From positions 1-64,000 of the forward strand of contig JAGWOC010000007.1 of the NCBI GenBank assembly GCA_028872875.1: a stretch of 64,000 nucleotides of DNA. The letters run 5' to 3'. Within the stretch, counting starts at the first letter, position 1; every line of letters starts with the position of its first letter. The DNA is from Chloroflexota bacterium. Its GTDB lineage: Bacteria > Chloroflexota > Dehalococcoidia > DSTF01 > JACRBR01. The notes under the pieces are model-generated. The model was not told the origin of the DNA, ran no database searches, and worked only from the letters and a program-made list of their open reading frames with translations. The position numbers and the translations under genes are program-made. Positions 1-64,000 of the stretch are shown piece by piece.

Positions 1-216
1 AAGAAGCCGCTCGACAAGGTGATCCCGGTGCGTCTCGCCACGGCGCACTGGGACGCGTTGTACCGCGAAGCCCGGGAACTTGGAATCGGGCCAACGACCC
101 TCGCGCGCATGTGGATCCTGGAGAAGCTACGCGGCCTGCCCGCCCGCGCGCCGGGGCCGGCCGCCCGCCGCACGCCCGCGCGCAAGCCCGCACCGAAGCG
201 GCGCCGTTCGGCCTGA
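1..216 (+). CDS. C-terminal part of a ribbon-helix-helix (CopG-antitoxin-like) protein
   Basis: The reading frame is open from base 1 to the stop at 214-216, so the true start lies upstream of the window. About 71 residues are visible. The first 45 (IPVRLATAHWDAL, then ELGIGPTTLARMWILEKL) resemble the strand plus two helices of CopG-type ribbon-helix-helix DNA-binding proteins that serve as antitoxins. The tail is a basic Ala/Pro/Arg-rich extension that could contact DNA. No toxin partner is visible downstream; it could lie before the window. The family call rests on pattern only. Confidence 0.55.
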   Translation, partial: KKPLDKVIPVRLATAHWDALYREARELGIGPTTLARMWILEKLRGLPARAPGPAARRTPARKPAPKRRRSA

Positions 217-299
217 ACGCGTGACACAGACGGTGCGCCGGTCCTACCATGTAGGGTGACGGGGCATCGTGCCCCTCGGCACGCGAAGGGAGCTGTGAC

Positions 300-1538
300 A
301 TGCGCAGGGTAGCCGTCGCCGGCGCGGGGATGACCCGCTTTGGCAAGTGGATGGACAAGAGCCTGAAGGATCTCGGGCGCGAAGCGGTCGACGCGGCGAT
401 GAAGGATGCGGGCGTCGACAAGCCGCAGATCGAGGCGGCGATCGTCGGCAACGCCACCGCCGGGCTGATCACGGGGCAGGAGATGATCCGGGGCCAGGTG
501 ATCCTGCGCGACATGGGCTTCGGCGGCATCCCGATCATCAACACCGAGAACGCCTGCGCCAGCTCCTCGACCGCGTTCCACCTGGCGTGGATGTACGTGG
601 CGTCGGGCATGTACGACTGCGTGCTCGCGCTCGGCGTCGAGAAGCTCTACCACGAGGACAAGCGGCGCTCGTTCCAGGCGATCGGCTCGGCCGTCGATGT
701 GCAGGCGATCCAGGAGCTGATGAAGCAGACCGCCGCCCGCGGCCGCGACGACGCGGAGAAGGCGAAGGCATCGAGCGGCGGCGCCGGCGAGAGCCGCTCG
801 ATGTTCATGGACTTCTACGCCGCCGGCGCCCGCGAGCACATGAAGCGCTACGGGACGACGGCGATGCAGTTCGCGAAGGTCGCCGTCAAGAGCCACAAGA
901 ACGCGTCGCTCAACCCCTACGCGCAGTACCGCGAGCAGTACACGGTCGAAGACATCCTCAACTCGCCGATGGTCGCCGAACCGCTGACGCGCCTGATGTG
1001 CTCGCCGATCGGCGACGGTGCGGCGGCACTCGTCCTCTGCTCGGAGGAGAAGGCGCGGCAACTGACGACGAAGCCCGTCTGGGTGACGGCGTCGGTGCTG
1101 GGCTCGGGCAAGGACCGCGCCCCCGGCGAGCCCGGCGTCACGACGCGTGTCGCGAACAAGGCGTACGCCATGGCCGGCGTCGGCCCGGAAGACATCGACG
1201 TCATCGAGCTGCACGACGCGTCGGCGCCGGCGGAGCTGATGGAGTACGAAGAGCTGGGGCTGTGCAAGGTCGGCGAGGGCGGCAGGCTGGTCGAAGAGGG
1301 CGTCACGGAGATCACCGGCAAGATCCCGGTCAACCCGAGCGGCGGCCTGCTCTCGAAGGGCCACCCGATCGGCGCCACCGGCTGCGCGCAACTGACGGAG
1401 ATCGTCTGGCAGCTCCGCGGCGAGGCCGGCGACCGCCAGGTGAAGGGCGGCAACGCGAAGATCGGCCTCACGCAGAACGGCGGCGGCATGATGCGCGGCG
1501 AGGCCGCCGCGATGACCGTGCACGTGCTCGAACGCTAG
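300..1538 (+). CDS. Thiolase family protein (SCP-x/lipid-transfer type acetyl-CoA acetyltransferase)
   Basis: 412 residues, starting at ATG 300 behind a purine-rich GAAGGGAGC. The fold is that of thiolases, which cleave or condense acyl-CoA. The nucleophile is C86 in ENACASSS. HDAS (about residue 305) and GHPIGATG supply the histidines. The usual C-terminal CxG cysteine is replaced by asparagine (QNGGG), as in the sterol-carrier-protein-x branch rather than in classical degradative thiolases. It stands alone on the plus strand. A short hairpin (GGGGCA-TCG-TGCCCC, 261-275) lies in its leader. The substrate is unknown; lipid or steroid side-chain degradation is a reasonable guess. Confidence 0.85.
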   Translation: MRRVAVAGAGMTRFGKWMDKSLKDLGREAVDAAMKDAGVDKPQIEAAIVGNATAGLITGQEMIRGQVILRDMGFGGIPIINTENACASSSTAFHLAWMYVASGMYDCVLALGVEKLYHEDKRRSFQAIGSAVDVQAIQELMKQTAARGRDDAEKAKASSGGAGESRSMFMDFYAAGAREHMKRYGTTAMQFAKVAVKSHKNASLNPYAQYREQYTVEDILNSPMVAEPLTRLMCSPIGDGAAALVLCSEEKARQLTTKPVWVTASVLGSGKDRAPGEPGVTTRVANKAYAMAGVGPEDIDVIELHDASAPAELMEYEELGLCKVGEGGRLVEEGVTEITGKIPVNPSGGLLSKGHPIGATGCAQLTEIVWQLRGEAGDRQVKGGNAKIGLTQNGGGMMRGEAAAMTVHVLER

Positions 1539-1752
1539 CTCGTTGCACCATCGCGGTCGTGCTCAACGTCCCGAGACTCGGGTGCGCGTAGGCTGACGCG
1601 TGCTCCTCGAAGCACCCTGCCTCCCCAGACGATGCCCGCCACGGCGAGGTTCGCCGTTCCCTGCCACCGCCCAACCACACGCCGCCCGCGGATCAGCCGT
1701 GTGCTATACTAGATTTAGCGCAAGAGTTTGTACAGCGCACAAGGAGGTTGCC

Positions 1753-1986
1753 ATGAGGACGAACGAAGGCTTGATCGACAGGGCGGTGCGTGTGGTGTTA
1801 GGTGTCGCACTCGTCGTCATCGGATTCGGCGTGGTGCAGGGCGTCGCCGGCATTGTCGTTGGCGTCGTCGGCCTGGTGCCCCTGCTGACGGGGCTGACGG
1901 GCTACTGCCCGCTCTACGCGCTCTTCGGCGTCAACACGCTGCACGCCGGCCGCCGGTCCGGCCGCTCGCAGCCGCACACACCGTAG
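1753..1986 (+). CDS. YgaP-like (DUF2892) small inner-membrane protein
   Basis: 77 residues. ATG 1753 is preceded by AAGGAGG at 1741-1747, an ideal ribosome-binding site, so this start was preferred over in-frame codons from 1600. The protein begins RTNEGLIDRAVRVVLG and has two hydrophobic segments ending in GLTGYCPLYALFGVNT. This is the typical two-helix transmembrane domain of YgaP and DUF2892 proteins (TGYCPLY motif). In many bacteria it is fused or adjacent to rhodanese domains; none is adjacent here. A possible -10 (TATACT, 1705-1710) lies about 40 bases upstream. Its role is unknown, possibly sulfur or redox metabolism. Confidence 0.8.
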   Translation: MRTNEGLIDRAVRVVLGVALVVIGFGVVQGVAGIVVGVVGLVPLLTGLTGYCPLYALFGVNTLHAGRRSGRSQPHTP

Positions 1987-2026
1987 CGGGGAGGGACGCC
2001 GGCCAAGTGGCTACCTGACCACCGAC

Positions 2027-2197
2027 ATGACCCGAAACGTGCCTGTCGTGCTCGCCTTTCTGACGGTAATGGTCGTAGTCATCGTTACCGTAGATGTGCT
2101 GTTCTTCAGGAATCGGTTCTGGGAACGTCTGCTGGTAAACGCCGGCGTCGTCGCGCTGTTCGTGGCCTTCTACTTCGCACTGCTAAAGAGCCGGTAA
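2027..2197 (+). CDS. Small two-helix membrane protein, hypothetical
   Basis: 56 residues from ATG 2027 to TAA 2195. Two hydrophobic stretches (about residues 5-26 and 39-53) are separated by the charged turn FFRNRFWERL, and the C-terminus is LLKSR. It lies 40 bases after the YgaP-like gene in the same direction, so co-transcription is likely. No Shine-Dalgarno sequence is obvious. The regular hydrophobic/charged pattern supports a real protein despite its size. No function is recognised. Confidence 0.55.
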   Translation: MTRNVPVVLAFLTVMVVVIVTVDVLFFRNRFWERLLVNAGVVALFVAFYFALLKSR

Positions 2198-2252
2198 GCA
2201 ACGCGCCACCTGGCTATGGCTGTGCAAACTCGTGATGAGAGCCGCATTCGCC

Positions 2253-2280
2253 GAACCAACAGACGACAGACAACAGAGGG
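2253..2280. repeat. Heptanucleotide repeat array, left arm (CAGACRA units)
   Basis: Four 7-base units (GAACCAA, CAGACGA, CAGACAA, CAGAGGG) run in phase. Bases 2260-2280 are the perfect 21-base reverse complement of 2362-2382, so this array and the right arm form an inverted pair around a hairpin and about 60 bases of spacer. Intergenic, between a plus-strand gene and a minus-strand gene that converge. Confidence 0.7.
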
Positions 2281-2300
2281 GTCCGCGATACGCGGGCCCC
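2278..2300. terminator. Terminator-like hairpin between convergent genes
   Basis: GGGGTCCGCG - ATA - CGCGGGCCCC forms a 10-bp stem with one G-U pair, followed by TTCCCT. It sits downstream of the small plus-strand membrane genes and inside the inverted heptanucleotide arrays. Confidence 0.55.
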
Positions 2301-2361
2301 TTCCCTAATGCGTTCATGCGTGCGACGCGGTCGCGCGGTTACGCCGCTGGCTCGGCAGCGG

Positions 2362-2406
2362 CCCTCTGTTGTCTGTCGTCTGTCGTCTCTCGTCTCTCCC
2401 CTCTCG
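2362..2406. repeat. Heptanucleotide repeat array, right arm (TCTGTCG units)
   Basis: From 2365 the units TCTGTTG, TCTGTCG, TCTGTCG, TCTCTCG, TCTCTCC and CCTCTCG follow each other at exactly 7-base steps. The first 21 bases (2362-2382) are the exact inverse of 2260-2280. Confidence 0.7.
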
Positions 2407-2460
2407 TCCGCCTGTCCACCTGGCCTCCGTCCTCCGTCCGCGTCGCGTGCCTGACGGCGC

Positions 2461-3144
2461 CTACCAGCGCTCCGTCCACCCGCGGATCTTCTCGCTCGCC
2501 CGCCCGATGATCGGCGCGCCGTGCCCCGGCAGCGCGATCTCGAAGTCCAGCGTCGCCAGCTTCCGCACGGAGTCGCGCGCCTGCGCCGGGTCGTGGGTCG
2601 ACATATCGAGCGGCGTGCGCAGGCCGAAGACGTTCATCAGCGCGTCGCCCGTGAACACGAGCCCCCGCTCGCGCGAGTACAACCCGATGTTCCCCGGCGT
2701 GTGGCCCGGCAGGTGCACGACGGTCAGGCCGCCGGCAATGGGCACGACGTCGCCATCGTGCAGCTCGCCATCGACGCTGATGCTGTAGGGCCTGGGGCCG
2801 AAGCGCGCCGCGAGCCCGCCCAGCGGCCCGCGCATCGCCATCCACGGCGTACGGCCATCGACGTACGGCGCGTCGGCCGCGTGCACGTAGAGCCGGGCGC
2901 CCGTGCGCTCGCGCAGCGCCGCGACGTTGCCGGTGTGGTCGAGGTGATAGTGCGTCGCGACGATCGTGTGCAGCTCTCGCGCCGGACGGCGCAGCGCGTC
3001 GATCGCTTCGAGGATACGGGCGGCGCAGCCCTGCGTGCTCGTGTCGACGAGCGCGAGTCCGCGCGCGTCTTCGATGAGGTAGCTGCGCCCCGTCTTCATG
3101 CCGGGCAGGGCGTAGATGCCGGGGACGACGGGGTGCAGGTCCAT
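2461..3144 (-). CDS. MBL-fold metallo-hydrolase
   Basis: 227 residues. The zinc-binding signature THYHLDH (HxHxDH) follows a beta strand at about residues 61-70. Further ligands are the His of LPGHTPGN, the Asp of FTGDALM and the His of LPGHGAPI. This layout matches hydroxyacylglutathione-hydrolase/beta-lactamase-fold hydrolases of ordinary length. The substrate cannot be read from sequence. It lies 16 bases downstream of the PHP-domain gene on the same strand, so the two are probably one transcript starting near 3850. The 3' end faces the terminator and repeat region at 2278-2406. Confidence 0.85.
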   Translation of the reverse strand: MDLHPVVPGIYALPGMKTGRSYLIEDARGLALVDTSTQGCAARILEAIDALRRPARELHTIVATHYHLDHTGNVAALRERTGARLYVHAADAPYVDGRTPWMAMRGPLGGLAARFGPRPYSISVDGELHDGDVVPIAGGLTVVHLPGHTPGNIGLYSRERGLVFTGDALMNVFGLRTPLDMSTHDPAQARDSVRKLATLDFEIALPGHGAPIIGRASEKIRGWTERW

Positions 3145-3160
3145 CGACAGCGTGCGGCTC

Positions 3161-3847
3161 CTACGGGTGCTCGCCGGAGGAGAGCGCCGTCAGGTCGAGA
3201 CGGTGCGGCGCCCCGGCGAGGTCCACGGGCTCGAACCGCCCGGCCTGCAGCTCCGCGATCAGTTCTTCGAGGCTGTGGATGTCACGCTCGAAGCGCGTCG
3301 CGCAGCGGCCGATGTCGCTGCGGGCGTGCGAGTCGGTGCCGGCGGTGCCCGGCATCCGCATGTGTTCGCAGAGCGCGGCGGAAAAGGCGTTCTCCTTTAC
3401 CGTGCCGCGGCCGTTGATCCGCTCGAGCGCGGCGCAGTGCTGGTATGCGGGGTTGCGCGCCGCGCGGTCGAGGGCGTCGCGATAGTCGCGCTCGTTGTCC
3501 ATGTACCAGGGCATCTGCCGGCGGTACGGGTGCGCCGCCACCATGGCGCCGTTCGCCGCGCGCACGTGCGCGGCCAGCTCGCCCGAGCGGTGCATGCCGT
3601 ACACGTACTTGTCGATGCCATACACGAGGATGTGCCCGTCGTCGGTGTTGATCTCGCCCGCCGGCAGCACGAGGAAGCCGTGCCGCTTCCCCAGAGCGTA
3701 GACCTCCGCCGGATCCCAGAAGTAGTCGTGCTCGCTCAGGCAGACGCCGTCCAGCCCTGCCTGCTTCGACCGCTCGATCAGGTCATCCGGCGTGAGGTAG
3801 GAGTCCCACGAGAGCGGGCGCGTGTGGGCATGGAGGTCGATCAGCAA
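3161..3847 (-). CDS. PHP-domain metal-dependent phosphoesterase
   Basis: 228 residues. It begins MLIDLHAHT, the first metal-binding motif of PHP phosphoesterases, followed by LSEHDYFW, an internal AAHPYRR and GTDSHA near residue 170. These are the histidine and aspartate clusters that bind a trinuclear metal site in histidinol-phosphatase-like and DNA-polymerase-associated PHP domains. It is a single-domain protein, so hydrolysis of a small phosphorylated or nucleotide substrate is more likely than proofreading. It is divergent from the ABC-F gene; the roughly 127 bases between them hold both promoters. Confidence 0.85.
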   Translation of the reverse strand: MLIDLHAHTRPLSWDSYLTPDDLIERSKQAGLDGVCLSEHDYFWDPAEVYALGKRHGFLVLPAGEINTDDGHILVYGIDKYVYGMHRSGELAAHVRAANGAMVAAHPYRRQMPWYMDNERDYRDALDRAARNPAYQHCAALERINGRGTVKENAFSAALCEHMRMPGTAGTDSHARSDIGRCATRFERDIHSLEELIAELQAGRFEPVDLAGAPHRLDLTALSSGEHP

Positions 3848-3974
3848 GCAGGCGCATCCTCAGGAGCGGTTGCGGCGAATACGCCAGTATATCGGACAGA
3901 TCCGCGCGCGCTATAGTGGGATGGCAGCGCGCGCCCGGGCGGCGCTGCTTTTTCGTCACGCGGAGATCCCGATC

Positions 3975-5546
3975 GTGCTGTACGCGGAGGGCATCGCAAG
4001 ATCGTTCGGCCCCGTCGACGTCCTGGCGGACGTCTCGTTCTCCGTGTCCGCAGGCGAGCGCGCCGGCCTCGTCGGCCCGAACGGAGCCGGCAAGTCGACC
4101 CTGCTGCGGCTCGTCGCCGGGGAGGACGCGCCCGACGCCGGCGCCTGCGGCCATCGCGGTGACGCGATCGGTTACCTGAAGCAGGAGGCCGGCCACGACC
4201 CCGGCCGCACGCTCTTCGAAGAGCTGTGGACGGCGTTCCCGGACGCCCGCGCCGTCGAGCGCCGGCTCGACGAGGTGGCAGCGGCGATCGAGCGCGGCGG
4301 CGGCGACCTCGACGCGCTGATCGCGCACCAGGGCGAGCTGTTCGAGCGCTTCGAGGCGCTCGACGGCTATCGCATCGAGAGCCGCATCGGGCGCGTGCTC
4401 GACGGGCTCGGCTTCGCGCCGGACGACCGGACGAAGCGCTGCGGCGACTTCAGCGGCGGCTGGCAGATGCGCATCGCGCTGGCGAAGATCCTCGTGCGGC
4501 GGCCGGAGAACCTGCTCCTCGACGAGCCCACGAACCACCTCGACGCCGCCGCGCGCGACTGGCTTGCCGATGACCTGCAGAAGTACAAGGGCGCGGCGCT
4601 CATCGTCACGCACGACGCGGAGTTCCTCGACCGCGTGGCCACGCGCATCCTCGAGCTGCGCGACGGCCGTGTCGAGAGCTACACGGGCAATTACAGCGAC
4701 TACCAGCGGCAGAAGACGGAGCGCCTGCAGCAGCAGGACCGCGCGGCGGCGCGGCAGGAGCGCGAGCTGGCGAAGCAGGAGCGCTTCATCGAGCGCTTCC
4801 GCGCGAAGGCGTCGAAGGCCACCGCCGTGAAGAGCCGCGAGAAGGCCGTGGCGAAGGTCGAGCGGGTCGCGCGCACGCGCAAGGACGCCGAGGTGCACTT
4901 CACGCTCGAGGCGCACGGCCGCAGCGAGCGCGACGTGCTGCTGCTCGAGCACGTAGGGCACGCCTACGGCGAGAACGTCGTGCTCGTGGACGTGGACCTG
5001 CACGTCGAGCGCGGGCAGAAGGTGGTGCTCGTCGGGCCGAACGGCAGCGGTAAGAGCACGCTCCTGCGCATCGCCGCCGGGACCATCGCGCCGAGCGAGG
5101 GCAGCGTGCGGTGGGCGGAGCGCGCGCGGGCGCAGTACTACGACCAGCACCAGGACGAGGTGCTCGACCGGTCGAGCACCGTGCTCGCCGAGGTGCGCTC
5201 CGTCGCCAAGGACGAGCCGGACGTGCGTCTGCGCACGGTACTCGGCCAGTTCCTCTTCCGCGGCGACGACGCGTTCAAGACGATCGGCGTGCTGTCGGGC
5301 GGCGAGCGCAGCCGCGTCGCGCTGGCGAAGTTCCTCATCCAGCGCTCGAACGTGCTGCTGCTCGACGAGCCGACGAACCACCTCGACCGTCCGACGCGCA
5401 AGAAGCTGATTGAGGCGCTGGAGACGTACGAGGGCACGATCGTCTGTGCGAGCCACGACCCGGCGATCCTGCAGCGCGTCGCCACCCGTGTCTACGAAGT
5501 GAAGGACGGCGGCTGCCGCGAACTGCTGGAGTACCGGCGGGACTAG
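3975..5546 (+). CDS. ABC-F family ATPase (ribosome-associated, Uup/EttA type)
   Basis: 523 residues from GTG 3975, placed by GGAG at 3962-3965; ATG 3921 is in frame, but a -10-like TATAGT at about 3912 would put the transcript start after it. Two complete nucleotide-binding domains are present: Walker A GPNGAGKST and GPNGSGKST, signatures FSGGW and LSGGE, and Walker B with DEPTNHLD in each half. A charged linker rich in Arg/Glu/Lys (about residues 245-320) is the P-site-tRNA-interaction motif region of ABC-F proteins. No membrane domain is present, so it is a soluble translation factor and not a transporter. Antibiotic-resistance and housekeeping members cannot be told apart from sequence. 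Confidence 0.9.
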   Translation: MLYAEGIARSFGPVDVLADVSFSVSAGERAGLVGPNGAGKSTLLRLVAGEDAPDAGACGHRGDAIGYLKQEAGHDPGRTLFEELWTAFPDARAVERRLDEVAAAIERGGGDLDALIAHQGELFERFEALDGYRIESRIGRVLDGLGFAPDDRTKRCGDFSGGWQMRIALAKILVRRPENLLLDEPTNHLDAAARDWLADDLQKYKGAALIVTHDAEFLDRVATRILELRDGRVESYTGNYSDYQRQKTERLQQQDRAAARQERELAKQERFIERFRAKASKATAVKSREKAVAKVERVARTRKDAEVHFTLEAHGRSERDVLLLEHVGHAYGENVVLVDVDLHVERGQKVVLVGPNGSGKSTLLRIAAGTIAPSEGSVRWAERARAQYYDQHQDEVLDRSSTVLAEVRSVAKDEPDVRLRTVLGQFLFRGDDAFKTIGVLSGGERSRVALAKFLIQRSNVLLLDEPTNHLDRPTRKKLIEALETYEGTIVCASHDPAILQRVATRVYEVKDGGCRELLEYRRD

Positions 5547-5620
5547 CTCAAACGAGGCGCCCCGAGTCGCACGTTTGCACGTGGGAGAGAGACCGACGGA
5601 AAGGTTCGCGTACCAGCATG

Positions 5621-5648
5621 TTGATAACGAATGTGTATAGACTATGCT
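5621..5648 (+). promoter_or_regulatory. Sigma-70-type promoter for the 5683/5781 genes
   Basis: TTGATA (5621-5626), a 16-base spacer and TATGCT (5643-5648). Expected transcription start is near 5655, about 28 bases before the small leader reading frame. Confidence 0.6.
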
Positions 5649-5682
5649 GTGTCAGTCGAGGGGCCGCCTGGGGGAGGGAGAG

Positions 5683-5784
5683 ATGCCGGCTGCGTGTGAG
5701 TGCAGAGGTGACCTGACGAGCCGCCAGCTTGAGATCCTGGTCTGCATGCGAGACGGCATGACAGAGGAGGAACGCATCCCATGA
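5683..5784 (+). CDS. 33-residue leader reading frame with a LuxR-type helix-turn-helix fragment
   Basis: ATG 5683 follows GGGGGAGGGAGAG, a good ribosome-binding site. The frame ends in TGA at 5782-5784, overlapping the ATG of the next gene as ATGA, which suggests translational coupling. The core LTSRQLEILVCMRDGMT matches the first part of the LuxR/GerE DNA-binding helices (pattern LTxREhEVLxhhxxGhS). It may be a functional leader peptide or the remnant of a deleted regulator. It is too short to bind DNA by itself. Confidence 0.4.
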   Translation: MPAACECRGDLTSRQLEILVCMRDGMTEEERIP

Positions 5785-6374
5785 AGCGGCTACTCGGTTC
5801 CAGCATCATCGCCCTCGTGGCCTCGACCGTGCTCGCGGCGGCAGCCGCCGCCCAGACGCCGCCCGCCGCGACGCCCACACCCACGACGGCCACGCAGACG
5901 CCGCCTGCCGCGACTGCGGGATCGATGGTCGTCACGGCGCTCGCGCCGGTGCCCGCCGGCACCACCGTGCGGCTGGAGGCGATCAACGGGCAGACACTCC
6001 GAACCGTCCTGTGCCGCGAAGCGGCGACCGTCGCCGACCCGTCGTCCGCGGCGGCATCGCGCGCCACGTTCATCGTCGATCCAGCGTCCTGTGCGGGGCC
6101 ACCGAGGCTCGGCGACCTGCGCATCTGCTGGGGCGCGACTGAGTGCCAGATATTCCGGTTCGAGCCCGGCAAGAGCGTCGACCTCGGCTTGCTCACCACG
6201 TTCGTCGTGCAGCACCCGCCCAGCGTCGGCGGCGGCTTCGGTGCGCCCGCGTCCGGGCCGGACAGGCTGGGCCGCTGGCTGCGTTGGGGCGCGGGCACGC
6301 TCTTCGTGCTGGGCGTCGCCGGCCTGCTCGCGAGCGGCGTCCTGCTGCGCCGCCGCCGGCCATCCGGCCGCTGA
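5781..6374 (+). CDS. Secreted, C-terminally membrane-anchored protein, unknown function
   Basis: 197 residues. The signal peptide spans about residues 1-24 (MKRLL, hydrophobic core, AAAAAQ). A Thr/Pro/Ala-rich linker follows to about 47, then a roughly 100-residue predicted beta-rich extracytoplasmic domain with four cysteines (LCRE, ASCAG, ICWG, ECQIF). A C-terminal membrane helix (about 168-188) is capped by LRRRRPSGR. The cysteines could pair outside the cell. The start at 5781 is supported by GAGGAGGAA upstream and by the overlap with the leader frame. No family is recognised. Confidence 0.7.
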   Translation: MKRLLGSSIIALVASTVLAAAAAAQTPPAATPTPTTATQTPPAATAGSMVVTALAPVPAGTTVRLEAINGQTLRTVLCREAATVADPSSAAASRATFIVDPASCAGPPRLGDLRICWGATECQIFRFEPGKSVDLGLLTTFVVQHPPSVGGGFGAPASGPDRLGRWLRWGAGTLFVLGVAGLLASGVLLRRRRPSGR

Positions 6375-6402
6375 ACGACGCCGCGCGGCCGCACGCGGGA
6401 GG

Positions 6403-7257
6403 TTACTCGGGCGGCGAGGGGTTCAGCGCCACCTGATGCTCCAGCGGGTCGATCCCGCGCAGCACCGCCGCGCCGTGCGGCGCCGCGCGCACACATGCCT
6501 CCTCGACCGGAAGCCCGCACGCCAGATACCAGGTGAGCGCGCCGGCGAAGCTGTCGCCGGCGCCGTACGCCCCGCCGGTCGCCGGCGGCGCCGGCGGCGC
6601 GGCGAAGCGCACGACGCCGCGCGTGGTCTCGATGCGGCCGCCGCGCGCGCCTTCCGTCATCACCAGCGCCTGCGGAGGCACGGCGTAGTCCTCGCGTGTG
6701 CTGGCCTCCCGCGGGTCGCTGGCGCTGCCGACGACAACGTCCGCGACGACGCCGGAGCGCGCGAGCGCCTGCCGCCGTCGCGCCGTCACGACGAGGATCT
6801 CGGCCGCCCGCGCGCGCTCGATGACCCGCGGGTCCTGCGCCGTGAAGAACACGGCGCGGCACGTTGGGAGGATGTCCCAGGCGAGGGGATCGTCGAGCGT
6901 GGCGTGCAGCGGCCGTCCGACGACGAGGATCGTGCGCTCGCCGCCCGGGGTCAGCAGCACGATGTCGCGCGTCTGCGGCTCGCCGCGGTGCGCCGCGTGG
7001 ACGGTGGCGCCCGTGGCGTCGGCCCGCGCACGGACCGCGGCCGCCGCGTCGTCGTTGCCGAACGCCGTGAAGAGGTGCAAGTCCGCCGGGCTGCGCGCGA
7101 GCTGCGCGAAGGTGATGCCGCCGCCACCGCCGGCGATCCAGAGAGGCCCGTCGCCGTGCGGCCCGTCTGGGAGGTGCAGGATGTCGCCCGGCGACGGCAG
7201 CGCCGGCACTCGCGCGATCGTCACGTGCTCGACGTGCCCGACAACAGCGATGCGCAT
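6403..7257 (-). CDS. PfkB-family carbohydrate/nucleoside kinase
   Basis: 284 residues. The C-terminal PfkB signature TGGAYGAGDSFAGAL holds the catalytic Asp of GAGD and the anion hole. The N-terminal GGGGGITFAQLA corresponds to the ribokinase glycine-rich substrate-binding segment. The lid region is short, as in monomeric or sugar-nonselective members. The phosphate acceptor (ribose, fructose, nucleoside or other) cannot be predicted. It lies 66 bases downstream of the helix-turn-helix gene on the same strand and converges on the 5781 gene. Confidence 0.82.
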   Translation of the reverse strand: MRIAVVGHVEHVTIARVPALPSPGDILHLPDGPHGDGPLWIAGGGGGITFAQLARSPADLHLFTAFGNDDAAAAVRARADATGATVHAAHRGEPQTRDIVLLTPGGERTILVVGRPLHATLDDPLAWDILPTCRAVFFTAQDPRVIERARAAEILVVTARRRQALARSGVVADVVVGSASDPREASTREDYAVPPQALVMTEGARGGRIETTRGVVRFAAPPAPPATGGAYGAGDSFAGALTWYLACGLPVEEACVRAAPHGAAVLRGIDPLEHQVALNPSPPE

Positions 7258-7323
7258 CCGACCAGTCTATCGTCCGGTCGATCTGTCCCGTCCGTCGTCC
7301 AGCCGGTCCCCCGTGCCGCGAGA

Positions 7324-7944
7324 CTACCGCTGCCACCAGCGGCGCCTGCGTACGAGCGCGCGGTAGCGTGCGTACGGGGCCGACGGGTCGGCGGCTGCCC
7401 AGGCGGGCCCAACAGGCCCCGTCCGGGGGCGTACGGCCGGCGCGGGCATGCCCTCCACAAGCGGCATGCGCTGGGAGCCGAGGACACGCGCCACCGCCTC
7501 GGCGACACGGGCGAGCTGCCGGTCGATGCTCACCGGCCGCTCCCCGCGCCCCGGCGGCAGTTGGACGCGGCCCAGGCGTGCGGAACGCTCGCGCCGGTAC
7601 GCCTCCAGGTCACGTGGCGCCAGGGCCGCCGGCCCGGCGACCGTGCGCCCGGGCGTGACGCAGGCCAGCGGCTCGCGGCCGTGCCGGGAATCCGGAATGT
7701 AGATCCGGTACGCGAAGCCGCCCTTGCGCGGGATGATCCGGTTGCGCAACTGGCCGTTGCGGATGCGGCGGCGCACCGTGCTGACCGAGACGCCGAGCTC
7801 GCACGCGGCCTGCTCGAGCGTCAGCCAGTCGCGCGCGTTCCCGGACGTGCTGTACGGCGGGCGAGGGAGCAACAGCCCCCCGCCGTCCGGCGCATCGTCG
7901 AGGGCGCGCAGGGGGGCGCGAAGCGCGACCATGTCCAACCCCAC
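7324..7944 (-). CDS. MerR/excisionase-like helix-turn-helix DNA-binding protein
   Basis: 206 residues. Residues about 40-60 (LTLEQAACELGVSVSTVRRR) are a clear MerR/excisionase-type helix-turn-helix followed by a basic wing. The C-terminal half is Arg/Pro-rich with no recognised domain. The start is uncertain: GTG 7944, TTG 7938 (8 bases after GGAGG, best spacing) and ATG 7932 are all in frame. The gene is divergent from murE, whose promoter lies in the short shared region, so it may regulate murE or itself. This is inferred from position only. Confidence 0.6.
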   Translation of the reverse strand: MGLDMVALRAPLRALDDAPDGGGLLLPRPPYSTSGNARDWLTLEQAACELGVSVSTVRRRIRNGQLRNRIIPRKGGFAYRIYIPDSRHGREPLACVTPGRTVAGPAALAPRDLEAYRRERSARLGRVQLPPGRGERPVSIDRQLARVAEAVARVLGSQRMPLVEGMPAPAVRPRTGPVGPAWAAADPSAPYARYRALVRRRRWWQR

Positions 7945-8008
7945 TTCCTCCGGTGCCTACGAGGATCATCGGGTGGCCGGCAGCCGCTCTGAATACGGCG
8001 ATGTCCGA

Positions 8009-8014
8009 TACAAT
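8009..8014 (+). promoter_or_regulatory. -10 element of a leaderless murE transcript
   Basis: TACAAT lies 6 bases before GTG 8021. A transcript from this box would begin at or within a base or two of the start codon, leaving no room for a Shine-Dalgarno sequence. Confidence 0.5.
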
Positions 8015-8020
8015 CGCCGC

Positions 8021-9559
8021 GTGGCCGCCTCGGAGCCCTCTCCTCCACCCCCCTGGCTCAGCGCCCTGAGCGGCGCCCGCATCGTGTCTGGCGTACCGCG
8101 CAACGCCGCCGGCATCTCCCACGACAGCCGCCGCATACGGCCGGGCGGCATCTTCGTCGCCATCCCCGGCGCGCAGGCCGACGGCCACGACTTCATCCCG
8201 GAGGCCATTTCCAGCGGCGCCGCGGCGATCATCGTGCAGTCGGACCGGAGCGCACGCTGGCAGCCGCACGTCGTGGCGGGCGTGGCGTTCATCGCCGTGC
8301 CGGACGCGCGTGCCGCGCTGGCGCAGGCCGCCGCCGCCGTGTACGGCCATCCGGCGGGCGCGCTCGGGATGATCGGCGTCACCGGCACGGACGGCAAGAC
8401 GACGACGACGCACCTCATCGCCCACGTGCTCACGGCGACGGGCCATCGTGCCGGGTACCTGAGCAGCGTCGCGTTCGGCGACGGCGCTGCCTCCGAGCTG
8501 AACGCCTCGCACATGACCACCCTCGAGGCCTCGGACGTGCAGCGCGAGCTGCGCCGCATCGCGGACGCCGGCGCGCGCTACGCGGTGGTCGAGGCGTCCT
8601 CGATCGGCCTGGAGCTGCACCGCGTCGACCAGTGCGCGTTCGACGTCGGCGTCTTCACGAACCTCACGCCGGATCATCTCGACTTCCACGGCACGATGGA
8701 CGCCTATCGCGCATCGAAGGCGAAGCTCTTCGGGATGGTCGCGGCGAGCGGCGGCAAGGGCGTGCCGAAGGCCGCCGTGCTGAACGCCGACGACCCGGCA
8801 TCCGGCGCGATGCGCGCCGCCGCCGCCGGCGTACGGGCTCTCACCTACGCGCTGCACGCGGAGGCCGACGTCACCGCGCGCGAGATTGCGCGCCGGGGCT
8901 CCGGGACGCGCTTCATCGTGCGTGCCGGCGACGCCGATCTCCCCGCCGCCACGCCGCTGGCCGGTGACTTCAACGTCGCCAACTGCCTCGCGGCGGTTGC
9001 CGTCGCCGCGTCGCAGGGCGTCGCCGTCCCGGACGCTGCCGCCGCCCTCGCGACGTTCCCCGGCGTGCCCGGCCGCATGGAGCTGATCGACGAGGGACAG
9101 CCGTTTCGCGTGGTCGTCGATATCGCATCGACGGAGCCGGCGATGCGCAACGTGCTCGGGGCGCTGCGCCCGGCGACCGGGGGGCGGCTGATCGTCGTGT
9201 TCGGCGCGGCCGGCGAGCGCGATGTCGCCCGCCGCAGCGGCATCGCGCGGGCGGTCGCCAGGGCGGCGGACTTCGCGGTGATCGCCAACGAGGACCCCCG
9301 CGGCGAAGATCCGGACGCCATCATCGACGAGATCGCCCGGGCGCTCGCGGCCGGCGGCTTTCGCGAGGGCGCACAGTTCGTGCGCGAGCCCGATCGCCGT
9401 CGCGCCATCGAGGCCGCCTTCCGCCGGGCGCGGCGCGGCGATACCGTGCTCCTCGCCGGCAAGGGCACGGAGCCTTCGATCGTCATCGGGACGACGCACC
9501 TGCCGTGGAACGAGCGCCGCGTGGCGAGGGAGTTGCTGCAGGAGCTGCGAGGCGTATAA
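8021..9559 (+). CDS. murE: UDP-N-acetylmuramoyl-tripeptide synthetase (MurE-type Mur ligase)
   Basis: 512 residues from GTG 8021. It adds the third amino acid of the peptidoglycan stem peptide in the cytoplasm. The ATP-binding loop VTGTDGKTTTT is at residues 120-130, and the Mur-ligase motifs NLTPDHLDFHGTM and ASSIGLELHR follow. The C-terminal domain carries ANEDPRGEDP where DAP-adding enzymes have DNPR. The final Arg that reads the third residue is kept, but the two preceding positions differ, so the amino acid added (meso-DAP, Lys or Orn) is uncertain. Upstream in-frame codons from 7724 were rejected because the Mur fold begins after 8021 and a -10 box sits just before it. Confidence 0.9.
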   Translation: MAASEPSPPPPWLSALSGARIVSGVPRNAAGISHDSRRIRPGGIFVAIPGAQADGHDFIPEAISSGAAAIIVQSDRSARWQPHVVAGVAFIAVPDARAALAQAAAAVYGHPAGALGMIGVTGTDGKTTTTHLIAHVLTATGHRAGYLSSVAFGDGAASELNASHMTTLEASDVQRELRRIADAGARYAVVEASSIGLELHRVDQCAFDVGVFTNLTPDHLDFHGTMDAYRASKAKLFGMVAASGGKGVPKAAVLNADDPASGAMRAAAAGVRALTYALHAEADVTAREIARRGSGTRFIVRAGDADLPAATPLAGDFNVANCLAAVAVAASQGVAVPDAAAALATFPGVPGRMELIDEGQPFRVVVDIASTEPAMRNVLGALRPATGGRLIVVFGAAGERDVARRSGIARAVARAADFAVIANEDPRGEDPDAIIDEIARALAAGGFREGAQFVREPDRRRAIEAAFRRARRGDTVLLAGKGTEPSIVIGTTHLPWNERRVARELLQELRGV

Positions 9560-9560
9560 T
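9533..9560 (+). promoter_or_regulatory. Promoter inside the end of murE for the aminotransferase
   Basis: TTGCTG (9533-9538), a 16-base spacer and TATAAT (9555-9560), which overlaps the murE stop codon. It gives a leader of roughly 27 bases before TTG 9594. Confidence 0.6.
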
Positions 9561-9593
9561 TGACTCGACTGTTCAGCATAAGCGGGTGAGCAA

Positions 9594-10952
9594 TTGGACG
9601 CAGTTGAGACCGGCCGCCTCCGGGCCTACGACATCGCGCACATCATCCATCCGCAGTTCCACCGCGCCGACCACCGCGACGCCATCATCTTCGAGCGGGG
9701 CGAGGGCGCGGTCCTCACCGACGCCGAGGGCCGGACGTACATCGACGCGCTGTCGTCGCTGTGGAACGTCGCCGCGGGCCACGGGCGGCGCGAGCTGGCC
9801 GACGCGGCCGCGGCGCAGATGTCCACGCTGGGCTTCTCGAACAGCTACACCGGCTACGCCAACGTCCCCTCGATCCACCTGACCGAGAAGCTCCTGTCGC
9901 TGGTCTACCCGAACATGTCCGGCATCTTCTACGCCAGCAGCGGCTCCGAGGCCAACGAGATGGCGATCAAGGCCGCACGCTACTTCTGGTCCGTCTCGGG
10001 CGAGCCGTCGAAGGTGAAGATTATCTCGCGGGAGGAGGCGTACCACGGCGGCACGATGGCGGCGACCGCCGTCACCGGCATGGCGCCGTTCCACAAGGGC
10101 TTCGGCCCCGAGCCGCCGGACTTTGTCCAGGTGCCGACGTGCTACCGCTACCGCTGCCAGTGGTGCGCGGACAAGCCATCGTGCACCCTCGCGTGCGCCG
10201 ACAACATCGAGGCGACGATCGTCCGCGAGGGCGCGGATAGCGTCGCCGCCGTGATTGCGGAGCCGGTGCACGGTGCGGGCGGCGTCATCCCGCCCGACCC
10301 GGGCTACTGGCCGCGCCTGCGCGCGATCTGCGACCGCCACGACGTGCTCCTGATCGCCGACGAGGTGATTACGGGGTTCGGGCGCACAGGGCGCTGGTTC
10401 GCGCTGGAGCACTGGGGCGTGCAGCCGGACATCATGACGATCGCCAAGGCGGTGACGAGCGCGTACGTGCCCCTCTCTGCCTTCATCGCGTCCGAGCGCG
10501 TGCACCGCGCGATCCTCGACGCCCCCGCCGACGCGAAATTCATGATCGGCTGCACGAACTCGGCGCATCCGACGGCCTGCGCCGTCGCGCTGCGCAACGT
10601 GCAGATCCTGGAAGACGAGGGGCTCGTCGCCCGCGCGGAGCGGCTCGGGCGGCGGCTCAACGACGGCCTGGCGCGTCTGCTCGAGATGCCGAACGTGGGC
10701 GAAGTGCGCGGCCTGGGCCTGATGGCCGCCGTCGAGGTCGTCGCCGACAAGGCTAGCCGTCGGTCGCTCGGCGGCAGCGCCGGGCCGAAGCTCGTCGCGG
10801 CGCTGCGCGAGCGCGGCGTCCTGACCCGCGTGAAGGGAGACAGCATCCTCTTCGCGCCTCCCCTGGTCACGACCGAGGCGCAGATCGACCGCATCGTGGA
10901 TGCGACGGGCGACGCCATCGACGCGGTCGTCGCGGAGGTACGAGGAGCATGA
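9594..10952 (+). CDS. Class-III (omega/pyruvate-type) PLP-dependent aminotransferase
   Basis: 452 residues from TTG 9594, preceded by GGGTGAG. Fold-type I aminotransferase motifs are present: SGSEANEMAIKAARYF (phosphate binding), EAYHGGTMAA, ADEVITGFGRTG (PLP-ring Asp) and IAKAVTSAYVPLSA with the Schiff-base lysine. A cysteine cluster CYRYRCQWCADKPSC sits in the small loop before residue 200, as in many bacterial beta-alanine/taurine-pyruvate transaminases; its function is unclear. Cosubstrate is probably pyruvate or an alpha-keto acid. It has its own promoter and overlaps the next gene by ATGA. Confidence 0.88.
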   Translation: MDAVETGRLRAYDIAHIIHPQFHRADHRDAIIFERGEGAVLTDAEGRTYIDALSSLWNVAAGHGRRELADAAAAQMSTLGFSNSYTGYANVPSIHLTEKLLSLVYPNMSGIFYASSGSEANEMAIKAARYFWSVSGEPSKVKIISREEAYHGGTMAATAVTGMAPFHKGFGPEPPDFVQVPTCYRYRCQWCADKPSCTLACADNIEATIVREGADSVAAVIAEPVHGAGGVIPPDPGYWPRLRAICDRHDVLLIADEVITGFGRTGRWFALEHWGVQPDIMTIAKAVTSAYVPLSAFIASERVHRAILDAPADAKFMIGCTNSAHPTACAVALRNVQILEDEGLVARAERLGRRLNDGLARLLEMPNVGEVRGLGLMAAVEVVADKASRRSLGGSAGPKLVAALRERGVLTRVKGDSILFAPPLVTTEAQIDRIVDATGDAIDAVVAEVRGA

Positions 10953-11755
10953 AGCTGGACAGCGGCCGGTATACTGTACGCGACATGTCGGGCCAATCCG
11001 CGATCGCCGTCGCCCACCAGAACCGGCTGCAGGCGCTCCTCGAGAAGAACTGGCGCCACATCGCCGAACTGCTGTTCATCGTCCCCGCGTACACCGCGTA
11101 CCAGTTCGTGCGCGCGGCCGTGCACGGCAAGGCGGGCGACGCCTTCGACAACGCCGCCCGCGTGATCCAGTTCGAGGAGCGCCTCCACATCTTCCACGAG
11201 GCCTCGCTCCAGCAGTTGATCCTGCCGAAGCCGTGGATGGTCGACTTCTTCAACTACCTCTACATCTGGGGACACCTGCCCGTCATCATCGCCGTCGCCG
11301 TCTGGCTGTACATGCGCCACCGGAACAGCTACGCGCTGTTCCGGAACGCGTTCCTGATCTCCGGGCTGATCGCCCTGATAGGCTTCGCGGTCGTGCCGTT
11401 GGCGCCGCCGCGCTTCATGCCGGAGTTCGGCTTTCATGACACGATCGTCCATGCCCAGTCGTACTACGTCTTCCAGAACCCGAAGATCGTCAACCAGTAC
11501 GCGGCGATGCCAAGCCTGCACTTCGGCTGGGATCTGCTCGTCGCCATCGCCATCGGCACGAACGCGCGGGTGCGGCCGCTCAAACTGTTCGCGGCGTTCC
11601 TGCCCTTGCTGATGCTCAGCGGCATCGTCATGACGGCCAACCACTACTTCCTCGACGCCGCGGCCGGCGCCGTCGTTGCGCTGGTTGCCCTGGGCATCGC
11701 CTGGGGGCTGCACCGCATCGTGGCACAGGATCGCTTCTTCAGTTTCCTGGCCTGA
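10949..11755 (+). CDS. PAP2-superfamily membrane protein (inositolphosphotransferase/Aur1-like)
   Basis: 268 residues with about six membrane helices. Two phosphatase motifs are clear: AMPSLHFGWDL and ANHYFLDAAAG, corresponding to the C2 and C3 motifs with the catalytic His residues. The R-containing first motif is PLAPPRFMPE. This arrangement is typical of the PAP2_3/Aur1 group acting on phospholipid headgroups. ATG 10949 overlaps the preceding stop (ATGA) and has GAGGAG in front. ATG 10985, 10 bases after TATACT, could be a second, leaderless start. Confidence 0.82.
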   Translation: MKLDSGRYTVRDMSGQSAIAVAHQNRLQALLEKNWRHIAELLFIVPAYTAYQFVRAAVHGKAGDAFDNAARVIQFEERLHIFHEASLQQLILPKPWMVDFFNYLYIWGHLPVIIAVAVWLYMRHRNSYALFRNAFLISGLIALIGFAVVPLAPPRFMPEFGFHDTIVHAQSYYVFQNPKIVNQYAAMPSLHFGWDLLVAIAIGTNARVRPLKLFAAFLPLLMLSGIVMTANHYFLDAAAGAVVALVALGIAWGLHRIVAQDRFFSFLA

Positions 11756-11810
11756 GGACGGAGCCCGACCCGGCGCCGCACGCTGTCTCGCGCCTCCCCT
11801 CACCCCGCGC

Positions 11811-11816
11811 TATCCT
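11811..11816 (+). promoter_or_regulatory. -10 element of a leaderless thioesterase transcript
   Basis: TATCCT is followed by 6 bases and then GTG 11823. Same geometry as murE. Confidence 0.4.
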
Positions 11817-11822
11817 CCCGGC

Positions 11823-13768
<1,946 letters not shown>

Positions 13769-13948
13769 CGCCAGTGCAACTTGATGCCCGGGCGCAGGAC
13801 ACTCCGGCGGCTAACCCTCTCGCGCCGGATGCCGCCGCGTGACGCATCCGCGCAGCTTGCCAGCGCTGGTAGAATAAGCGCAACGCGTGCGCCTTCGCCT
13901 GGGGCCTCGGGCGGGACCTGCGCCTGAGGCGCGCGGACCAGACACGAG

Positions 13949-14689
13949 ATGACCGAGCAAGACCACTACATCGTGATGGATCTGACGCCTGCGGCGAGCG
14001 ACGCCGAGATCAAGCGCCGCTACCGCGCGCTGATGCGCGAGGTGCATCCCGACGCGAACATGCGCGACCCCGATGCGACGCGCAAGGCCGCGCGCGTCAA
14101 CCGCGCGTTCGAGACGCTCGGCAGCCCCGAGAAGCGCCGCGCGTACGACGCGGCGCGGCGCGAGCATGCTGCCGTCGTGACCGGGGTGCGGCCCCGCCCC
14201 CGCCGCGCGGGCGATGGCGCCTATGGCTCGTGGGCCGTCGAGCCCGGATGGGAGGACGTCGTCGCGGCGCAGGTGCCGCCGAAGCGTCCGGCGCACGTCC
14301 ACAACCCGGCGCCGACCATCGAGCCGGAGGAGATCGAGGTCGATCTGTCGGAGCTGCGCGACGGGGCGCGCATCCGCCGGCCGATCACGATCACCAACCC
14401 CTGCGACTGCACGCTGCGGGGCGACGTCTCGACGTCGGAGCCGTGGCTCTGGGGCCCGATCGGCACGTTCGAGGTCCCGCCCGGGGGATCGGCGACGTTC
14501 GACGTGGAGGTGGTGGCGCGGAAGGTGCAGTTTCCGGGCCTGTCGCGCGCGCTCTTCGTAACGAAGGGCTGGACGGGCGTCGTGCCGGTGAAGATCACCG
14601 GTTACGAGCCGAAGCGCCGCCGCCCGCCGTACGCGGCCGACATGCCGTACGTGCGCCAGCGCCGCCAGAAGTGGGCGAAGTACCGCTGA
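13949..14689 (+). CDS. J-domain protein with a C-terminal beta-sandwich
   Basis: 246 residues. Residues about 5-70 form a J-domain with the essential HPD (REVHPDAN) and ends at PEKRRAYDAARR; it should stimulate an Hsp70 ATPase. There is no Gly/Phe or zinc-finger region, so it is not DnaJ itself. Residues about 120-215 look like an Ig-like beta-sandwich (DLSELRDGARIRRPITITNP, SEPWLWGP, FEVPPGGSATFDVEV), of the kind found in Hsp70-tail and PWL-containing repeats. TAGAAT at 13870-13875 may be its -10 box. The last base of its stop is the first base of the next gene. Confidence 0.75.
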   Translation: MTEQDHYIVMDLTPAASDAEIKRRYRALMREVHPDANMRDPDATRKAARVNRAFETLGSPEKRRAYDAARREHAAVVTGVRPRPRRAGDGAYGSWAVEPGWEDVVAAQVPPKRPAHVHNPAPTIEPEEIEVDLSELRDGARIRRPITITNPCDCTLRGDVSTSEPWLWGPIGTFEVPPGGSATFDVEVVARKVQFPGLSRALFVTKGWTGVVPVKITGYEPKRRRPPYAADMPYVRQRRQKWAKYR

Positions 14690-15579
14690 TGGCCCAGCCG
14701 CCGCTTCCGACACCGGGCCAGCGCGTCAGCGGCATCGCCTTCCCGTCGCAGTACGTGCTGCCGGGGAAGCCCGACGCCTCGGCGGCCGCGGATGTGCGAG
14801 ACGCCTACCGGCAGACGCAGTTCGTGCTGGGCGCCGACCTGCACCTGTTCGCCGAGGGCATGGCGCTCCAGCTCCGCGTTCTCAACGAGTCGTCGCACGC
14901 GCGCTATCGCACGCACGCGTACGCCGCCGTCGTCGGCGCGTGGGCGCGCGCCTACGCGGCGCTCGCCGACGCCTGCCTGCTCGTCACGCGCGGCTCGTAC
15001 GCCAGCGTGCCGAACCTCGTGCGGTCGGCGTGCGAGCTGCTCGCGGCGGAGTACCAGGTGAAGCACGAGGAGATGGGCGAGTACGTCGGCTGGCTGCTCG
15101 GGCATCTGCGGCCCGACGACGAGCACAAGGCGCTCGATATCGGTCTCGGCCACTACTTCGCAGGCACCACGCTCGCCGCGGACGAGCAGCTCCGGCTTGT
15201 CTACCGCGCGTCGAGCGACCTCGGCCGGCCGAACTTCGGGGCGACGCTGCTCGAGGTCGCGCCGGAGTCGAACAACCTGCGGCTCGCGTATACCTTCGGC
15301 GACGCGTCGTTCCACGTCGCGTGGGCGGAGATCGAGCTCGGCTGGCTGCTGCGGTTGTGCGAGCGCCAGCTCGCCGTCGCCGTGCACATGCACGACGTCC
15401 TGAACATCACGCCGGAACTGCACGCGGCCTACGCCGCCTACGCTGCCCGCGTCGACGAGCTGCTCGACCACCCCGGCCGCGCGCGCATCACGGAGGTCGA
15501 GTCCGACGGCTCCAAGCGCTGGCTGATCTCCAGCGTCCGCCGCCAGCCCTCCGGCGCGCCGAAGAAGGTGCTGCTATAG
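14689..15579 (+). CDS. Conserved-looking hypothetical protein (J-domain gene partner)
   Basis: 296 residues; ATG 14689 overlaps the TGA of the J-domain gene by one base, so the two are translationally coupled. It is predicted to be mostly alpha-helical and soluble, with Ala/Leu-rich amphipathic helices (for example SACELLAAEYQVKHEE), no signal peptide and no membrane helix. The N-terminal 30 residues are Pro/Gly-rich. I recognise no domain. The coupling suggests it works with, or is a client of, the J-domain protein. Confidence 0.6.
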   Translation: MAQPPLPTPGQRVSGIAFPSQYVLPGKPDASAAADVRDAYRQTQFVLGADLHLFAEGMALQLRVLNESSHARYRTHAYAAVVGAWARAYAALADACLLVTRGSYASVPNLVRSACELLAAEYQVKHEEMGEYVGWLLGHLRPDDEHKALDIGLGHYFAGTTLAADEQLRLVYRASSDLGRPNFGATLLEVAPESNNLRLAYTFGDASFHVAWAEIELGWLLRLCERQLAVAVHMHDVLNITPELHAAYAAYAARVDELLDHPGRARITEVESDGSKRWLISSVRRQPSGAPKKVLL

Positions 15580-15592
15580 GGGGATCGCCCCT

Positions 15593-15630
15593 CCAACATC
15601 CAACATCCAACATCCAACATCCAACATCCA
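15593..15630. repeat. Tandem heptanucleotide repeat (CCAACAT)5
   Basis: Five perfect copies of CCAACAT plus CCA, between two convergent genes and 3 bases before the stop of the minus-strand dehydrogenase. Confidence 0.95.
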
Positions 15631-15632
15631 GC

Positions 15633-16382
15633 TTACTGCCAGCCCTTGCGGGCGCCCTGCACCATCTCCAGCGGGCCGGCTGGCCAGTTGAAGCCGAGGC
15701 GCATCGCCGTGTTGATGTCCTCGGCCGAGGCGACGCCCTCCTCGAGCACCCGGTGCGCCTCCGCCACCATGGCGAAGTAGATCCGGTTGGCGACGAAGCC
15801 GTACTTGCCCGGCGCGTCCTTGACGCGGATCGTCGTCTTGCCGAGCCGTTCGCCGACCGCCTCCATCGTCGCGATCGTCTCCTCCGACGTCTCCGGCGCG
15901 TAGACGACCTCCACGATCTTCATGATGAAGGCGGGGCTGAACCAGTGGAAGCCGATGAAGCGGTCCTTGCGCGCCACCGCCTTGTTCAAGTCCGAGATGG
16001 CGAAGCCCGACGTGTTGGAGGCGAAGATCGCCGCCTTCTTGACCGTGGCGTCGAGCTCAGCAAAGACGCTCTTCTTGAGGTCAAGGTTCTCCGGCACCGC
16101 CTCGACCACCAGGTCGCAGTCCCGCAGGTCGGCGACGTCCTGCGTGAAGGAGAAGCGCGCGAGCGTGGCGTCGAACTCCGCCTGCGTCATCTTGCCGCGC
16201 TCGACCGCGCCCCTGAGCCCGAACCGCCCCTCAACCATCGACTGGCGCGTCTTCTCGATCAGCTCGTCGCTCAGGTCCCGGACGACAGTGCGGAAGCCGT
16301 GCGCCGCGAACGTCTGCGCGATGCCGCCGCCCATGACCCCGCCGCCCATCACCCCCACCAGCTTGATGTCTTCGATGTTCAT
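15633..16382 (-). CDS. 3-hydroxyacyl-CoA dehydrogenase, NAD-binding type
   Basis: 249 residues. Oxidises 3-hydroxyacyl-CoA (3-hydroxybutyryl-CoA-like) with NAD in beta-oxidation. The Rossmann loop GVMGGGVMGGGIAQ is at residues 10-23. VVEAVPE, ASNTSG, GFHWFSPA (catalytic His) and FVANRIYF follow, and the C-terminal domain contains GFNWPAGPLEM. It is about 30 residues shorter than typical 280-290-residue enzymes, with the last helices ending in the repeat region. It probably acts with the thiolases at 300 and 55177. Confidence 0.88.
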   Translation of the reverse strand: MNIEDIKLVGVMGGGVMGGGIAQTFAAHGFRTVVRDLSDELIEKTRQSMVEGRFGLRGAVERGKMTQAEFDATLARFSFTQDVADLRDCDLVVEAVPENLDLKKSVFAELDATVKKAAIFASNTSGFAISDLNKAVARKDRFIGFHWFSPAFIMKIVEVVYAPETSEETIATMEAVGERLGKTTIRVKDAPGKYGFVANRIYFAMVAEAHRVLEEGVASAEDINTAMRLGFNWPAGPLEMVQGARKGWQ

Positions 16383-16482
16383 GTGCTCGCCCCCTTGCCT
16401 GACGTGGCGGCCCTGTGTGGTTTCTCAGCGAGATCGTATGGCACCGGGGGCCCGGAACCAAGATCCCGGGGACGCCGGGAAC

Positions 16483-17814
16483 CTACGAGCAGAGCCGGTG
16501 CACGGTCTCGAACAGGATCTGCGTGCCCAGGCGCAGGTTCTCGACCGAGATGCGTTCGTTGTGGCCGTGCACGGTCATCGCCTCCTCCTGCTCCAGCAGG
16601 ATCGGGATGAAGCCGTAGGCGGTGATGCCGTGCTGGCGGAAGACGCGCGAGTCCGTGAAGCCGGCGGAGACGCTCGGCAGCACCAGCGCTTCCTCCACGT
16701 GGTCGTGTACGGCGTCCTCGATGATCCCGAACAGCTCCGTCTGTGCCGGCGACGCCGGGGTGTTCGAGACGTAGACCGTCTCGACGCGCACCTTCGGATC
16801 ATCGACGATGGCGCGCACCTGCTCGATGAAGGCGTCCGGGTCCTGGCCGGGCAGGAGCCGGCAGTCCAGCGTCGCCTCGGCGACGCCGGGGATCACGTTG
16901 TGCTTGAAGCCGGCGCGCGCGGTCGTCGTGCTGACCGTGTTCGTCAGGATGGCCTTCGCGATCAGGTTGTCAGCCGCCAGCGTCTCGAGCGCGCCCTGCG
17001 TCGGCTCCGGCAGGATGTTGTGACGGTACAACCGGTCGAAGTAGCCCCGCAGCTCCGGCACCACGGTCACCGGCCGCGCCCAGGCCTGCACGCGGGCCAG
17101 CGCGCGCACGAGCCGCTCGAGCGCGTTGTCCGGGTGCGGCACCGAGCCGTGGCCCGGGCGCCCCTCGGCGACGAGGCGCAGCCAGAGCGGCCCCTTCTCG
17201 CTGATCGAGCAACTGAACGACGGCCGCCGCGTCCCGAAGATCTCGGCGTTGCCCCAGCCGCCCTCGTTGATCACGTACTCGGCGTCGAGCAGCTCCGGGT
17301 GGTGGCGCTCGACCCACTCGATGCCCCACGTGCCGCCGGCCTCCTCGTCGGCGAGCGCCATGTAGACGATGTCGCGCGTCTGGCGGAGCCGGTGGCGCTT
17401 GATGATCAACATCGCCATCAGCTCCATCACGCCCATCGACTTCATGTCGATGGCGCCGCGGCCATGGATGACGCCATCGGTCACAGCGCCCGAGAACGGC
17501 TCGAAGTCCCAGTACTGGCGCTCGACGGGCACGACGTCCGTGTGGTTGAGGAGGATCAGCGGCGGCTTCGAGCCGTCGCCCGAGAGCGTCGCCGTCATGT
17601 TCATGCGCTCGGCGCCATGCTCCCGGCCGTCCGACGCGTCGTAGAACGCGATGTCGTCGATGCCCTCGCGACGGAAGATGGCGGCAAGCCAGTCGCAGGC
17701 CGCCTTCTCACGCCCCGGCGGGTTCGAGGTGTCGATGCGGATGAAGTCGGAGAGGAGCTGTGTCGCTTCCTCGGTGATCGCGTCCCAGTCGATACGCGGC
17801 GGTCCGCCGGCCAT
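16483..17814 (-). CDS. M20-family metallopeptidase (ArgE/DapE/carboxypeptidase-like)
   Basis: 443 residues from ATG 17814 with GGAAGGGA upstream; in-frame codons further upstream translate repeat DNA and were rejected. Two-zinc site: LLNHTDVVPV (His, Asp), GRGAIDMKS (bridging Asp), ALADEEAGG (catalytic and ligand Glu) and MTVHGHNERI (terminal His). A dimerisation domain with GRPGHGSVPHPDNALERL lies between. Cytoplasmic peptidase or deacylase; the substrate is not predictable. 100 bases upstream of the hydroxyacyl-CoA dehydrogenase on the same strand. Confidence 0.87.
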   Translation of the reverse strand: MAGGPPRIDWDAITEEATQLLSDFIRIDTSNPPGREKAACDWLAAIFRREGIDDIAFYDASDGREHGAERMNMTATLSGDGSKPPLILLNHTDVVPVERQYWDFEPFSGAVTDGVIHGRGAIDMKSMGVMELMAMLIIKRHRLRQTRDIVYMALADEEAGGTWGIEWVERHHPELLDAEYVINEGGWGNAEIFGTRRPSFSCSISEKGPLWLRLVAEGRPGHGSVPHPDNALERLVRALARVQAWARPVTVVPELRGYFDRLYRHNILPEPTQGALETLAADNLIAKAILTNTVSTTTARAGFKHNVIPGVAEATLDCRLLPGQDPDAFIEQVRAIVDDPKVRVETVYVSNTPASPAQTELFGIIEDAVHDHVEEALVLPSVSAGFTDSRVFRQHGITAYGFIPILLEQEEAMTVHGHNERISVENLRLGTQILFETVHRLCS

Positions 17815-18358
17815 GCTTGATCCCTTCCACAGATGTAACGGATGGACACAGATTGTAGGCCGCCCGAAGGCCGGGGGTCGATGGTGCGGCCGGTAGAGGT
17901 CGCGGATGGCCACGCCGTGCGGAGCGCACCGTCGCGGGTGAACCGTCACCCCCGTACTCGGAGCGCGGGCCTCGGAGCGAATCGGAGCGCGGGCCTTCAG
18001 CCCGCGCGTGGTCACGCGCCCACCGCCCGGTACCCGCCTCCGGAGCGCGGGCCTTCAGCCCGCGCGGTCGCGCGCCCACCGCCCGGTACCCGCCTCCGGA
18101 GCGCGGGCCTTCAGCCCGTGCGGTCGCGCGCCCACCGCCCGGCACCCGCCGCGGTCGCGCACCACTCGCCCGACGCGATCCCGGCCTGGCGCAGGCGTTT
18201 CAGCCCGCGCGGTTCGTGCCGATCGCATCGGGCCCGCCCGCCCGCTTGGCCGCGGTCGTCTCCCGTCGGCGAAGCGTCGCCCACGCGTACGCCGCGCGAC
18301 GGGCGCCGCACGGCAGGCGCGGCCGATGATGGCCATACCGAAGACGGGAGGTGGTGCG
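17815..18358. other. Intergenic region carrying the first palindromic-repeat cluster
   Basis: 544 bases between divergent genes with no credible gene. It holds three tandem repeat units (described separately), one partial unit near 18195-18215 (TTTCAGCCCGCGCGG) and very GC-rich flanks. Open frames here are products of the repeat composition. Confidence 0.7.
17983..18155. repeat. Tandem palindromic repeats, about 57-base unit, three copies
   Basis: Each unit contains the palindrome GCGCGGGC - CTTCA - GCCCGCGC (17987-18007, 18045-18065, 18101-18121; the third has one change) followed by a conserved arm ending CGCCCACCGCCCGGYACCCGCC. Unit starts (CGGAGC) are at 17983, 18041 and 18097, so spacing is 58 and 56 bases. 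Confidence 0.85.
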
Positions 18359-19378
18359 ATGCGCACGCTGGTGTTCGTCCTGGGGCTGTTGCTGTTGATC
18401 CTCGCCGCCGGAGGGTCGTTCGTCGTGCGGGCGCAGGGCATCGGGTCGGCGACGCTGGACGCCCGCTGCACGCCGAAGAGCGTGCCAGCCGGGGTTGATA
18501 CGCTGATGCAGTGCACGTTGACGGCGCGGAACACGGGCGAGGCCGTCCTGGCCAACGCCCGCCTCTCCTTCCAGCCGGCCGCCAACCTCGCCATCCCCGA
18601 CGCATACTACTTCTTCCGCGCCAGGCGGGACGGCGTCGACCTCGCCGCGACGCAGAACTCCCTCGACTACGCCTTTGGCGACCTCGCGCCGGGCGCCAGC
18701 AGCACGCTCGACATCGACGTCATCGTGCGCAGCACCCACCGGGCCGGTGCCGACGCCCTACTGGTCGCCGGGCCTGCGTACGTCCGCTACGCCAGCGTCA
18801 CCATCAGCGCGGACCCGGACCCGCCGGCTACGGCCCCGCTTACGGTGTCCCTGACGCGGACCCCGCCGGATGCTGAATTCGGGCCCGTGCCGTCCGCGAC
18901 GTACGAACTGCGCCTGACGAACAATGGCCGGGCGACGATCCGCGGGGCGAAGGTGGACATCGGCTACGGGCCGGCGGCGGCCCTGTCGCCGCTCGGCGGC
19001 TGGACGGCGGAGGGTGACGGCCATGCACTGGCCATCGCGCGGCCGCTGGCGCCCGGGGGGACGGCCCTCTGGCGCCTGGCCTTCATGCAGAACGGACAGC
19101 CCTGCCCCTTCGTGTACCCGGCCGTCGTCATCACCGCCGGCGACGACGGCGGGCGCACGATGACCGCCGCCGCGATTGGCGACCGAGGTGCGGTCCTCGG
19201 CGCCTGCACCGGCTCCGGCCAGGGCGGCGGCGGCGACGCGCAGGCCCTCAGCCTGCCGAGCAGCGGCACCGGCGGCACCGCGGGCAGCGATGGCCCCGGG
19301 ATGCCGGCGCCGCTCTTTGCGCTCGCGCTCGGCCTGTTCCTCGCGGCGGCGGGCTACTCCGTGCGGCGGCTCCGCTGA
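18359..19378 (+). CDS. Secreted surface protein with CARDB/DUF11-like repeats and an LPxTG-like tail
   Basis: 339 residues from ATG 18359, 7 bases after GGGAGG. An N-terminal hydrophobic signal (about residues 3-24) is followed by two beta-rich modules: about 30-140 (LTARNTGEAVLANARLSF) and about 150-265 (YELRLTNNGRATIRGAKV). Both resemble the CARDB/DUF11 adhesion-type fold. The C-terminus has LPSSGTGG, a Gly-rich spacer, a membrane helix and RRLR. This resembles a sortase substrate with Ser in place of Thr. No sortase gene is in the window. Otherwise it would be a helix-anchored protein. Confidence 0.72.
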   Translation: MRTLVFVLGLLLLILAAGGSFVVRAQGIGSATLDARCTPKSVPAGVDTLMQCTLTARNTGEAVLANARLSFQPAANLAIPDAYYFFRARRDGVDLAATQNSLDYAFGDLAPGASSTLDIDVIVRSTHRAGADALLVAGPAYVRYASVTISADPDPPATAPLTVSLTRTPPDAEFGPVPSATYELRLTNNGRATIRGAKVDIGYGPAAALSPLGGWTAEGDGHALAIARPLAPGGTALWRLAFMQNGQPCPFVYPAVVITAGDDGGRTMTAAAIGDRGAVLGACTGSGQGGGGDAQALSLPSSGTGGTAGSDGPGMPAPLFALALGLFLAAAGYSVRRLR

Positions 19379-19416
19379 ACGCCATCCCGGGCCACGCCCC
19401 TCGGCGCCCGAACCGA

Positions 19417-19422
19417 TAGACT
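19417..19422 (+). promoter_or_regulatory. -10 element of a probable leaderless transcript
   Basis: TAGACT followed by 8 bases and ATG 19431; no Shine-Dalgarno sequence. The same box and spacing occur on the minus strand before ATG 44165. Confidence 0.45.
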
Positions 19423-19430
19423 GAGCATCG

Positions 19431-19652
19431 ATGCAGGTGAGCGGCGAGCGGCGCGAGGCGTATCTGCGGGCCTACGAGGACTGGCAGAAGCAGCTCGCCG
19501 CGCTCCACGAGGTATTCCTCGAAGGAAAGCCGCTCGCGGGCGACAAGATGAAGGGGCTGCTGAACCGCGAGGCGCGTGCCAAGCAGCGCTACGATGAGGC
19601 GCGGCTGGCGCTGCTGGGCATCGCGCCCGCGGCTGGCTCGCCGTTCGAGTAG
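19431..19652 (+). CDS. Small helical hypothetical protein
   Basis: 73 residues, highly charged (SGERREAYLRAYEDWQKQL, then GLLNREARAKQRYDEARLAL), predicted to be a helical hairpin. No domain is recognised. It lies 21 bases before the CcdA gene on the same strand, so the two are probably co-transcribed. Coding is supported by strong third-position GC bias and amphipathic periodicity. Confidence 0.6.
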   Translation: MQVSGERREAYLRAYEDWQKQLAALHEVFLEGKPLAGDKMKGLLNREARAKQRYDEARLALLGIAPAAGSPFE

Positions 19653-19673
19653 GCCCGCACGGGGCGGACTGGC

Positions 19674-20564
19674 ATGACGCAGGGCTGGGTCGACTATCTC
19701 AACGGACCGTGGGGGTTCGCGTTCGCCTTCGCTGCGGGGCTGCTGTCCTTCCTGTCGCCGTGCGTGCTGCCGCTCGTGCCGGCGTACCTCGCGCACCTCA
19801 CCGGCACGGCCGCATCGGCGCAGGGTCCGCAGCGCGTCAGCCGGCGGCGCATGGTGACGCACGCGGCGACGTTCGTCGCCGGCTTCACGGCCGTCTTCGT
19901 AACGCTCGGCGCGTCGGCGGGGCTGATCGGCGCCCTGTTCAGCGGCGACAACGCCTACTTCATCCGCGACCACCAGCGGCTGCTGGGCGAGATCGGCGGC
20001 GTCTTCCTGATCGTCATGGGCCTCAACCTGATCGGCGTCATCCGCATCCCGCTGCTGTACCGCACGTACACGCTGGAGACGGCGACCGCGCGCGTGCCGG
20101 CGGCAGCGGCCGCAAGCGGTGGCAGCGGCGGAGGCACGGCCGCGCTGACGATGGCCGGCGGGCCGGCCGGGCGCGGCATGGTGCTCCCCGCCTGGCTCGG
20201 AGGGCTCGACTACGCGAAGTCGTTCGGCGTCGGCTCGGCGTTCGCCATCGGCTGGACGCCGTGCATCGGCCCCGTCCTCGGCGCGATCCTCACGTGGTCG
20301 GCGCAGAGCGCATCGGTCGCGAGGGGCACCTACCTCCTGCTCGTCTACTCGCTCGGCCTCGGCGTGCCGTTCATCATCACCGGCCTCGCCGTCGTGCCGA
20401 TCACGTCGTCCCTGCGTCGCATCCGCGGCCTCATGCCGGCGGTCGAGATCGCGACGGGCGTGCTGGTGATCTTCGCCGGCATCCTGCTCTTCACGGGAAA
20501 CCTGGCGATGTTCAACACCTACTTCTCGCGGCTCCCGTTCCTCGACCGGCTGAACAACATCTAG
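19674..20564 (+). CDS. ccdA: CcdA/DsbD-type cytochrome c biogenesis transmembrane protein
   Basis: 296 residues, six to seven membrane helices. The redox cysteines are in SFLSPCVLPLVPAYL (helix 1) and IGWTPCIGPVLGA (helix 4), the two-fold pseudosymmetric CcdA motif. It carries electrons from cytoplasmic thioredoxin across the membrane to keep haem-binding or other cysteines reduced. A Gly/Ala-rich cytoplasmic or external loop (about residues 140-175) is an insertion. Only one c-type cytochrome domain is seen in the window (46085-48484), a plausible beneficiary. Confidence 0.9.
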   Translation: MTQGWVDYLNGPWGFAFAFAAGLLSFLSPCVLPLVPAYLAHLTGTAASAQGPQRVSRRRMVTHAATFVAGFTAVFVTLGASAGLIGALFSGDNAYFIRDHQRLLGEIGGVFLIVMGLNLIGVIRIPLLYRTYTLETATARVPAAAAASGGSGGGTAALTMAGGPAGRGMVLPAWLGGLDYAKSFGVGSAFAIGWTPCIGPVLGAILTWSAQSASVARGTYLLLVYSLGLGVPFIITGLAVVPITSSLRRIRGLMPAVEIATGVLVIFAGILLFTGNLAMFNTYFSRLPFLDRLNNI

Positions 20565-20600
20565 GCACGAGTTCACCGCTCATCGTTCGCGCGGCCGCAG

Positions 20601-20606
20601 TACACT
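20601..20606 (+). promoter_or_regulatory. -10 element of a leaderless rarA transcript
   Basis: TACACT followed by 6 bases and ATG 20613. Confidence 0.45.
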
Positions 20607-20612
20607 GCCGGC

Positions 20613-21956
20613 ATGCCGCGCGCACGGAAGTCCGCCAGCGCCGCGCCGATGCTCGCGCCCGAGAGGGACGCCGTGCCCGACGCCGGGGCGCCCCTCGCCG
20701 CGCGGGTGCGGCCACGCGGCTTCGATGAGTACGTGGGGCAGGAGCACCTCGTGGGCGACGGGCGCATCCTGCGCCGGCTCGTCGAGGCGGACAACCTGCC
20801 ATCGATGATCCTCTGGGGCCCGCCCGGCACCGGCAAGACCACGCTCGCGCGGATCATCGCGACGCGCACACAGGCGGCGTTCGTGCCCGTCTCGGCCGTG
20901 TCGGCCGGGGTCGCCGACCTGCGCAAGGCCGTGGCCGACGCGCGCGAGCGGCTGCACGCCGGCGGCGGCCGCACGGTGCTCTTCATCGACGAGATCCATC
21001 GGTTCAACAAGGCGCAGCAGGACGCCATCCTGCCGTTCGTCGAGGACGGCACCATCACGCTCATCGGCGCGACGACCGAGAACCCCTCGTTCGAGGTGAT
21101 CGGCCCGCTCCTCTCGCGGTCGCGCGTCTTCGCGCTGAAGCAGCTCGATCCCGCACACATCGAGCGCATCCTGCGCTCCGCGCTCGAGGACGGCGGCCGC
21201 GGCCTCGGCCGCAGTGGCGTCGCGGTCGACGACGAGGCGCTGGCCGCGCTCGCCGCGTCGGTGGGCGGCGACGCGCGCATCGCGCTGAACGCGCTCGAGG
21301 CGGCCGTGCTCGGCGCGCGCGCACGGGATGGCGGGATGCCGCGCGTCTCGGTCGAGGATGTCGAAGAGGCGCTCCAGCACCGCACGTACCTCTACGACCG
21401 GCAGGGCGACGCGCACTACGACACCGTCTCGGCGTTCATCAAGTCGCTGCGCGGCTCGGACCCGGACGCCGCGCTCTACTGGCTGGCACGGATGATCGAA
21501 GCCGGCGAGGACCCGCTGTTCATCGTGCGGCGCATGGTGATCCTGGCGTCCGAGGACGTGGGCCTGGCGGACCCGCAGGCGCTCGTCGTCGCGACAGCAT
21601 GCCAGCAGGCGGTGCACTTCATCGGCCTGCCGGAGGGCTTCTATGCGATGGCGGAGACGGCGCTGTACCTGGCACTGGCGCCGAAGAGCAACAGCGTCGG
21701 CAGCGCCTACACCGCGGCGCTGCGCGACGTGGAGAGCACGCGCAACGACCCGGTGCCCCTGCACCTGCGCAACGCGGTCACCGGCCTGATGCGCCAGATG
21801 GGCTACGGGAAGGGGTACAAGTACGCGCACGACTTCCCCGGGCACGAGGTCCAGCAGCAGCACCGTCCCGAGGGCGTCGAGGGCCACCGCTACTATCGCG
21901 CCGGCGACCTCGGCTGGGAGGGACGCCGGAAGCGCGAACGCGAGCAGCGCGACTGA
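20613..21956 (+). CDS. rarA: Replication-associated recombination protein A (MgsA/WRNIP1-type AAA+ ATPase)
   Basis: 447 residues. AAA+ module with Walker [11 protein letters not shown], Walker [18 protein letters not shown] and sensor region [11 protein letters not shown]. The C-terminal MgsA tetramerisation domain contains [29 protein letters not shown] and the final [12 protein letters not shown]. It acts at stalled replication forks and displaces single-stranded-DNA ends. Usual length. The N-terminal 25 residues are an extra basic segment. It ends just before the second palindromic-repeat cluster. Confidence 0.95.
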
Positions 21957-22316
21957 TCTGCGCCCCGGACGGCAGACATCCATGCCGCGGGGCGGCACGC
22001 TCGCGCCGATGAACCATCACCTCTGCCCTCGACGCGCGGGCCTTCAGCCCGCGCGAGGTTGTGCGCCGGCCGGCCGCGCGACGCCTGACGCGCCGTTGCC
22101 CGTGCGCGTGCTCCACAGGGGACGCTCCCTACTCGGATCGCGGGCCTTCAGCCCGCGCGGGGTCGCATGCCGACCGCCCGATGCGTGTCCCCTCGAAGCG
22201 CGGGCTCGATCAGCCCGCGCGGGGTTGTGCGCCGGCCGCCCGCGCTCCGGGGGCCCGCGGTCCGGGGGCCGCGGTGCGCGCCGATCGACCGCCGGGCTGT
22301 GCGCGCGGCGGCGCTG
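21957..22316. other. Intergenic region carrying the second palindromic-repeat cluster
   Basis: 360 bases between convergent rarA and the EF-G-like gene. No gene is supported. It contains three spaced copies of the same palindromic family as at 17983 and a G/C-only stretch at 22241-22275. Confidence 0.7.
22031..22240. repeat. Dispersed palindromic repeats, three copies of the 17983 family
   Basis: Cores at 22034-22054 (perfect GCGCGGGC/GCCCGCGC arms), 22137-22160 and 22198-22220 (variant loop CGAT). Each is followed by the shared right arm GGTTGTGCGCCGGCCG or GGTCGCATGCCGACCGCCCG. Copies are about 105 and 60 bases apart, so they are not tandem here. Confidence 0.8.
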
Positions 22317-24392
22317 CTACGCGTGGGCCGCGGCCTCGCGCGCCTTCTGCGCCTCCGCGATCACCTTCTGGGCGATGTGCTGCGGCACTTCCTCGTAATG
22401 GTCGAACTGCATCTCGAAGCTGCCGCGTCCCTGCGTGATCGAGCGGAGGTCCGTCGCGTAGCGCAGGACGTCGGCGAGCGGCGCCTCGGCATCGATGACC
22501 GTCATGCCGCCGTCGTCGGGGCTCATGCCGTGCACCTTCGCGCGTTTGCCGTTCAGGTCGCTCATCACGTCGCCGGTGTTCGACTCCGGCACGCGGATCC
22601 GCATCGCCACGATCGGCTCGAGAAGCACGGGGTTGGCTTTCAGCGCGCCCTGCTTCAGCGCCTGCGACCCGGCGAGCTTGAACGCCATCTCCGATGAGTC
22701 GACCGGGTGCTCCTTGCCGTCGAACAGCGTGACGCGCACATCCATCATCGGGAAATGGGCGAGCGCGCCCTCATGCATCGCCTCCGCGACGCCCTTCTCG
22801 ACGGCGGGGATGTAGTTCCGGGGCACGGCGCCGCCGACCACCTTATCGACGAACTGGAAGCCGCCGCCCCTGTTCGGCTCGACCTTGATCGACACGCGCG
22901 CGTACTGGCCGTGGCCGCCGGTCTGCTTCTTGTGGATGTACTCGGAGTCGACGCTCGTGGTCACGGTCTCACGGTAGGGGACGCGCGGCGCGTGCAGGTC
23001 GACCTCCACGCCGAACTTGCGCTTCATGCGCTCCGCGGCGACCTCGACGTGCGCTTCACCCATGCCGGAGATGATCGTCTCGCCGGTCATGTCGTCGCGC
23101 CGGACGACGAGCGTCGGGTCCTCCTCGGCCATGCGCTGCAGCGACGGCCCGAGCTTGTCGACATCGGCTTTGCCCTTCGGCGTCACGGCGACGTTGAAGG
23201 GGGGGCGCGGGAAACGGACCGGCGGCAGCTTCAGCGGGTGTTCCTTCGTGCACAGCGTGTCGCCCGTGACGGTGTGCGCGAGCTTTGCCAGCGCGCCGAT
23301 GTCGCCGGCGACGAGCGAGGGCACGTGCTCCTGCGTCTTGCCCCTGAGCGCGATGAGCTGGCCCACGCGCTCATCGCTCTCCTGGTTGGCGTTCCAGACG
23401 TGCGAGTCACCCCGCAGGGTGCCCGACAGGACGCGCAGGTACGTCAGCTTGCCCACGAACGGGTCCGCGGCCGTCTTGAAGACCAGCGCCGCGAGCGGCC
23501 CGGCCGGTTCCGCCGCGAGCGTCTCCTCGCCGGAGCGTCCCTGGGCCCGACGCGGCGCGACGTCGGCCGGTGATGGGCCATACGCCACCAGCGCATCGAG
23601 GAACCGGGCGATGCCGATGTTCTTTGTCGATGAGCCGGCGAAGACAGGGTACGTCGCCCCGCTCGCGATCCCCTTGCGGAGGGCGCCCGTCAGCTCGTCC
23701 TCGCTCAGCGCCTCACCATCCAGGTACTTGGCCAGCACGTCATCGTCGGCCTCGCAGACGGCCTCGACGAGCTGTTCGCGCGCCGCCTCCACCGCATCCG
23801 CCAGGTCTGCCGGCACCTCCGCTGCGGTGGCCTTCTCGCCCATGTATGCCGTCCGCCGCAACAGGTCCACGACGCCGGCGAAGCTGTCCTGCGAGCCGAT
23901 CGGCAGCGCGAGGGGTGCGACGCGCTTGCCGTACTTCGCCTGGAGTTGGGCGATGGCCTGGCCGAAATTGGCGTTCTCCCGGTCCATGCGGTTGACGAGG
24001 ATGACCCGCGGCAGGCCCGCCTCGTCGGCGTGCAGCCACGCCTGCTCCGTGCCGACCTGCACCCCGCCGACCGCGTCCACGACGACGACGGCGAGGTCGG
24101 CGGCTGCGATGCCGCTCTTCACCTCGCCGACGAAGTCCGCGTACCCCGGACAATCGATGATGTTGATCTTGTGGTGGGCCCATTCGCAGGGGATGAGCGA
24201 GAGACTCAGGCTGATCTTGCGCTTCACCTCGTCCGGCTCGAAGTCCGAGATCGCCGTACCGTCGTCGACGCGGCCCATGCGCGTGGTCGCGCCGCTGAGG
24301 AACGCGGCCGCCTCGGCCAGCGAGGTCTTGCCGGTGCCGCCGTGGCCCACAAGGACGACGTTTCGGATCTGCTCCGTCTTGTACTCGTTCAT
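22317..24392 (-). CDS. Elongation factor G-like translation GTPase (EF-G2 type)
   Basis: 691 residues from ATG 24392. The GTPase domain has G1 GHGGTGKTS (instead of GHVDHGKT of canonical EF-G), DCPGYADF as G3 and NRMDREN as G4. Domains II-V follow (GMGEAHVEV, HKKQTGGHGQYARV, ARV). The altered P-loop and switch mark the EF-G2 paralogue group, whose role is less clear than that of canonical EF-G: some members lack translocation activity. A main fusA would be elsewhere in the genome. A TATGAT box at 24463-24468 (minus strand) is a possible -10. Confidence 0.85.
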   Translation of the reverse strand: MNEYKTEQIRNVVLVGHGGTGKTSLAEAAAFLSGATTRMGRVDDGTAISDFEPDEVKRKISLSLSLIPCEWAHHKINIIDCPGYADFVGEVKSGIAAADLAVVVVDAVGGVQVGTEQAWLHADEAGLPRVILVNRMDRENANFGQAIAQLQAKYGKRVAPLALPIGSQDSFAGVVDLLRRTAYMGEKATAAEVPADLADAVEAAREQLVEAVCEADDDVLAKYLDGEALSEDELTGALRKGIASGATYPVFAGSSTKNIGIARFLDALVAYGPSPADVAPRRAQGRSGEETLAAEPAGPLAALVFKTAADPFVGKLTYLRVLSGTLRGDSHVWNANQESDERVGQLIALRGKTQEHVPSLVAGDIGALAKLAHTVTGDTLCTKEHPLKLPPVRFPRPPFNVAVTPKGKADVDKLGPSLQRMAEEDPTLVVRRDDMTGETIISGMGEAHVEVAAERMKRKFGVEVDLHAPRVPYRETVTTSVDSEYIHKKQTGGHGQYARVSIKVEPNRGGGFQFVDKVVGGAVPRNYIPAVEKGVAEAMHEGALAHFPMMDVRVTLFDGKEHPVDSSEMAFKLAGSQALKQGALKANPVLLEPIVAMRIRVPESNTGDVMSDLNGKRAKVHGMSPDDGGMTVIDAEAPLADVLRYATDLRSITQGRGSFEMQFDHYEEVPQHIAQKVIAEAQKAREAAAHA

Positions 24393-24462
24393 GCCCAGAT
24401 ACGACTCCTGGATACAGCGCCCGCGGGCCCGCCGGTACCCGAGGGGAACGGTGTGGAACCGG

Positions 24463-24468
24463 ATCATA
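24463..24468 (-). promoter_or_regulatory. Possible -10 box for the EF-G2 gene
   Basis: Minus-strand TATGAT preceded by TTG (extended -10 character), about 70 bases before the start codon at 24392. The -35 is weak. Confidence 0.35.
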
Positions 24469-24570
24469 CAACCGTGGACACGGAGCCGGAAGTGAGATCC
24501 GCCGCCGGCGCGGGGGGCGGGACACGGTGCGGGGCGCGCCCCCGCCGCCGGCCAGTCCGGCACGTTCTCG

Positions 24571-26250
24571 CTACATGCGCTCCGGCGCCGAGACGCCCAT
24601 CAGGCCGAGGGCGCGGGCGAGCGTCAGCCGGGCGGCGCCGCAGAGCTTCAGCCGCGCCGCGGACAGCGGCCGCGCGTCGGCGTCGAGCACGCGGCACTCC
24701 GTGTAGAAGGCGTGGAACGCGGTCGCGAGGTCCTGCGCGTAGTGCGGCAGGTGGTGCGGCTCTTTGCTGCGGGCCATCATCTGGACCAGCTCGGGGAGCT
24801 GGAGCATCTTGCGCACCAGGTCCAGCTCGGCCGGATGGGCAAGCAGCCTGACGTCGCCGCCCTCCGCCGAGAAGCCGCGTTCAGCGGCGTTCGCGAGGAT
24901 GCCGGCGATGCGCGCGTGCGCGTACTGGACGTAGTACACGGGGTTTTCGGCCGCCTGCTTCTTCGCCAGCTCGAGGTCAAACTCCATCTGGCTGTCGGCC
25001 GAGCGCGCGAGGAAGAAGAAGCGCGCCGCATCGGCTCCGACCTCGTCGACGACGTCGCGCATCAGCACGAGGTTGCCAGCGCGCTTGGAGAGCCGCACCA
25101 GCTCATCGCCGCGGCGGAAGCTCACGAGCTGATAGATGATGATGTCGAGGTGATCCGGGTCGACGCCGATCGCCTCGACGGCGGCCTTCATGCGTGAGAC
25201 GTGGCCCTGGTGGTCGGCGCCCCAGATATCGATCACGAGGTCAAAGCCGCGCCGCGCGAACTTGTCAAAGTGGTAGGCGATGTCTGACGCGAAGTACGTC
25301 GGCTTGCCGGTGCTGCGAATGACGACGTTGTCCTTGTCCTCGCCCAGCTCGGTCGAGGCGAACCAGAGCGCGCCTTCCTTCTCGACGAGGTAGCCCTTGC
25401 CGCGCAGCGTCTGCATCGCGGCGTCGTAGGCGTTCCCGGCGCCGCCCGGCTCGTCCTGGTACAGCGAACGTTCGCGGAACCACTCGTCGTAGCGGACGCC
25501 GAGGCGCTTCATGTCCTCTCCGATCTGCTCGACCATCACGTCGATGCCGCGGAGGACCAGCTCCTCGGGGGGTGCGTCGATGCTTGCGTCGGCGTACCGT
25601 GCGCCCAGCTCGTCCTTCAGCCGCCGGGCCAGGTCGACCATGTATTCGCCCGGGTACCCGTCGGCGGGAATCTCGACGTCCCTGCCGAACAACTGCTGGT
25701 AGCGCGCCAGCAGGGTGCGGCCAAAGACGTCGGTCTGCGTGCCGGCGTCGTTCACGAGGTACTCGCGCTCGACCTGGTATCCCGCGGCCTGGAGCACCGA
25801 CGCGAGCACGTCGCCGATCGCGGCGCCGCGGCCGTTGCCGGCGGTCAGCGGCCCGGTGGGGTTGGCGCTGACGAACTCGACCTGCACCCGCCTGCCGCCG
25901 CCCAGCGCGACGTCGCCGAACGCCGCGCCGGCCGCCATGATGGCATCGACCTGGCTCGCCAGCCACGCTTCCGACAGGCGGAAGTTGATGAACCCCGGGG
26001 GCGCCGGCTCCGCCGCGGCGACGGCGCCGCTCGCCGGCAGTCTGCCCGCCAGCCGCCGGGCGATCTCCAGCGGGTCTGCCCGCGCGGCGCGCGCGAGGCG
26101 CAGCGGCAGGCTCGTCGCGTAGTCGCCGTGCTCCGGCCGGGCGGGCCGTTCGATCGTGACCTCTGGCAGCACGACGCGCGGCAACTCGCCGTGGTCCATC
26201 GCCGCGCGCGCCGCTGTCTCCACCATCGCCGAGAGATCGTCGCGGATCAT
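24571..26250 (-). CDS. argS: Arginyl-tRNA synthetase
   Basis: 559 residues from ATG 26250; GTG/ATG codons up to 26298 would add 16 residues. An N-terminal tRNA-recognition domain is followed by the class-I catalytic domain starting SANPTGPLTAGNGRG (residues 128-142) and ending in LVRLSKRAGN, then a DALR anticodon-binding domain (ARFFFLARSADSQMEFD, YYVQYAHARI). The HIGH signature, usually HVGH or HVGN in ArgS, reads TAGN here, and KMSKS reads RLSKR. All other landmarks are normal, so it is probably active. Converges with nothing; 178 bases upstream of EF-G2. Confidence 0.93.
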   Translation of the reverse strand: MIRDDLSAMVETAARAAMDHGELPRVVLPEVTIERPARPEHGDYATSLPLRLARAARADPLEIARRLAGRLPASGAVAAAEPAPPGFINFRLSEAWLASQVDAIMAAGAAFGDVALGGGRRVQVEFVSANPTGPLTAGNGRGAAIGDVLASVLQAAGYQVEREYLVNDAGTQTDVFGRTLLARYQQLFGRDVEIPADGYPGEYMVDLARRLKDELGARYADASIDAPPEELVLRGIDVMVEQIGEDMKRLGVRYDEWFRERSLYQDEPGGAGNAYDAAMQTLRGKGYLVEKEGALWFASTELGEDKDNVVIRSTGKPTYFASDIAYHFDKFARRGFDLVIDIWGADHQGHVSRMKAAVEAIGVDPDHLDIIIYQLVSFRRGDELVRLSKRAGNLVLMRDVVDEVGADAARFFFLARSADSQMEFDLELAKKQAAENPVYYVQYAHARIAGILANAAERGFSAEGGDVRLLAHPAELDLVRKMLQLPELVQMMARSKEPHHLPHYAQDLATAFHAFYTECRVLDADARPLSAARLKLCGAARLTLARALGLMGVSAPERM

Positions 26251-26427
26251 GACGCGGTCCAAATGGAAAGGCGCGCTCTCCGATCGGCCCGGGGACATCG
26301 TCCACGGCGGCGCGCGCCCGTTCGATAACGCCGGCAGCGTAGCGCATGCCTGCGGCCAGCGCCACGCGGGCGGGCGCTCACTCGAGCGAGAGGGTGTGCC
26401 TGCGGCGCCCGACGGCGGCGCATGCGC

Positions 26428-27687
26428 TCAGCGCGCGATCGTGCCGCTGGGCTGGGCCGGCGTGGACGCGTTCGCGGCCGCGACCTGCTGCTTGTAGAGG
26501 GCGCCGTTCAGGTAGGCGAACACGCCGTCCGGGTTGTCCTGCCCGGGCGCCACCCAGACGTGCATCATCCACTTCAGGCTCGGCGTGAAGGTGCCGCCCT
26601 TGGCCGCGCAGCTCGCGGCGGTCTCTCCCTCGCTCGCGCTCTTGAGGCCGACGAGGCAGAGGCCGTTGTGCTCGTGCCAGAGCGCCAGGTTGCCAGCCCA
26701 GGTGTTCGTGGGCGGCGCACTGGCGGTGACGCCGCCGACGCCGGGCACCATCAGGTACCACACGCCGACGAGCTTCGCGGTGCCGCTGTTGTCGATCTTG
26801 CTGAACAGCAGCCCGCTCGGGCGGTTTGGATCGAAGACGCCGCTGCGGATCACGGCGTAGTTGACCCAGTGCTCGCCCATGTAGGGCACATCGCTCGTCG
26901 TGCGGACGTAGCCGGCGGCCTTCGCCGCGTCCGGCGTCGGGTACTTGAGCGCGACCTGGTGCACCTCCTCGAGCTGCTGGCGCAGCCTGGGGATGTCAGC
27001 GAGCGTCATCGTGCCGGGCGGAAACAGCGGCAGCAACTGCGCGTCGGTCAGCGTCACGATCTGCGTGTAGGTCGGCTGCTTGCCCTTGTCGTGCGCGCTG
27101 TGACCGCTCCCGTCCGCGCCCTGGGTCAGGGCGCCGGGGACGTTTGCCGCCGCGGTCGGCGCGGCGCCCGGGGCGAGGCCGTTCTGCTGCAAGCCCTGCA
27201 CGATGCCGCCGGACTCGGCCGTGGTGCCGGCACCGTGGTCGTGCGCGGGCGCGGCCGCCGTGGCGGTGCCGTGGCTGTGGCCGATCGTCGCGCCGGACGC
27301 CGCCAGATACGTGATCGACGCTACCGCGACGGCCGCCGTCAGCACCCACGCCGCCGTGACCGGCACGACCCGCCGCAGCAGCTCGCGGCGCGTCTCGATG
27401 CCCCGGAACGCGGAGATGCTGAGGCCGATGAGCGTGCTGACCCCCGTGAGTACGAGGCCGGCCGCCACCACCACATGCCCCGGGTTCGAGAAGCTCAGCA
27501 GGGACTCTTCGGCCGCGCTGTGGTTGTGGCGGTAGGCGTCCACGGCGAGCCCGATGAAGACGATGACCGTGCCGGACGCGGCCAGCGCGAACCACGTGGT
27601 CAGCGAGCTGACGAGCGCGAGGTTCATCGACCGCGCGCGCAGGGAGGTGGTGTGGTCGGTGTGTTCGAACCGGTCCATCGTTGTCAT
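26428..27687 (-). CDS. Membrane protein with His-rich loop and unknown extracytoplasmic domain
   Basis: 419 residues. Three predicted membrane helices (about 28-50, 70-92, 107-130) are followed by a His/Gly/Ala-rich segment (IGHSHGTATAAAPAHDHG and GSGHSAHDKGK). A domain of about 210 residues with conserved-looking MGEHWVNYAVI, LALWHEHNGLCLVG and MMHVWVAPGQDNPDG follows. The many His residues suggest metal (copper or zinc) binding. It lies 10 bases downstream of a TetR gene on the same strand, so that regulator probably controls it. I recognise no named family. Confidence 0.7.
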   Translation of the reverse strand: MTTMDRFEHTDHTTSLRARSMNLALVSSLTTWFALAASGTVIVFIGLAVDAYRHNHSAAEESLLSFSNPGHVVVAAGLVLTGVSTLIGLSISAFRGIETRRELLRRVVPVTAAWVLTAAVAVASITYLAASGATIGHSHGTATAAAPAHDHGAGTTAESGGIVQGLQQNGLAPGAAPTAAANVPGALTQGADGSGHSAHDKGKQPTYTQIVTLTDAQLLPLFPPGTMTLADIPRLRQQLEEVHQVALKYPTPDAAKAAGYVRTTSDVPYMGEHWVNYAVIRSGVFDPNRPSGLLFSKIDNSGTAKLVGVWYLMVPGVGGVTASAPPTNTWAGNLALWHEHNGLCLVGLKSASEGETAASCAAKGGTFTPSLKWMMHVWVAPGQDNPDGVFAYLNGALYKQQVAAANASTPAQPSGTIAR

Positions 27688-27697
27688 AGCCGCGTCC

Positions 27698-28351
27698 CTA
27701 CCTTCCCTTCCCGGATGTGCCAGCTCCCGGCGTCCCTGCCGCCGGACGCAGGTACGCGGCGATCATCTCCGCGCACGTGTCCCTGTATGTGTCCGCATCC
27801 TCGCCGCCGGTCAGGACGAACGCCTGGTAGACGGCGATGCTCACGATCCCCTCGATCAGGCGCGTCGTGACGAGGGGGTCGCACGCCCGTACCTGGCCGC
27901 GCTCGACGGCCGCGGCGAGCTCGCGGGCGACCGGGCGGTTGCGCACTTCAGCCGCGGCCCGCATCCCGCGCGTCAGTTCTGTGTCCGGGTCCAGGTTGAT
28001 CACCGCGATCCGGACGAGGTCGCGGTTCGCCGAGCAGGCGGCGAAGATCTCCCGTACGCGGCGGCGCACGGTCTCCTCCATCGAAGCCTGCGGGGGGACG
28101 GCGCGCACCGCGCCCGCGATCAGCTCGGCGAGGCGCTGGTTGAGGGCGGCGAACACGGCCTCCTTCGACGGGTAGTACAGATAGATCGTGCCGAGGGCGA
28201 TCCCCGCCTCTTCGGCGATATCGGCGATCGTCGTCCCGCGGAAGCCGCGGGTGGCGAAGACGCGCCGCGCCGCCGCGAGGATCTCCTCGCGCCGCGCTGC
28301 CTTCGCCAGCTCCGCACGCTGGCCTCGGTCCAGGACGGGTGCTGCCGCCAT
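27698..28351 (-). CDS. TetR/AcrR-family transcriptional regulator
   Basis: 217 residues. N-terminal helix-turn-helix ([44 protein letters not shown]) at about residues 24-67 in standard TetR arrangement; the C-terminal ligand-binding half is variable with no recognisable ligand class. A strong promoter and a palindrome overlapping its -10 suggest autoregulation. Its only co-directional neighbour is the His-rich membrane protein, its likely target. Confidence 0.9.
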
Positions 28352-28366
28352 CGGGCTCCGCTCGCT

Positions 28367-28381
28367 GAATTTCGTTCATTC
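28367..28381. promoter_or_regulatory. Putative TetR operator
   Basis: GAATTTCGTTCATTC reads as GAAT-N7-ATTC and overlaps the -10 of the TetR promoter, a position suited to repression. Confidence 0.4.
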
Positions 28382-28406
28382 TCGTTGCGGCGGGCGCACG
28401 TGTCAA
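28378..28406 (-). promoter_or_regulatory. Sigma-70-type promoter of the TetR operon
   Basis: On the minus strand TTGACA (28406-28401), exactly 17 bases, then GAGAAT (28383-28378). Expected start is near 28371, about 20 bases before the start codon. Confidence 0.7.
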
Positions 28407-28485
28407 TGATCCAACCTGGCCCGCATCCTTACTCGGGGCGCGTGCGGGTGTTGCCGGCGGCGGCGGACGGTGGCGCGGGAGCGGG

Positions 28486-28491
28486 TAGAAT
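28486..28491 (+). promoter_or_regulatory. -10 box of the tRNA(CAT) gene
   Basis: TAGAAT ends 9 bases before the first base of the mature tRNA, the same distance as for tRNA-Glu. Confidence 0.5.
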
Positions 28492-28500
28492 CAGCCGGAG

Positions 28501-28575
28501 GGGCCCGTAGCTCAGCGGCAGAGCACCCGGCTCATAACCGGTGGCGCGCAGGTTCGAATCCTGCCGGGCCCACCA
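28501..28575 (+). tRNA. tRNA with CAT anticodon (elongator Met, or Ile2 if lysidinylated)
   Basis: 75 bases including an encoded CCA. The 7-bp acceptor stem GGGCCCG/CGGGCCC, D-stem GCTC/GAGC, anticodon loop CTCATAA and T-arm GCAGG-TTCGAAT-CCTGC are all present. The outermost anticodon-stem pair is C-T. The anticodon stem lacks three consecutive G:C pairs and position 1 pairs with 72, so it is not the initiator. Met and Ile2 identity cannot be separated from sequence alone. Confidence 0.95.
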
Positions 28576-28649
28576 CTCCACGGCCGGCCGAGGCGGCAGC
28601 CCCACCGCCTCCACCCAGCCGGCCATGGGTGCCCGCCCCCCTCTCTTGG

Positions 28650-28670
28650 CCCGCAGCCCGCAGCCCGCAG
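28650..28670. repeat. Tandem heptanucleotide repeat (CCCGCAG)3
   Basis: Three perfect 7-base copies, 75 bases downstream of the tRNA. The third locus with a heptanucleotide repeat in this window. Confidence 0.8.
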
Positions 28671-28779
28671 CGAAACACGTCGGCGCCTGCCGATACGTGA
28701 GTGGGCTAGCGGCGCCTGGCGCCGCATGGCCGCTGAGCCATTGAGGGCATGTCTCGGCCACGCGAAGGAGACGCAGGCG

Positions 28780-28989
28780 ATGCTGATTCTGACCAGGAAG
28801 GTAGACCAGGGGATCGTGATCTCGGGCAACATCCTCGTGCGGGTGCTCGGTGTCGAGCGTGACAGGGTGAAGATCGGCATCAGCGCGCCCGGCGAGATCA
28901 CGGTGCTGCGCCAGGAACTGTGGCACGAGGGCGAGGGCGACAAGCCGTTCGAGCGCCGCGAGCCAACATCGCACGCGTCCGGGATGTAA
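28780..28989 (+). CDS. csrA: Carbon storage regulator CsrA (RNA-binding translational regulator)
   Basis: 69 residues; ATG 28780 is 9 bases after GAAGGAG. It matches the CsrA/RsmA core: MLILTRKVDQGIVIS, then VLGVERDRVKIGISAPGEITVLRQEL, with the RNA-contacting residues of strand 1 (LTR) and of the VLRQE segment. CsrA dimers bind GGA motifs in mRNA leaders and block or stabilise them. A 14-residue polar tail is added. No fliW or flagellar gene is nearby. It lies just 3' of tRNA(CAT) and converges on the oxidoreductase-like gene. Confidence 0.95.
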   Translation: MLILTRKVDQGIVISGNILVRVLGVERDRVKIGISAPGEITVLRQELWHEGEGDKPFERREPTSHASGM

Positions 28990-29019
28990 CAGCGGGCAAC
29001 GCGTTTGGTGCCGGCAGAA

Positions 29020-29039
29020 GGCCGCCCGTGTGGGCGGCC
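29020..29039. terminator. Bidirectional terminator-like hairpin after csrA
   Basis: GGCCGCCC - GTGT - GGGCGGCC, a perfect 8-bp stem, 30 bases after the csrA stop and 43 bases before the end of the converging gene. No T-run. Confidence 0.5.
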
Positions 29040-29082
29040 CTCTGCGTGAGATTGCGGCCAAGAGAGTCCGGCGGCCCTGTGG

Positions 29083-30141
29083 TCAGTGGCGAGCCACGAC
29101 GGTGAGACGCGGCGCCGCGTGCCCTTCGGACGTGTGCCCGCCACCCTCGATCACCTCGAACGCCGGGCGCGACGCGACGCGCTCCGCGACCCCGACCTGC
29201 TCGCCGTCCTGTGACATCGACGCGCGCGCGCGCTCCCAGACGAGCGCCGCGCGGGCGACGTCTCCGGCATTGGTGGCCGTCGCGTCATCGGCCCGGACCG
29301 CCGTCACGAAGACCTCCGCCGCCGCGGCGGCGCGATCCTGCACCTGGTCGACGGGATGCTCGCTCACGGTCTCGGCCCACTGGCCGGCGTACTTCGGCCC
29401 GCGATGCCGGCCGCTCGCCTGGATGAGCAGTGGCGCCTCGCGGTCGAGCGGTCGCAGCACGATCGTGCGCGCGTCGCAGCCGACCACCAGCTCGTGCCGC
29501 AGCGCCGGCTCGACGAGGCTGATGTCGATGCGCGCGACCGGGCCGCCATCGAACCAGAGCGTCAGCAGGGCAACGTCCGCGACGCCGTTCTCGTCGTCGA
29601 CGCGCGGGGTCAGCGCGCTGACGGCGGATGGCAGCCCGCCGGCGATCGCGAGCACCCGCCCGATGTCGGCGATCGCCAGCGCGTCGAGCGTCGCATCGCC
29701 CGCGAAGCCGGTGCGCAGCGCGCGCAGGTAGCGCGGGCGCCAGAGGGGGTTTGCGCCCGAGGTCATCTTGCGGACGAACTGGATCTGTTCGTCGCCGAGC
29801 GTACCGCCGTCAAAGACGATCGCGCGCCCGCGCCGCCGCGAGAGCTCGTCGAGCGCCATGATCTGCTTTGAGATCAGCGCCGGTGCGCCAGCGACGAAGA
29901 CGTGGCGCCCCGCGATCACCGCGCGCCGGATCGCGCCCGCCAGGTCCGCTACGGGTGGGACGAAGACGAAGCCGTCAACATCCCCGCGCGAGAGACCGGC
30001 CAGAAACTCCTCGTCGCCGGGCGCGATGCGGTCGAGCGTGACGCCTTCGATGCCGCGCAGCGCGCGCGCCCAGCGGTGCGCCTCCGGGCCTGTGCCCGCG
30101 AGCGTCAGCGTGATCGGCCGCGGCGAAGGTGTGGCTTCCAT
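29083..30141 (-). CDS. Gfo/Idh/MocA-like oxidoreductase, divergent
   Basis: 352 residues from ATG 30141. The first 120 residues form a Rossmann-type nucleotide-binding domain (LTLAGTGPEAHRWARAL, VFVPPVADLAGAIRRAV). A C-terminal alpha/beta domain (IDISLVEPALRHELVVG, CDARTIVLRPL) fits the Gfo/Idh/MocA fold. The diagnostic EKP motif is not visible, so catalysis is uncertain and a sensory or structural role is possible. Its ATG overlaps the sigma-factor TGA by one base (TGATG), so the two are translated together. It could modulate the sigma factor. Confidence 0.62.
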   Translation of the reverse strand: MEATPSPRPITLTLAGTGPEAHRWARALRGIEGVTLDRIAPGDEEFLAGLSRGDVDGFVFVPPVADLAGAIRRAVIAGRHVFVAGAPALISKQIMALDELSRRRGRAIVFDGGTLGDEQIQFVRKMTSGANPLWRPRYLRALRTGFAGDATLDALAIADIGRVLAIAGGLPSAVSALTPRVDDENGVADVALLTLWFDGGPVARIDISLVEPALRHELVVGCDARTIVLRPLDREAPLLIQASGRHRGPKYAGQWAETVSEHPVDQVQDRAAAAAEVFVTAVRADDATATNAGDVARAALVWERARASMSQDGEQVGVAERVASRPAFEVIEGGGHTSEGHAAPRLTVVARH

Positions 30142-30968
30142 CACGCCGCGTCCTGCAGTTCCTGGGTCAGGACCGTGCGCAGGCGGCGGATCGCGCGGTG
30201 CCGTAGCTGCGACGCCCGCGACTCGGAGATGCCCAGCGCCTGGCCGATGCTCTTCAGCGACTGCGCCTTCATGTAGTACAGCCGCACGATCACCCGTTCG
30301 CGGTCCGGCAGCAGCTCGACGGCTTCCGCGAGCTTCACGCGCACCATGGTCTCCTCGGCGACGCTGTCGGGGTCGATGTTCGGGTCATCGTCGGCCATCT
30401 CCCAGAGCTTTTCCGTGTTGCCGCTGGCCGCCGTCTCCGCAAGGCTGTCCAGGGAGATCACCCTGAGGTTGCTCGTGCGCAGCGAATGGACGAAGTCCGC
30501 GGGCGCGATGCCCATATGGGCGGCCAGCTCGTTGCGCGTCGGCGCCCGTCCGAGTTTCGCGTGGAGGGCCGCCGTCGCCTTCTCGAGGTCGCTGCCGAAC
30601 TTCTGCAGCGAACGGGGCAGGGGGTGGGTGGCGCGGATCGCATCGAGGATCGAGCCGCGGATGCGGGGGAGCGCGTAGGTCGAGAACTTCGCGCCCTTGT
30701 CGGGGTCGAAGGCGTGGTAGGCCTCGATAAGGCCCTGTACCCCGCAGGAGACCATGTCCTCGTACTGCAGGATGCCCGCGCTCGTGCTACCCACGGCGAT
30801 GCGGTTCACGGCGTGCCGCACGAGCGGCATGTACTCCTTGATGATCCTGGTAAGGTTGGCATCCGAGAAGAGGTCTTGGTCCGCGGGCAGGGCCAAGCCT
30901 GGCGCGTCATCGCCGGCGTCATCGCGGGCCGAGTTGTTCGCATCCACAGCGGCGGGCGCCTTGGGCAT
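30141..30968 (-). CDS. RNA polymerase sigma factor, FliA/WhiG family (sigma-28)
   Basis: 275 residues from ATG 30968, 4-5 bases after GGAGG; the open frame up to 31145 is unrelated. Regions 2 (QYEDMVSCGVQGLIEAYHAFD, FSTYALPRIRGSILDAIR), 3 (LEKATAALHAKLGRAPTRNELAAHMG) and 4 (LLPDRERVIVRLYYMKAQSLKSIGQALGISESRASQLRHRA) are in order. The FSTYALPRIRG sequence is typical of FliA/WhiG. In flagellated bacteria FliA drives late flagellar genes; here no flagellar gene is present, so another regulon is expected. Two genes away is csrA, another regulator classically linked to motility and surface traits. Confidence 0.9.
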   Translation of the reverse strand: MPKAPAAVDANNSARDDAGDDAPGLALPADQDLFSDANLTRIIKEYMPLVRHAVNRIAVGSTSAGILQYEDMVSCGVQGLIEAYHAFDPDKGAKFSTYALPRIRGSILDAIRATHPLPRSLQKFGSDLEKATAALHAKLGRAPTRNELAAHMGIAPADFVHSLRTSNLRVISLDSLAETAASGNTEKLWEMADDDPNIDPDSVAEETMVRVKLAEAVELLPDRERVIVRLYYMKAQSLKSIGQALGISESRASQLRHRAIRRLRTVLTQELQDAA

Positions 30969-31395
30969 CGATCCTCCAGGCAGGAACCGGTACAGCGACG
31001 CCGTCGCAGGCGTGTCGGTCAACGAGGTGCAGTATTGTGGCTGGCTTGCGGTTCTCCCATGCGGCGGCGCCCCTGTGGCGGCGCGCGGCTCCCCGTATTG
31101 CGCCGCTGAATCCACGTAGGGGAGCGGGCACCGGGCGGGTGGCACGATGACAAGCTATTGTTCGGGGATGCGTCGCGACGCCGGCGTCTCCCGGCGCTCG
31201 CCACGGTGAAGTTCACGTTCGCCGACGTCAATCTTCCGGTGCTGCACATCGCGGGTTTCGTGTCCGTACGGGACAGCGTTACGCTGCAGGTGCAGGTCGT
31301 CGCCCGGCAGGTGTGAGCCACGCTTCATCGCCTGCCGTGGCCCAGGGGGCACGGCGTCCGTGCCGCTGCGGACGCGTCCCACAGGAGGCCCGAAC
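30969..31395. other. 427-base divergent intergenic region
   Basis: It separates the sigma-factor gene (minus) from the methyltransferase (plus). It contains a candidate small frame at 31206 and a hairpin GGCACGG-CGT-CCGTGCC at 31348-31364 in the methyltransferase leader. No tRNA, riboswitch or other gene is recognised. Confidence 0.6.
31206..31316 (+). CDS. Possible small protein (36 residues), low confidence
   Basis: GTG 31206 to TGA 31314, with strong G/C bias in third positions and an alternating hydrophobic pattern (PVLHIAGFVSVRDSVTLQVQ) suggesting beta strands. The frame could extend upstream to TTG 31158. No ribosome-binding site and no homologue recognised; it may be chance. Confidence 0.25.
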   Translation: MKFTFADVNLPVLHIAGFVSVRDSVTLQVQVVARQV

Positions 31396-32049
31396 ATGCA
31401 ACACAAGACCGCTCACGGCCCGCGGACGGCAGGGCGCGTCCTCCACGGGGCGCGCTGGTACGACCTGTTCGGCACCGTCATCTCGTTCGGGCGGGTCAGG
31501 GCGCTCCGCGAGAAGCTCATCGAGCTGGCCGCGCCCGCGCCCGGCGAGCATGTGCTCGACGTCGGCTGTGGCACGGGCACGCTCGCGATCGCCGTCAAGC
31601 GGCGGGTGGGCGCCGGCGTGGTGCACGGCATCGACGCCTCTCCCGAGATGGTCCAGGTCGCGAAACAGAAGTCGGCCAAGGACGGCTCCGATATCGATTT
31701 CCGGGTCGCCCTGATCGAGGCGATCCCGTTCCCGGACGCTTCCTTCGACCTCGTGACCAGCAGCCTCATGCTGCACCACCTGCCCGACGACCTGAAGGCG
31801 AAGGGCCTTCGGGAGATACGGCGCGTGCTGAAGCCCGGCGGCCGATTCATGGCGATGGACTTCGCCGCGCAGAGCCACTCCCCGTTCGGCTGCGGCCGCC
31901 CGCTGGGCCATCTGCGCTCGATCCTCGGCCACGCGCGCGGCGAGCGCATGGTCGACGCGCTGACGCCGCTGCTCAGGGCCGCCGGCTTCAGCGCTGTCGA
32001 GGCGATCCCCACGCGCCACAAGAACTTCGCCTTCATCCGCGCCCGCTGA
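31396..32049 (+). CDS. SAM-dependent class-I methyltransferase
   Basis: 217 residues; ATG 31396 is 7 bases after AGGAGG. Motif I VLDVGCGTGTLAIAV, an acidic loop GIDASPEM, and the post-II segment SFDLVTSSLMLHHL mark a Rossmann-fold methyltransferase of the UbiE/type-11 group. LKPGGRFMAMDF is motif III. The C-terminus is short. The substrate (quinone, lipid or arsenite, all seen in this group) is unknown. Followed by a strong inverted repeat at 32136-32180 that could terminate it. Confidence 0.85.
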   Translation: MQHKTAHGPRTAGRVLHGARWYDLFGTVISFGRVRALREKLIELAAPAPGEHVLDVGCGTGTLAIAVKRRVGAGVVHGIDASPEMVQVAKQKSAKDGSDIDFRVALIEAIPFPDASFDLVTSSLMLHHLPDDLKAKGLREIRRVLKPGGRFMAMDFAAQSHSPFGCGRPLGHLRSILGHARGERMVDALTPLLRAAGFSAVEAIPTRHKNFAFIRAR

Positions 32050-32135
32050 CCGCGGGCTTCGCCGCGGAGCGAATGCCACCACGGTTCGATGGTCAACCCA
32101 GTGGCCCCGCGAACATGGCACGACATGGCCACAAT

Positions 32136-32180
32136 TGTGAAGCCCTCTCAGCACAATTCGCGCGGCGAGAGGGCTTCACA
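32136..32180. terminator. Long perfect inverted repeat between methyltransferase and tRNA-Glu
   Basis: 14-base arms TGTGAAGCCCTCTC (32136-32149) and its exact complement (32167-32180) with a 17-base loop. It lies 12 bases after the tRNA-Glu 3' end on the minus strand and 86 bases after the methyltransferase stop. No T-run; its length suggests a bidirectional terminator or a binding site. Confidence 0.5.
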
Positions 32181-32192
32181 GATACGACATCG

Positions 32193-32269
32193 TGGTAGCG
32201 CCAGCGGGATTCGAACCCGCGATCTCCGCCTTGAAAGGGCGGCGTCCTGGGCCTCTAGACGATGGCGCC
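32193..32269 (-). tRNA. tRNA-Glu (TTC anticodon)
   Basis: 77 bases including encoded CCA, read on the minus strand. The acceptor stem GGCGCCA pairs with TGGCGCT (first pair G-U), the anticodon stem is CCGCC/GGCGG with loop CTTTCAA, and the T-arm is GCGGG-TTCGAAT-CCCGC. All arms are standard. Confidence 0.97.
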
Positions 32270-32278
32270 TCGCCGCGC

Positions 32279-32284
32279 AGTATA
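32279..32284 (-). promoter_or_regulatory. -10 box of tRNA-Glu
   Basis: Minus-strand TATACT ends 9 bases before the tRNA 5' end. No good -35. Confidence 0.5.
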
Positions 32285-32344
32285 GCGGCGCCCCGCGTCC
32301 GGCGGCCATCGGCGCGGTTGGCCGAAGGCGCGGCCCGCGCCACA

Positions 32345-33853
32345 ATGGCCGTCGTGGACGAGCGGCTTCCGATCATCGTCGGCGTCGGCCAGGTGACGCA
32401 GCGCCCCGGCACGGAGCGCCCGCGCGAGCCGCTCGCGCTGATGGCGGCGGCGGCGCGCCTCGCGGAGGCGGACGCGGGCGCGCCGGGGCTGCTCCGGCGC
32501 CTCGACTCGCTGCGTGTCGTCAACATCATCTCGTGGCCATCGAAGGACCCGCCCGCGGACCTCTCGCGGGCGCTCGGCGCGACGCCGCGCGAGCTGATCT
32601 ACACGCACATCGGCGGCAACACGCCGCAGTGGCAGGTCAACGAGGCGGCGGAGGGCATCCACCGCGGCGACATCGATCTCGCGCTCATCGCGGGCGCCGA
32701 GGCCGTCTACTCCGCGCGACGGGCGCGCGCGCAGCAGGTGGACCTCGGCTGGTCGCCGCGCGGCAACCCGGTGCCGAACGCCGGCGACCCGCGTCCGGGC
32801 GTCAACGACGTCGAGGCGGCGCACGGCGCGGTGCTCCCCACCCGCATCTATCCGCTGTTCGAGAACGCGCTTCGCGCGCACTACGGCCGCTCGCTCGATG
32901 CCCATCGCGCCGCGCTCGGCGCGCTGTGCGCGAAGCTCTCCGCCGTCGCCGCGCGCAATCCGCTCGCCTGGTTCCAGGAGCCAAAGAGCGCCGCCGAGAT
33001 CGCGACGGTCGACGCGTCGAACCGCTACATCGGCTTCCCCTACCCCAAGTACATGAACGCCATCATCGATGTCGATCAGGGTGCCGCCCTGATCGTGACG
33101 AGCGTCGGCGCGGCGCGGCGGCTCGGGGTGCCGGAGGAACGCTGGGTCTACGTCCGCGGCTGCGGCGACGCCACGGACCACTGGTTCGTGAGCGAGCGCG
33201 TCAACTACCACAGCTCGCCCGCGATCCGTGCCGCCGGCCGCCGCGCGCTCGAGATGGCGGGCATCGGCATCGACGAAGTCGCCCTGTTCGACCTCTATAG
33301 CTGCTTCCCCGCCGCCCTGCAGATCGCCCGCGATGCCCTGGGGATCGGGTGCGACGACCCGCGGCCGCTCACGGTGACCGGCGGCCTGCCGTACTTCGGC
33401 GGCCCGGGCAACAACTACGTCACGCACAGCATCGCTGCGATGGTCGAGCGCCTGCGCGCGGCGCCGGGGAGCGTCGGCCTTGTCACGGCGAACGGCTGGT
33501 ACGTCACGAAGCACGCCGTCGGCGTCTACTCGACGCAGCCGCCGCGGCAGCCGTGGCAGCGGACCGATCCCGCGGTCGACCAGGCGGCGATCGATGCGGA
33601 GCCACACCCGGCGTTCGAGGAAGCGCCGTCGGGCCCGGCGACGGTCGAGACGTACACCGTGCTGTTTGACCGCGACGGCGCGCCGGAGCGCGGCATCATC
33701 ATCGGCCGCCTCGCCGACGGGCGCCGCTTCTTCGCCAACCCGCCGGCCGACCGCGCGCTGCTCGAACGGATGACCGCCGTCGAGATGCACGGCGCGCCCG
33801 GGCGCGTCGTACGGGCAGCCGACGGCGCGACGAACGTCTTTACGCCGGCCTGA
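32345..33853 (+). CDS. Thiolase-like protein of the TLP1 group, with C-terminal added domain
   Basis: 502 residues from ATG 32345. The thiolase fold is recognisable (IVGVGQVTQRP at the start, GAEAVYSARRA, VALFDLYSCFPAA). The nucleophile position reads GGNTPQWQ with no Cys, and the GHPxGxTG His segment reads GGPGNNYVTH, so the classical catalytic residues are absent. The last ~85 residues (TYTVLFDRDGAPERGIIIGRL and onwards) form the extra domain of TLP1 proteins. Probable acyl-CoA-binding or atypical enzyme; not a proven acetyltransferase. Confidence 0.78.
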   Translation: MAVVDERLPIIVGVGQVTQRPGTERPREPLALMAAAARLAEADAGAPGLLRRLDSLRVVNIISWPSKDPPADLSRALGATPRELIYTHIGGNTPQWQVNEAAEGIHRGDIDLALIAGAEAVYSARRARAQQVDLGWSPRGNPVPNAGDPRPGVNDVEAAHGAVLPTRIYPLFENALRAHYGRSLDAHRAALGALCAKLSAVAARNPLAWFQEPKSAAEIATVDASNRYIGFPYPKYMNAIIDVDQGAALIVTSVGAARRLGVPEERWVYVRGCGDATDHWFVSERVNYHSSPAIRAAGRRALEMAGIGIDEVALFDLYSCFPAALQIARDALGIGCDDPRPLTVTGGLPYFGGPGNNYVTHSIAAMVERLRAAPGSVGLVTANGWYVTKHAVGVYSTQPPRQPWQRTDPAVDQAAIDAEPHPAFEEAPSGPATVETYTVLFDRDGAPERGIIIGRLADGRRFFANPPADRALLERMTAVEMHGAPGRVVRAADGATNVFTPA

Positions 33854-34144
33854 GGTGTGGGGGTACGCGCGCCCTGGGCGTGCGCGCGGCGTTGGCCGGA
33901 TGAGGTGTGTGAGATGGCCGGCGCGCCGACCTGGCAGCCCTCCGGACGCGAAGCGAGCCGGGATGCGCATCATGCGGGGTTGGCGCACCCGGCTCACTTG
34001 TTGGAACCGCTCGAAACGGGGGAGCATGTCCCGGGCGATCCCTGCGTTCCCACTCTAGCAGCGAACTGTTAAGCCTCTACTAAAACAACGTGAACACTTC
34101 GTGCGGCGGGAACGCGGCAGAATCGCCCCTGCGTCCTTCCGGGG

Positions 34145-35059
34145 CTACAGCGCGTGCACCTGCGCCGCTGACCGCAGCAGCTCGATGACGCCCTGGCGGA
34201 GCACGTGCTCCGGTGCCCAGCGGCCGGTGCCACGCAGCTTCGCGACGTCCAGGCAAGAGCGCCGGATCTCGCCACGCGCCGGAAGGCGCTCGATGAGCGT
34301 GTGCTCACCCGATGCTTCGACCATCAGCGCCGCCAGCTCGTTGACCGACGTCGGCGTACCGGTGCCGACGTTCCACACGCCGGTCATCGTATCGTCGTCG
34401 AGCGCCAGGAGGATCGCCGACGCAACATCGGCGACGTGCACGAAGTCGCGCTGCTGCTCGCCATCGCCGTAGATGCGCAGCGGCAGGCCGGCGGCCAGGC
34501 GCTCGCTGAAGATGCTCGCCACGCCGCCTTCGGCATCCGACCGCTGGCGCGGGCCATACACGTTCGAGAGACGCAGCGACACGCTCGAGATCGGCGCCGC
34601 TGCCACCATGGCCTCGCCCTCGAGCTTGTGGCGCCCGTAGGGATTTTCCGGGCGGGGTTGCGTCGCCTCGCTCGCGGGCACCGGCGTCTCGCCGTAGACC
34701 GCCCCGCCCGACGAGATGAACACGAACCGCCGTACTCCGCTTGCAAGGGCGCCATCGAGCACCCGCTCCAGGCCGTCGACGTTGATCCGCCGGTCGAGCA
34801 CCGGGTCGGCGAGCGAGCGCATGACGTTGGTCTGCGCGGCGCAGTGTACGACCGCGTCGAATGGGATCCCGAACAGCCTCCCCAGCGGCGACGCTGCCAT
34901 GTCGAGCACGTACAGCGGCACATCGACCGGGAGATTCGACACCTGCCCCTTGCTCAGGTCGTCCATCACGTGCGGCTCATCGCCGCGCGCACGCAGCGCC
35001 TCGACCACGTGCGAGCCGATGAAGCCGGCGCCGCCGGTCACAAGAATCCTTTGCGTCAT
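34145..35059 (-). CDS. NAD-dependent nucleotide-sugar epimerase/dehydratase (GalE-like)
   Basis: 304 residues of an extended short-chain dehydrogenase. The N-terminal NAD loop is GGAGFIGSHVVEALR. The catalytic Tyr and Lys are in YGRHK (YxxxK), preceded by SSGGAVYGE. RLSNVYGPRQRSD follows. It probably epimerises or dehydrates a UDP- or GDP-sugar. Last gene of the minus-strand glycan operon; its start overlaps the MFS stop by 4 bases. A second epimerase (38486-39409) is in the same operon. Confidence 0.88.
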   Translation of the reverse strand: MTQRILVTGGAGFIGSHVVEALRARGDEPHVMDDLSKGQVSNLPVDVPLYVLDMAASPLGRLFGIPFDAVVHCAAQTNVMRSLADPVLDRRINVDGLERVLDGALASGVRRFVFISSGGAVYGETPVPASEATQPRPENPYGRHKLEGEAMVAAAPISSVSLRLSNVYGPRQRSDAEGGVASIFSERLAAGLPLRIYGDGEQQRDFVHVADVASAILLALDDDTMTGVWNVGTGTPTSVNELAALMVEASGEHTLIERLPARGEIRRSCLDVAKLRGTGRWAPEHVLRQGVIELLRSAAQVHAL

Positions 35060-36360
35060 CGCCGTTCAACCTCCGCAGTACGCATCACCGGTGGCGACCC
35101 ACTGGCTGCCCCGACGGGTCGCGTCCGTCCTTCGTCGCGCGTGTCCGCGCCGTCCTCGATCCTCCGCACTACCGCGATCGCGCCGACCGCGAGGAACGAT
35201 GCACCCACGAGGAGCATCACCGATGCCGCCCCGAACGCCGGCAGCAGCAGCGCAGCGAGCGCGGGCCCGATCGAGTGGCCGAGCCCGTCCATCGACATGA
35301 ACCAGCCGATGATGCCACCGCGCGCGCCCGCCCCGCCGGCGAGCGCCATCATCGTCGAGGCGATGGTGGGCACCGCAAGCCCGAACCCGATGCCCCCGGC
35401 CGTCGCCGCGACAACGATCGTCGCCGGGTGCGTCCAGTGCGCGAGGACGAGCACGGCGATGCCGGCGGTGAAGAAGCCCGGAGCCATCACCCGGCGTGCG
35501 CCCACGCGGTCCGCGAGCGCGCCGCCAGCGACCACCCCCAGCCCGCCCAGGACCGCCGCCGGCGCGAGGAGGATCCCCTCGCGCGTCAGCGAGACATGGG
35601 CGATGTCGCGTCCGTACGCCCGGAAGATCGCCGTGAGCGCGCCGAGCGCGATCGACTCCGCCACGATGATCGCGGAGAACGCCACCCGCTGCGGCGAGCG
35701 CAGCACCGCCGGCAGCTCCCGCAGCGACGGCACCTCCGCCGTCTTCCGTTCCGCGGTCTCGCGCGCGCTCACCGGCGTACGCAGCGCGACCGTCAGCGCT
35801 GCCGCGACCAGGCTGATGGACATGAGCATCGCGATGTTGAAGGGCACGAACATGTTGAGGAGCGCGCCGCCCCCTAACCCCGTCAGGAGCGCGGCCATCG
35901 TCGCCAGGGTCAGCGCCGCCGTGAATCGCGACTTCTCGCCTGATTCGAAGCGCGACGTCCCCGCCGAGTACAGCGCCGGCCACAGCACGGAAGATCCGAG
36001 CCCTTCGACCGCCGCCGCCGCAACAATGGCGTACGGCGCGACGTGGGCCAGCGGCAGCATCGACGCGTCGGCCGCGAGGAGCAGCGCCGTACCGCCGATC
36101 ATGGCCGTCCGCGTCCCGAGCCGGTCCGACACCATGCCGCTCAGCACCTGAGAGCACAGCTTGGCGATGCCAAAGGCCGCCAGCGCGTAGCCCGCGATCG
36201 CCGCGCTCGCGTGCAGCTTCTCCGGGAGATACGACTGCAGGGCGATCAGGAAGATGAAGATGAACGCGGTGTCCGCGAGGAAGCCGATCGCGAGCAGCGG
36301 CAGGGCCCGCCGCGCGATGTCTCGCGACCCTGCGAGCGCATCCGTGATGCGGTGCAGCAT
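35056..36360 (-). CDS. Major facilitator superfamily transporter
   Basis: 434 residues with 12 predicted membrane helices, including the cytoplasmic loop GMVSDRLGTRTAMIGG (MFS signature DRxGxR) between helices 2 and 3 and its weaker repeat ALADRVGARRVMA. Its position between glycosyltransferase and epimerase genes suggests export or import of a sugar or lipid intermediate, but the substrate is unknown. ATG 36360 overlaps the preceding stop (TGATG). Confidence 0.87.
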   Translation of the reverse strand: MLHRITDALAGSRDIARRALPLLAIGFLADTAFIFIFLIALQSYLPEKLHASAAIAGYALAAFGIAKLCSQVLSGMVSDRLGTRTAMIGGTALLLAADASMLPLAHVAPYAIVAAAAVEGLGSSVLWPALYSAGTSRFESGEKSRFTAALTLATMAALLTGLGGGALLNMFVPFNIAMLMSISLVAAALTVALRTPVSARETAERKTAEVPSLRELPAVLRSPQRVAFSAIIVAESIALGALTAIFRAYGRDIAHVSLTREGILLAPAAVLGGLGVVAGGALADRVGARRVMAPGFFTAGIAVLVLAHWTHPATIVVAATAGGIGFGLAVPTIASTMMALAGGAGARGGIIGWFMSMDGLGHSIGPALAALLLPAFGAASVMLLVGASFLAVGAIAVVRRIEDGADTRDEGRTRPVGAASGSPPVMRTAEVERR

Positions 36361-38489
36361 CAGAGCCTCCCGCAGTCCTTCAGCGTGGCCGGCGCCGGCT
36401 CGCTGTCACGGAACGGCACGACGTCGTAGACGGTGATCCCCGCGTGGCGGCTCCGGTACGTGACGTGGGCCTCTCCCCGGCTCACGAGCGACTCCAGCAA
36501 CCGCTGCTCGTTGGTCGGGAACTCCGCGAGGTACGCGCGCTCCACCACCACACGGTCGATCCCCTTCACCGCCAGGTAGCACTGGTACGTGGGGAGCTTC
36601 CAGCTATGGCGCTGCTGGCTCTCGCTGAAAAACTCGTTGGCGAGCACGGCGTGGTCACGGAGGAGGTAGTAGCCGCCCTGCTCGCGCTCGTTGGGGCTGA
36701 GCACGCGGTACACCCTGCCGGGCCGGAAGTCAGGGCTCCGCAGGTAGCCGCGGTACGGGTCCGTATTGGGGTGGACGAGGCCGTAGTAGCTGCCTTCCGC
36801 CGCGAACTTGTGGATCACCGGCAGGTCGGCCAGCGCGGTGTGCCCGACGAAGCCCGAGCTGACCGCGACGACGGCCACCGTTGCCGCCAGGAACGCCATG
36901 CCAATCGACCGGAAGTGCCGTTCGAGCAGGGGCGCCAGCGCCGCCAGCAGGAACGGCGCGCCCATCACGAGCCCGCGCCGCGGCAGGTCCTGCATGATCG
37001 AGATCACGATGGTCTGCCGGGTGTTGTCGCCCACCGCCGGCGTGTTGAGCGAGAAGTAGATGAACGGCGTCAGCGCGGCCAGCACGACCCCGCTCACCGC
37101 CATGAGGGGGAGCCGCGTCCGCGGGCGGAAGAGTTCGCAGAAGACGACGTACGCCCCGACGGCCAGGCCTCCCTCGATGGGGTGGGTCGACGCCGTCAGC
37201 CACATGAAGATGGCCGCGAGGAGCCAGCGTTGCCGCTCCACCGACCACACCACGCCGAAGAACGCGACCGTCGCCCAGAGGAACGAATACTGTCCGGCGG
37301 CGACGGCATCGATGTAGAAGGGGTTGGCGAGGAACAGCAGCATCAGCCACGGGTCGCGCATCCGCGGCCGCACGATCATCGCACCGACCGCCACCGCCGC
37401 GCCCGCGAGCACCAGGAAGAGCGTCACGGACCAGTCGCCCAGCAGGGGATAGACGAGCGCATTCGCGGTCCATGGCACCATGCCGTACGGGAAGGTGAAC
37501 GCGCGCCCGTCATCGAGCCCCGCGAAGCGGATCGGGATCCGCCCGGTCTCATAGAGCGACCGGCTGATGTACCAGACGTGCGCGTAGTTGTTGATGGTGT
37601 CGTTCGCCAGGTAGATCGTCCGCGAGAGCATCACCAGCGCCGGCGCCAGCATCGCGAGGAAGAACAGCGGCAGGCCGTAGAACGCGAGCCAGCGCGGCAT
37701 GCCGTGTGGCAGGCGCCGCGTCGCCATCACCCGCCACCACGCGCAGGGCATGGCGACGAGGTCGATGACCACGTCCTTCAGCCGCGTCCGCGAGCGGAAG
37801 ACGGGGATATCGACGAGAGTCGTGTCGTGGATCTTGTAGCCGAGCAGCGGCAGGATCACCGCGACCTCGACGGTCTCGCTGTACTTGTAGCCCTTGTAGT
37901 AGGCCAGCGCGTCGAGGAGCGGGCCGACCTTGAACGCGCGGTAACCGGACTCGACGTCCTGAAACCGGCGCCCCGACCAGATCGACGCCCACGCCGACAT
38001 GATCCAGTTTCCGACCCGCTTGTACAGGGGATACAGCCGGAAGTCACGCCGCGCGATCACCGCGTCGGCGCCGTCCTCGATCGGTTTCAGCAGCAGGTCA
38101 AGGCTCGCCGGGTCGTGCTGGCCGTCGGCATCGACGGTGAGCACGACGTCGTCTTCGGAGATCTGCCCGGTCTCCACCATGCGCCGCAGGTGCGAGAACG
38201 CGGCGTAGTACGCGGCCGACATGCCGCGGTTCCGGTTGAACGAGATGAGGTGCGCATGCGGCTTGTCGTCAAGCCACTCGAAGACGACTTCGCGGGTGGC
38301 GTCCGATGACCCGTCATCGACGATGAGCAGGCGGTCGACCAGCGGGTAGAGCCGCTCCAGCACGCCGGCGATCGTCGCCGCTTCGTTGAAGGCCGGCATG
38401 ACGGCGATGAGCTGCGGCCGGCGCGTGCCGCGCTCTGGCGTCACGGCGGGGTTCGGCGCGGGCATCGGACGGACAGGCGACTCGATCAT
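36360..38489 (-). CDS. Glycosyltransferase family 2 (dolichol-P-mannose-synthase-like) fused to a multi-pass membrane domain
   Basis: 709 residues. Residues about 25-255 are a GT2 domain: AVMPAFNEAATI, VDDGSSDAT, DxD as DADGQHDP (D120, D122) and DVESGYRAFK. Residues about 265-600 carry around eight to nine membrane helices, with NDTINNYAHVWY (296-307) in the first outer loop. A soluble tail (about 600-700) ends the protein. The membrane part is paralogous to the 44164 protein. GT2 enzymes of this type transfer sugar to polyprenyl phosphate; the membrane part resembles GT-C transferases that use such donors, but this is inference. Start overlaps the previous stop (ATGA). Confidence 0.82.
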   Translation of the reverse strand: MIESPVRPMPAPNPAVTPERGTRRPQLIAVMPAFNEAATIAGVLERLYPLVDRLLIVDDGSSDATREVVFEWLDDKPHAHLISFNRNRGMSAAYYAAFSHLRRMVETGQISEDDVVLTVDADGQHDPASLDLLLKPIEDGADAVIARRDFRLYPLYKRVGNWIMSAWASIWSGRRFQDVESGYRAFKVGPLLDALAYYKGYKYSETVEVAVILPLLGYKIHDTTLVDIPVFRSRTRLKDVVIDLVAMPCAWWRVMATRRLPHGMPRWLAFYGLPLFFLAMLAPALVMLSRTIYLANDTINNYAHVWYISRSLYETGRIPIRFAGLDDGRAFTFPYGMVPWTANALVYPLLGDWSVTLFLVLAGAAVAVGAMIVRPRMRDPWLMLLFLANPFYIDAVAAGQYSFLWATVAFFGVVWSVERQRWLLAAIFMWLTASTHPIEGGLAVGAYVVFCELFRPRTRLPLMAVSGVVLAALTPFIYFSLNTPAVGDNTRQTIVISIMQDLPRRGLVMGAPFLLAALAPLLERHFRSIGMAFLAATVAVVAVSSGFVGHTALADLPVIHKFAAEGSYYGLVHPNTDPYRGYLRSPDFRPGRVYRVLSPNEREQGGYYLLRDHAVLANEFFSESQQRHSWKLPTYQCYLAVKGIDRVVVERAYLAEFPTNEQRLLESLVSRGEAHVTYRSRHAGITVYDVVPFRDSEPAPATLKDCGRL

Positions 38490-39409
38490 GCGCTGCGCAG
38501 GACCGCCCGCTCCTGCTCCAGGAACCAGTGCACCGTGCGTTCCATGCCGGTATCGAAGTCCACCTTGGGCGTCCAGCCGATCTCGCGGGCGGCCTTTGCC
38601 GACGAGACCTGCTTGCCGGCGTAGTCTCCGGCGCGCGCCGGCACGAACTCGATCCCCTTGCCGCCGACGAGCCGGTGGACCGTTTCGGCGATGCGCAGGA
38701 TGGACACCTCCTCGGCGCCATCGATGTTGTACGTCTCGTTCTCCGCCTCCGGCGCGAGCGCCAGCACGTGGGCGTCCGCCAGGTCTTCGACGTACACGAA
38801 CTTGCGGTTCTGGCTGCCGTCGCCCGCCACGGTCATCGGCTCGCCGCTCAGGGCCTTGCGGATGAAGATCGGGATCACGAGCGAGGGCCGCATCCGCGGG
38901 CCGTACGGGATCCCGTAGCGCAGGACCGTGAACGGGACGTTGAAGAGTGTCCGGTAGTCGTGGCAGAGCATCTCCGAGGCGATCTTTGTCGTCGTGTAGA
39001 CGTGGCCCGTCTGCGCGGGGTCGAAGCACGACCGCTCGTCCACGCGCTGCTCCCGCGCCGCGCTGTACACCCAGACGGTGCTCGCCAGCACGACGCGCCG
39101 CAGGCCGTTCCGCCGCGCCGATTCGAGCACGTGCGCCGTGCCGAGCACGTTGAGGGCGACGGAACCGGTCGGGTCTGCGACGACGTTGTTCACGTCGGCC
39201 ACCGCGGCGAGGTGGAACACCACATCGAGCCCGCGCGTCGCCCTGTCCAGCGCGTCCTGGTCCATGATGTCCACGGCCAGGCACTCCACGTCGTCGCGGT
39301 GCGGCCGCGCGACGCTGTCGAGCACGCGCACGTCCACGTGCGCGTCCTTCAGCTTGTCGACGACGTGCGAGCCGATGAACCCACAGCCGCCGGTCACACC
39401 CACCTTCAT
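38486..39409 (-). CDS. NAD-dependent nucleotide-sugar epimerase/dehydratase
   Basis: 307 residues of an extended short-chain dehydrogenase. It starts MKVGVTGGCGFIGSHVVDKL. LASTVWVYSA is followed by YTTTKIASE with the catalytic Tyr and Lys (YxxxK), then RYGIPYGPRMRPS. Produces a nucleotide sugar for the GT2 fusion. It follows the DegT gene with no gap (stop 39410, start 39409) and overlaps the GT2 gene by 4 bases, so translation is coupled. Confidence 0.88.
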   Translation of the reverse strand: MKVGVTGGCGFIGSHVVDKLKDAHVDVRVLDSVARPHRDDVECLAVDIMDQDALDRATRGLDVVFHLAAVADVNNVVADPTGSVALNVLGTAHVLESARRNGLRRVVLASTVWVYSAAREQRVDERSCFDPAQTGHVYTTTKIASEMLCHDYRTLFNVPFTVLRYGIPYGPRMRPSLVIPIFIRKALSGEPMTVAGDGSQNRKFVYVEDLADAHVLALAPEAENETYNIDGAEEVSILRIAETVHRLVGGKGIEFVPARAGDYAGKQVSSAKAAREIGWTPKVDFDTGMERTVHWFLEQERAVLRSA

Positions 39410-40543
39410 CTACGCCTCCGTCGCCACGCGCTGCTCCGCGAGCGCCTTTACCAGGGACTCGACGACGTACGCCGCGTCATCGTCCGGCATGACCGCGGAC
39501 ACCGGCAGGCAGATGTGCCGGGAGCAGAGCTCCTCGGCGACCGGCAGGCTGCCCGCCGCCTGCGGGCCGAAGACCGGCTGCAGGTGGCACGGCGCCTCGT
39601 AGACCTCGCCGCTGAGGCCGACGTCGTACCGCTCGCGCAGCGTCTTCTTGAGCGCGCTCCGGTCGACGCCCGCCGGCGGCATCGCGATGTACTTGTAGTA
39701 GTTGCAGGTCGACCCCTCGGGGATGCGCAGGGGCTCGACGCCGGTGCCCGCGAGCAGCCGGTCGTAGACGGCCGCCACCCGCTGGCGGGCGGCGATGAAC
39801 TCCGGAAGCCGCGCCAGTTGCGAGCCGCCGATGATCGCGTGCGGCTCGCTGAGCCGCCAGTTGTTGCCAAGCAGCGTGTGGAAGTTCGAGGTGAAGCCGG
39901 CCTTGCCCTGGTCGCGGTAGACGCGCGCCTGCTCGTCGATCCGGTCGTCGCTGGTCGCGATCATGCCGCCTTCGCCGGCGGTGATCACCTTCGTCGGATA
40001 GAAGGAGAAGGCAGCCGCGATACCGAAGCTGCCCGCCGGCTTCCCGCCGAGCGTGCTGCCGTGCGCGTGCGCCGCGTCTTCGACCAGCGGCACGCCCGCC
40101 CGGGCACAGATGCCCTGGAGTTCGGCGATGCGCGGCGTGATGACGCCGCCGATGTGCACGACGACGACGGCGCGTGTCTTCGGGCCCAGCAGCGAGCGCA
40201 CGTGGTCTACGTCGATGGAGAAGGTCGCGGGGTCGCACTCGGCAAAGCGCACGACGCCGCCCGCGTGCTCGACAGCGGCGGGCGTGGCGAAGAACGTGTT
40301 CGTCGGCACGATGACCTCGCCGCCGGCGACGCCGATGGCGCGAAAGATGATCTCCAGCGCGCTCGTGCCGCTGCTCGTCGCGATCGCGTGCGTGGTGCCC
40401 GCCGTCCTGGCGAACGCCTCCTCGAACGCGGCACCGTGCTTTCCGAGCGTCAGTTGCCCGGAGGCAAGGCAGGCGTCGATTGCTGCCAGGATCTGCGTCC
40501 GGTCTTCTTCCGGGATGTGGATCTTCGCGGGGGGGATTCGCAT
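39410..40543 (-). CDS. DegT/DnrJ/EryC1/StrS-family sugar aminotransferase (or PLP dehydratase)
   Basis: 377 residues from ATG 40543, 3-4 bases after GGAAGG. PLP-fold signatures: TSSGTSALEIIFRA, EDAAHAHGSTLGGKPAGSFG, and SFYPTKVITAGEGGM with the Schiff-base Lys. These enzymes install amino groups on keto-sugar nucleotides. First gene of the minus-strand glycan operon. Three 11-bp repeats of an OmpR-type regulator site lie 79-104 bases upstream. The ATG at 40567 was rejected because it overlaps a Shine-Dalgarno-like stretch. Confidence 0.9.
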   Translation of the reverse strand: MRIPPAKIHIPEEDRTQILAAIDACLASGQLTLGKHGAAFEEAFARTAGTTHAIATSSGTSALEIIFRAIGVAGGEVIVPTNTFFATPAAVEHAGGVVRFAECDPATFSIDVDHVRSLLGPKTRAVVVVHIGGVITPRIAELQGICARAGVPLVEDAAHAHGSTLGGKPAGSFGIAAAFSFYPTKVITAGEGGMIATSDDRIDEQARVYRDQGKAGFTSNFHTLLGNNWRLSEPHAIIGGSQLARLPEFIAARQRVAAVYDRLLAGTGVEPLRIPEGSTCNYYKYIAMPPAGVDRSALKKTLRERYDVGLSGEVYEAPCHLQPVFGPQAAGSLPVAEELCSRHICLPVSAVMPDDDAAYVVESLVKALAEQRVATEA

Positions 40544-40621
40544 ACACCTTCCTTCGGGCCGGTTCATGGAGCGGCGCCGTGTGCACGGCCACGCCCGCTA
40601 GAAAGCGTAGGGAAGCCACAA

Positions 40622-40647
40622 TGAAGATTGGGTGAAGACCACCTGAA
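40622..40647. promoter_or_regulatory. Three 11-bp direct repeats, likely response-regulator binding site
   Basis: On the plus strand TGAA occurs at 40622, 40633 and 40644, each separated by exactly 7 bases (minus strand TTCA-N7 three times). This 11-bp period is the typical spacing for tandem OmpR/PhoB-family winged-helix regulators. It lies between the two-component operon and the glycan operon. Confidence 0.55.
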
Positions 40648-40653
40648 CGGAAG

Positions 40654-42009
40654 CTATGGATTCGCGAGCGGCAGTTCCACCTGTACCGTCGTGCCCGCCG
40701 GCGACGTGTGGAGCGCGACCGAGCCCCCGTGCGCCTCGGCGATATGGCGCACGATGGCGAGCCCGAGGCCGCTGCCATCGCCGTGCCGCTTGCGCCCGTC
40801 GCGGCCGCGGAAGAAGCGCTCGAAGGCGTGGCGCGCCTCGTCCTCGCTCATCCCCGGCCCTCCATCGCGGACTTCGGCGATCGCCTGCCGGCCGTTCGCG
40901 CGCAGGGTGACGCCGATCGGCTTCCCCGGCTCCGAGTACAACGCCGCGTTGTCGATGAGGTTCTCGAAGATCTGCCCGACGCGCTGTTCGTCCGCGTCAA
41001 TGCGCAACGGCCCCTCCGGCACATGGACGTCGATCTGGCGGTCGCGGAAGCGCTGCTGTTCGCGTTCCGCCACCGTCCGCGCGATGTCGGCGAGGTCGAC
41101 GGGTTGCCGCTGCAGGATGAGGCGCGCGTCGACCTGCGAGAGGAGCAGCAGGTCCGCGAGGATGCGGCTCATCCTCCGTGACTCCGCTTCGGTCTCCGCG
41201 ATGACCTGCTCGCGGTCCTCCGGCGGCAGGGCGCCGCCGCGCAGCACCTCCAGGTTCCCGCGCATCACCGCGAGCGGGCGCCGCAGCTCGTGCGACGAAT
41301 CCGCGAGAAATGCGCGGTGCGCGTCGAGGGTCGTCTCGACCTTGGCGATCAGCTCGTTGAGGGTGCGCACGAGGTCGCCGACCTCGCCGCGCTGCTCCTC
41401 GCCTTCGATCCGCCGGGAGAAGTCGCCCGTCGCCTCGATCTCGCCGGCGGTGTCCGTCGCCGCGCGGATGGGCTGCAACGCGGGTCCGGCGAAGACGTAC
41501 GAGAGGCCGTTCGCGACGAGCAGCGCGAGCACGCCGCCGCCGATCAGCAGGATGCGGATGAGGTCGAGCGCGGCATCGGTCTGGTGGAGCGAGCGCGCGA
41601 CGAGGAGCGTGTTCCCGTCCTGCAGGGGCTGGTAGAGGATGCGCACCCGCTCGTCGTTCGAGGTGTCGTGCGTCGCGAGCGCCGCGGCATTGCCGCCCTT
41701 GTGCTTCGCCGCGATCGGCAGCTCCGAGGTGAGGTTGCTCGACTTCTCGATCGGGACGCCTTCCGGGTTGAGGACCTCGGCGTACACGCCGGGATCGGCG
41801 ATCTCGTCCAGCACCGTCTGGTTGAGCTGGACGCTGCCGTTGGCGGCCGGCGGGCGGCTGGTGATCTGGTGCGCGCGCACGTACAGCGAGTCATCGACCG
41901 ACGCGTAGAGCCGCGCCGAGATCCGCAGGTAGACGATCACGCCGAAGACGGCGAGCACCGCCGCGAAGAGCAGGCTGTAGAGCAGCGTCAGCCGGAAGCG
42001 GAGCGACAC
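40654..42009 (-). CDS. Sensor histidine kinase (HAMP, HisKA, HATPase)
   Basis: 451 residues; GTG start at 42009 immediately after the regulator's stop. Two membrane helices (about 8-28 and 150-172) flank an extracytoplasmic sensor of about 115 residues with no recognised fold. HAMP is at about 175-225. Phospho-acceptor H240 lies in FLADSSHELRRPL. The ATPase core has N-box ENLIDNAALYS, G1 RDGGPGMS and G2 GDGSGLGLAIV. With the preceding regulator it forms a classic two-component pair. Signal unknown; it may report cell-surface state. Confidence 0.92.
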   Translation of the reverse strand: MSLRFRLTLLYSLLFAAVLAVFGVIVYLRISARLYASVDDSLYVRAHQITSRPPAANGSVQLNQTVLDEIADPGVYAEVLNPEGVPIEKSSNLTSELPIAAKHKGGNAAALATHDTSNDERVRILYQPLQDGNTLLVARSLHQTDAALDLIRILLIGGGVLALLVANGLSYVFAGPALQPIRAATDTAGEIEATGDFSRRIEGEEQRGEVGDLVRTLNELIAKVETTLDAHRAFLADSSHELRRPLAVMRGNLEVLRGGALPPEDREQVIAETEAESRRMSRILADLLLLSQVDARLILQRQPVDLADIARTVAEREQQRFRDRQIDVHVPEGPLRIDADEQRVGQIFENLIDNAALYSEPGKPIGVTLRANGRQAIAEVRDGGPGMSEDEARHAFERFFRGRDGRKRHGDGSGLGLAIVRHIAEAHGGSVALHTSPAGTTVQVELPLANP

Positions 42010-42708
42010 CTAGGCCTGCCTGAGCACGTATCCGAACGAGCGCACCGTCTGGACGAGCCGCGACCGGCCGCCGGCTTCGAGCTTCTCCCGCAGGTGGCCG
42101 ACGTGCACGTCCAGGTAATTCGAGTCGCCGCCATCGTATCCCCAGACCTGGAGCGTTACGGCATCGCGCTTCAGCACCGTCTCCGGATTGCGCATGAAGA
42201 TCTCGAGCAGCCGGTACTCCGTGGGCGTGAGCTCGATCCCTTCGCCCCGGCGCGTCACCACGTGGCGTCGCGTGTCCAGCACGACGTCCGCGTAGGTCAG
42301 CGTTTCTTCGGACGCCGAAGGGCGCTCCGCGCGCCGCAACAGCGCCCGCATGCGCGCCGCGAGCTCGGCCAGCTCGAACGGCTTGGTGAGGTAGTCATCC
42401 GCGCCCGACTCCAGGCCCAGGATCCGGTCCGGCACGGTGTCCCGCGCCGAGAGCATGAGGATTGGCATATCGTTGGTCCGGCGCAGGTGGCGGCACAGCG
42501 AGACGCCGTCGAGGTCGGGCATCGTCACGTCCAGGACGGCGACATCGACGCTCTTCGTCTCGATGTACGCGATCGCCTCCTGGGCGTCGGCGAACGTCTC
42601 GACGTCGAAGCCGTGGACGCGCAGCCCGCGCTTCAGCACGCGCAGCAGCCGCTCGTCGTCATCGACGACAACTGCCTTCGCGACCCGCTGGCTGGCCAAT
42701 GCGTTCAT
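42010..42708 (-). CDS. Response regulator, OmpR/PhoB family
   Basis: 232 residues. The receiver domain has the acidic pocket DDDER, phospho-acceptor D60 (VAVLDVTMP), Thr/Ser switch LSARD and K109 (LTKPF). The C-terminal winged-helix (ELTPTEYRLLEIFMRN, GDSNYLDVHVGHLREKLE) is OmpR-type and binds tandem 10-11-bp repeats. TATCAT on the minus strand (42726-42721) is a possible -10, giving a short leader. Likely target: the repeats at 40622-40647 and thus the glycan operon. Confidence 0.93.
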   Translation of the reverse strand: MNALASQRVAKAVVVDDDERLLRVLKRGLRVHGFDVETFADAQEAIAYIETKSVDVAVLDVTMPDLDGVSLCRHLRRTNDMPILMLSARDTVPDRILGLESGADDYLTKPFELAELAARMRALLRRAERPSASEETLTYADVVLDTRRHVVTRRGEGIELTPTEYRLLEIFMRNPETVLKRDAVTLQVWGYDGGDSNYLDVHVGHLREKLEAGGRSRLVQTVRSFGYVLRQA

Positions 42709-42830
42709 CGCTTACCGTCCATGATAGCCAATGCCGGGGTGCCGGACGCGCCGAAGCCTCCGCCACGGCATCGAGCTTCGCGCCGGCCCGCCTTGCCTGC
42801 CAGCCGCCCCCCGATCACGCGTGCCGCGCG

Positions 42831-44165
42831 TCAGCACGGGACGTAGCCCGGCTTGCCGAGCAGCTTGTCGAGGCGCACCGGCTGCAATCCGCGCGCCTTC
42901 AGGCCGTCGAGGATGATCGGCAGCGCCTGCAGGATGACGGTGCGGTTGGCGCCGATGTTCCCATCGATCCCGTCGTGGAGCAGGATGATCGAGCCGGGCC
43001 GGACACCCTTGAGGATGCGGCGCGCGACGAGCTGGCCGTCGTTGGTCGCCCAGTCGCCGGCGGAGTCGTCCCAGGTGATCATCGTCATCCCGTGGTCCGC
43101 CACCACGTGCGCGATGAACGGCGTGTGGCTCCCGTGGGGGGGCCGGTAGAAGGCCGGGCAGACGCCGAGGTTGCGCTTGAAAGCGTCCTGCGCCCGCTGC
43201 AGCTCCGGGTAGCGCGGGTCGAGCCAGCGCACCGCATCGTGGAGGTACGAGTGGTTGCCCAGGAGGTGGCCATCGGCCATCAGCGCCCGCGAGGCGTCGG
43301 GGCGCTTGTCCAGCGCCTTGCCGACGGTGAAGAACGTCCCCTTCACGCCGTGGGCATCGAGGATCGCGGCGATCTCCTCCGTGTACGGCGGGTTGGGGCC
43401 GTCGTCGAAGGTGATGGCGACCTCGTTGCCCGTGCGCGGGCCGTGGCTCGTCAGGCTGCCGAACCAGGTCGCGCGCGGCGTCGTCGCGCCGATGTAGGCG
43501 GCGGTGACACCCGGCAGCAGCAGCGAGAACGCCGCCGCCGGCGCGAGCGCCACGGCACGCCAGCGGCGGCCCGGCATCGCAAGCAGCGCCGCGGCGCCGG
43601 CGAACGCGACGTACGCGGCCCCGGCGGCCATCGCCCCGTCGCGGCCGAAGAGCGCGCGCACGCCGACCAGCAGCCCGGCGACGACGAGCGACGCCACGGC
43701 GGCCGCCGCTGCTCCGCGCTTCCAACCGCCCGCGCCGGCCGGTCGCCGCCCGCCGGGCGCGCCCGACGCCGCGCCGGACACGAGGCCGATGCCGACGCCC
43801 AGGGCCGGTGCGGTGAACCATGCCGCGGCGTAGTACGACGCCTGCGCGAGCAACCACGCCGACACGAGCGCGCCGAAGAGCCCGAGCAGCCCGATGAGGC
43901 GTGGGGCGCGCACCCGCGCGCTCAGCGCCCAGCACCCGAACGCGATCGCGGCGGCCACCGCGCAGCGCAGCGGCGACGCGTACACCGGGCTTGCCGCGAT
44001 CGCGATGGCCGCGAGCACGGTCACGCCCGGCAACCCGGGCGCGGTCAGCGCCTGCGGCCGCCGCACCCAGGCCCGGATATGTGCATGGCCCGCGAGCGCG
44101 GTGTCCGCCGCGGCCGACGCTGGTTCCGCACGCGGCGCGTCTATACCATGTCCCACGTTGCGCAT
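42831..44165 (-). CDS. Membrane-anchored polysaccharide deacetylase (NodB homology, CE4)
   Basis: 444 residues. The first ~225 residues hold seven or eight predicted membrane helices of low complexity. The C-terminal NodB domain has ITFDDGPNPPYTEE (catalytic base Asp-Asp), GNHSYLHD (the two metal-binding His), RPPHGSH, ITWDDSAGDW and GSIILLHDG. It should remove acetyl groups from GlcNAc- or other amino-sugar polymers outside the membrane. The start ATG 44165 overlaps that of the divergent gene at 44164. A TAGACT box 8 bases before it suggests a leaderless mRNA. Confidence 0.85.
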   Translation of the reverse strand: MRNVGHGIDAPRAEPASAAADTALAGHAHIRAWVRRPQALTAPGLPGVTVLAAIAIAASPVYASPLRCAVAAAIAFGCWALSARVRAPRLIGLLGLFGALVSAWLLAQASYYAAAWFTAPALGVGIGLVSGAASGAPGGRRPAGAGGWKRGAAAAAVASLVVAGLLVGVRALFGRDGAMAAGAAYVAFAGAAALLAMPGRRWRAVALAPAAAFSLLLPGVTAAYIGATTPRATWFGSLTSHGPRTGNEVAITFDDGPNPPYTEEIAAILDAHGVKGTFFTVGKALDKRPDASRALMADGHLLGNHSYLHDAVRWLDPRYPELQRAQDAFKRNLGVCPAFYRPPHGSHTPFIAHVVADHGMTMITWDDSAGDWATNDGQLVARRILKGVRPGSIILLHDGIDGNIGANRTVILQALPIILDGLKARGLQPVRLDKLLGKPGYVPC

Positions 44166-44179
44166 GCGGAGAAAGTCTA
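44142..44179. promoter_or_regulatory. Overlapping divergent promoters and start codons
   Basis: Plus strand: TATACC (44142-44147), 16 bases before ATG 44164. Minus strand: TAGACT (44179-44174), 8 bases before ATG 44165. The start codons overlap at CATG (44163-44166), inside the palindrome CGCATGCG. Confidence 0.45.
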
Positions 44180-45486
44180 ACGCACGGGGCGGGCGCGCGG
44201 CGCTCCTCGTCCTCGTGCGTCCGATGGGCCGTCCCGGGGGGATGGTCCTGCTCGGTGCCTCCGCCGCCCTGGCGGTGATCCTCGCCCTCATCCTGCGCCA
44301 CCCGATCTTCCTCACCAACGACTCGATGAACGACTACGCGCACGTGTGGTACGTGTCCGATCGGCTGTGGTCCGGACACGGCCTGCCGGTGCACATGCCG
44401 GTGCTCGCCCACGGGCGCGCCTACGCGTTCCCGTACGCGTTCATCCCGTGGACGCTCGCCGCGCTCGTGCGGCCGCTGCTGGGGGACTGGGCCGTGACGC
44501 TCGGGCTCGTGCTGGGCGTTCTGGCCGTTGTTGCGGGCACGCTCGTCGGGTTCCCGGAGATGCGCCGGCCCTGGTGGGCGGCGATGGTGATCCTCAACCC
44601 GGTGCTCCTCGAAGGGCCGCTGCTCGGCCAGATGCCGTTCCTCTGGGCGGCGGCGTTCCTGATGTTCGCGATCGCCGCCTGGCGCGGCGGGCGGACGCTG
44701 CTCGCCGGCCTGCTCGCCGGCTGCGCCGGCGCGACCCATCCCGCGGTGCTGCTGCCGCTGATCGGCGCGCTGGTGCTCGTCCGCATGCGGTGGGAGCCGC
44801 GCCGGGGGCGCCTCGTGGCGGCGTACGTCCTCTCGCTCGTCCTCGCGGCCCCGGCGGCGTACTTTACGCTCGCCTCGCCGGTGTTCAGCGAGACGAGCGT
44901 GCCGCGGATCGTCGCCAACTTCTTTGGCACCGTCGGGCTGCGCGCCCTCGTGCCGGCGGCGCCGTTCATCGGCCTGGCGCTCCAGCGCACGCCCCTGGCG
45001 CGCGCGCCGCTGCTCATCGTCGCCGTGCTGATCGCCCTCAACGCCGCGTTCGTGCCGCTGCGGCACGACGCGTACGCCTGGCGCGGGCTGATGCGCGAGC
45101 CCGACCGCTCCCTCGACGGCTTCTTCCAGTCCGGCCGCTTCGTGCCCGGCGCGACGTACCGCGTCCTTGCGGCGGGCGATGCGAAATACGGCATGTACCA
45201 GGCCCTGCGTCACGGCGCCGTGCTGGACTCGGAGTTTTTTCCCGAGAGCATGGCGCTGCGGAGCTGGCCGTCCGAGCACGCCTACGGCGACTTCCTGCGA
45301 AAGCGCACGATCGATTACGTGATCATCTTTGGCGCGTACGACCGCGGCTACGGCACCAACGAGCACGCGCTGCTGCGCGCGATGGCGGCGCGCGGCCCGG
45401 TCACCGGGCGCGTCTGCGTGCGCGCCATCGAGCACCGGCCGCTGTACGATGTCTACGCCATCGCCCGCGCCGGTTGCCGGGCCTGA
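44164..45486 (+). CDS. Multi-pass membrane protein, paralogue of the GT2-fusion membrane domain
   Basis: 440 residues with about eight or nine membrane helices and a soluble tail of ~110 residues. It shares with the protein at 36360-38489 the outer-loop motif NDSMNDYAHVWY (residues 52-63, there NDTINNYAHVWY), GRAYAFPYAFIPWT, PLLGDWAVTL, the THP in the middle and the tail pattern GATYRVLAAGD...EFFPES...TNEHALL...YDV. The acidic/His pair in the first loop is what GT-C glycosyltransferases use, so a lipid-linked-sugar transferase is a hypothesis. ATG 44224 or 44242 are alternative starts. Confidence 0.7.
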   Translation: MRRKSNARGGRAALLVLVRPMGRPGGMVLLGASAALAVILALILRHPIFLTNDSMNDYAHVWYVSDRLWSGHGLPVHMPVLAHGRAYAFPYAFIPWTLAALVRPLLGDWAVTLGLVLGVLAVVAGTLVGFPEMRRPWWAAMVILNPVLLEGPLLGQMPFLWAAAFLMFAIAAWRGGRTLLAGLLAGCAGATHPAVLLPLIGALVLVRMRWEPRRGRLVAAYVLSLVLAAPAAYFTLASPVFSETSVPRIVANFFGTVGLRALVPAAPFIGLALQRTPLARAPLLIVAVLIALNAAFVPLRHDAYAWRGLMREPDRSLDGFFQSGRFVPGATYRVLAAGDAKYGMYQALRHGAVLDSEFFPESMALRSWPSEHAYGDFLRKRTIDYVIIFGAYDRGYGTNEHALLRAMAARGPVTGRVCVRAIEHRPLYDVYAIARAGCRA

Positions 45487-45505
45487 CGCGGCGTCCGCTC
45501 CCGAA

Positions 45506-46051
45506 CTAGAGCGGCGCACCCTTGAGGCCCATCAGCCCGCGCAGGAACTGCACCTCGCCCAGGTGCTCGGACACGTGGCCGATGGCGAAGAAGGCGATCG
45601 CGTCGGCCCGCGTCATCGTGGCTACGATCGGGTACACCTGCTGGAAGAAGGGCAGCGCGATCTCGGCGGCCGCGTCGGCGTCCGGCAGGTCGCGCGCGTA
45701 GGCGGTCACGCGGGCGCCAACGGCGGCGGCGTACGCCAGCAGCGCGCCGGCGTCGAATCGCAACGCGCCGATCTGCGCGCGCGTCATGCCGTTCCCGAAC
45801 GGCGTCACGCCGGTCGCCTCGACGGGCAGACGCTCGGCCCATCGCTCCGAGGTGAAGACGCTCGGCCCGCCGATCAGGAGCCCGTGCAGGATCTCATCTT
45901 CTGCCCGGTAGGCGTGCCAGATTGCGAACTGGACCGACGTATCGTGGCCCTCCGGCTGCCAGGCAAGCTGCTCCGGCGTGAGGTCGCGCACCAGCAGCTC
46001 CGGATACCAGTGCCAGAATGTCAGGTTCTGTACGATCGCGTTGGTCCCCAT
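45506..46051 (-). CDS. DinB/YfiT-like four-helix metal-binding protein
   Basis: 181 residues, all-helical. The three metal-ligand positions are visible as WHWYPE (residue ~14), IWHAYRAEDEILHG (about 45-57) and AFFAIGHVSEHLGEV (about 155-168). DinB proteins are often bacillithiol- or mycothiol-dependent transferases or stress-induced proteins of unknown activity. It lies 33 bases downstream of the CopC-CopD fusion gene on the same strand and converges with 44164 at only 19 bases. Confidence 0.78.
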   Translation of the reverse strand: MGTNAIVQNLTFWHWYPELLVRDLTPEQLAWQPEGHDTSVQFAIWHAYRAEDEILHGLLIGGPSVFTSERWAERLPVEATGVTPFGNGMTRAQIGALRFDAGALLAYAAAVGARVTAYARDLPDADAAAEIALPFFQQVYPIVATMTRADAIAFFAIGHVSEHLGEVQFLRGLMGLKGAPL

Positions 46052-46084
46052 GATCTCACACTCCGGGCGCGCCCGCGTTGGGCT

Positions 46085-48484
46085 CTATTGCGACGGCCGC
46101 TGGGTGAACGCGTCGCGCAGAAAGTTCACCAGGTTCCAGATGTCGGTTGGCGAGAACGCCGAACCAAACGCCGGCATCGCCGTGCCCGCGTAGCCGTCGT
46201 GGATGAAGGCGTAGAACTGCGGGTCCGTGTGCAGCGGCATGTGCTGCCTGAAGTCCGATGGCGCCGGACTGAGCTGCGCCGCCTGCGGGCCGTTGCCGCG
46301 CCCGTCGATGCCGTGGCACTGGACGCAGTTCTGCTGGAACAAGAGCTTCCCGCGCGCGATCGAGGCCTGCGTCGGCTGTACCGGGTTACCGGCGGTCGGG
46401 TCCGCCGCTGTGCCGTGCGTGCCGACGCCGAACGCCAGCACGGCGCCGGCGAGCAGGACAGCCGTCGCGCCCGTGACCGTCGTCCGGTAGCCGGCGCTCA
46501 GCACGTGGATCTGGCGCCGGTAGACGAGGACCAGCCCGCCGCCGAGGGCGAGGACCGCGCCCAGGACCTGGTTCCAGTTGAACACGGTGAACGGCAGTTC
46601 GAAGGGACTGCCGCCCCGCACGATGCTTGCGGGCGCCTTCGCGACCGGCAGCAGGAATGCCTCCGAGACATCGTCGCCCACGCTGCGGCGGATCGTCACG
46701 TCGATGCGCCAGTTGCCCTGAGCCGTGAAGTACACGCCGGCGCCCTTGTACTCGCCGGGGTTGAAGCGCGTGAGCAGGATCTCCGACGGTGCGACGGCAT
46801 TCGGCGCGTCCGGATAGCTGAAGCGGAGGCGCGCCAGCGTCACGGTCGTCGTCGGGCTGCCGTCCGGGTTGCGGATGTCGAGCGTGTATTCGTTGACGGT
46901 GTCGGCCTGGTTGGGAGACACCCGCAGCTCGAAGTTGAGTCCGCCCTTCGTCGCCTTCTGGTCGAACTTCGTCGGCGCCGCCTTCGCCGCCTGCTCCGAA
47001 GCGATCTGGCCGGCGGCCGTCGCCGTCTGGGTGAGGACGCCGACCGCGGCGAAGATGGCGAGCACGAGCGCGATCTCGGCCGCCACCGTCGGCACGAGCA
47101 GCCCGCGCAGCCGCCGCAGTTGGGGCGTCCACTGCGCCCGCGTCTGCTCGGAGGCGGTGCCCCCCTGCTGGTACAGCGTATCGATGGCGGCGACGAGGCG
47201 CGGCTTCAGGATGAAGGCGTTGAAACCCGCGACCGCCAGCAGCGGCAGGAGCAGCGCGATCTTGGCGAGCAGCACGCGGCCGTACGCGGTGTCGATCATG
47301 GCGCTCGCCGTCGGCACGGCGGCGAGGCCGTTGAAGGTCCCGGTCGCCAGGATCGTGGCCACGCTCAGCGCCGCCAGCACCGAGAAGCGGTCGAACACGT
47401 TGGCGATGTAGAGCCAGCGCGCCGCGTCCTCGATCGCCTGCCGGCGCCAGCGCAGGAACATCAGGATCATCACCAGGGCGCCGAGCCACGCCGCGGAGGC
47501 GAGCAGGTGCAGGAAGTCCGAGGTCACGGCCCAGAACTTGCCGTTGTCCGCGGCCGCGTGGCTCACGATCGAGTACGTGAACAGCGCGCCGGTCGTGGCG
47601 GCGATCATGAGCCCCAGACCGGCGTGGCGCTTCACGCGGGAGTTCCCAAGGAAGAGGAGGTCACTGCCTCCCAGGGCCAGCGCGGTCAACAGCAGGCGCG
47701 CCAGTGTGAACTGCCCGACGCGTACCGTCGTGACGTACGACCAGAGGCTCGTATCGGTAGAGAACCGCCGCACCGTCAGCAGCAGCAGGATCCCGGAGGC
47801 GATGAACGCGACGGGCAGGAGCACGTGCGCCAGGGAGATCGCCCAGCGCTCGGCGGTGTCCGTCACGCGGAGGTAGTCCTCGTCCTCCAGGAAGGAGGCC
47901 GCCGGCCGCATGACGGCGAAGAGGAAGAACGCCGCGCCCGCGACCGTCGCGAGCGACAGCAGCGAGAGCCACTTCAGCGCCGAGTCGAGGTTCGCCGGCA
48001 GGAGCTGGCCCCCGCTCGACGTCGCGCCCGTGAGCGAATTCGCGGTGATGCCGGCCGGGAACGAGCCATCCGGGTTTAGGACGACGAACGGATATTGACC
48101 GCTCAGCTCGTGACCATCGACGGCGGACACGTTGCTCCAGCGGACGAAGTACAGCCCGGGCGCGAGGTTCTTCACGCCGACCGACGCGAACGTCGGGTCG
48201 CTGTTATCGAACGCCATGTCGTTGGTGTCGACGCGCTTCTGCTTCTCGTCGAGCACCTGGATCTGCGTGAGGCGGCGCTCGATCGCCTCGCTGAACCGCA
48301 GGATGATGCGCGTCGGCGGCCGCGTCAGTTTGTCGTTGTTCGTCGGCGTCGCGCTGACAAGTGAGGCGTGCGCCTGCGCCACGCCCGCGAAATAGGGGGA
48401 GGTGATCGCCGCCACCACGACGGCGATCATCCCCAAGAGCATCAAGAACCGCTGCTTGCTTCCGATCACAGCTTCACCCCGCAC
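46085..48484 (-). CDS. CopC-CopD-YtkA-like-cytochrome c fusion protein
   Basis: 799 residues. Signal peptide (~1-38, GVAQA cleaved before HASL), CopC-like cupredoxin-type domain (~39-135, VSAVDGHELSG), CopD membrane domain with about eight helices (~160-490, YSIVSHAAAD, FLHLLASAAWLGAL). Then a beta-rich YtkA/FixH-like domain (~505-620), another helix and a haem c domain with CVQCH (720-724) and axial Met770 in GTAMPAF. It combines copper handling with electron transfer across the membrane. GTG 48484 follows GGAGG; GTG 48469 is an alternative. Confidence 0.85.
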   Translation of the reverse strand: MRGEAVIGSKQRFLMLLGMIAVVVAAITSPYFAGVAQAHASLVSATPTNNDKLTRPPTRIILRFSEAIERRLTQIQVLDEKQKRVDTNDMAFDNSDPTFASVGVKNLAPGLYFVRWSNVSAVDGHELSGQYPFVVLNPDGSFPAGITANSLTGATSSGGQLLPANLDSALKWLSLLSLATVAGAAFFLFAVMRPAASFLEDEDYLRVTDTAERWAISLAHVLLPVAFIASGILLLLTVRRFSTDTSLWSYVTTVRVGQFTLARLLLTALALGGSDLLFLGNSRVKRHAGLGLMIAATTGALFTYSIVSHAAADNGKFWAVTSDFLHLLASAAWLGALVMILMFLRWRRQAIEDAARWLYIANVFDRFSVLAALSVATILATGTFNGLAAVPTASAMIDTAYGRVLLAKIALLLPLLAVAGFNAFILKPRLVAAIDTLYQQGGTASEQTRAQWTPQLRRLRGLLVPTVAAEIALVLAIFAAVGVLTQTATAAGQIASEQAAKAAPTKFDQKATKGGLNFELRVSPNQADTVNEYTLDIRNPDGSPTTTVTLARLRFSYPDAPNAVAPSEILLTRFNPGEYKGAGVYFTAQGNWRIDVTIRRSVGDDVSEAFLLPVAKAPASIVRGGSPFELPFTVFNWNQVLGAVLALGGGLVLVYRRQIHVLSAGYRTTVTGATAVLLAGAVLAFGVGTHGTAADPTAGNPVQPTQASIARGKLLFQQNCVQCHGIDGRGNGPQAAQLSPAPSDFRQHMPLHTDPQFYAFIHDGYAGTAMPAFGSAFSPTDIWNLVNFLRDAFTQRPSQ

Positions 48485-48515
48485 ACCACCTCCGGCACGG
48501 CCGCGGCCAGCGGCC

Positions 48516-49178
48516 TCACCGCCGCCGTCCGAACGCCAGCCAGCCGCCGCCCGCGGCCACGATCACGATCACGGCGATGCCCACGCCGATCCCGATGTTG
48601 CGGCCGGTGTTGCTGCCGCCGCCCGTGCTGGCCGCGGGCGTCGCCCCCGCGGCGGGCGCTGTGACGGCGGCGGTCGCGACAGGCGCTGCTGTGCCGGCGG
48701 CCTCGGCCGTCGTCCCTGCCGCCGGCGACGCGTTCTCGGCGCTGACCGTCGCGAGTTGCGCATCGTTCGACAGGTCAACAGTCGTCGGTTGCACCTTCAC
48801 GTAGAACGAGAAGGTGCCGTGGTACTTGTCGCCGTCGGCGTCCGACACGTTCTTGTAGTTCACCACGTAGCGCCCCGCGGGCAGGTCCGGCTGCAGCGGC
48901 ACCGACAGCTTCGCCCGGTCGGTGTTGTCGATGACGGCCGGCCCGGCCGTTACGGGCTGGCCGCCGCCGTTCAGCACCTGGATATCGTACGTGCCGGCCA
49001 CCTTCTGGATGTCTTCCGTGAACGTGATCACGACCTGCGCCGGCGAGGCCTGCAGGACCTCGCCCACGGCCGGCGTCGAGCTCTTGAGCCGCGCATGCGC
49101 CAGGGCGACGTTCGGCGCCAGCGCCATCACCGCGGTCAGGCCGAGCGCAACGGTCGCGAGCATCACGCGTAATCTCAC
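48516..49178 (-). CDS. CopC-domain copper-binding protein, C-terminally anchored
   Basis: 220 residues. Signal peptide ending at about ALA, exposing His of HARLKSSTP, the N-terminal copper ligand typical of CopC. A beta-sandwich follows (TFTEDIQKVAGTYDI, YKNVSDADGDKYHGTFSF). An Ala/Thr/Pro-rich linker (~145-190), membrane helix and FGRRR tail complete it. AGGAGG precedes both TTG 49181 (7 bases) and GTG 49178 (10 bases); either may be the start. Binds copper outside the cell, next to the CopC-CopD fusion. Confidence 0.85.
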   Translation of the reverse strand: MRLRVMLATVALGLTAVMALAPNVALAHARLKSSTPAVGEVLQASPAQVVITFTEDIQKVAGTYDIQVLNGGGQPVTAGPAVIDNTDRAKLSVPLQPDLPAGRYVVNYKNVSDADGDKYHGTFSFYVKVQPTTVDLSNDAQLATVSAENASPAAGTTAEAAGTAAPVATAAVTAPAAGATPAASTGGGSNTGRNIGIGVGIAVIVIVAAGGGWLAFGRRR

Positions 49179-49290
49179 CAACTGATTTCCTCCTGTTGCC
49201 AAGCCTCGGCGACGCCACAACATCCAGCCCGCATCGCGCCTCTGGCCGTGCGCGGCGCCGCCTCGAGTCCTTATCGCAAGTTGCAGGGGG

Positions 49291-49758
49291 TCAGCCCAGG
49301 GGTGGCCGCGTCTCAGGCCGCGTCGTGATGCCCGTCAGTGTGGGCACGGCGAACGTGAGGAGGATCGCCAGCATTGCCGGCGCGATGACGAGCGGCTCGG
49401 TGAACAGGAGCTGCCCCGGCCCGGCGGCGAGGGGTGCGTCGGCGCAGGTGCCCGGCGAGACGTGGCAGTGCGCGGCGTGGACGGCCTCCTCGGCCGCCGT
49501 CTCGTCCTGGTGCAGTCCGGGCAGCAGGTGGTCGTACGGCACGACCGACGGCAGGACCGCGAAGAACACGAGCAGCCCGAGCGACGCACGCATCGCCGGC
49601 GCGCGTGTGAGGCGCTGGACCGACATCCGCGGGGCCCACAGGTAGATCGAGACCGTCGCCAGCACGAGCACGGCGAGGGCGACGATGCCGGGATCCGGGG
49701 CGGTCACGCCTGTGGCTGCCTGCGCCACGTGCAGCAGGAAGGGCGGATGATTGGCCAC
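49291..49758 (-). CDS. Small membrane protein of the copper cluster
   Basis: 155 residues with about four hydrophobic segments (24-42, 57-72, 112-140). Between helices 2 and 3 is an exposed loop HQDETAAEEAVHAAHCHV and SPGTCA with two Cys and several His, a plausible copper site. It is the promoter-proximal gene of the minus-strand copper cluster, 110 bases upstream of the CopC gene. It is not a recognised family; it resembles small proteins found beside CopC/CopD and cytochrome c oxidase assembly genes. Role inferred from context. Confidence 0.65.
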   Translation of the reverse strand: MANHPPFLLHVAQAATGVTAPDPGIVALAVLVLATVSIYLWAPRMSVQRLTRAPAMRASLGLLVFFAVLPSVVPYDHLLPGLHQDETAAEEAVHAAHCHVSPGTCADAPLAAGPGQLLFTEPLVIAPAMLAILLTFAVPTLTGITTRPETRPPLG

Positions 49759-49890
49759 GTCTGCGCTCCTCGGCGGGCAGTATAGCGCGGCGCTTCGCGC
49801 AAGCCGCCGGGCCTGGGGACGCGCGCCCGCCGTCCAGTCGGCGCGCCCGGAGCCGGTGAGCGTTGCCGGGCGCGGCGGGGGTCGAGCCGC

Positions 49891-49919
49891 TTGACCCGGC
49901 GCGCGAGCCCACCTAGAAT
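49891..49919 (+). promoter_or_regulatory. Sigma-70-type promoter of the TetR-rhodanese operon
   Basis: TTGACC (49891-49896), 17 bases, TAGAAT (49914-49919). Expected start near 49926. Confidence 0.65.
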
Positions 49920-49921
49920 CA

Positions 49922-49952
49922 GTGACCAGTCAATGACCGTCTGTTCAGTCAC
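49922..49952. promoter_or_regulatory. Putative TetR operator region
   Basis: It contains the palindrome TGAC-CA-GTCA (49923-49932), a second TGACCG, and outer GTGAC/GTCAC arms at 49922 and 49948. It covers the transcription start. Confidence 0.4.
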
Positions 49953-49986
49953 GCGTGGCGGCATGGCCCGGGACGCCGGAGGCGAC

Positions 49987-50634
49987 ATGGCCCGAGGGCT
50001 GACACTGCCCCAGCAACGCAAGGAGGAAACGCGCGGCCGCATCCTGGAGGCGGCCTACCGCGTGTTCGCCCGCCGCGGCTACGAGGCGGCCACTGTGGAG
50101 GAGATCACGGCGGAGTGCGGCATCGCGAAGGGCGCGCTCTATAGCCACTTCGCCAGTAAGCAAGAGCTCTTCCGGACCATCCTCATCGAGCATGTGCGCC
50201 GCCGGTCCGCAGAGACCGCCGCCCGCCTCGAGCCCGGGTTGCCACTCCGCGAGAGCATGCTCCGCATCATCGAGGCCTCCTGGGCAACGTGCCGAACGGA
50301 CCCCGTCTGGTCGCCTCTAGTGATGGAGTTCTGGGCGCTGGCCGGCCGCAACGAGTGGGGGCGCGAGGCGGTCGCCGCGATCTTCGACCACTGCTCCACC
50401 GCCCTCGCGCGGTTCCTCTCCGGCGCCCAGCACGCGGGCCTCGTCCGCTCCGACGTCGACGTACATCGCGCCGCCCGTCTCTTGTTGGCCCTGAACGATG
50501 GCCTCGTCCTGCAGTGGCAGACGCAGCCGGACAAGGTGGACCCCGAGGAGTTCCTGGGCGCCATGGCCGATATGGTCACCGGATACCTGACCGCAGGGCA
50601 GCGTCAGGGGGCCAGCGGGGCGAGGTCCCAATGA
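49987..50634 (+). CDS. TetR/AcrR-family transcriptional regulator
   Basis: 215 residues from ATG 49987, 4 bases after GGAGG (49933 and 49963 are alternatives). Helix-turn-helix: ILEAAYRVFARRGYEAATVEEITAECGIAKGALYSHFASKQELF, the full TetR N-terminal pattern. The C-terminal half (SWATCRTDPVWSPLVMEFW) is of the AcrR-like ligand-binding type. It is translationally coupled to the rhodanese gene (ATGA) and probably represses this three-gene operon and itself. Confidence 0.9.
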   Translation: MARGLTLPQQRKEETRGRILEAAYRVFARRGYEAATVEEITAECGIAKGALYSHFASKQELFRTILIEHVRRRSAETAARLEPGLPLRESMLRIIEASWATCRTDPVWSPLVMEFWALAGRNEWGREAVAAIFDHCSTALARFLSGAQHAGLVRSDVDVHRAARLLLALNDGLVLQWQTQPDKVDPEEFLGAMADMVTGYLTAGQRQGASGARSQ

Positions 50635-51548
50635 ACGAGGAGGCGCCGGCCGTGGCGGAGTACGGGCACCCGGAAGCGCTCGCCACAACAGCGTGGCTGG
50701 CCGCTCACCTTGATGACCCGTCGGTCCGCGTTGTGGACATGCGCTATTCCGTCGCGGCGGACGCTGGCGGAGCGTTCCGGGGCGTGTCGGGGCGCAATGC
50801 CTATCACCAGGGCCACATCCCGGGGGCAGTATTCGTCGATGTCATGTCCGACCTCTCGGACCCGGAGGACCCGCTTGCCATCCTGTCGCCCGGCCGATTC
50901 GAGGCGCTGATGGGGCGGCTGGGGATCGGCAGCGGCAGCACGGTCGTCGTGTACGACGGCAGCGGCGGGACCTGGGCCGCCCGGCTCTGGTGGGCCCTGC
51001 GATACTACGGGCACGACGACGCGAAGATCCTGGACGGCGGCCTGACCACGTGGCTCCGGGAGGGGCGCCCCCTGGAGACGCGCACCCTGACCCCGCCTCC
51101 GGGGACCTTCCGGGCGCGGCCGCGGCCCGCCCTCCGGGCCACGAGCGATGAGGTGGTCCAGGCCATCGGACGCCGGGGCGTCTGCATCGTCGATGCGCTG
51201 CCCGAAGTGTTCTACAGCGGCAAGGCGCGCCTCTACCGGACCCACAGGGCGGGCCACATCCCCACGGCACTGAACGTGCCGGCGACCGCCAACGTTTACC
51301 AGGGCACCCAGACCCTGCTGCCGGCCGATGCATTGGCGCGGCTCTGGCAAAGGGCGGGCCTCAAGCCTGACCAGAGGGTGATCACGTACTGCGGGGGAGG
51401 CGTCTACGGCGCGTACGACCTGTTCGTCCTGTACGTCCTGGGCCACGAGAAGGTCAGCCTCTACGACGGCTCGTGGATGGAATGGGGAGCAAACCCGGAC
51501 TTGCCCGTCGAGACGGGTCCGGGCGAGAAGATGCTGGATCCGCATTAG
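50631..51548 (+). CDS. Thiosulfate/3-mercaptopyruvate sulfurtransferase (tandem rhodanese)
   Basis: 305 residues. Two rhodanese domains: N-terminal non-catalytic (VRVVDMRYSVAADAGG, YHQGHIPGAVFVDV) and C-terminal with active-site C in ITYCGGGVYGAYD. Transfers sulfane sulfur to cyanide, thiols or proteins. The active-site loop CGGGVYG is unusual in sequence but keeps the Cys and six-residue length. The start overlaps the TetR stop. Confidence 0.9.
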   Translation: MNEEAPAVAEYGHPEALATTAWLAAHLDDPSVRVVDMRYSVAADAGGAFRGVSGRNAYHQGHIPGAVFVDVMSDLSDPEDPLAILSPGRFEALMGRLGIGSGSTVVVYDGSGGTWAARLWWALRYYGHDDAKILDGGLTTWLREGRPLETRTLTPPPGTFRARPRPALRATSDEVVQAIGRRGVCIVDALPEVFYSGKARLYRTHRAGHIPTALNVPATANVYQGTQTLLPADALARLWQRAGLKPDQRVITYCGGGVYGAYDLFVLYVLGHEKVSLYDGSWMEWGANPDLPVETGPGEKMLDPH

Positions 51549-51564
51549 CCAGGGAGGTGAATCG

Positions 51565-52149
51565 ATGGCTCGTGTAGCACTGCTGGAACCCGCTCAGGCC
51601 ACAGGCAGGACGAAGGAGGTGTTCGAGCGGGTCAAGAGCTACTACCGGATGGTCCCCGGCCTCCAGCAGGGGCTGGCCTACCTGCCGGAGACCACGGACG
51701 CCCTCTGGACCCTGAGCCTGGCCACCGCCCGCGAGGGCAGCATCCGTGAAGAGCTCAAGCGCGTGTTCTTTGCCGTCACGGCCTATGAGGTCGAGTGCGA
51801 GTATTGCACCGCGGCGCACATGATCGCCCTGCTCGGCAAGCACTGGAGCAGGGAGGAGTGCGTGGAGGTGATCGAGGGGAAGCCTTCGCCGCGGCTCTCA
51901 GACAAGGAGAACGCCGCCGTGGACTTCGCGCGCATCGTCGGGCGCCGGCCGGCGGCAGTCACGGACGCGATGGTCGAGCGGCTCCGGGCCGCGGGTTGGA
52001 CCGACGCGGAGATCGTCGAGATCGTCGCGTCGGTGGCCCTCATGCGGTACACGACGACGGTGGCCAGCGCGCTCGATGTGCCGCTCGAAAAGGCCATGGA
52101 AGGTGTGGGTGTGAGTTGCGGGGTCCCGCTCGACCGTCGCGACAGTTGA
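51565..52149 (+). CDS. AhpD/carboxymuconolactone-decarboxylase-family protein
   Basis: 194 residues; AGGGAGGTG 5 bases before ATG 51565. The redox motif VECEYCTAAH (E-x2-C-x2-C-x3-H) of AhpD-like proteins lies at about residues 76-85. The all-helical fold is consistent. It may act as a peroxidase reductant or hydroperoxide enzyme. Last gene of the operon with the TetR and rhodanese, so the unit may respond to oxidative or sulfur stress. Confidence 0.85.
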   Translation: MARVALLEPAQATGRTKEVFERVKSYYRMVPGLQQGLAYLPETTDALWTLSLATAREGSIREELKRVFFAVTAYEVECEYCTAAHMIALLGKHWSREECVEVIEGKPSPRLSDKENAAVDFARIVGRRPAAVTDAMVERLRAAGWTDAEIVEIVASVALMRYTTTVASALDVPLEKAMEGVGVSCGVPLDRRDS

Positions 52150-52473
52150 ACGCACCCCGGATCATCGCTTCGTGACCGGGCCGCCGCGCGCGTTGGCGGC
52201 AGCGTGCAGGACCGGGCGCGCTCGCCGGGAGAGCAACGCGGACGATCGCCGACGGCTCGCCGGAGGGGATCGTCGGCACGCGCCGCGTGCCCGACCCTCA
52301 TCGCCCAGCGCTCGCAGCATCCTCCACTGAGACGCGGGGCGCCGGGCGCCCGCGGTTGCGGCGGTGTACGGTGTAGCCATGGGGATGCCCGCGCAACCGC
52401 GCACGGGTCCGAGCGTGGCGCCGCGACCGGCGGCACGCCGGCACCGGCCCGCGAGCGTCCGGGAGGCCGATTG
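52150..52473. other. 324-base intergenic region upstream of cobO
   Basis: No convincing gene on either strand. I looked for the conserved cobalamin-riboswitch core and found no B12-box-like sequence. Low-information GC-rich DNA with short palindromes (for example CGCGGGGCGCCGGGCGCCCGCG near 52335). Confidence 0.5.
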
Positions 52474-53019
52474 ATGGGCGAAGACAGGCCGGCGAAGGAG
52501 CCACGGAAGTCGCTGGTCATCGTCAACACGGGCAACGGCAAGGGGAAGACGACGGCCGCGCTCGGCGTGCTGTTCCGCGCCTGGGGGCGCGGCCTGCATG
52601 TCTGCATGCTCCAGTTCATCAAGAGCACGACCTCCAACTACGGCGAGAACCGCGCCGCCGAGAAGGCCGGCATCGAGATCATCTCGCTGGGCGGCGGCTT
52701 TACCTGGCTCTCGAAGGACATCGAGAAGGACAAGGCGCTCGCGCGGGAGCTGTGGGAGACGTGCCAGGCGAAGATCGGATCCGGCGACTACGACATCGTT
52801 GCGCTCGACGAGTTCACCTACCCGCTGGCGTACGGCTGGCTGCCGGTGTCCGGCGTGATTGACTTCCTGAAGACGCGCCCGAAGCGGACCCACGTCATCA
52901 TCACGGGCCGCGACGCGCCGCAGGAGCTGATCGACTACGCCGATCTCGTCACGGAGATGCGCGAGATCAAGCATCCGTTCCAGCAGGGCATCAAGGCGCA
53001 GCCGGGCATCGAGTTCTGA
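52474..53019 (+). CDS. cobO: Cob(I)yrinic acid a,c-diamide adenosyltransferase (CobO/BtuR/CobA type)
   Basis: 181 residues; GGGAGG 7 bases before ATG 52474. Walker A NTGNGKGKTTAAL at about residues 18-30, then QFIKSTTSNYGE and VALDEFTYPLAYGW, the characteristic Asp-Glu segment. Adenosylates the corrin cobalt in B12 synthesis or salvage. No other cobalamin gene is in the window. Confidence 0.93.
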   Translation: MGEDRPAKEPRKSLVIVNTGNGKGKTTAALGVLFRAWGRGLHVCMLQFIKSTTSNYGENRAAEKAGIEIISLGGGFTWLSKDIEKDKALARELWETCQAKIGSGDYDIVALDEFTYPLAYGWLPVSGVIDFLKTRPKRTHVIITGRDAPQELIDYADLVTEMREIKHPFQQGIKAQPGIEF

Positions 53020-53033
53020 CCGCCGAAGGCGGT
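53019..53033 (+). terminator. Short hairpin at the end of cobO
   Basis: ACCGCC-GAA-GGCGGT directly after the stop codon; no T-run. Weak terminator candidate. Confidence 0.3.
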
Positions 53034-53094
53034 GCCGTCGACGCCGGCCACCTGCGGGCGGCGGACGCGCGGCGCTGCCGCTACCCTGTCCGCG

Positions 53095-53253
53095 ATGTCG
53101 AAGCTGGTCCCCGGCGCCGTGGCGCGTCTCGCAACCGTGTGGCGCGCACCCTCCCGCCTGCCGGCGGCCGAGGGTGAGGCCCGTCCACGCGCCGGCGGGG
53201 TCCGGGCCGCCGGTGCGGTGCGGCCCGGCTGGTGCGAGGGCGGGCCCGCATGA
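53095..53253 (+). CDS. Possible leaderless upstream frame coupled to the rhomboid gene
   Basis: 52 residues from ATG 53095. TACCCT (53082-53087) lies 7 bases before the ATG as in leaderless genes of this window. Its TGA (53251-53253) overlaps the rhomboid ATG 53250. The composition is Ala/Arg/Gly/Pro-rich with no family. It would explain how a rhomboid start with no ribosome-binding site is translated. Confidence 0.3.
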   Translation: MSKLVPGAVARLATVWRAPSRLPAAEGEARPRAGGVRAAGAVRPGWCEGGPA

Positions 53254-54017
53254 TCCCGATCCACGACAGCGTGCGCGGCCGTACGTTCCCCTACGTCAAC
53301 GTCGCGATCATCGCCCTCAACTTCGTCGTCTTCTTCTACGAGCTCGCGCTCAGCCAGCATCAGATCGCCCCCGGCATCACGCGGCTCGACACGTTCATCT
53401 ACCGCTGGGGCAACATCCCCGCCTGCATGTTCGACGCGCTCGGCCACGCCACTCGGCTCAACGCACAGGGCCTGCGCACCTGCGCGGACCAGCCGCAGCC
53501 GGTGCTCAGCGTCTTCACGGCGATGTTCATCCACGGCGGCTGGCTGCACATCCTCGGCAACATGCTGTTCCTCTGGATCTTCGGTGACAACGTCGAAGAT
53601 GCCATGGGCCACCTGCGCTACGCGGTCTTCTATCTCCTCGTCGGGGTGATCGCGGCGTTCGGCCAGGCGGTGGTCAGCGTCAACAGCCTCACCCCTGCCA
53701 TCGGCGCGAGCGGCGCCATCGCCGGCGTGATGGGCGCGTACATCGTGCTCTACCCGGGGGCGACGGTCGCCGTGATCATCCCGATCTTCTTCTTCATCCC
53801 GTTCCCGCTGCCTGCCTTCGTGCTGATCGGCTTCTGGTTCATCGCGCAGCTCCTGAGCGGCTACACGTCGATCGGCGGCCGGGCCGTGGGCGCGAGCGGC
53901 GGCATCGCCTACTTCGCGCACATCGGCGGCTTTCTCGCCGGCGCGCTGCTCGTCCACCTCTTCGTCTGGGGACGACCCCGCCGCGCCCCTCGGCGCCGCG
54001 CCGACGATGTCTGGTAG
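53250..54017 (+). CDS. Rhomboid-family intramembrane serine protease
   Basis: 255 residues with six to seven membrane helices. The catalytic Ser is in GASGAIAGVMGAY and the His in FAHIGGFLAG. HGGWLHILGNMLFLW is the conserved helix-2 motif, with the Asn that forms the oxyanion hole. Between helices 1 and 2 a ~60-residue periplasmic insert has two Cys (PACMFDAL, RTCADQ). GTG 53232 is an alternative start. A short basic tail ends the protein. Cleaves single-pass membrane proteins; the substrate is unknown. Confidence 0.9.
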   Translation: MIPIHDSVRGRTFPYVNVAIIALNFVVFFYELALSQHQIAPGITRLDTFIYRWGNIPACMFDALGHATRLNAQGLRTCADQPQPVLSVFTAMFIHGGWLHILGNMLFLWIFGDNVEDAMGHLRYAVFYLLVGVIAAFGQAVVSVNSLTPAIGASGAIAGVMGAYIVLYPGATVAVIIPIFFFIPFPLPAFVLIGFWFIAQLLSGYTSIGGRAVGASGGIAYFAHIGGFLAGALLVHLFVWGRPRRAPRRRADDVW

Positions 54018-54052
54018 CGGGGCGCGGCGGGCAGAGCTCCGCTACAATAACC

Positions 54053-54081
54053 TTGACGTACGGGTTAGATTCTGGTAGAGT
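54053..54081 (+). promoter_or_regulatory. Promoter of the MerR gene
   Basis: TTGACG (54053-54058), 17 bases, TAGAGT (54076-54081), then 7 bases to ATG 54089, so the mRNA is likely leaderless. Confidence 0.6.
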
Positions 54082-54088
54082 GTCCCCG

Positions 54089-54580
54089 ATGACCCAGAAG
54101 CGCTCCGCCAGCGCCGAGCCCCCGCCTCAGGCCGAGGCGTATCTGCAGATCGGCGAGGTCGCGGAGCGCACCGGGGTCACGCAGCGCACGCTACGGTTCT
54201 ACGAGGAGAAGGGCCTGCTCAAGCCGCCGTCGCGGCTCGAAGGCGGATTCCGCCTCTACTCGGAGGACGACGTCAAGCGCGTCGAGCAGATCAAGCGTCT
54301 CCAGACGCTCCTCGGCTTCACGCTCGCCGACATCAAGGAGATGGTCGAGGCGGAAGAGATCAAGACCCAGCTCCACGCGGAGTACCGGAAGGACGCGGAG
54401 ATCTCCGAGCGCCGCGCGAAGATCGCGAAGGCGATCGAGGTCACCGAGCGGCAGGTCGCGGTGGTCGACCAGAAGCTCGCGTCGCTCGGAGACATGAAGG
54501 CCAGCCTGGAGCAGAAGCTCGCCAAGTACCGCGGCTGGGTTGCCCAGCTCGACGAGAAAGCCGCGGCCAGCTCGCAGTAG
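54089..54580 (+). CDS. MerR-family transcriptional regulator
   Basis: 163 residues from ATG 54089. N-terminal MerR domain (LQIGEVAERTGVTQRTLRFYEEKGLL, LYSEDDVKRVEQIKRLQ) at about 27-95, then a long coiled coil (AEYRKDAEISERRAKIAKAIEV, SLEQKLAKYRGWVAQLDEK) for dimerisation. No Cys pair for metals and no drug-binding domain, so the effector is unknown. In-frame upstream codons to 54053 overlap its own promoter and were rejected. Confidence 0.9.
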   Translation: MTQKRSASAEPPPQAEAYLQIGEVAERTGVTQRTLRFYEEKGLLKPPSRLEGGFRLYSEDDVKRVEQIKRLQTLLGFTLADIKEMVEAEEIKTQLHAEYRKDAEISERRAKIAKAIEVTERQVAVVDQKLASLGDMKASLEQKLAKYRGWVAQLDEKAAASSQ

Positions 54581-54613
54581 ATCCCTCGGCCTTCCAGCGT
54601 CCGGCGCGCCTGG

Positions 54614-54976
54614 TCAGGAGTTCGGCTTCAGGACGAGTGGCGTCCGTCCGTTCTCGCCGCTGTCCTCCTCCCCGTCGTCGCCCTCGTCGTCCTCGTCCTC
54701 CTCCGAGTAGACGCCCGCGTTCTCGCCGCGCCAGACGGTGACGACGAAGTCGTCGCGGTACGGGTCCGTGGTCAGCACGAGGCCCTCGTCGACTTCGCCG
54801 ATCAGGTCCTGCAGCTCGTCGTCGTCGAAGTCGGGCGGCACACACAGCGTCGCGTAGACCGCGCCCGACGCCGTGAAGTGGATGTCGACGCGGCCGACCG
54901 CGTCGCCGCCGTCCTCGATGGTCCAGGCCTCGGAGTACGGCGTCCGCGACTCGCGCTCGAAGTGATACTCAGCCAT
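54614..54976 (-). CDS. Small acidic hypothetical protein
   Basis: 120 residues from ATG 54976. A folded N-terminal half (SEAWTIEDGGDAVGRVDIHFT, YATLCVPPDFDDDELQDLIGE, DDFVVTVWRGENAG) looks like a small alpha/beta domain with strands. The last 35 residues are almost entirely Asp/Glu/Gly. No family recognised. The frame is open further upstream through the thiolase gene on the same strand, but that stretch is antisense to nothing useful and was rejected. Confidence 0.6.
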   Translation of the reverse strand: MAEYHFERESRTPYSEAWTIEDGGDAVGRVDIHFTASGAVYATLCVPPDFDDDELQDLIGEVDEGLVLTTDPYRDDFVVTVWRGENAGVYSEEDEDDEGDDGEEDSGENGRTPLVLKPNS

Positions 54977-55121
54977 GGCGCATCCCTTTCGCTGTCCGGC
55001 GTCAACTGAAGCATACGCGGCGCGCCCGTCGGCGTGAAGCGGCGCGAGGCCGCGCACCGCGACCGGCCGCACGCCGGGGGCCGGATTCGCCCGGCGGTGC
55101 GTCGTGGCGCGCGGACGCCAA

Positions 55122-55152
55122 GACGGCCCCGTGCGTGATGCCCGGGGCCGTC
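55122..55152. terminator. Terminator-like hairpin downstream of the acetyltransferase
   Basis: Arms GACGGCCCCG (55122-55131) and CGGGGCCGTC (55143-55152), a perfect 10-bp stem with 11-base loop, 24 bases after the thiolase stop on the minus strand. Confidence 0.55.
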
Positions 55153-55176
55153 CGTCGTCCGGCGGGAACCCGCCGG

Positions 55177-56328
55177 CTACAGCCGCTCGATGATCGTCGC
55201 CGTGCCGATGCCGCCGCCGCAGCACATCACCTCGTGCCCGTAGCGGCCGCCGCTGCGCTCCAGCTCGTGCAGCAGCGTCGTCATCAGCCGCGCGCCGGTG
55301 CAGCCGAGCGGGTGGCCGAGGGCAATGGCGCCGCCGTTGACGTTCACCTTCGACAGGTCGGCGCCCATCTCCTTCTGCCAGGCGAGGACGACCGAGGCGA
55401 AGGCCTCGTTGATCTCGATGCGGTCGAGGTCCTGGAACTTGAGGCCGGCCTTCTTCAGCACGGCCGGCGTCGCCGTGATCGGTCCGGTGAGCATCAGGTG
55501 CGGGTCGGAGCCGACGACCGCCTGCGCGACGATGCGCGCGCGGGCCCGCAGGCCCAGCTCCTTCGCCTTCTCGGCGGACATCAGCAGCACCGCCGAGGCG
55601 CCGTCCGTGATCTGGCTCGAGTTGCCGGCGTGGTGGATGCCGCCCTCGCCGAACGAGGGTTGCAGCGTCGCGAGCTTCTCCAGCGTGCTGTCGCGGATGC
55701 CCTCGTCGGTCTTGAAGATGCCCTTCACGCCCTCGTGCTCGACCTCGACGGGGACGATCTCCTTCTCGAACTTGCCGGCGTCGCGCGCGGCCTTCGCGCG
55801 GTTCTGGCTCTCGAGCGCGAAGCGGTCCGTGTCCTCGCGCGAGATGCCCCACTTGCGGGCGATGTTGTCGGCGGCCACCCCCTGCGAGGTGAGGTCGTAC
55901 GTCTTCTGCATGTGCTCCGTGAAGGGGAAGCCGGCGACCTGCACGTTCGACCCCATCGGCACGCGCGACATCACCTCGACGCCGCCGCCGATCGCGATAT
56001 CGACGACGCCCGCCGAGATCAGGTTTGCGGCGAAGTGGATCGCCTGCTGGGCGGAGCCGCACTGGCGGTCCACCGTCGTGCCCGGCACTTCATACGGGAA
56101 GCCCGCCTCCAGCACGACGTTGCGGCCGATGTTCAACGCCTGCTCGCCGACCTGCGAGACGTTGCCGAACACGACGTCGCCGACCATGCCGGGGTCGATT
56201 CCCGCGCGCGTCACGACCTCGCGCAGCACCTTCGCGCCGAGCGCCACCGGATGCGTGCCCGACAGCATGCCGTTCCGGCGTCCCATGGCGGTCCGCACCG
56301 CCTCTACGATGACTACGTCTGATGCCAC
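55177..56328 (-). CDS. Acetyl-CoA acetyltransferase (thiolase)
   Basis: 383 residues. Canonical thiolase: nucleophile C90 in DRQCGSAQQ, H339 in ALGHPLGCTGAR and C370 in CCGGGIG. Catalyses acyl-CoA thiolysis at the end of beta-oxidation or acetoacetyl-CoA formation. With the hydroxyacyl-CoA dehydrogenase at 15633 and the other thiolases it indicates an active fatty-acid pathway. Followed by a strong hairpin. Confidence 0.95.
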   Translation of the reverse strand: MASDVVIVEAVRTAMGRRNGMLSGTHPVALGAKVLREVVTRAGIDPGMVGDVVFGNVSQVGEQALNIGRNVVLEAGFPYEVPGTTVDRQCGSAQQAIHFAANLISAGVVDIAIGGGVEVMSRVPMGSNVQVAGFPFTEHMQKTYDLTSQGVAADNIARKWGISREDTDRFALESQNRAKAARDAGKFEKEIVPVEVEHEGVKGIFKTDEGIRDSTLEKLATLQPSFGEGGIHHAGNSSQITDGASAVLLMSAEKAKELGLRARARIVAQAVVGSDPHLMLTGPITATPAVLKKAGLKFQDLDRIEINEAFASVVLAWQKEMGADLSKVNVNGGAIALGHPLGCTGARLMTTLLHELERSGGRYGHEVMCCGGGIGTATIIERL

Positions 56329-56484
56329 GCGAATTCCCTCCTCGTGTCCGTGCAGTCGCGACCACGCGGCCGCGCCGCGATTCTGCAGTCAGTCTACCGC
56401 CGGCTGCTGATTCAGACTACCCCCGGCGCGGATCGTGCGAAAAACGAAGGAACTGTGCAGGCCCGCGATCGATACGGGCGCCGC

Positions 56485-56513
56485 TTGTCCCAACATCGGG
56501 GCGCCTTTACCTT
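56485..56513 (+). promoter_or_regulatory. Promoter of the histidine phosphatase gene
   Basis: TTGTCC (56485-56490), 17 bases, TACCTT (56508-56513), then 6 bases to ATG 56520; expected leaderless transcript. Confidence 0.55.
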
Positions 56514-56519
56514 GCCCCC

Positions 56520-57251
56520 ATGAGAGACCCCGACCGCAACCCGGCGACGCAGCCGGCGCCGATCGACCCGATGGCCTACTACTTTCAGGACGTGCTGCTG
56601 CTCAACCGGCCGGACGCCGTGCGCCTGTACCTGATCCGCCACGGCCAGTCGGGCGGCAACGCCGCCCGGGAAGCCGGGCGGACGGTCGAATACGACCCGC
56701 CGCTCACCGCGGTGGGCGAGGAGCAGGCGCGGCGGCTGGGTGAGCGGATGGCGCAGTACGGCGTCGACGCCATCTACAGCAGTCCGCTCCAGCGCGCGTA
56801 CCACACTGGCCTCGCCATCGCCCGCCTCACCGGCCACACGATCACCGTGCTCGACGACCTGCAGGAGATCAACGAGCCGGCGCGGCGGGCCGGCACCGAC
56901 GTCGAGACCGCGCCCCTGCCCGATGGCGTGACACACCAGGAGATCAAACGGAAGTTCGAACAGGAGCCGACGTGGGACAACCTCCCCGGCTCGGAGAGCA
57001 GCCGCGACTTCCGCGGCCGCATCGTGCGCGCGATCGACCGCATCATCGAAGACAACCCGGGCAAGAAGGTCGCGGTCGCGTGCCACGGCGGCGTCATCCA
57101 GTCGTACGTCGCCGAGATCCTCGGGCTGAAGAGCGACTTCCCGTTCTACTGCTTCAACGCGTCGATCACGTCGGTGCGCGCGGGTGGCGCCCGGCGCGTG
57201 CTCTGGCGCCTCAACGACCTCGCACACCTCGACGGGATGCGGATGACGTGA
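56520..57251 (+). CDS. Histidine phosphatase (phosphoglycerate-mutase-like) family protein
   Basis: 243 residues. The active-site LIRHGQSGGN (RHG motif, phospho-His) is at about residue 40; ACHGGVIQSYV contains the second His. Insert DLQEINEPARRAG is compatible with a phosphoglycerate-mutase-like or broad phosphatase activity. The N-terminal 30 residues are a Pro-rich extension. Possibly a sugar-phosphate phosphatase; the substrate is unknown. Confidence 0.88.
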   Translation: MRDPDRNPATQPAPIDPMAYYFQDVLLLNRPDAVRLYLIRHGQSGGNAAREAGRTVEYDPPLTAVGEEQARRLGERMAQYGVDAIYSSPLQRAYHTGLAIARLTGHTITVLDDLQEINEPARRAGTDVETAPLPDGVTHQEIKRKFEQEPTWDNLPGSESSRDFRGRIVRAIDRIIEDNPGKKVAVACHGGVIQSYVAEILGLKSDFPFYCFNASITSVRAGGARRVLWRLNDLAHLDGMRMT

Positions 57252-57364
57252 CGGCGTCTCGCATCGCCCCGCCGTGCGCCGGAAGGCAAGACGATGACAC
57301 CCGAACGTGCGTCCCGGGCCGGCCCCGCACCTGCGAGGCTTACCGCCAGACCGGCTGACGGCTG

Positions 57365-58123
57365 ATGCCGGAGATCGCCGCGGCGAAGCTCAGCATCGAC
57401 CCACGGCTGCTCCCCGCCGGGCCGCACGCGCGCGTGCTGGACGCCGGCTGCGGCGATGGACGGCACATCGTCGAGGCGGCGCGGCGCGGCTGCCGCGCGG
57501 TCGGGCTGGACTACGATGTGGGCGAGCTGCGGCGGGCGCGGGAACGCGCGGGCGCATCGCGCATCGACGTCGTCGCCGGCGACGCCAGCCGCCTGCCGTT
57601 CCGTGCGGGCGTCTTCGACACCGTGATCTGTACCGAGACGCTCGAGCACCTCCCCGACGATGGCGGCGCCGTGCGCGAGATCGCGCGTGTGCTGCGTGGC
57701 GGCGGCCTGCTGCTCGGCGCCGTGCCGTCCCACTTCACCGAGCTGCTGTTCTGGAAGCTGTCGCGCGGCTACCGGCAGGCGCCGGGCGGCCACGTGCGCA
57801 TCTACCGGCCGCGCGCGCTCGCCCGCATGCTCGCGAGCTCGGGCCTGCCGCTCGCGTCCGTGCGGTACCTGCACTTCCTCGACTCGCTGTTCTGGCTGCG
57901 CTTCTGCCTGACCGACTTCCTGCGCCCGCAACGGCCGCGGACGGCGTTCGAGCAGGCGGTCGCGCTCGCGGTCGCGCAGGAGCGCGCCGTGCCGCCATGG
58001 CGCCGGCGGCTGCGCGGCGCCCTCCGCGGCTCACGTCTCGTTGCCGCCGTCGACGCCGCAGGCGCCTGCGTGTGGCCGAAGAGCTTCGTCTTCGTGGCGC
58101 GGAAGGCCAGCACGCGCCGGTAG
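57365..58123 (+). CDS. SAM-dependent class-I methyltransferase
   Basis: 252 residues. ARVLDAGCGDGRHIVEAA (motif I), GLDYDVGELR and VICTETLEHLPDDGG (type-11 methyltransferase). The second half (WKLSRGYRQAPGGHVRIYR, then FLDSLFWLRFC) carries hydrophobic segments and may associate with membranes or lipid substrates. 113 bases after the phosphatase gene on the same strand. Confidence 0.82.
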   Translation: MPEIAAAKLSIDPRLLPAGPHARVLDAGCGDGRHIVEAARRGCRAVGLDYDVGELRRARERAGASRIDVVAGDASRLPFRAGVFDTVICTETLEHLPDDGGAVREIARVLRGGGLLLGAVPSHFTELLFWKLSRGYRQAPGGHVRIYRPRALARMLASSGLPLASVRYLHFLDSLFWLRFCLTDFLRPQRPRTAFEQAVALAVAQERAVPPWRRRLRGALRGSRLVAAVDAAGACVWPKSFVFVARKASTRR

Positions 58124-58268
58124 GCGGAGGCGATGTCTCGATGCGGCACCCGTAGGGCCGCAGGGCGTTGTGCCCTGTGCGGCTCGACGCCGCTCATGCA
58201 ACGCCGACCGCCGACTCACCGACGCCTGCTATCATGCACGTCGAGCCGCGAGGGCGGTGGAGGTGGAC

Positions 58269-59711
58269 ATGGCCGATGGCGGCCGGCAGTCCGAGGCGTT
58301 CTTCCGCGACCGTTACGGCATCGATGACCCCGTCGCTGCGGAGCTGCTCGGTGTCGCGATGAGCCGCGGCGGCGACTCCGCGGAGCTGTTCTTCGAGCAC
58401 CGCGAGGGCTCCAACATCAGCTTCGAACAGCAGGCGGTGAAGTCGGCGAGCCGGAGCATCACGCAGGGTGTCGGCGTGCGCGTGCTGCACGGCGACGCCA
58501 TCGGCTACGCGTTTACGGAGGACCTCTCGCGGGACGCCATGCGGCGGGCCGCCGGGACGGCCGCCCGGATCGCCGCGCGTGGCGACAGCGCGCCCCCGGT
58601 GGACGTCGTGCACTACGAGTCGGCGGACCACTACGCGCCGTCGGCGAGCACGATCAGCGTCGCGCCGGCGGAGAAGGTCGAGCTGATCCGGCGCGCCGAT
58701 GCCGCCGCGCGGCGCTTCGACCCGAGCATCGCCCGCGTCGACATCAATTTCGTCGATGAGCTCAAGCATGTGATGATCGCGACAAGCGATGGCCGTATCA
58801 CGGGCGACGTGCAGCCGCTCGTGCGCTTCAACGTCTCGTGCCTCGCCGAGCGCGACGGCAACCGCCAGAGTGCGCGCTGGGGCGGCGGCGGCCGCATGGG
58901 CATGGCGTACTTCGAGGCGCACACGCCCGAGGCGCTCGCCGAGGAATCGGCACGCCAGTCCGTCGTGCTGCTGTCGGCGATCGACGCGCCGGCGGGCACC
59001 TTTCCGGTGGTGCTCGCGGCGGGCGACAGCGGCATCCTCCTGCACGAAGCGATCGGGCACGGGCTCGAGGCGGACTTCAACCGCAAGAAGACGAGCAACT
59101 ACACCGACCAGGTCGGCAACCTCGTTGCCTCCGAGCTGTGCACGGTGGTCGATGACGGGACGATCCGCGACAGCCGCGGCTCGATCAACGTCGACGACGA
59201 AGGGAATCTCCCCGGATACAACGTGCTGATCGAACGCGGGGTGCTGCGCGGCTACATCCAGGACACGCTGAGCACGAAGCACTTCGGCGCGGCGCCGACC
59301 GGCAACGGCCGGCGCCAGTCCTTCAAGCACTACCCGATGCCGCGCATGACCAATACGTACATGCTCGCGGGCGAGTCCAGCCCTGAGGACATCATCCGCT
59401 CGGTAGACCGCGGCATCTACTGCGTCGCCTTCAACGGCGGCCAGGTGAACATCAGCAACGGCGACTTCGTGTTCAGCGTCACCGAGGGCTACCTGATCGA
59501 GGGCGGCCGCGTGACGGCGCCGATCCGCAATGTGAACCTGATCGGCAATGGGCCGGACGTGTTGCGCAAGGTGACGGCGGTCGCCAGCGATTTCGCGCTG
59601 AGCGACGGCCGCTGGACATGCGGCAAGGACGGCCAGTCCGTGCCGGTCGGCGTCGGTATCCCGACGACGCTGATCAGCGGCATGACGGTCGGCGGCACGG
59701 CGATCGGATAA
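58269..59711 (+). CDS. tldD: TldD-family metalloprotease subunit
   Basis: 480 residues from ATG 58269, 5 bases after GGAGG. The zinc motif HEAIGHGLEAD lies at about residue 260; RGVLRGYIQDT and FVFSVTEGYLIEGG are conserved landmarks. TldD and TldE form a heterodimeric peptidase that trims unfolded or modified peptides such as microcin B17 precursors and CcdA antitoxin. Its partner, at 60506, lies two small genes away, an unusual but co-directional arrangement. Confidence 0.92.
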   Translation: MADGGRQSEAFFRDRYGIDDPVAAELLGVAMSRGGDSAELFFEHREGSNISFEQQAVKSASRSITQGVGVRVLHGDAIGYAFTEDLSRDAMRRAAGTAARIAARGDSAPPVDVVHYESADHYAPSASTISVAPAEKVELIRRADAAARRFDPSIARVDINFVDELKHVMIATSDGRITGDVQPLVRFNVSCLAERDGNRQSARWGGGGRMGMAYFEAHTPEALAEESARQSVVLLSAIDAPAGTFPVVLAAGDSGILLHEAIGHGLEADFNRKKTSNYTDQVGNLVASELCTVVDDGTIRDSRGSINVDDEGNLPGYNVLIERGVLRGYIQDTLSTKHFGAAPTGNGRRQSFKHYPMPRMTNTYMLAGESSPEDIIRSVDRGIYCVAFNGGQVNISNGDFVFSVTEGYLIEGGRVTAPIRNVNLIGNGPDVLRKVTAVASDFALSDGRWTCGKDGQSVPVGVGIPTTLISGMTVGGTAIG

Positions 59712-59765
59712 GAGCATCGGCGCGCCACCGAGTCGGGAGCATGGGAACGGGAGAAAGGAATCGCC

Positions 59766-59852
59766 ATGAAGAAGCTGCTCGTACTCGTCGTCATCATCGG
59801 CCTCGCGGCCTTCGCGGTCTCGCAGCGCCGCGCGGCCAGCCGCGGATCGTAG
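59766..59852 (+). CDS. 28-residue membrane peptide (DLW-39-like)
   Basis: ATG 59766 after GAAAGGAA. Begins MKKLLVLVVIIGLAAFAV, a single hydrophobic helix, then SQRRAASRGS. Resembles the DLW-39 family of tiny actinobacterial proteins, though it is shorter. It is in the same reading frame as the PAP2 gene that follows. Function unknown; it may be a substrate or regulator of the flanking TldD/TldE peptidase. Confidence 0.5.
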   Translation: MKKLLVLVVIIGLAAFAVSQRRAASRGS

Positions 59853-59891
59853 CCGAAACACGCCGCGCGTACGCGGAAGGAGGGCACGGGT

Positions 59892-60509
59892 ATCGCCACC
59901 ATCCTCAGCGTCTTCACCATCCTGGGCATCAACGGCACCGTCTTCGACTGGATCTATGACCTGACGGGCCACGTCGCCATCGCGGACGACGCGATGAAGT
60001 TCTCGGCGCAGTACCTGATCTTCGTGCTTGCGGCGGCGGTCGCAGGGACGTGGTTCCTGCGCTACGGCCCGCCGGAGCGGCGCCGCGCCGCGGTGTACAC
60101 GGCGGTCGGGGCGGCCGGCATCGGCCTCATCATCGGGCTCATCATCCAGCACTTCTACTATCATCCGCGGCCGTTCTTCTTCAGCGAGAACGGCACGATC
60201 CGCTACCGCTTCACACCGCTCGTGCACCACAGTGCCGACACGTCGTTCCCCTCGGACCACGCCACGGCGTCGTTCGGCATGGCGACGGGCGTGCTGCTCT
60301 ATCGCGCACGCGTCGGCCTGGCAGCGCTCGCCGTCGCGGTGATCATCTCGTTCTCGCGGGTGTACGTCGGCGTCCATTACCCCGCCGACGTCGTGGCCGG
60401 TGCGGCCATCGGCACGGTGGCGGCGTTCGTGCTGCGGCTGATCCACCCCATCATCGCGTGGCTCGACGACCAGATCGTCGTCCGTCTGGTGCCCGAGTTC
60501 CTGCGATGA
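59892..60509 (+). CDS. PAP2-type undecaprenyl-diphosphate phosphatase (BcrC-like)
   Basis: 205 residues if started at ATC 59892; 171 if started at ATG 59994. The PAP2 motifs are YHPRPFFFSEN (C1), HSADTSFPSDHATASF (C2) and SRVYVGVHYPADVVAG (C3), with membrane helices between. Residues before 59994 (LGINGTVFDWIYDLTGHV) match the start of BcrC-like enzymes, and AAGGAGGG (59877-59884) sits 7 bases before ATC 59892. No ATG, GTG or TTG is in frame there. I therefore place the start at ATC, with low certainty. Recycles the lipid carrier for cell-wall precursors. Confidence 0.7.
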   Translation: MATILSVFTILGINGTVFDWIYDLTGHVAIADDAMKFSAQYLIFVLAAAVAGTWFLRYGPPERRRAAVYTAVGAAGIGLIIGLIIQHFYYHPRPFFFSENGTIRYRFTPLVHHSADTSFPSDHATASFGMATGVLLYRARVGLAALAVAVIISFSRVYVGVHYPADVVAGAAIGTVAAFVLRLIHPIIAWLDDQIVVRLVPEFLR

Positions 60510-61885
60510 CGGGCGAGGAGCGGCCGCCCTTCGCGTACGAGGACCTGGTGGCGCTCGCGTCGGACATTGTCGCGAAGGCGCGCAGGCTCGGCGCCGACGA
60601 GGCCGACGCGTACATCCTGAGCGGGATCGAGTCCACCGTGAGCGTGCGCCGCGGTGCGATCGAGAAGCTCATCGAGGCTGGCTCGCGCAGCGTCTCCATT
60701 CGCGTCATCCGCCAGAAGCGGACGGCCGTCTGCAACACCTCCGACCTGACGCCGCGCGCCCTCGACGAGCTGGTGCGCACGGCGGTCGAGCTGGCATCGA
60801 TCTCGGAGCCGGACGAATACGCCGGGTTGCCGGCGAAAGAAGACCTCGCGACCGAGACCGCATCCGCGCTCGCGCTCTACGACGAGTCGATCGAGTCGCT
60901 GAGCGTCGACGAGATGAAGGACATCGTCCTGCGGGCGGAACAGGCGGCGTTCGACTTCGACCCCCGCGTCACGAACTCGGAGGGCGCGGAGTTCGGCGCC
61001 GAGCGCGGCCAGCTCGTGCTCGCGAACAGCCTGGGCTTCGCTGGCTCCTACCCGTACACCGCGGCGAGCTTCGCGGTGTCCGTGATCGCCGACGACGCCG
61101 ACGGCAAGAAGCGGAACGACTACTGGTTCACCGCCGAGCGCATGCTGCACCGGCTCGAGCGTCCCGAAGAGGTCGGGCGCCGGGCGGCCGCGCGCGCCGT
61201 GCGCAAGCTCGGTGCGCGGAAGGTGAGCACGCGCGAGGCGCCGGTCGTCTGGGACCCGTTGATGGCGGGGCGCCTGGCGCGCATGGTGGCGGCAGCGGCG
61301 AGCGGCGAGGCGCTGTTCAAGCGCTCGACGTTCCTCGTCGGCCGGGAAGGCGAGCAGATCGCTTCGGATCTCTGCACGATCGTGGACGACGGGACGCTGC
61401 CCGGGCAGATCTCGACGAAGCCGTTCGACGGCGAGGGCGTGCGCACGCGCCGCAACCCGATCGTGCAGGCGGGCCGCTTCGAGCAGTTCCTCTTCGACAG
61501 CTACTACGCGCGAAGGACGGGCCGGCGCACCACCGGCAACGCCACGCGCGCCGGCGACGCGATTGCCGTGGGCGGCAGCAACCTCGTCTGGGAGCCGGGC
61601 GCCATGCCGGCGAAGGACGTGATCGGCGGCGTGCGCGACGGCCTGTACCTGACCGACCTGATGGGGCACAGTGTCAACAGCGTCACGGGCGACGTCTCGC
61701 TCGGCGCCGCCGGCATCTGGATCGAGGGCGGCGCATTGACCTACCCGGTCACCGAGATCAACGTCTCGGGCAACCTTACGCAGATGCTCCGCGAGGTCGA
61801 TGCGGTCGGCGACGACCTGCTCTGGATGGCGGGCACGGCGGCGCCGACGGTGCGCGTCGCCCGCATGACGATCAGCGGCCTGTAG
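60506..61885 (+). CDS. tldE: TldE/PmbA-family protein (TldD partner)
   Basis: 459 residues; ATG 60506 overlaps the preceding stop (ATGA). PmbA-type fold: VSVRRGAIEKLIEAGSRSVSIRV, EAPVVWDPLMAGRLA, DDGTLPGQISTKPFDGEG, and the GVRDGLYLTDLMGHSVN and GAAGIWIEGG segments. It lacks the HExxxH motif, as expected for the non-catalytic subunit of the TldD-TldE heterodimer. Confidence 0.9.
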   Translation: MTGEERPPFAYEDLVALASDIVAKARRLGADEADAYILSGIESTVSVRRGAIEKLIEAGSRSVSIRVIRQKRTAVCNTSDLTPRALDELVRTAVELASISEPDEYAGLPAKEDLATETASALALYDESIESLSVDEMKDIVLRAEQAAFDFDPRVTNSEGAEFGAERGQLVLANSLGFAGSYPYTAASFAVSVIADDADGKKRNDYWFTAERMLHRLERPEEVGRRAAARAVRKLGARKVSTREAPVVWDPLMAGRLARMVAAAASGEALFKRSTFLVGREGEQIASDLCTIVDDGTLPGQISTKPFDGEGVRTRRNPIVQAGRFEQFLFDSYYARRTGRRTTGNATRAGDAIAVGGSNLVWEPGAMPAKDVIGGVRDGLYLTDLMGHSVNSVTGDVSLGAAGIWIEGGALTYPVTEINVSGNLTQMLREVDAVGDDLLWMAGTAAPTVRVARMTISGL

Positions 61886-61906
61886 GGCGCGCCGTACGGC
61901 CCCGGG

Positions 61907-62521
61907 TCAGTCGACCACCGTGACCGGACATGGGGCATGCTTCGCGACGTGGTCCGACACCGATCCGAGGAGCGTACGGCTCAGGCCGGCGCCACGGCGG
62001 CCAACGACGATCACGTCAGGTGCCGCCTGCTCCGCCCAGCGGACGATCTCCTCTCCCGCCTGGCCATACGCCACGGCGGGCCGCGCCCGGACACCGCCCG
62101 CGCGCAGCGCCGCGATGGTCTCGCCGGTCATGCGCTCCATCAGCTCACGGTGATCGAGGCGCGCCTGTGCGCTCGTGTCGGGCTGCGCCTCATGCGGCAG
62201 CACGGCCAGCACCTCGACCTCTGTCCGGCGACCGTACGTGTCGATGATGTATCGGGCGATGCGTGTGGCCGCCGAGCCATCGACGGCGGCGAGGACGCGT
62301 GGCTGCCGGCCGGTGCGCAGACCGTGCGGACGTGGCGGGGCGGCGGTGCGCGCGAGGCCTGCTTGCCGCGTCGCAACCAGGGCGGCCAGAGCGATCGGGC
62401 CCATCGCGGCCGACAGCAGCAACCATCCGAACGGATCGTGGCCCCAACGCAGCGACAGGTAGGCGACCAGGAGCATCGTCACGACGACGATCGCCAACCA
62501 CACCAACAGCGCACCGAACAT
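61907..62521 (-). CDS. Universal stress protein (UspA domain) with an N-terminal membrane region
   Basis: 204 residues from ATG 62521 (GGGAGGGAAG upstream). Two membrane helices in the first 50 residues, then a UspA domain (VLAAVDGSAATRIARYII) ending in the ATP-binding VVGRRGAGLSRTLLGSVSDHVAKHAPCPVTVVD. The G-x2-G-x9-G motif of nucleotide-binding UspA is present. Membrane attachment is uncommon for this family. Divergent from pgpH. Confidence 0.8.
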   Translation of the reverse strand: MFGALLVWLAIVVVTMLLVAYLSLRWGHDPFGWLLLSAAMGPIALAALVATRQAGLARTAAPPRPHGLRTGRQPRVLAAVDGSAATRIARYIIDTYGRRTEVEVLAVLPHEAQPDTSAQARLDHRELMERMTGETIAALRAGGVRARPAVAYGQAGEEIVRWAEQAAPDVIVVGRRGAGLSRTLLGSVSDHVAKHAPCPVTVVD

Positions 62522-62726
62522 CGCCGGTGTCTTCCCTCCCGACAGCCCGCGCCGCCCGTGGCCGCAGCGCGCGGCCACATCGATGACGCACAGCCCTGAT
62601 GCTAGAACCGTACGGGCTGGACGCCCAAGTGCCGTCTAGTCGTGCGGCGCCGGGCCCGATCGGCCCTTCCGCTGCCGGCGGTCCGCCCCCGCAAGGAGCG
62701 TGCCCGGGTGGGGTAGAGGAGCGCGC

Positions 62727-62732
62727 TATCAT
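62727..62732 (+). promoter_or_regulatory. -10 box of the pgpH-like gene
   Basis: TATCAT, 17 bases before ATG 62750. The intervening GTG 62742 runs into TGA after three codons and is not a start. Confidence 0.4.
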
Positions 62733-62749
62733 ATCCTCACGGTGATCGC

Positions 62750-64000
62750 ATGATCCAGCGCGGTAAGCCCCGGCCCCTGAGCCTGGTCGCGACCGCCGTC
62801 TTTGGCGCGGCGCTCGCGGCGCTGCTGGCGGTGGCCCTCTTCCCGATCTTCCCACACCGCCTGAACATCCGCGTGGGCGACATCGCATCACGCACGATCA
62901 GGGCGCCGCGGTCCGTGTCGTTCGTGAGCAGCGTGCTGACAAAGCAGCGGCAGGACGAGGCGGCGAACGCCGTGCCGCCGTCCCTCACCTTCGATGCTTC
63001 GGTGCGGACGAACCAGCTTCAGGCGTACAACCGGCTGACGGCGCAGGTCTCCCAGGTCCGGGCGCAGACGACCGACGCGGCGCGCAAGCGCGACCAGCTC
63101 GCCGCCCTGCAGCTCTCGTCACGCAGCATCGACACCGTACTGGCGCTCTCCGACGCGCGATGGGCGGCGGTCATCGCGGAGGGACAACGGGTGTTGGGTC
63201 TGGACCTGGGCGTGTCGCTCGACAGCAACGGCGCGCGCCAGGCGAAGGACGGCGTCGACGCGGTGATCGCGCCCAGCTTCAGCGCCGACGAAGCCCTCCT
63301 CACGGCCGAGCTCGTGCGGCCGCTCATCGTCCCGACGCTCGTGGTCGACGCCCAGAAGACGGCGCAGGCGCAGGCTGCCGCGCGCGCGGCCGTGCCACCG
63401 GAGCGGATCAGCATCGAGAAGAATGACGTCATCCTCGACGCCGGCTCGCGGGTCGACAGCGTCGCCATCGAGAAGCTGCGGGCGGTGGGGCTGCTGTCGC
63501 GGCCCGTCGACTGGCGCAACGTGATGGCGGTGCTGCTGATCTCGGTGATCGCGGCGGGTGCCATCGCGGGGTTCGTGTACATCATGCAGCCGGGAGGCAT
63601 CACGTCAGAGCGGCACCTGATCGCGCTGGCGCTCGTGACCGCGGCACCGCTGCTGGTGGCGAAGTTCTACCTGCCGCTGGTGTTGCCCGACGAGCACCGG
63701 CACTTCCTCGCGTTCATCCTTCCGCTGGCGGCGGCGCCGATCCTCATCGCCGCGCTCCTCGAGGCGGAGGTGGCGGTCGTCGTCGCGGCGGTCGTCGGAG
63801 CGCTCATCGCCTTCATCAGCATCTTCCTCCCGAACGTCTCGCTGGTCGCGGCGATCAGCTCCACGGACACCGTGCGGCTCTTGCTGGTGTACGCCTTCGG
63901 GCCGATCGCGGGGATCTTCCTCGTGCATCGCGCGAACAGGCTGAGCCGCTACCTGACCGCCGGCCTGGCGGTGAGTGCGGTCTCGTACGTGGCACTCGTC
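62750..64000 (+). CDS. pgpH: PgpH/YqfF-type 7TM-HD cyclic-di-AMP phosphodiesterase, 5' part
   Basis: The frame is open from ATG 62750 to the window end (417 residues visible). An N-terminal helix is followed by a ~250-residue extracytoplasmic 7TMR-HDED-type domain (FVSSVLTKQRQDEAANAVPP, IEKNDVILDAGSRVDSVAIE) and then the start of the 7TM region (MAVLLISVIAAGAIAGFVYI, LVAKFYLPLVLPDEHRHFL). The HD domain that hydrolyses c-di-AMP would lie beyond 64000. In related bacteria it precedes ybeY. Confidence 0.85.
   Translation, partial: MIQRGKPRPLSLVATAVFGAALAALLAVALFPIFPHRLNIRVGDIASRTIRAPRSVSFVSSVLTKQRQDEAANAVPPSLTFDASVRTNQLQAYNRLTAQVSQVRAQTTDAARKRDQLAALQLSSRSIDTVLALSDARWAAVIAEGQRVLGLDLGVSLDSNGARQAKDGVDAVIAPSFSADEALLTAELVRPLIVPTLVVDAQKTAQAQAAARAAVPPERISIEKNDVILDAGSRVDSVAIEKLRAVGLLSRPVDWRNVMAVLLISVIAAGAIAGFVYIMQPGGITSERHLIALALVTAAPLLVAKFYLPLVLPDEHRHFLAFILPLAAAPILIAALLEAEVAVVVAAVVGALIAFISIFLPNVSLVAAISSTDTVRLLLVYAFGPIAGIFLVHRANRLSRYLTAGLAVSAVSYVALV

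Follow-up and report, generated by a model that had tools for sequence, protein, structure and literature searches.

Organization of the operon

The window, i.e. the whole stretch of 64,000 nucleotides that was analysed, carries on its reverse strand an operon with the gene order response regulator, histidine kinase, DegT aminotransferase, SDR, GT2/GT-C fusion, MFS transporter and SDR. The fusion gene (36360..38489, (-)) is an intact ORF, the 709-aa product of which combines a GT2 glycosyltransferase domain with a GT-C-like membrane domain. The operon is headed by an OmpR/PhoB-type response regulator (42010..42708, (-); Response_reg and Trans_reg_C domains) and a sensor histidine kinase (40654..42009, (-); HisKA, HATPase_c and HAMP domains). 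These are followed by an ArnB/perosamine-synthetase-like sugar aminotransferase of the DegT/DnrJ family (39410..40543, (-); PF01041, E=1.7e-98), which has perosamine synthetase as its best PDB match and shares 30% amino acid sequence identity with E. coli ArnB (E=1e-39).

The first sugar epimerase of the SDR type (38486..39409, (-); PF01370) overlaps the start of the fusion gene (ATGA), and its nearest solved structures are UDP-Glc 4-epimerase and UDP-GlcA decarboxylase; the SDR comparison with ArnA gave 23% identity. Although the best NCBIfam profile for this protein is that of dTDP-glucose dehydratase, its assignment as a 4,6-dehydratase was rejected, since it reads STVWVY at the place of the dehydratase motif TDEVYG, and an epimerase-like role is therefore preferred. 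Downstream, the start of the MFS transporter gene (35056..36360, (-); PF07690, E=2e-34) overlaps the stop codon of the fusion (TGATG). The best NCBIfam profile for the transporter is the LtaA flippase, at 50 bits, well below the cut-off; judging from the gene order, it is probably this protein that does the flipping. The last gene encodes the second SDR epimerase (34145..35041, (-); PF01370), the operon position of which is conserved. Neither a formyl- nor an acetyltransferase was noted among the operon's products.

The gene order DegT-epimerase-GT2/TM-MFS-epimerase, pointed out in the first-pass annotation of this DNA, indeed recurs across loci, headed by the two regulatory genes and sometimes with a deacetylase gene inserted between the MFS and the last SDR gene. 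Among the 11 loci with DegT and sufficient sequence for assessment, 10 have the two-component pair upstream of the aminotransferase gene. In several fused loci of one family (f5) the DegT, SDR and MFS genes are missing, the minimal unit of this family being the fusion and the deacetylase, plus the MFS gene in some cases.

The GT2 half of the fusion protein

By sequence, the identity of the N-terminal domain (residues 27-255; 37725..38411, (-)) as GT2 is certain: residues 30-167 match the Pfam family PF00535 with E=9.6e-22 and 78.1 bits versus a cut-off of 23.3. The DxD motif, here DAD at residues 120-122 (38124-38132, (-)), lies inside this domain, and both D120 and D122 are invariant among seven aligned fused members. 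The nearest NCBIfam profiles are AglJ, ArnC and, slightly lower, PpgS, all polyprenyl-phosphate enzymes and all scoring well below their cut-offs (39.5 bits versus a curated 529 in the case of the ArnC equivalog NF007986). A comparison with ArnC revealed 25% identity (E=8e-16). The best PDB matches are ArnC, GtrB and DPMS; the same enzymes account for nearly all of ranks 1-20 in the Foldseek search with the full-length model, where they are matched via the GT2 half. Sequence and modelling together place this half among the GT2 polyprenyl-phosphate glycosyltransferases of the ArnC/GtrB/DPMS type; a DPM-synthase-like enzyme of polyprenyl-phosphate type had already been put forward in the first-pass annotation.

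The possibility that the fusion arose as an artefact of assembly or gene calling was considered and rejected, because the same single reading frame recurs in 20 of the 34 family members, in independent assemblies. One of these 20, from a metagenome assembly (G201; L089:8387-10658), is split by what looks like a frameshift, its GT2 and membrane halves occupying two overlapping frames.

The membrane half

The region after residue 260 has no sequence match in Pfam, NCBIfam or PDB. Pfam GT-C families, including PMT_2 (PF13231) and YfhO, find no match in any of the 34 members, and hhalign detected no sequence link of the family either to seven PMT_2 proteins (probability 6.8%) or to E. coli ArnT (probability 0.2%). 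The RYA and YFEKP motifs of ArnT (PMC5377068) are likewise absent, save for YA. The new GT-C family inferred in the first-pass annotation is supported in so far as the family is missing from Pfam and the PDB.

The fold was approached by AlphaFold modelling, for which only eight sequences served as input in both models. The model of residues 259-709 reached a pLDDT of 70.5 and a pTM of 0.69; that of the full-length fusion was weaker (66.7 and 0.48, respectively). In a Foldseek search of the membrane half against PDB, ArnT occupies ranks 1 and 2 (E=2.8e-4 and 5.4e-4; probability 1.00), followed by PglB, ALG12, AftA, PIG-U and ALG9, whereas the non-GT-C proteins among the matches listed have a probability of at most 0.66. 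The membrane half of the full-length model also matches ArnT, at ranks lower than those of the GT2-half matches. Several features of the GT-C superfamily are seen: about 9-10 predicted TM helices (versus 8-13 in the superfamily), the GT-C fold matches and an acidic residue, D297, in the first outer loop of all 34 members. Hence, the GT-C nature of this half, as the first-pass annotation had suggested, is well supported. Since the membrane half matches ArnT best and the GT2 end ArnC best, by fold the protein amounts to an ArnC-ArnT fusion. The TM-scores against ArnT are nevertheless moderate (0.43-0.47) and a profile link to PMT_2/ArnT is lacking, so that the membrane domain is most appropriately regarded as a separate GT-C-like family.

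With its 9-10 or so predicted helices, the membrane domain proper (residues 266-546; 36852..37694, (-)) comes close to the 8-9 that were counted initially; that count, however, left undescribed an extracytoplasmic alpha/beta C-terminal tail of about 135 residues (575-709; 36363..36767, (-)), which consists of strands and helices in the AlphaFold models. The motif NDTINNYAHVWY (N296 to Y307; 37569..37604, (-)) follows TM1 (modelled at residues 267-289) and belongs to the first outer loop, where an Asp-containing motif had been claimed. Within it, D297 and Y302 are kept in 34/34 members and H304 in 33/34, so that the motif is no chance occurrence. According to the membrane-domain alignment, Asp297, Tyr302, Pro319, Gly328, Pro334, Tyr335, Gln400, Trp405, His436 and Arg505 are invariant in all 34 members, as are Y594, R595, F621, Y635 and E661 of the tail. 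Invariant polar residues are found in the outer loops and the outer tail.

Distribution of the membrane domain

In a profile search, 28 of 393 genomes from a single Chloroflexota class, Dehalococcoidia, turned out to carry the membrane domain; in a phylum-wide sample of 400 genomes it occurred in three only, all of that same class. A search of genome contigs yielded five loci, again exclusively Chloroflexi/Dehalococcoidia. The viral contigs scanned contained no relative of the membrane domain and gave only generic GT2 matches. No described GT2~GT-C fusion was found in the literature searched, which, given its partial coverage, is weak evidence; architectures were compared within this class.

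The 34 aligned members originate from 28 genomes. The fusion turned out to be shared by related genomes, 20 members being fused to GT2 and 14 unfused. The fused members are spread over distant families of the membrane domain, and the fused state has changed at least five times on the tree. Eight unfused members, including a paralogue from the window, form one clade with a support of 100/100, and some unfused members have no GT2 gene nearby. In two genomes (G004 and G219) the GT2 gene of the operon is unfused and the membrane half is gone, while a standalone GT-C paralogue is located nearby.

Deacetylase and standalone paralogue

The first-pass annotation did not include the two-component system, nor two further genes next to it. 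One of these encodes a polysaccharide deacetylase of the NodB family (42831..44165, (-); PF01522, E=9.8e-26) that has TM segments at its N-terminus and intact TFDD, HSxxH, RPPxG and LLHD motifs. The other, divergent from the deacetylase gene, encodes the standalone GT-C-like paralogue (44206..45486, (+)) of at most 426 aa, with an uncertain start (44206-44242); it shares 35% identity over 414 residues (E=8e-60) with residues 261-672 of the fusion protein. The host genome contains only these two copies of the membrane domain and one GT2 of the fusion's kind.

Of 32 loci, 27 have a NodB-family deacetylase gene in the vicinity of the membrane-domain gene, and the five without it include four short contigs. 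This makes it the most faithful companion of the GT-C gene, fused or unfused, ahead of any other gene. As the genomes hold just one or two NodB-family genes as a rule (0 to 3 in 20 genomes), such companionship is not due to chance. The companion deacetylases keep their catalytic motifs and start with a TM, signal or lipoprotein-like segment; therefore, they most likely act outside. Their nearest solved relatives are peptidoglycan and chitin deacetylases, and the NCBIfam profiles matched are PdaB, PgdA and NodB, so that the deacetylase may act on a polymer. ArnD was matched by BLASTP with E=0.16 only, and no ArnD profile was present among the NCBIfam matches.

In three genomes (G201, G259 and G271) the MFS protein carries the deacetylase as a C-terminal fusion, which suggests that the remaining two steps of the route are joined as well. 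These candidate flippase~deacetylase proteins (L087:6542-8590, L089:10601-12643 and L096:6828-8852) are connected via an extra TM helix.

Host envelope

LpxC was detected in none of 12 host genomes and FtsW/RodA in all 12, in agreement with the description of the class envelope as monoderm, with an S-layer and, in part, peptidoglycan (PMC10284905). The absence of LpxC implies that the acceptor cannot be lipid A; the candidates are a secondary wall polymer, peptidoglycan, S-layer protein or a lipid.

Comparison with known systems

In the Arn (Pmr) pathway of E. coli and Salmonella, ArnB, ArnC, ArnD, ArnT and ArnEF operate under the control of PmrAB. The present gene set resembles it in that the two halves of the fusion match ArnC and ArnT best by fold and that it, too, comprises a DegT aminotransferase, a GT2, an SDR, a NodB-type deacylase, a transporter and a two-component system. 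It differs in that the ArnC- and ArnT-like parts form one protein, an MFS protein replaces ArnEF, the deacetylase is unrelated to ArnD by BLAST, the SDRs lack the formyltransferase half of ArnA, lipid A is missing as an acceptor, and the GT-C half cannot be linked to ArnT by sequence. ArnT depends on residues of the first outer loop (Tyr43 and Lys69), of the second (Arg254) and of the outer C-terminal tail (Glu493), as described in PMC5377068. The membrane family is similar in layout: a Tyr belongs to its first outer loop, and an invariant Arg and an invariant Glu occur in a later loop and in the tail, respectively.

Polyprenyl-P-GalNAc routes are represented by FlmF2/NaxD/FlmK of Francisella and PpgS/Rv3779 of mycobacteria. 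As in the route proposed here, an N-acetyl amino sugar is attached to polyprenyl phosphate, deacetylated and then transferred by a GT-C enzyme, and the NCBIfam profiles that match the GT2 half best include PpgS, with a score far from its cut-off; the genes of those systems, however, are separate and their acceptors are different. NaxD and FlmF2 are mentioned in the literature (PMC8149597). The three-part schemes of teichoic acid glycosylation (CsbB-YfhO, GtlA-GtlB and GtcA; PMC5836110, PMC7389260) represent the general scheme and also rely on a cytosolic GT2, flipping and an outside GT-C in Gram-positive-type envelopes, but GT2 and GT-C are encoded there by separate genes, and DegT and the deacetylase have no part in them. 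On the whole, the set would operate in the manner of the Arn/Pmr and the NaxD- and PpgS-type decoration systems but belongs to none of them. Its membership in Arn is contradicted by a score below the ArnC cut-off, by the missing relation to ArnT and ArnD and by the absence of lipid A.

Proposed mechanism and alternative explanations

The explanation that best accounts for the whole is that the fusion unites two successive transferases of one lipid-linked sugar route (estimated probability about 0.6). The DegT and SDR enzymes would prepare the sugar, probably an N-acylated amino sugar. As homology suggests, the cytosolic GT2 half would then move it from the nucleotide to polyprenyl phosphate, and the overlapping MFS gene points to its product as the protein that would flip the lipid-linked sugar across the membrane. 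On the outer face, the membrane-anchored or secreted NodB-family deacetylase might strip the acyl group either before or after transfer. Finally, as its fold and invariant residues suggest, transfer of the sugar to an envelope acceptor would fall to the GT-C half, equipped with Asp297 in its first outer loop and with the outer tail. The standalone paralogue may serve as an additional GT-C transferase in this route, which the two-component system would control. A product may be handed over between the halves of the fusion; direct coupling would be helpful at most and is not required, since the MFS protein is separate, 14 of the 34 members are unfused and the GT2 stands alone in two genomes.

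The amino-sugar character of the pathway is moderately supported. It is challenged by an explanation that we consider unlikely, if still to be reckoned with, in which the GT2~GT-C coupling is kept but the sugar is an ordinary one that is not de-acylated, the deacetylase being merely co-regulated and acting on peptidoglycan or a GlcNAc polymer. The relatives and profiles of the deacetylase, the peptidoglycan genes of the hosts and the absence of DegT and SDR genes from some fused loci all fit this explanation, whereas the close companionship of the deacetylase with the GT-C gene and the MFS~deacetylase fusion of three genomes speak against it.

Two other explanations concern the membrane half itself. 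GT2-GtrA and GT2-membrane fusions are common, which would suit a flippase or transporter of the GT2 product, comparable to GtrA beside a GT2; in connection with GT2-membrane fusions, the archaeal DPMS structure may be cited (PMC5526996). A transporter fold was nevertheless rejected, as all confident fold matches are GT-C enzymes, and with a separate MFS gene overlapping the fusion stop, invariant polar residues in the outer loops and tail, and a standalone paralogue adjoining the deacetylase gene, such a function is most improbable. The two points on which the first-pass annotation had let its GT-C reading depend thus came out in its favour: no transporter fold was matched with confidence and the motif is conserved in homologues. 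It is also very improbable that the GT-C half spends a donor other than the product of its own GT2, or polymerises, with the fusion serving co-localisation only. Such independence would agree with the 14 unfused members, some of them without a nearby GT2 gene, and with two GT-C paralogues beside one GT2 of this kind in the window genome, but it is difficult to reconcile with 20 of 34 members being fused across distant families and with the position of GT2/GT-C between sugar-making and flipping genes in the operon.

Returning to the two-transferase route, we would put forward, tentatively and at somewhat under even odds, the wider proposal that a class free of lipid A independently runs an Arn-like amino-sugar decoration under two-component control, with consecutive steps physically linked, GT2 to GT-C and in some genomes also the MFS flippase to the deacetylase, and with an undescribed GT-C family. 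Lipid-linked sugar routes normally employ separate enzymes on the two membrane faces. A single protein with both steps, beside a flippase that is fused to a deacetylase in relatives, would offer a compact test case for channelling across the membrane and would add a GT-C family unknown to Pfam. Dehalococcoidia would gain a candidate surface amino-sugar pathway, suggesting that the Arn-like logic of two-component control, amination, lipid carrier, deacylation and GT-C does not depend on lipid A.

Other genes of the window

Elsewhere in the window, a 799-aa protein (46085-48484, (-)) contains CopC, CopD and cytochrome c domains with a weak YtkA match between them, and a second CopC protein is encoded nearby (48516-49163, (-)). 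Two long predicted genes (26428-27678, (-) and 29083-30141, (-)) have no Pfam match at 1e-6.
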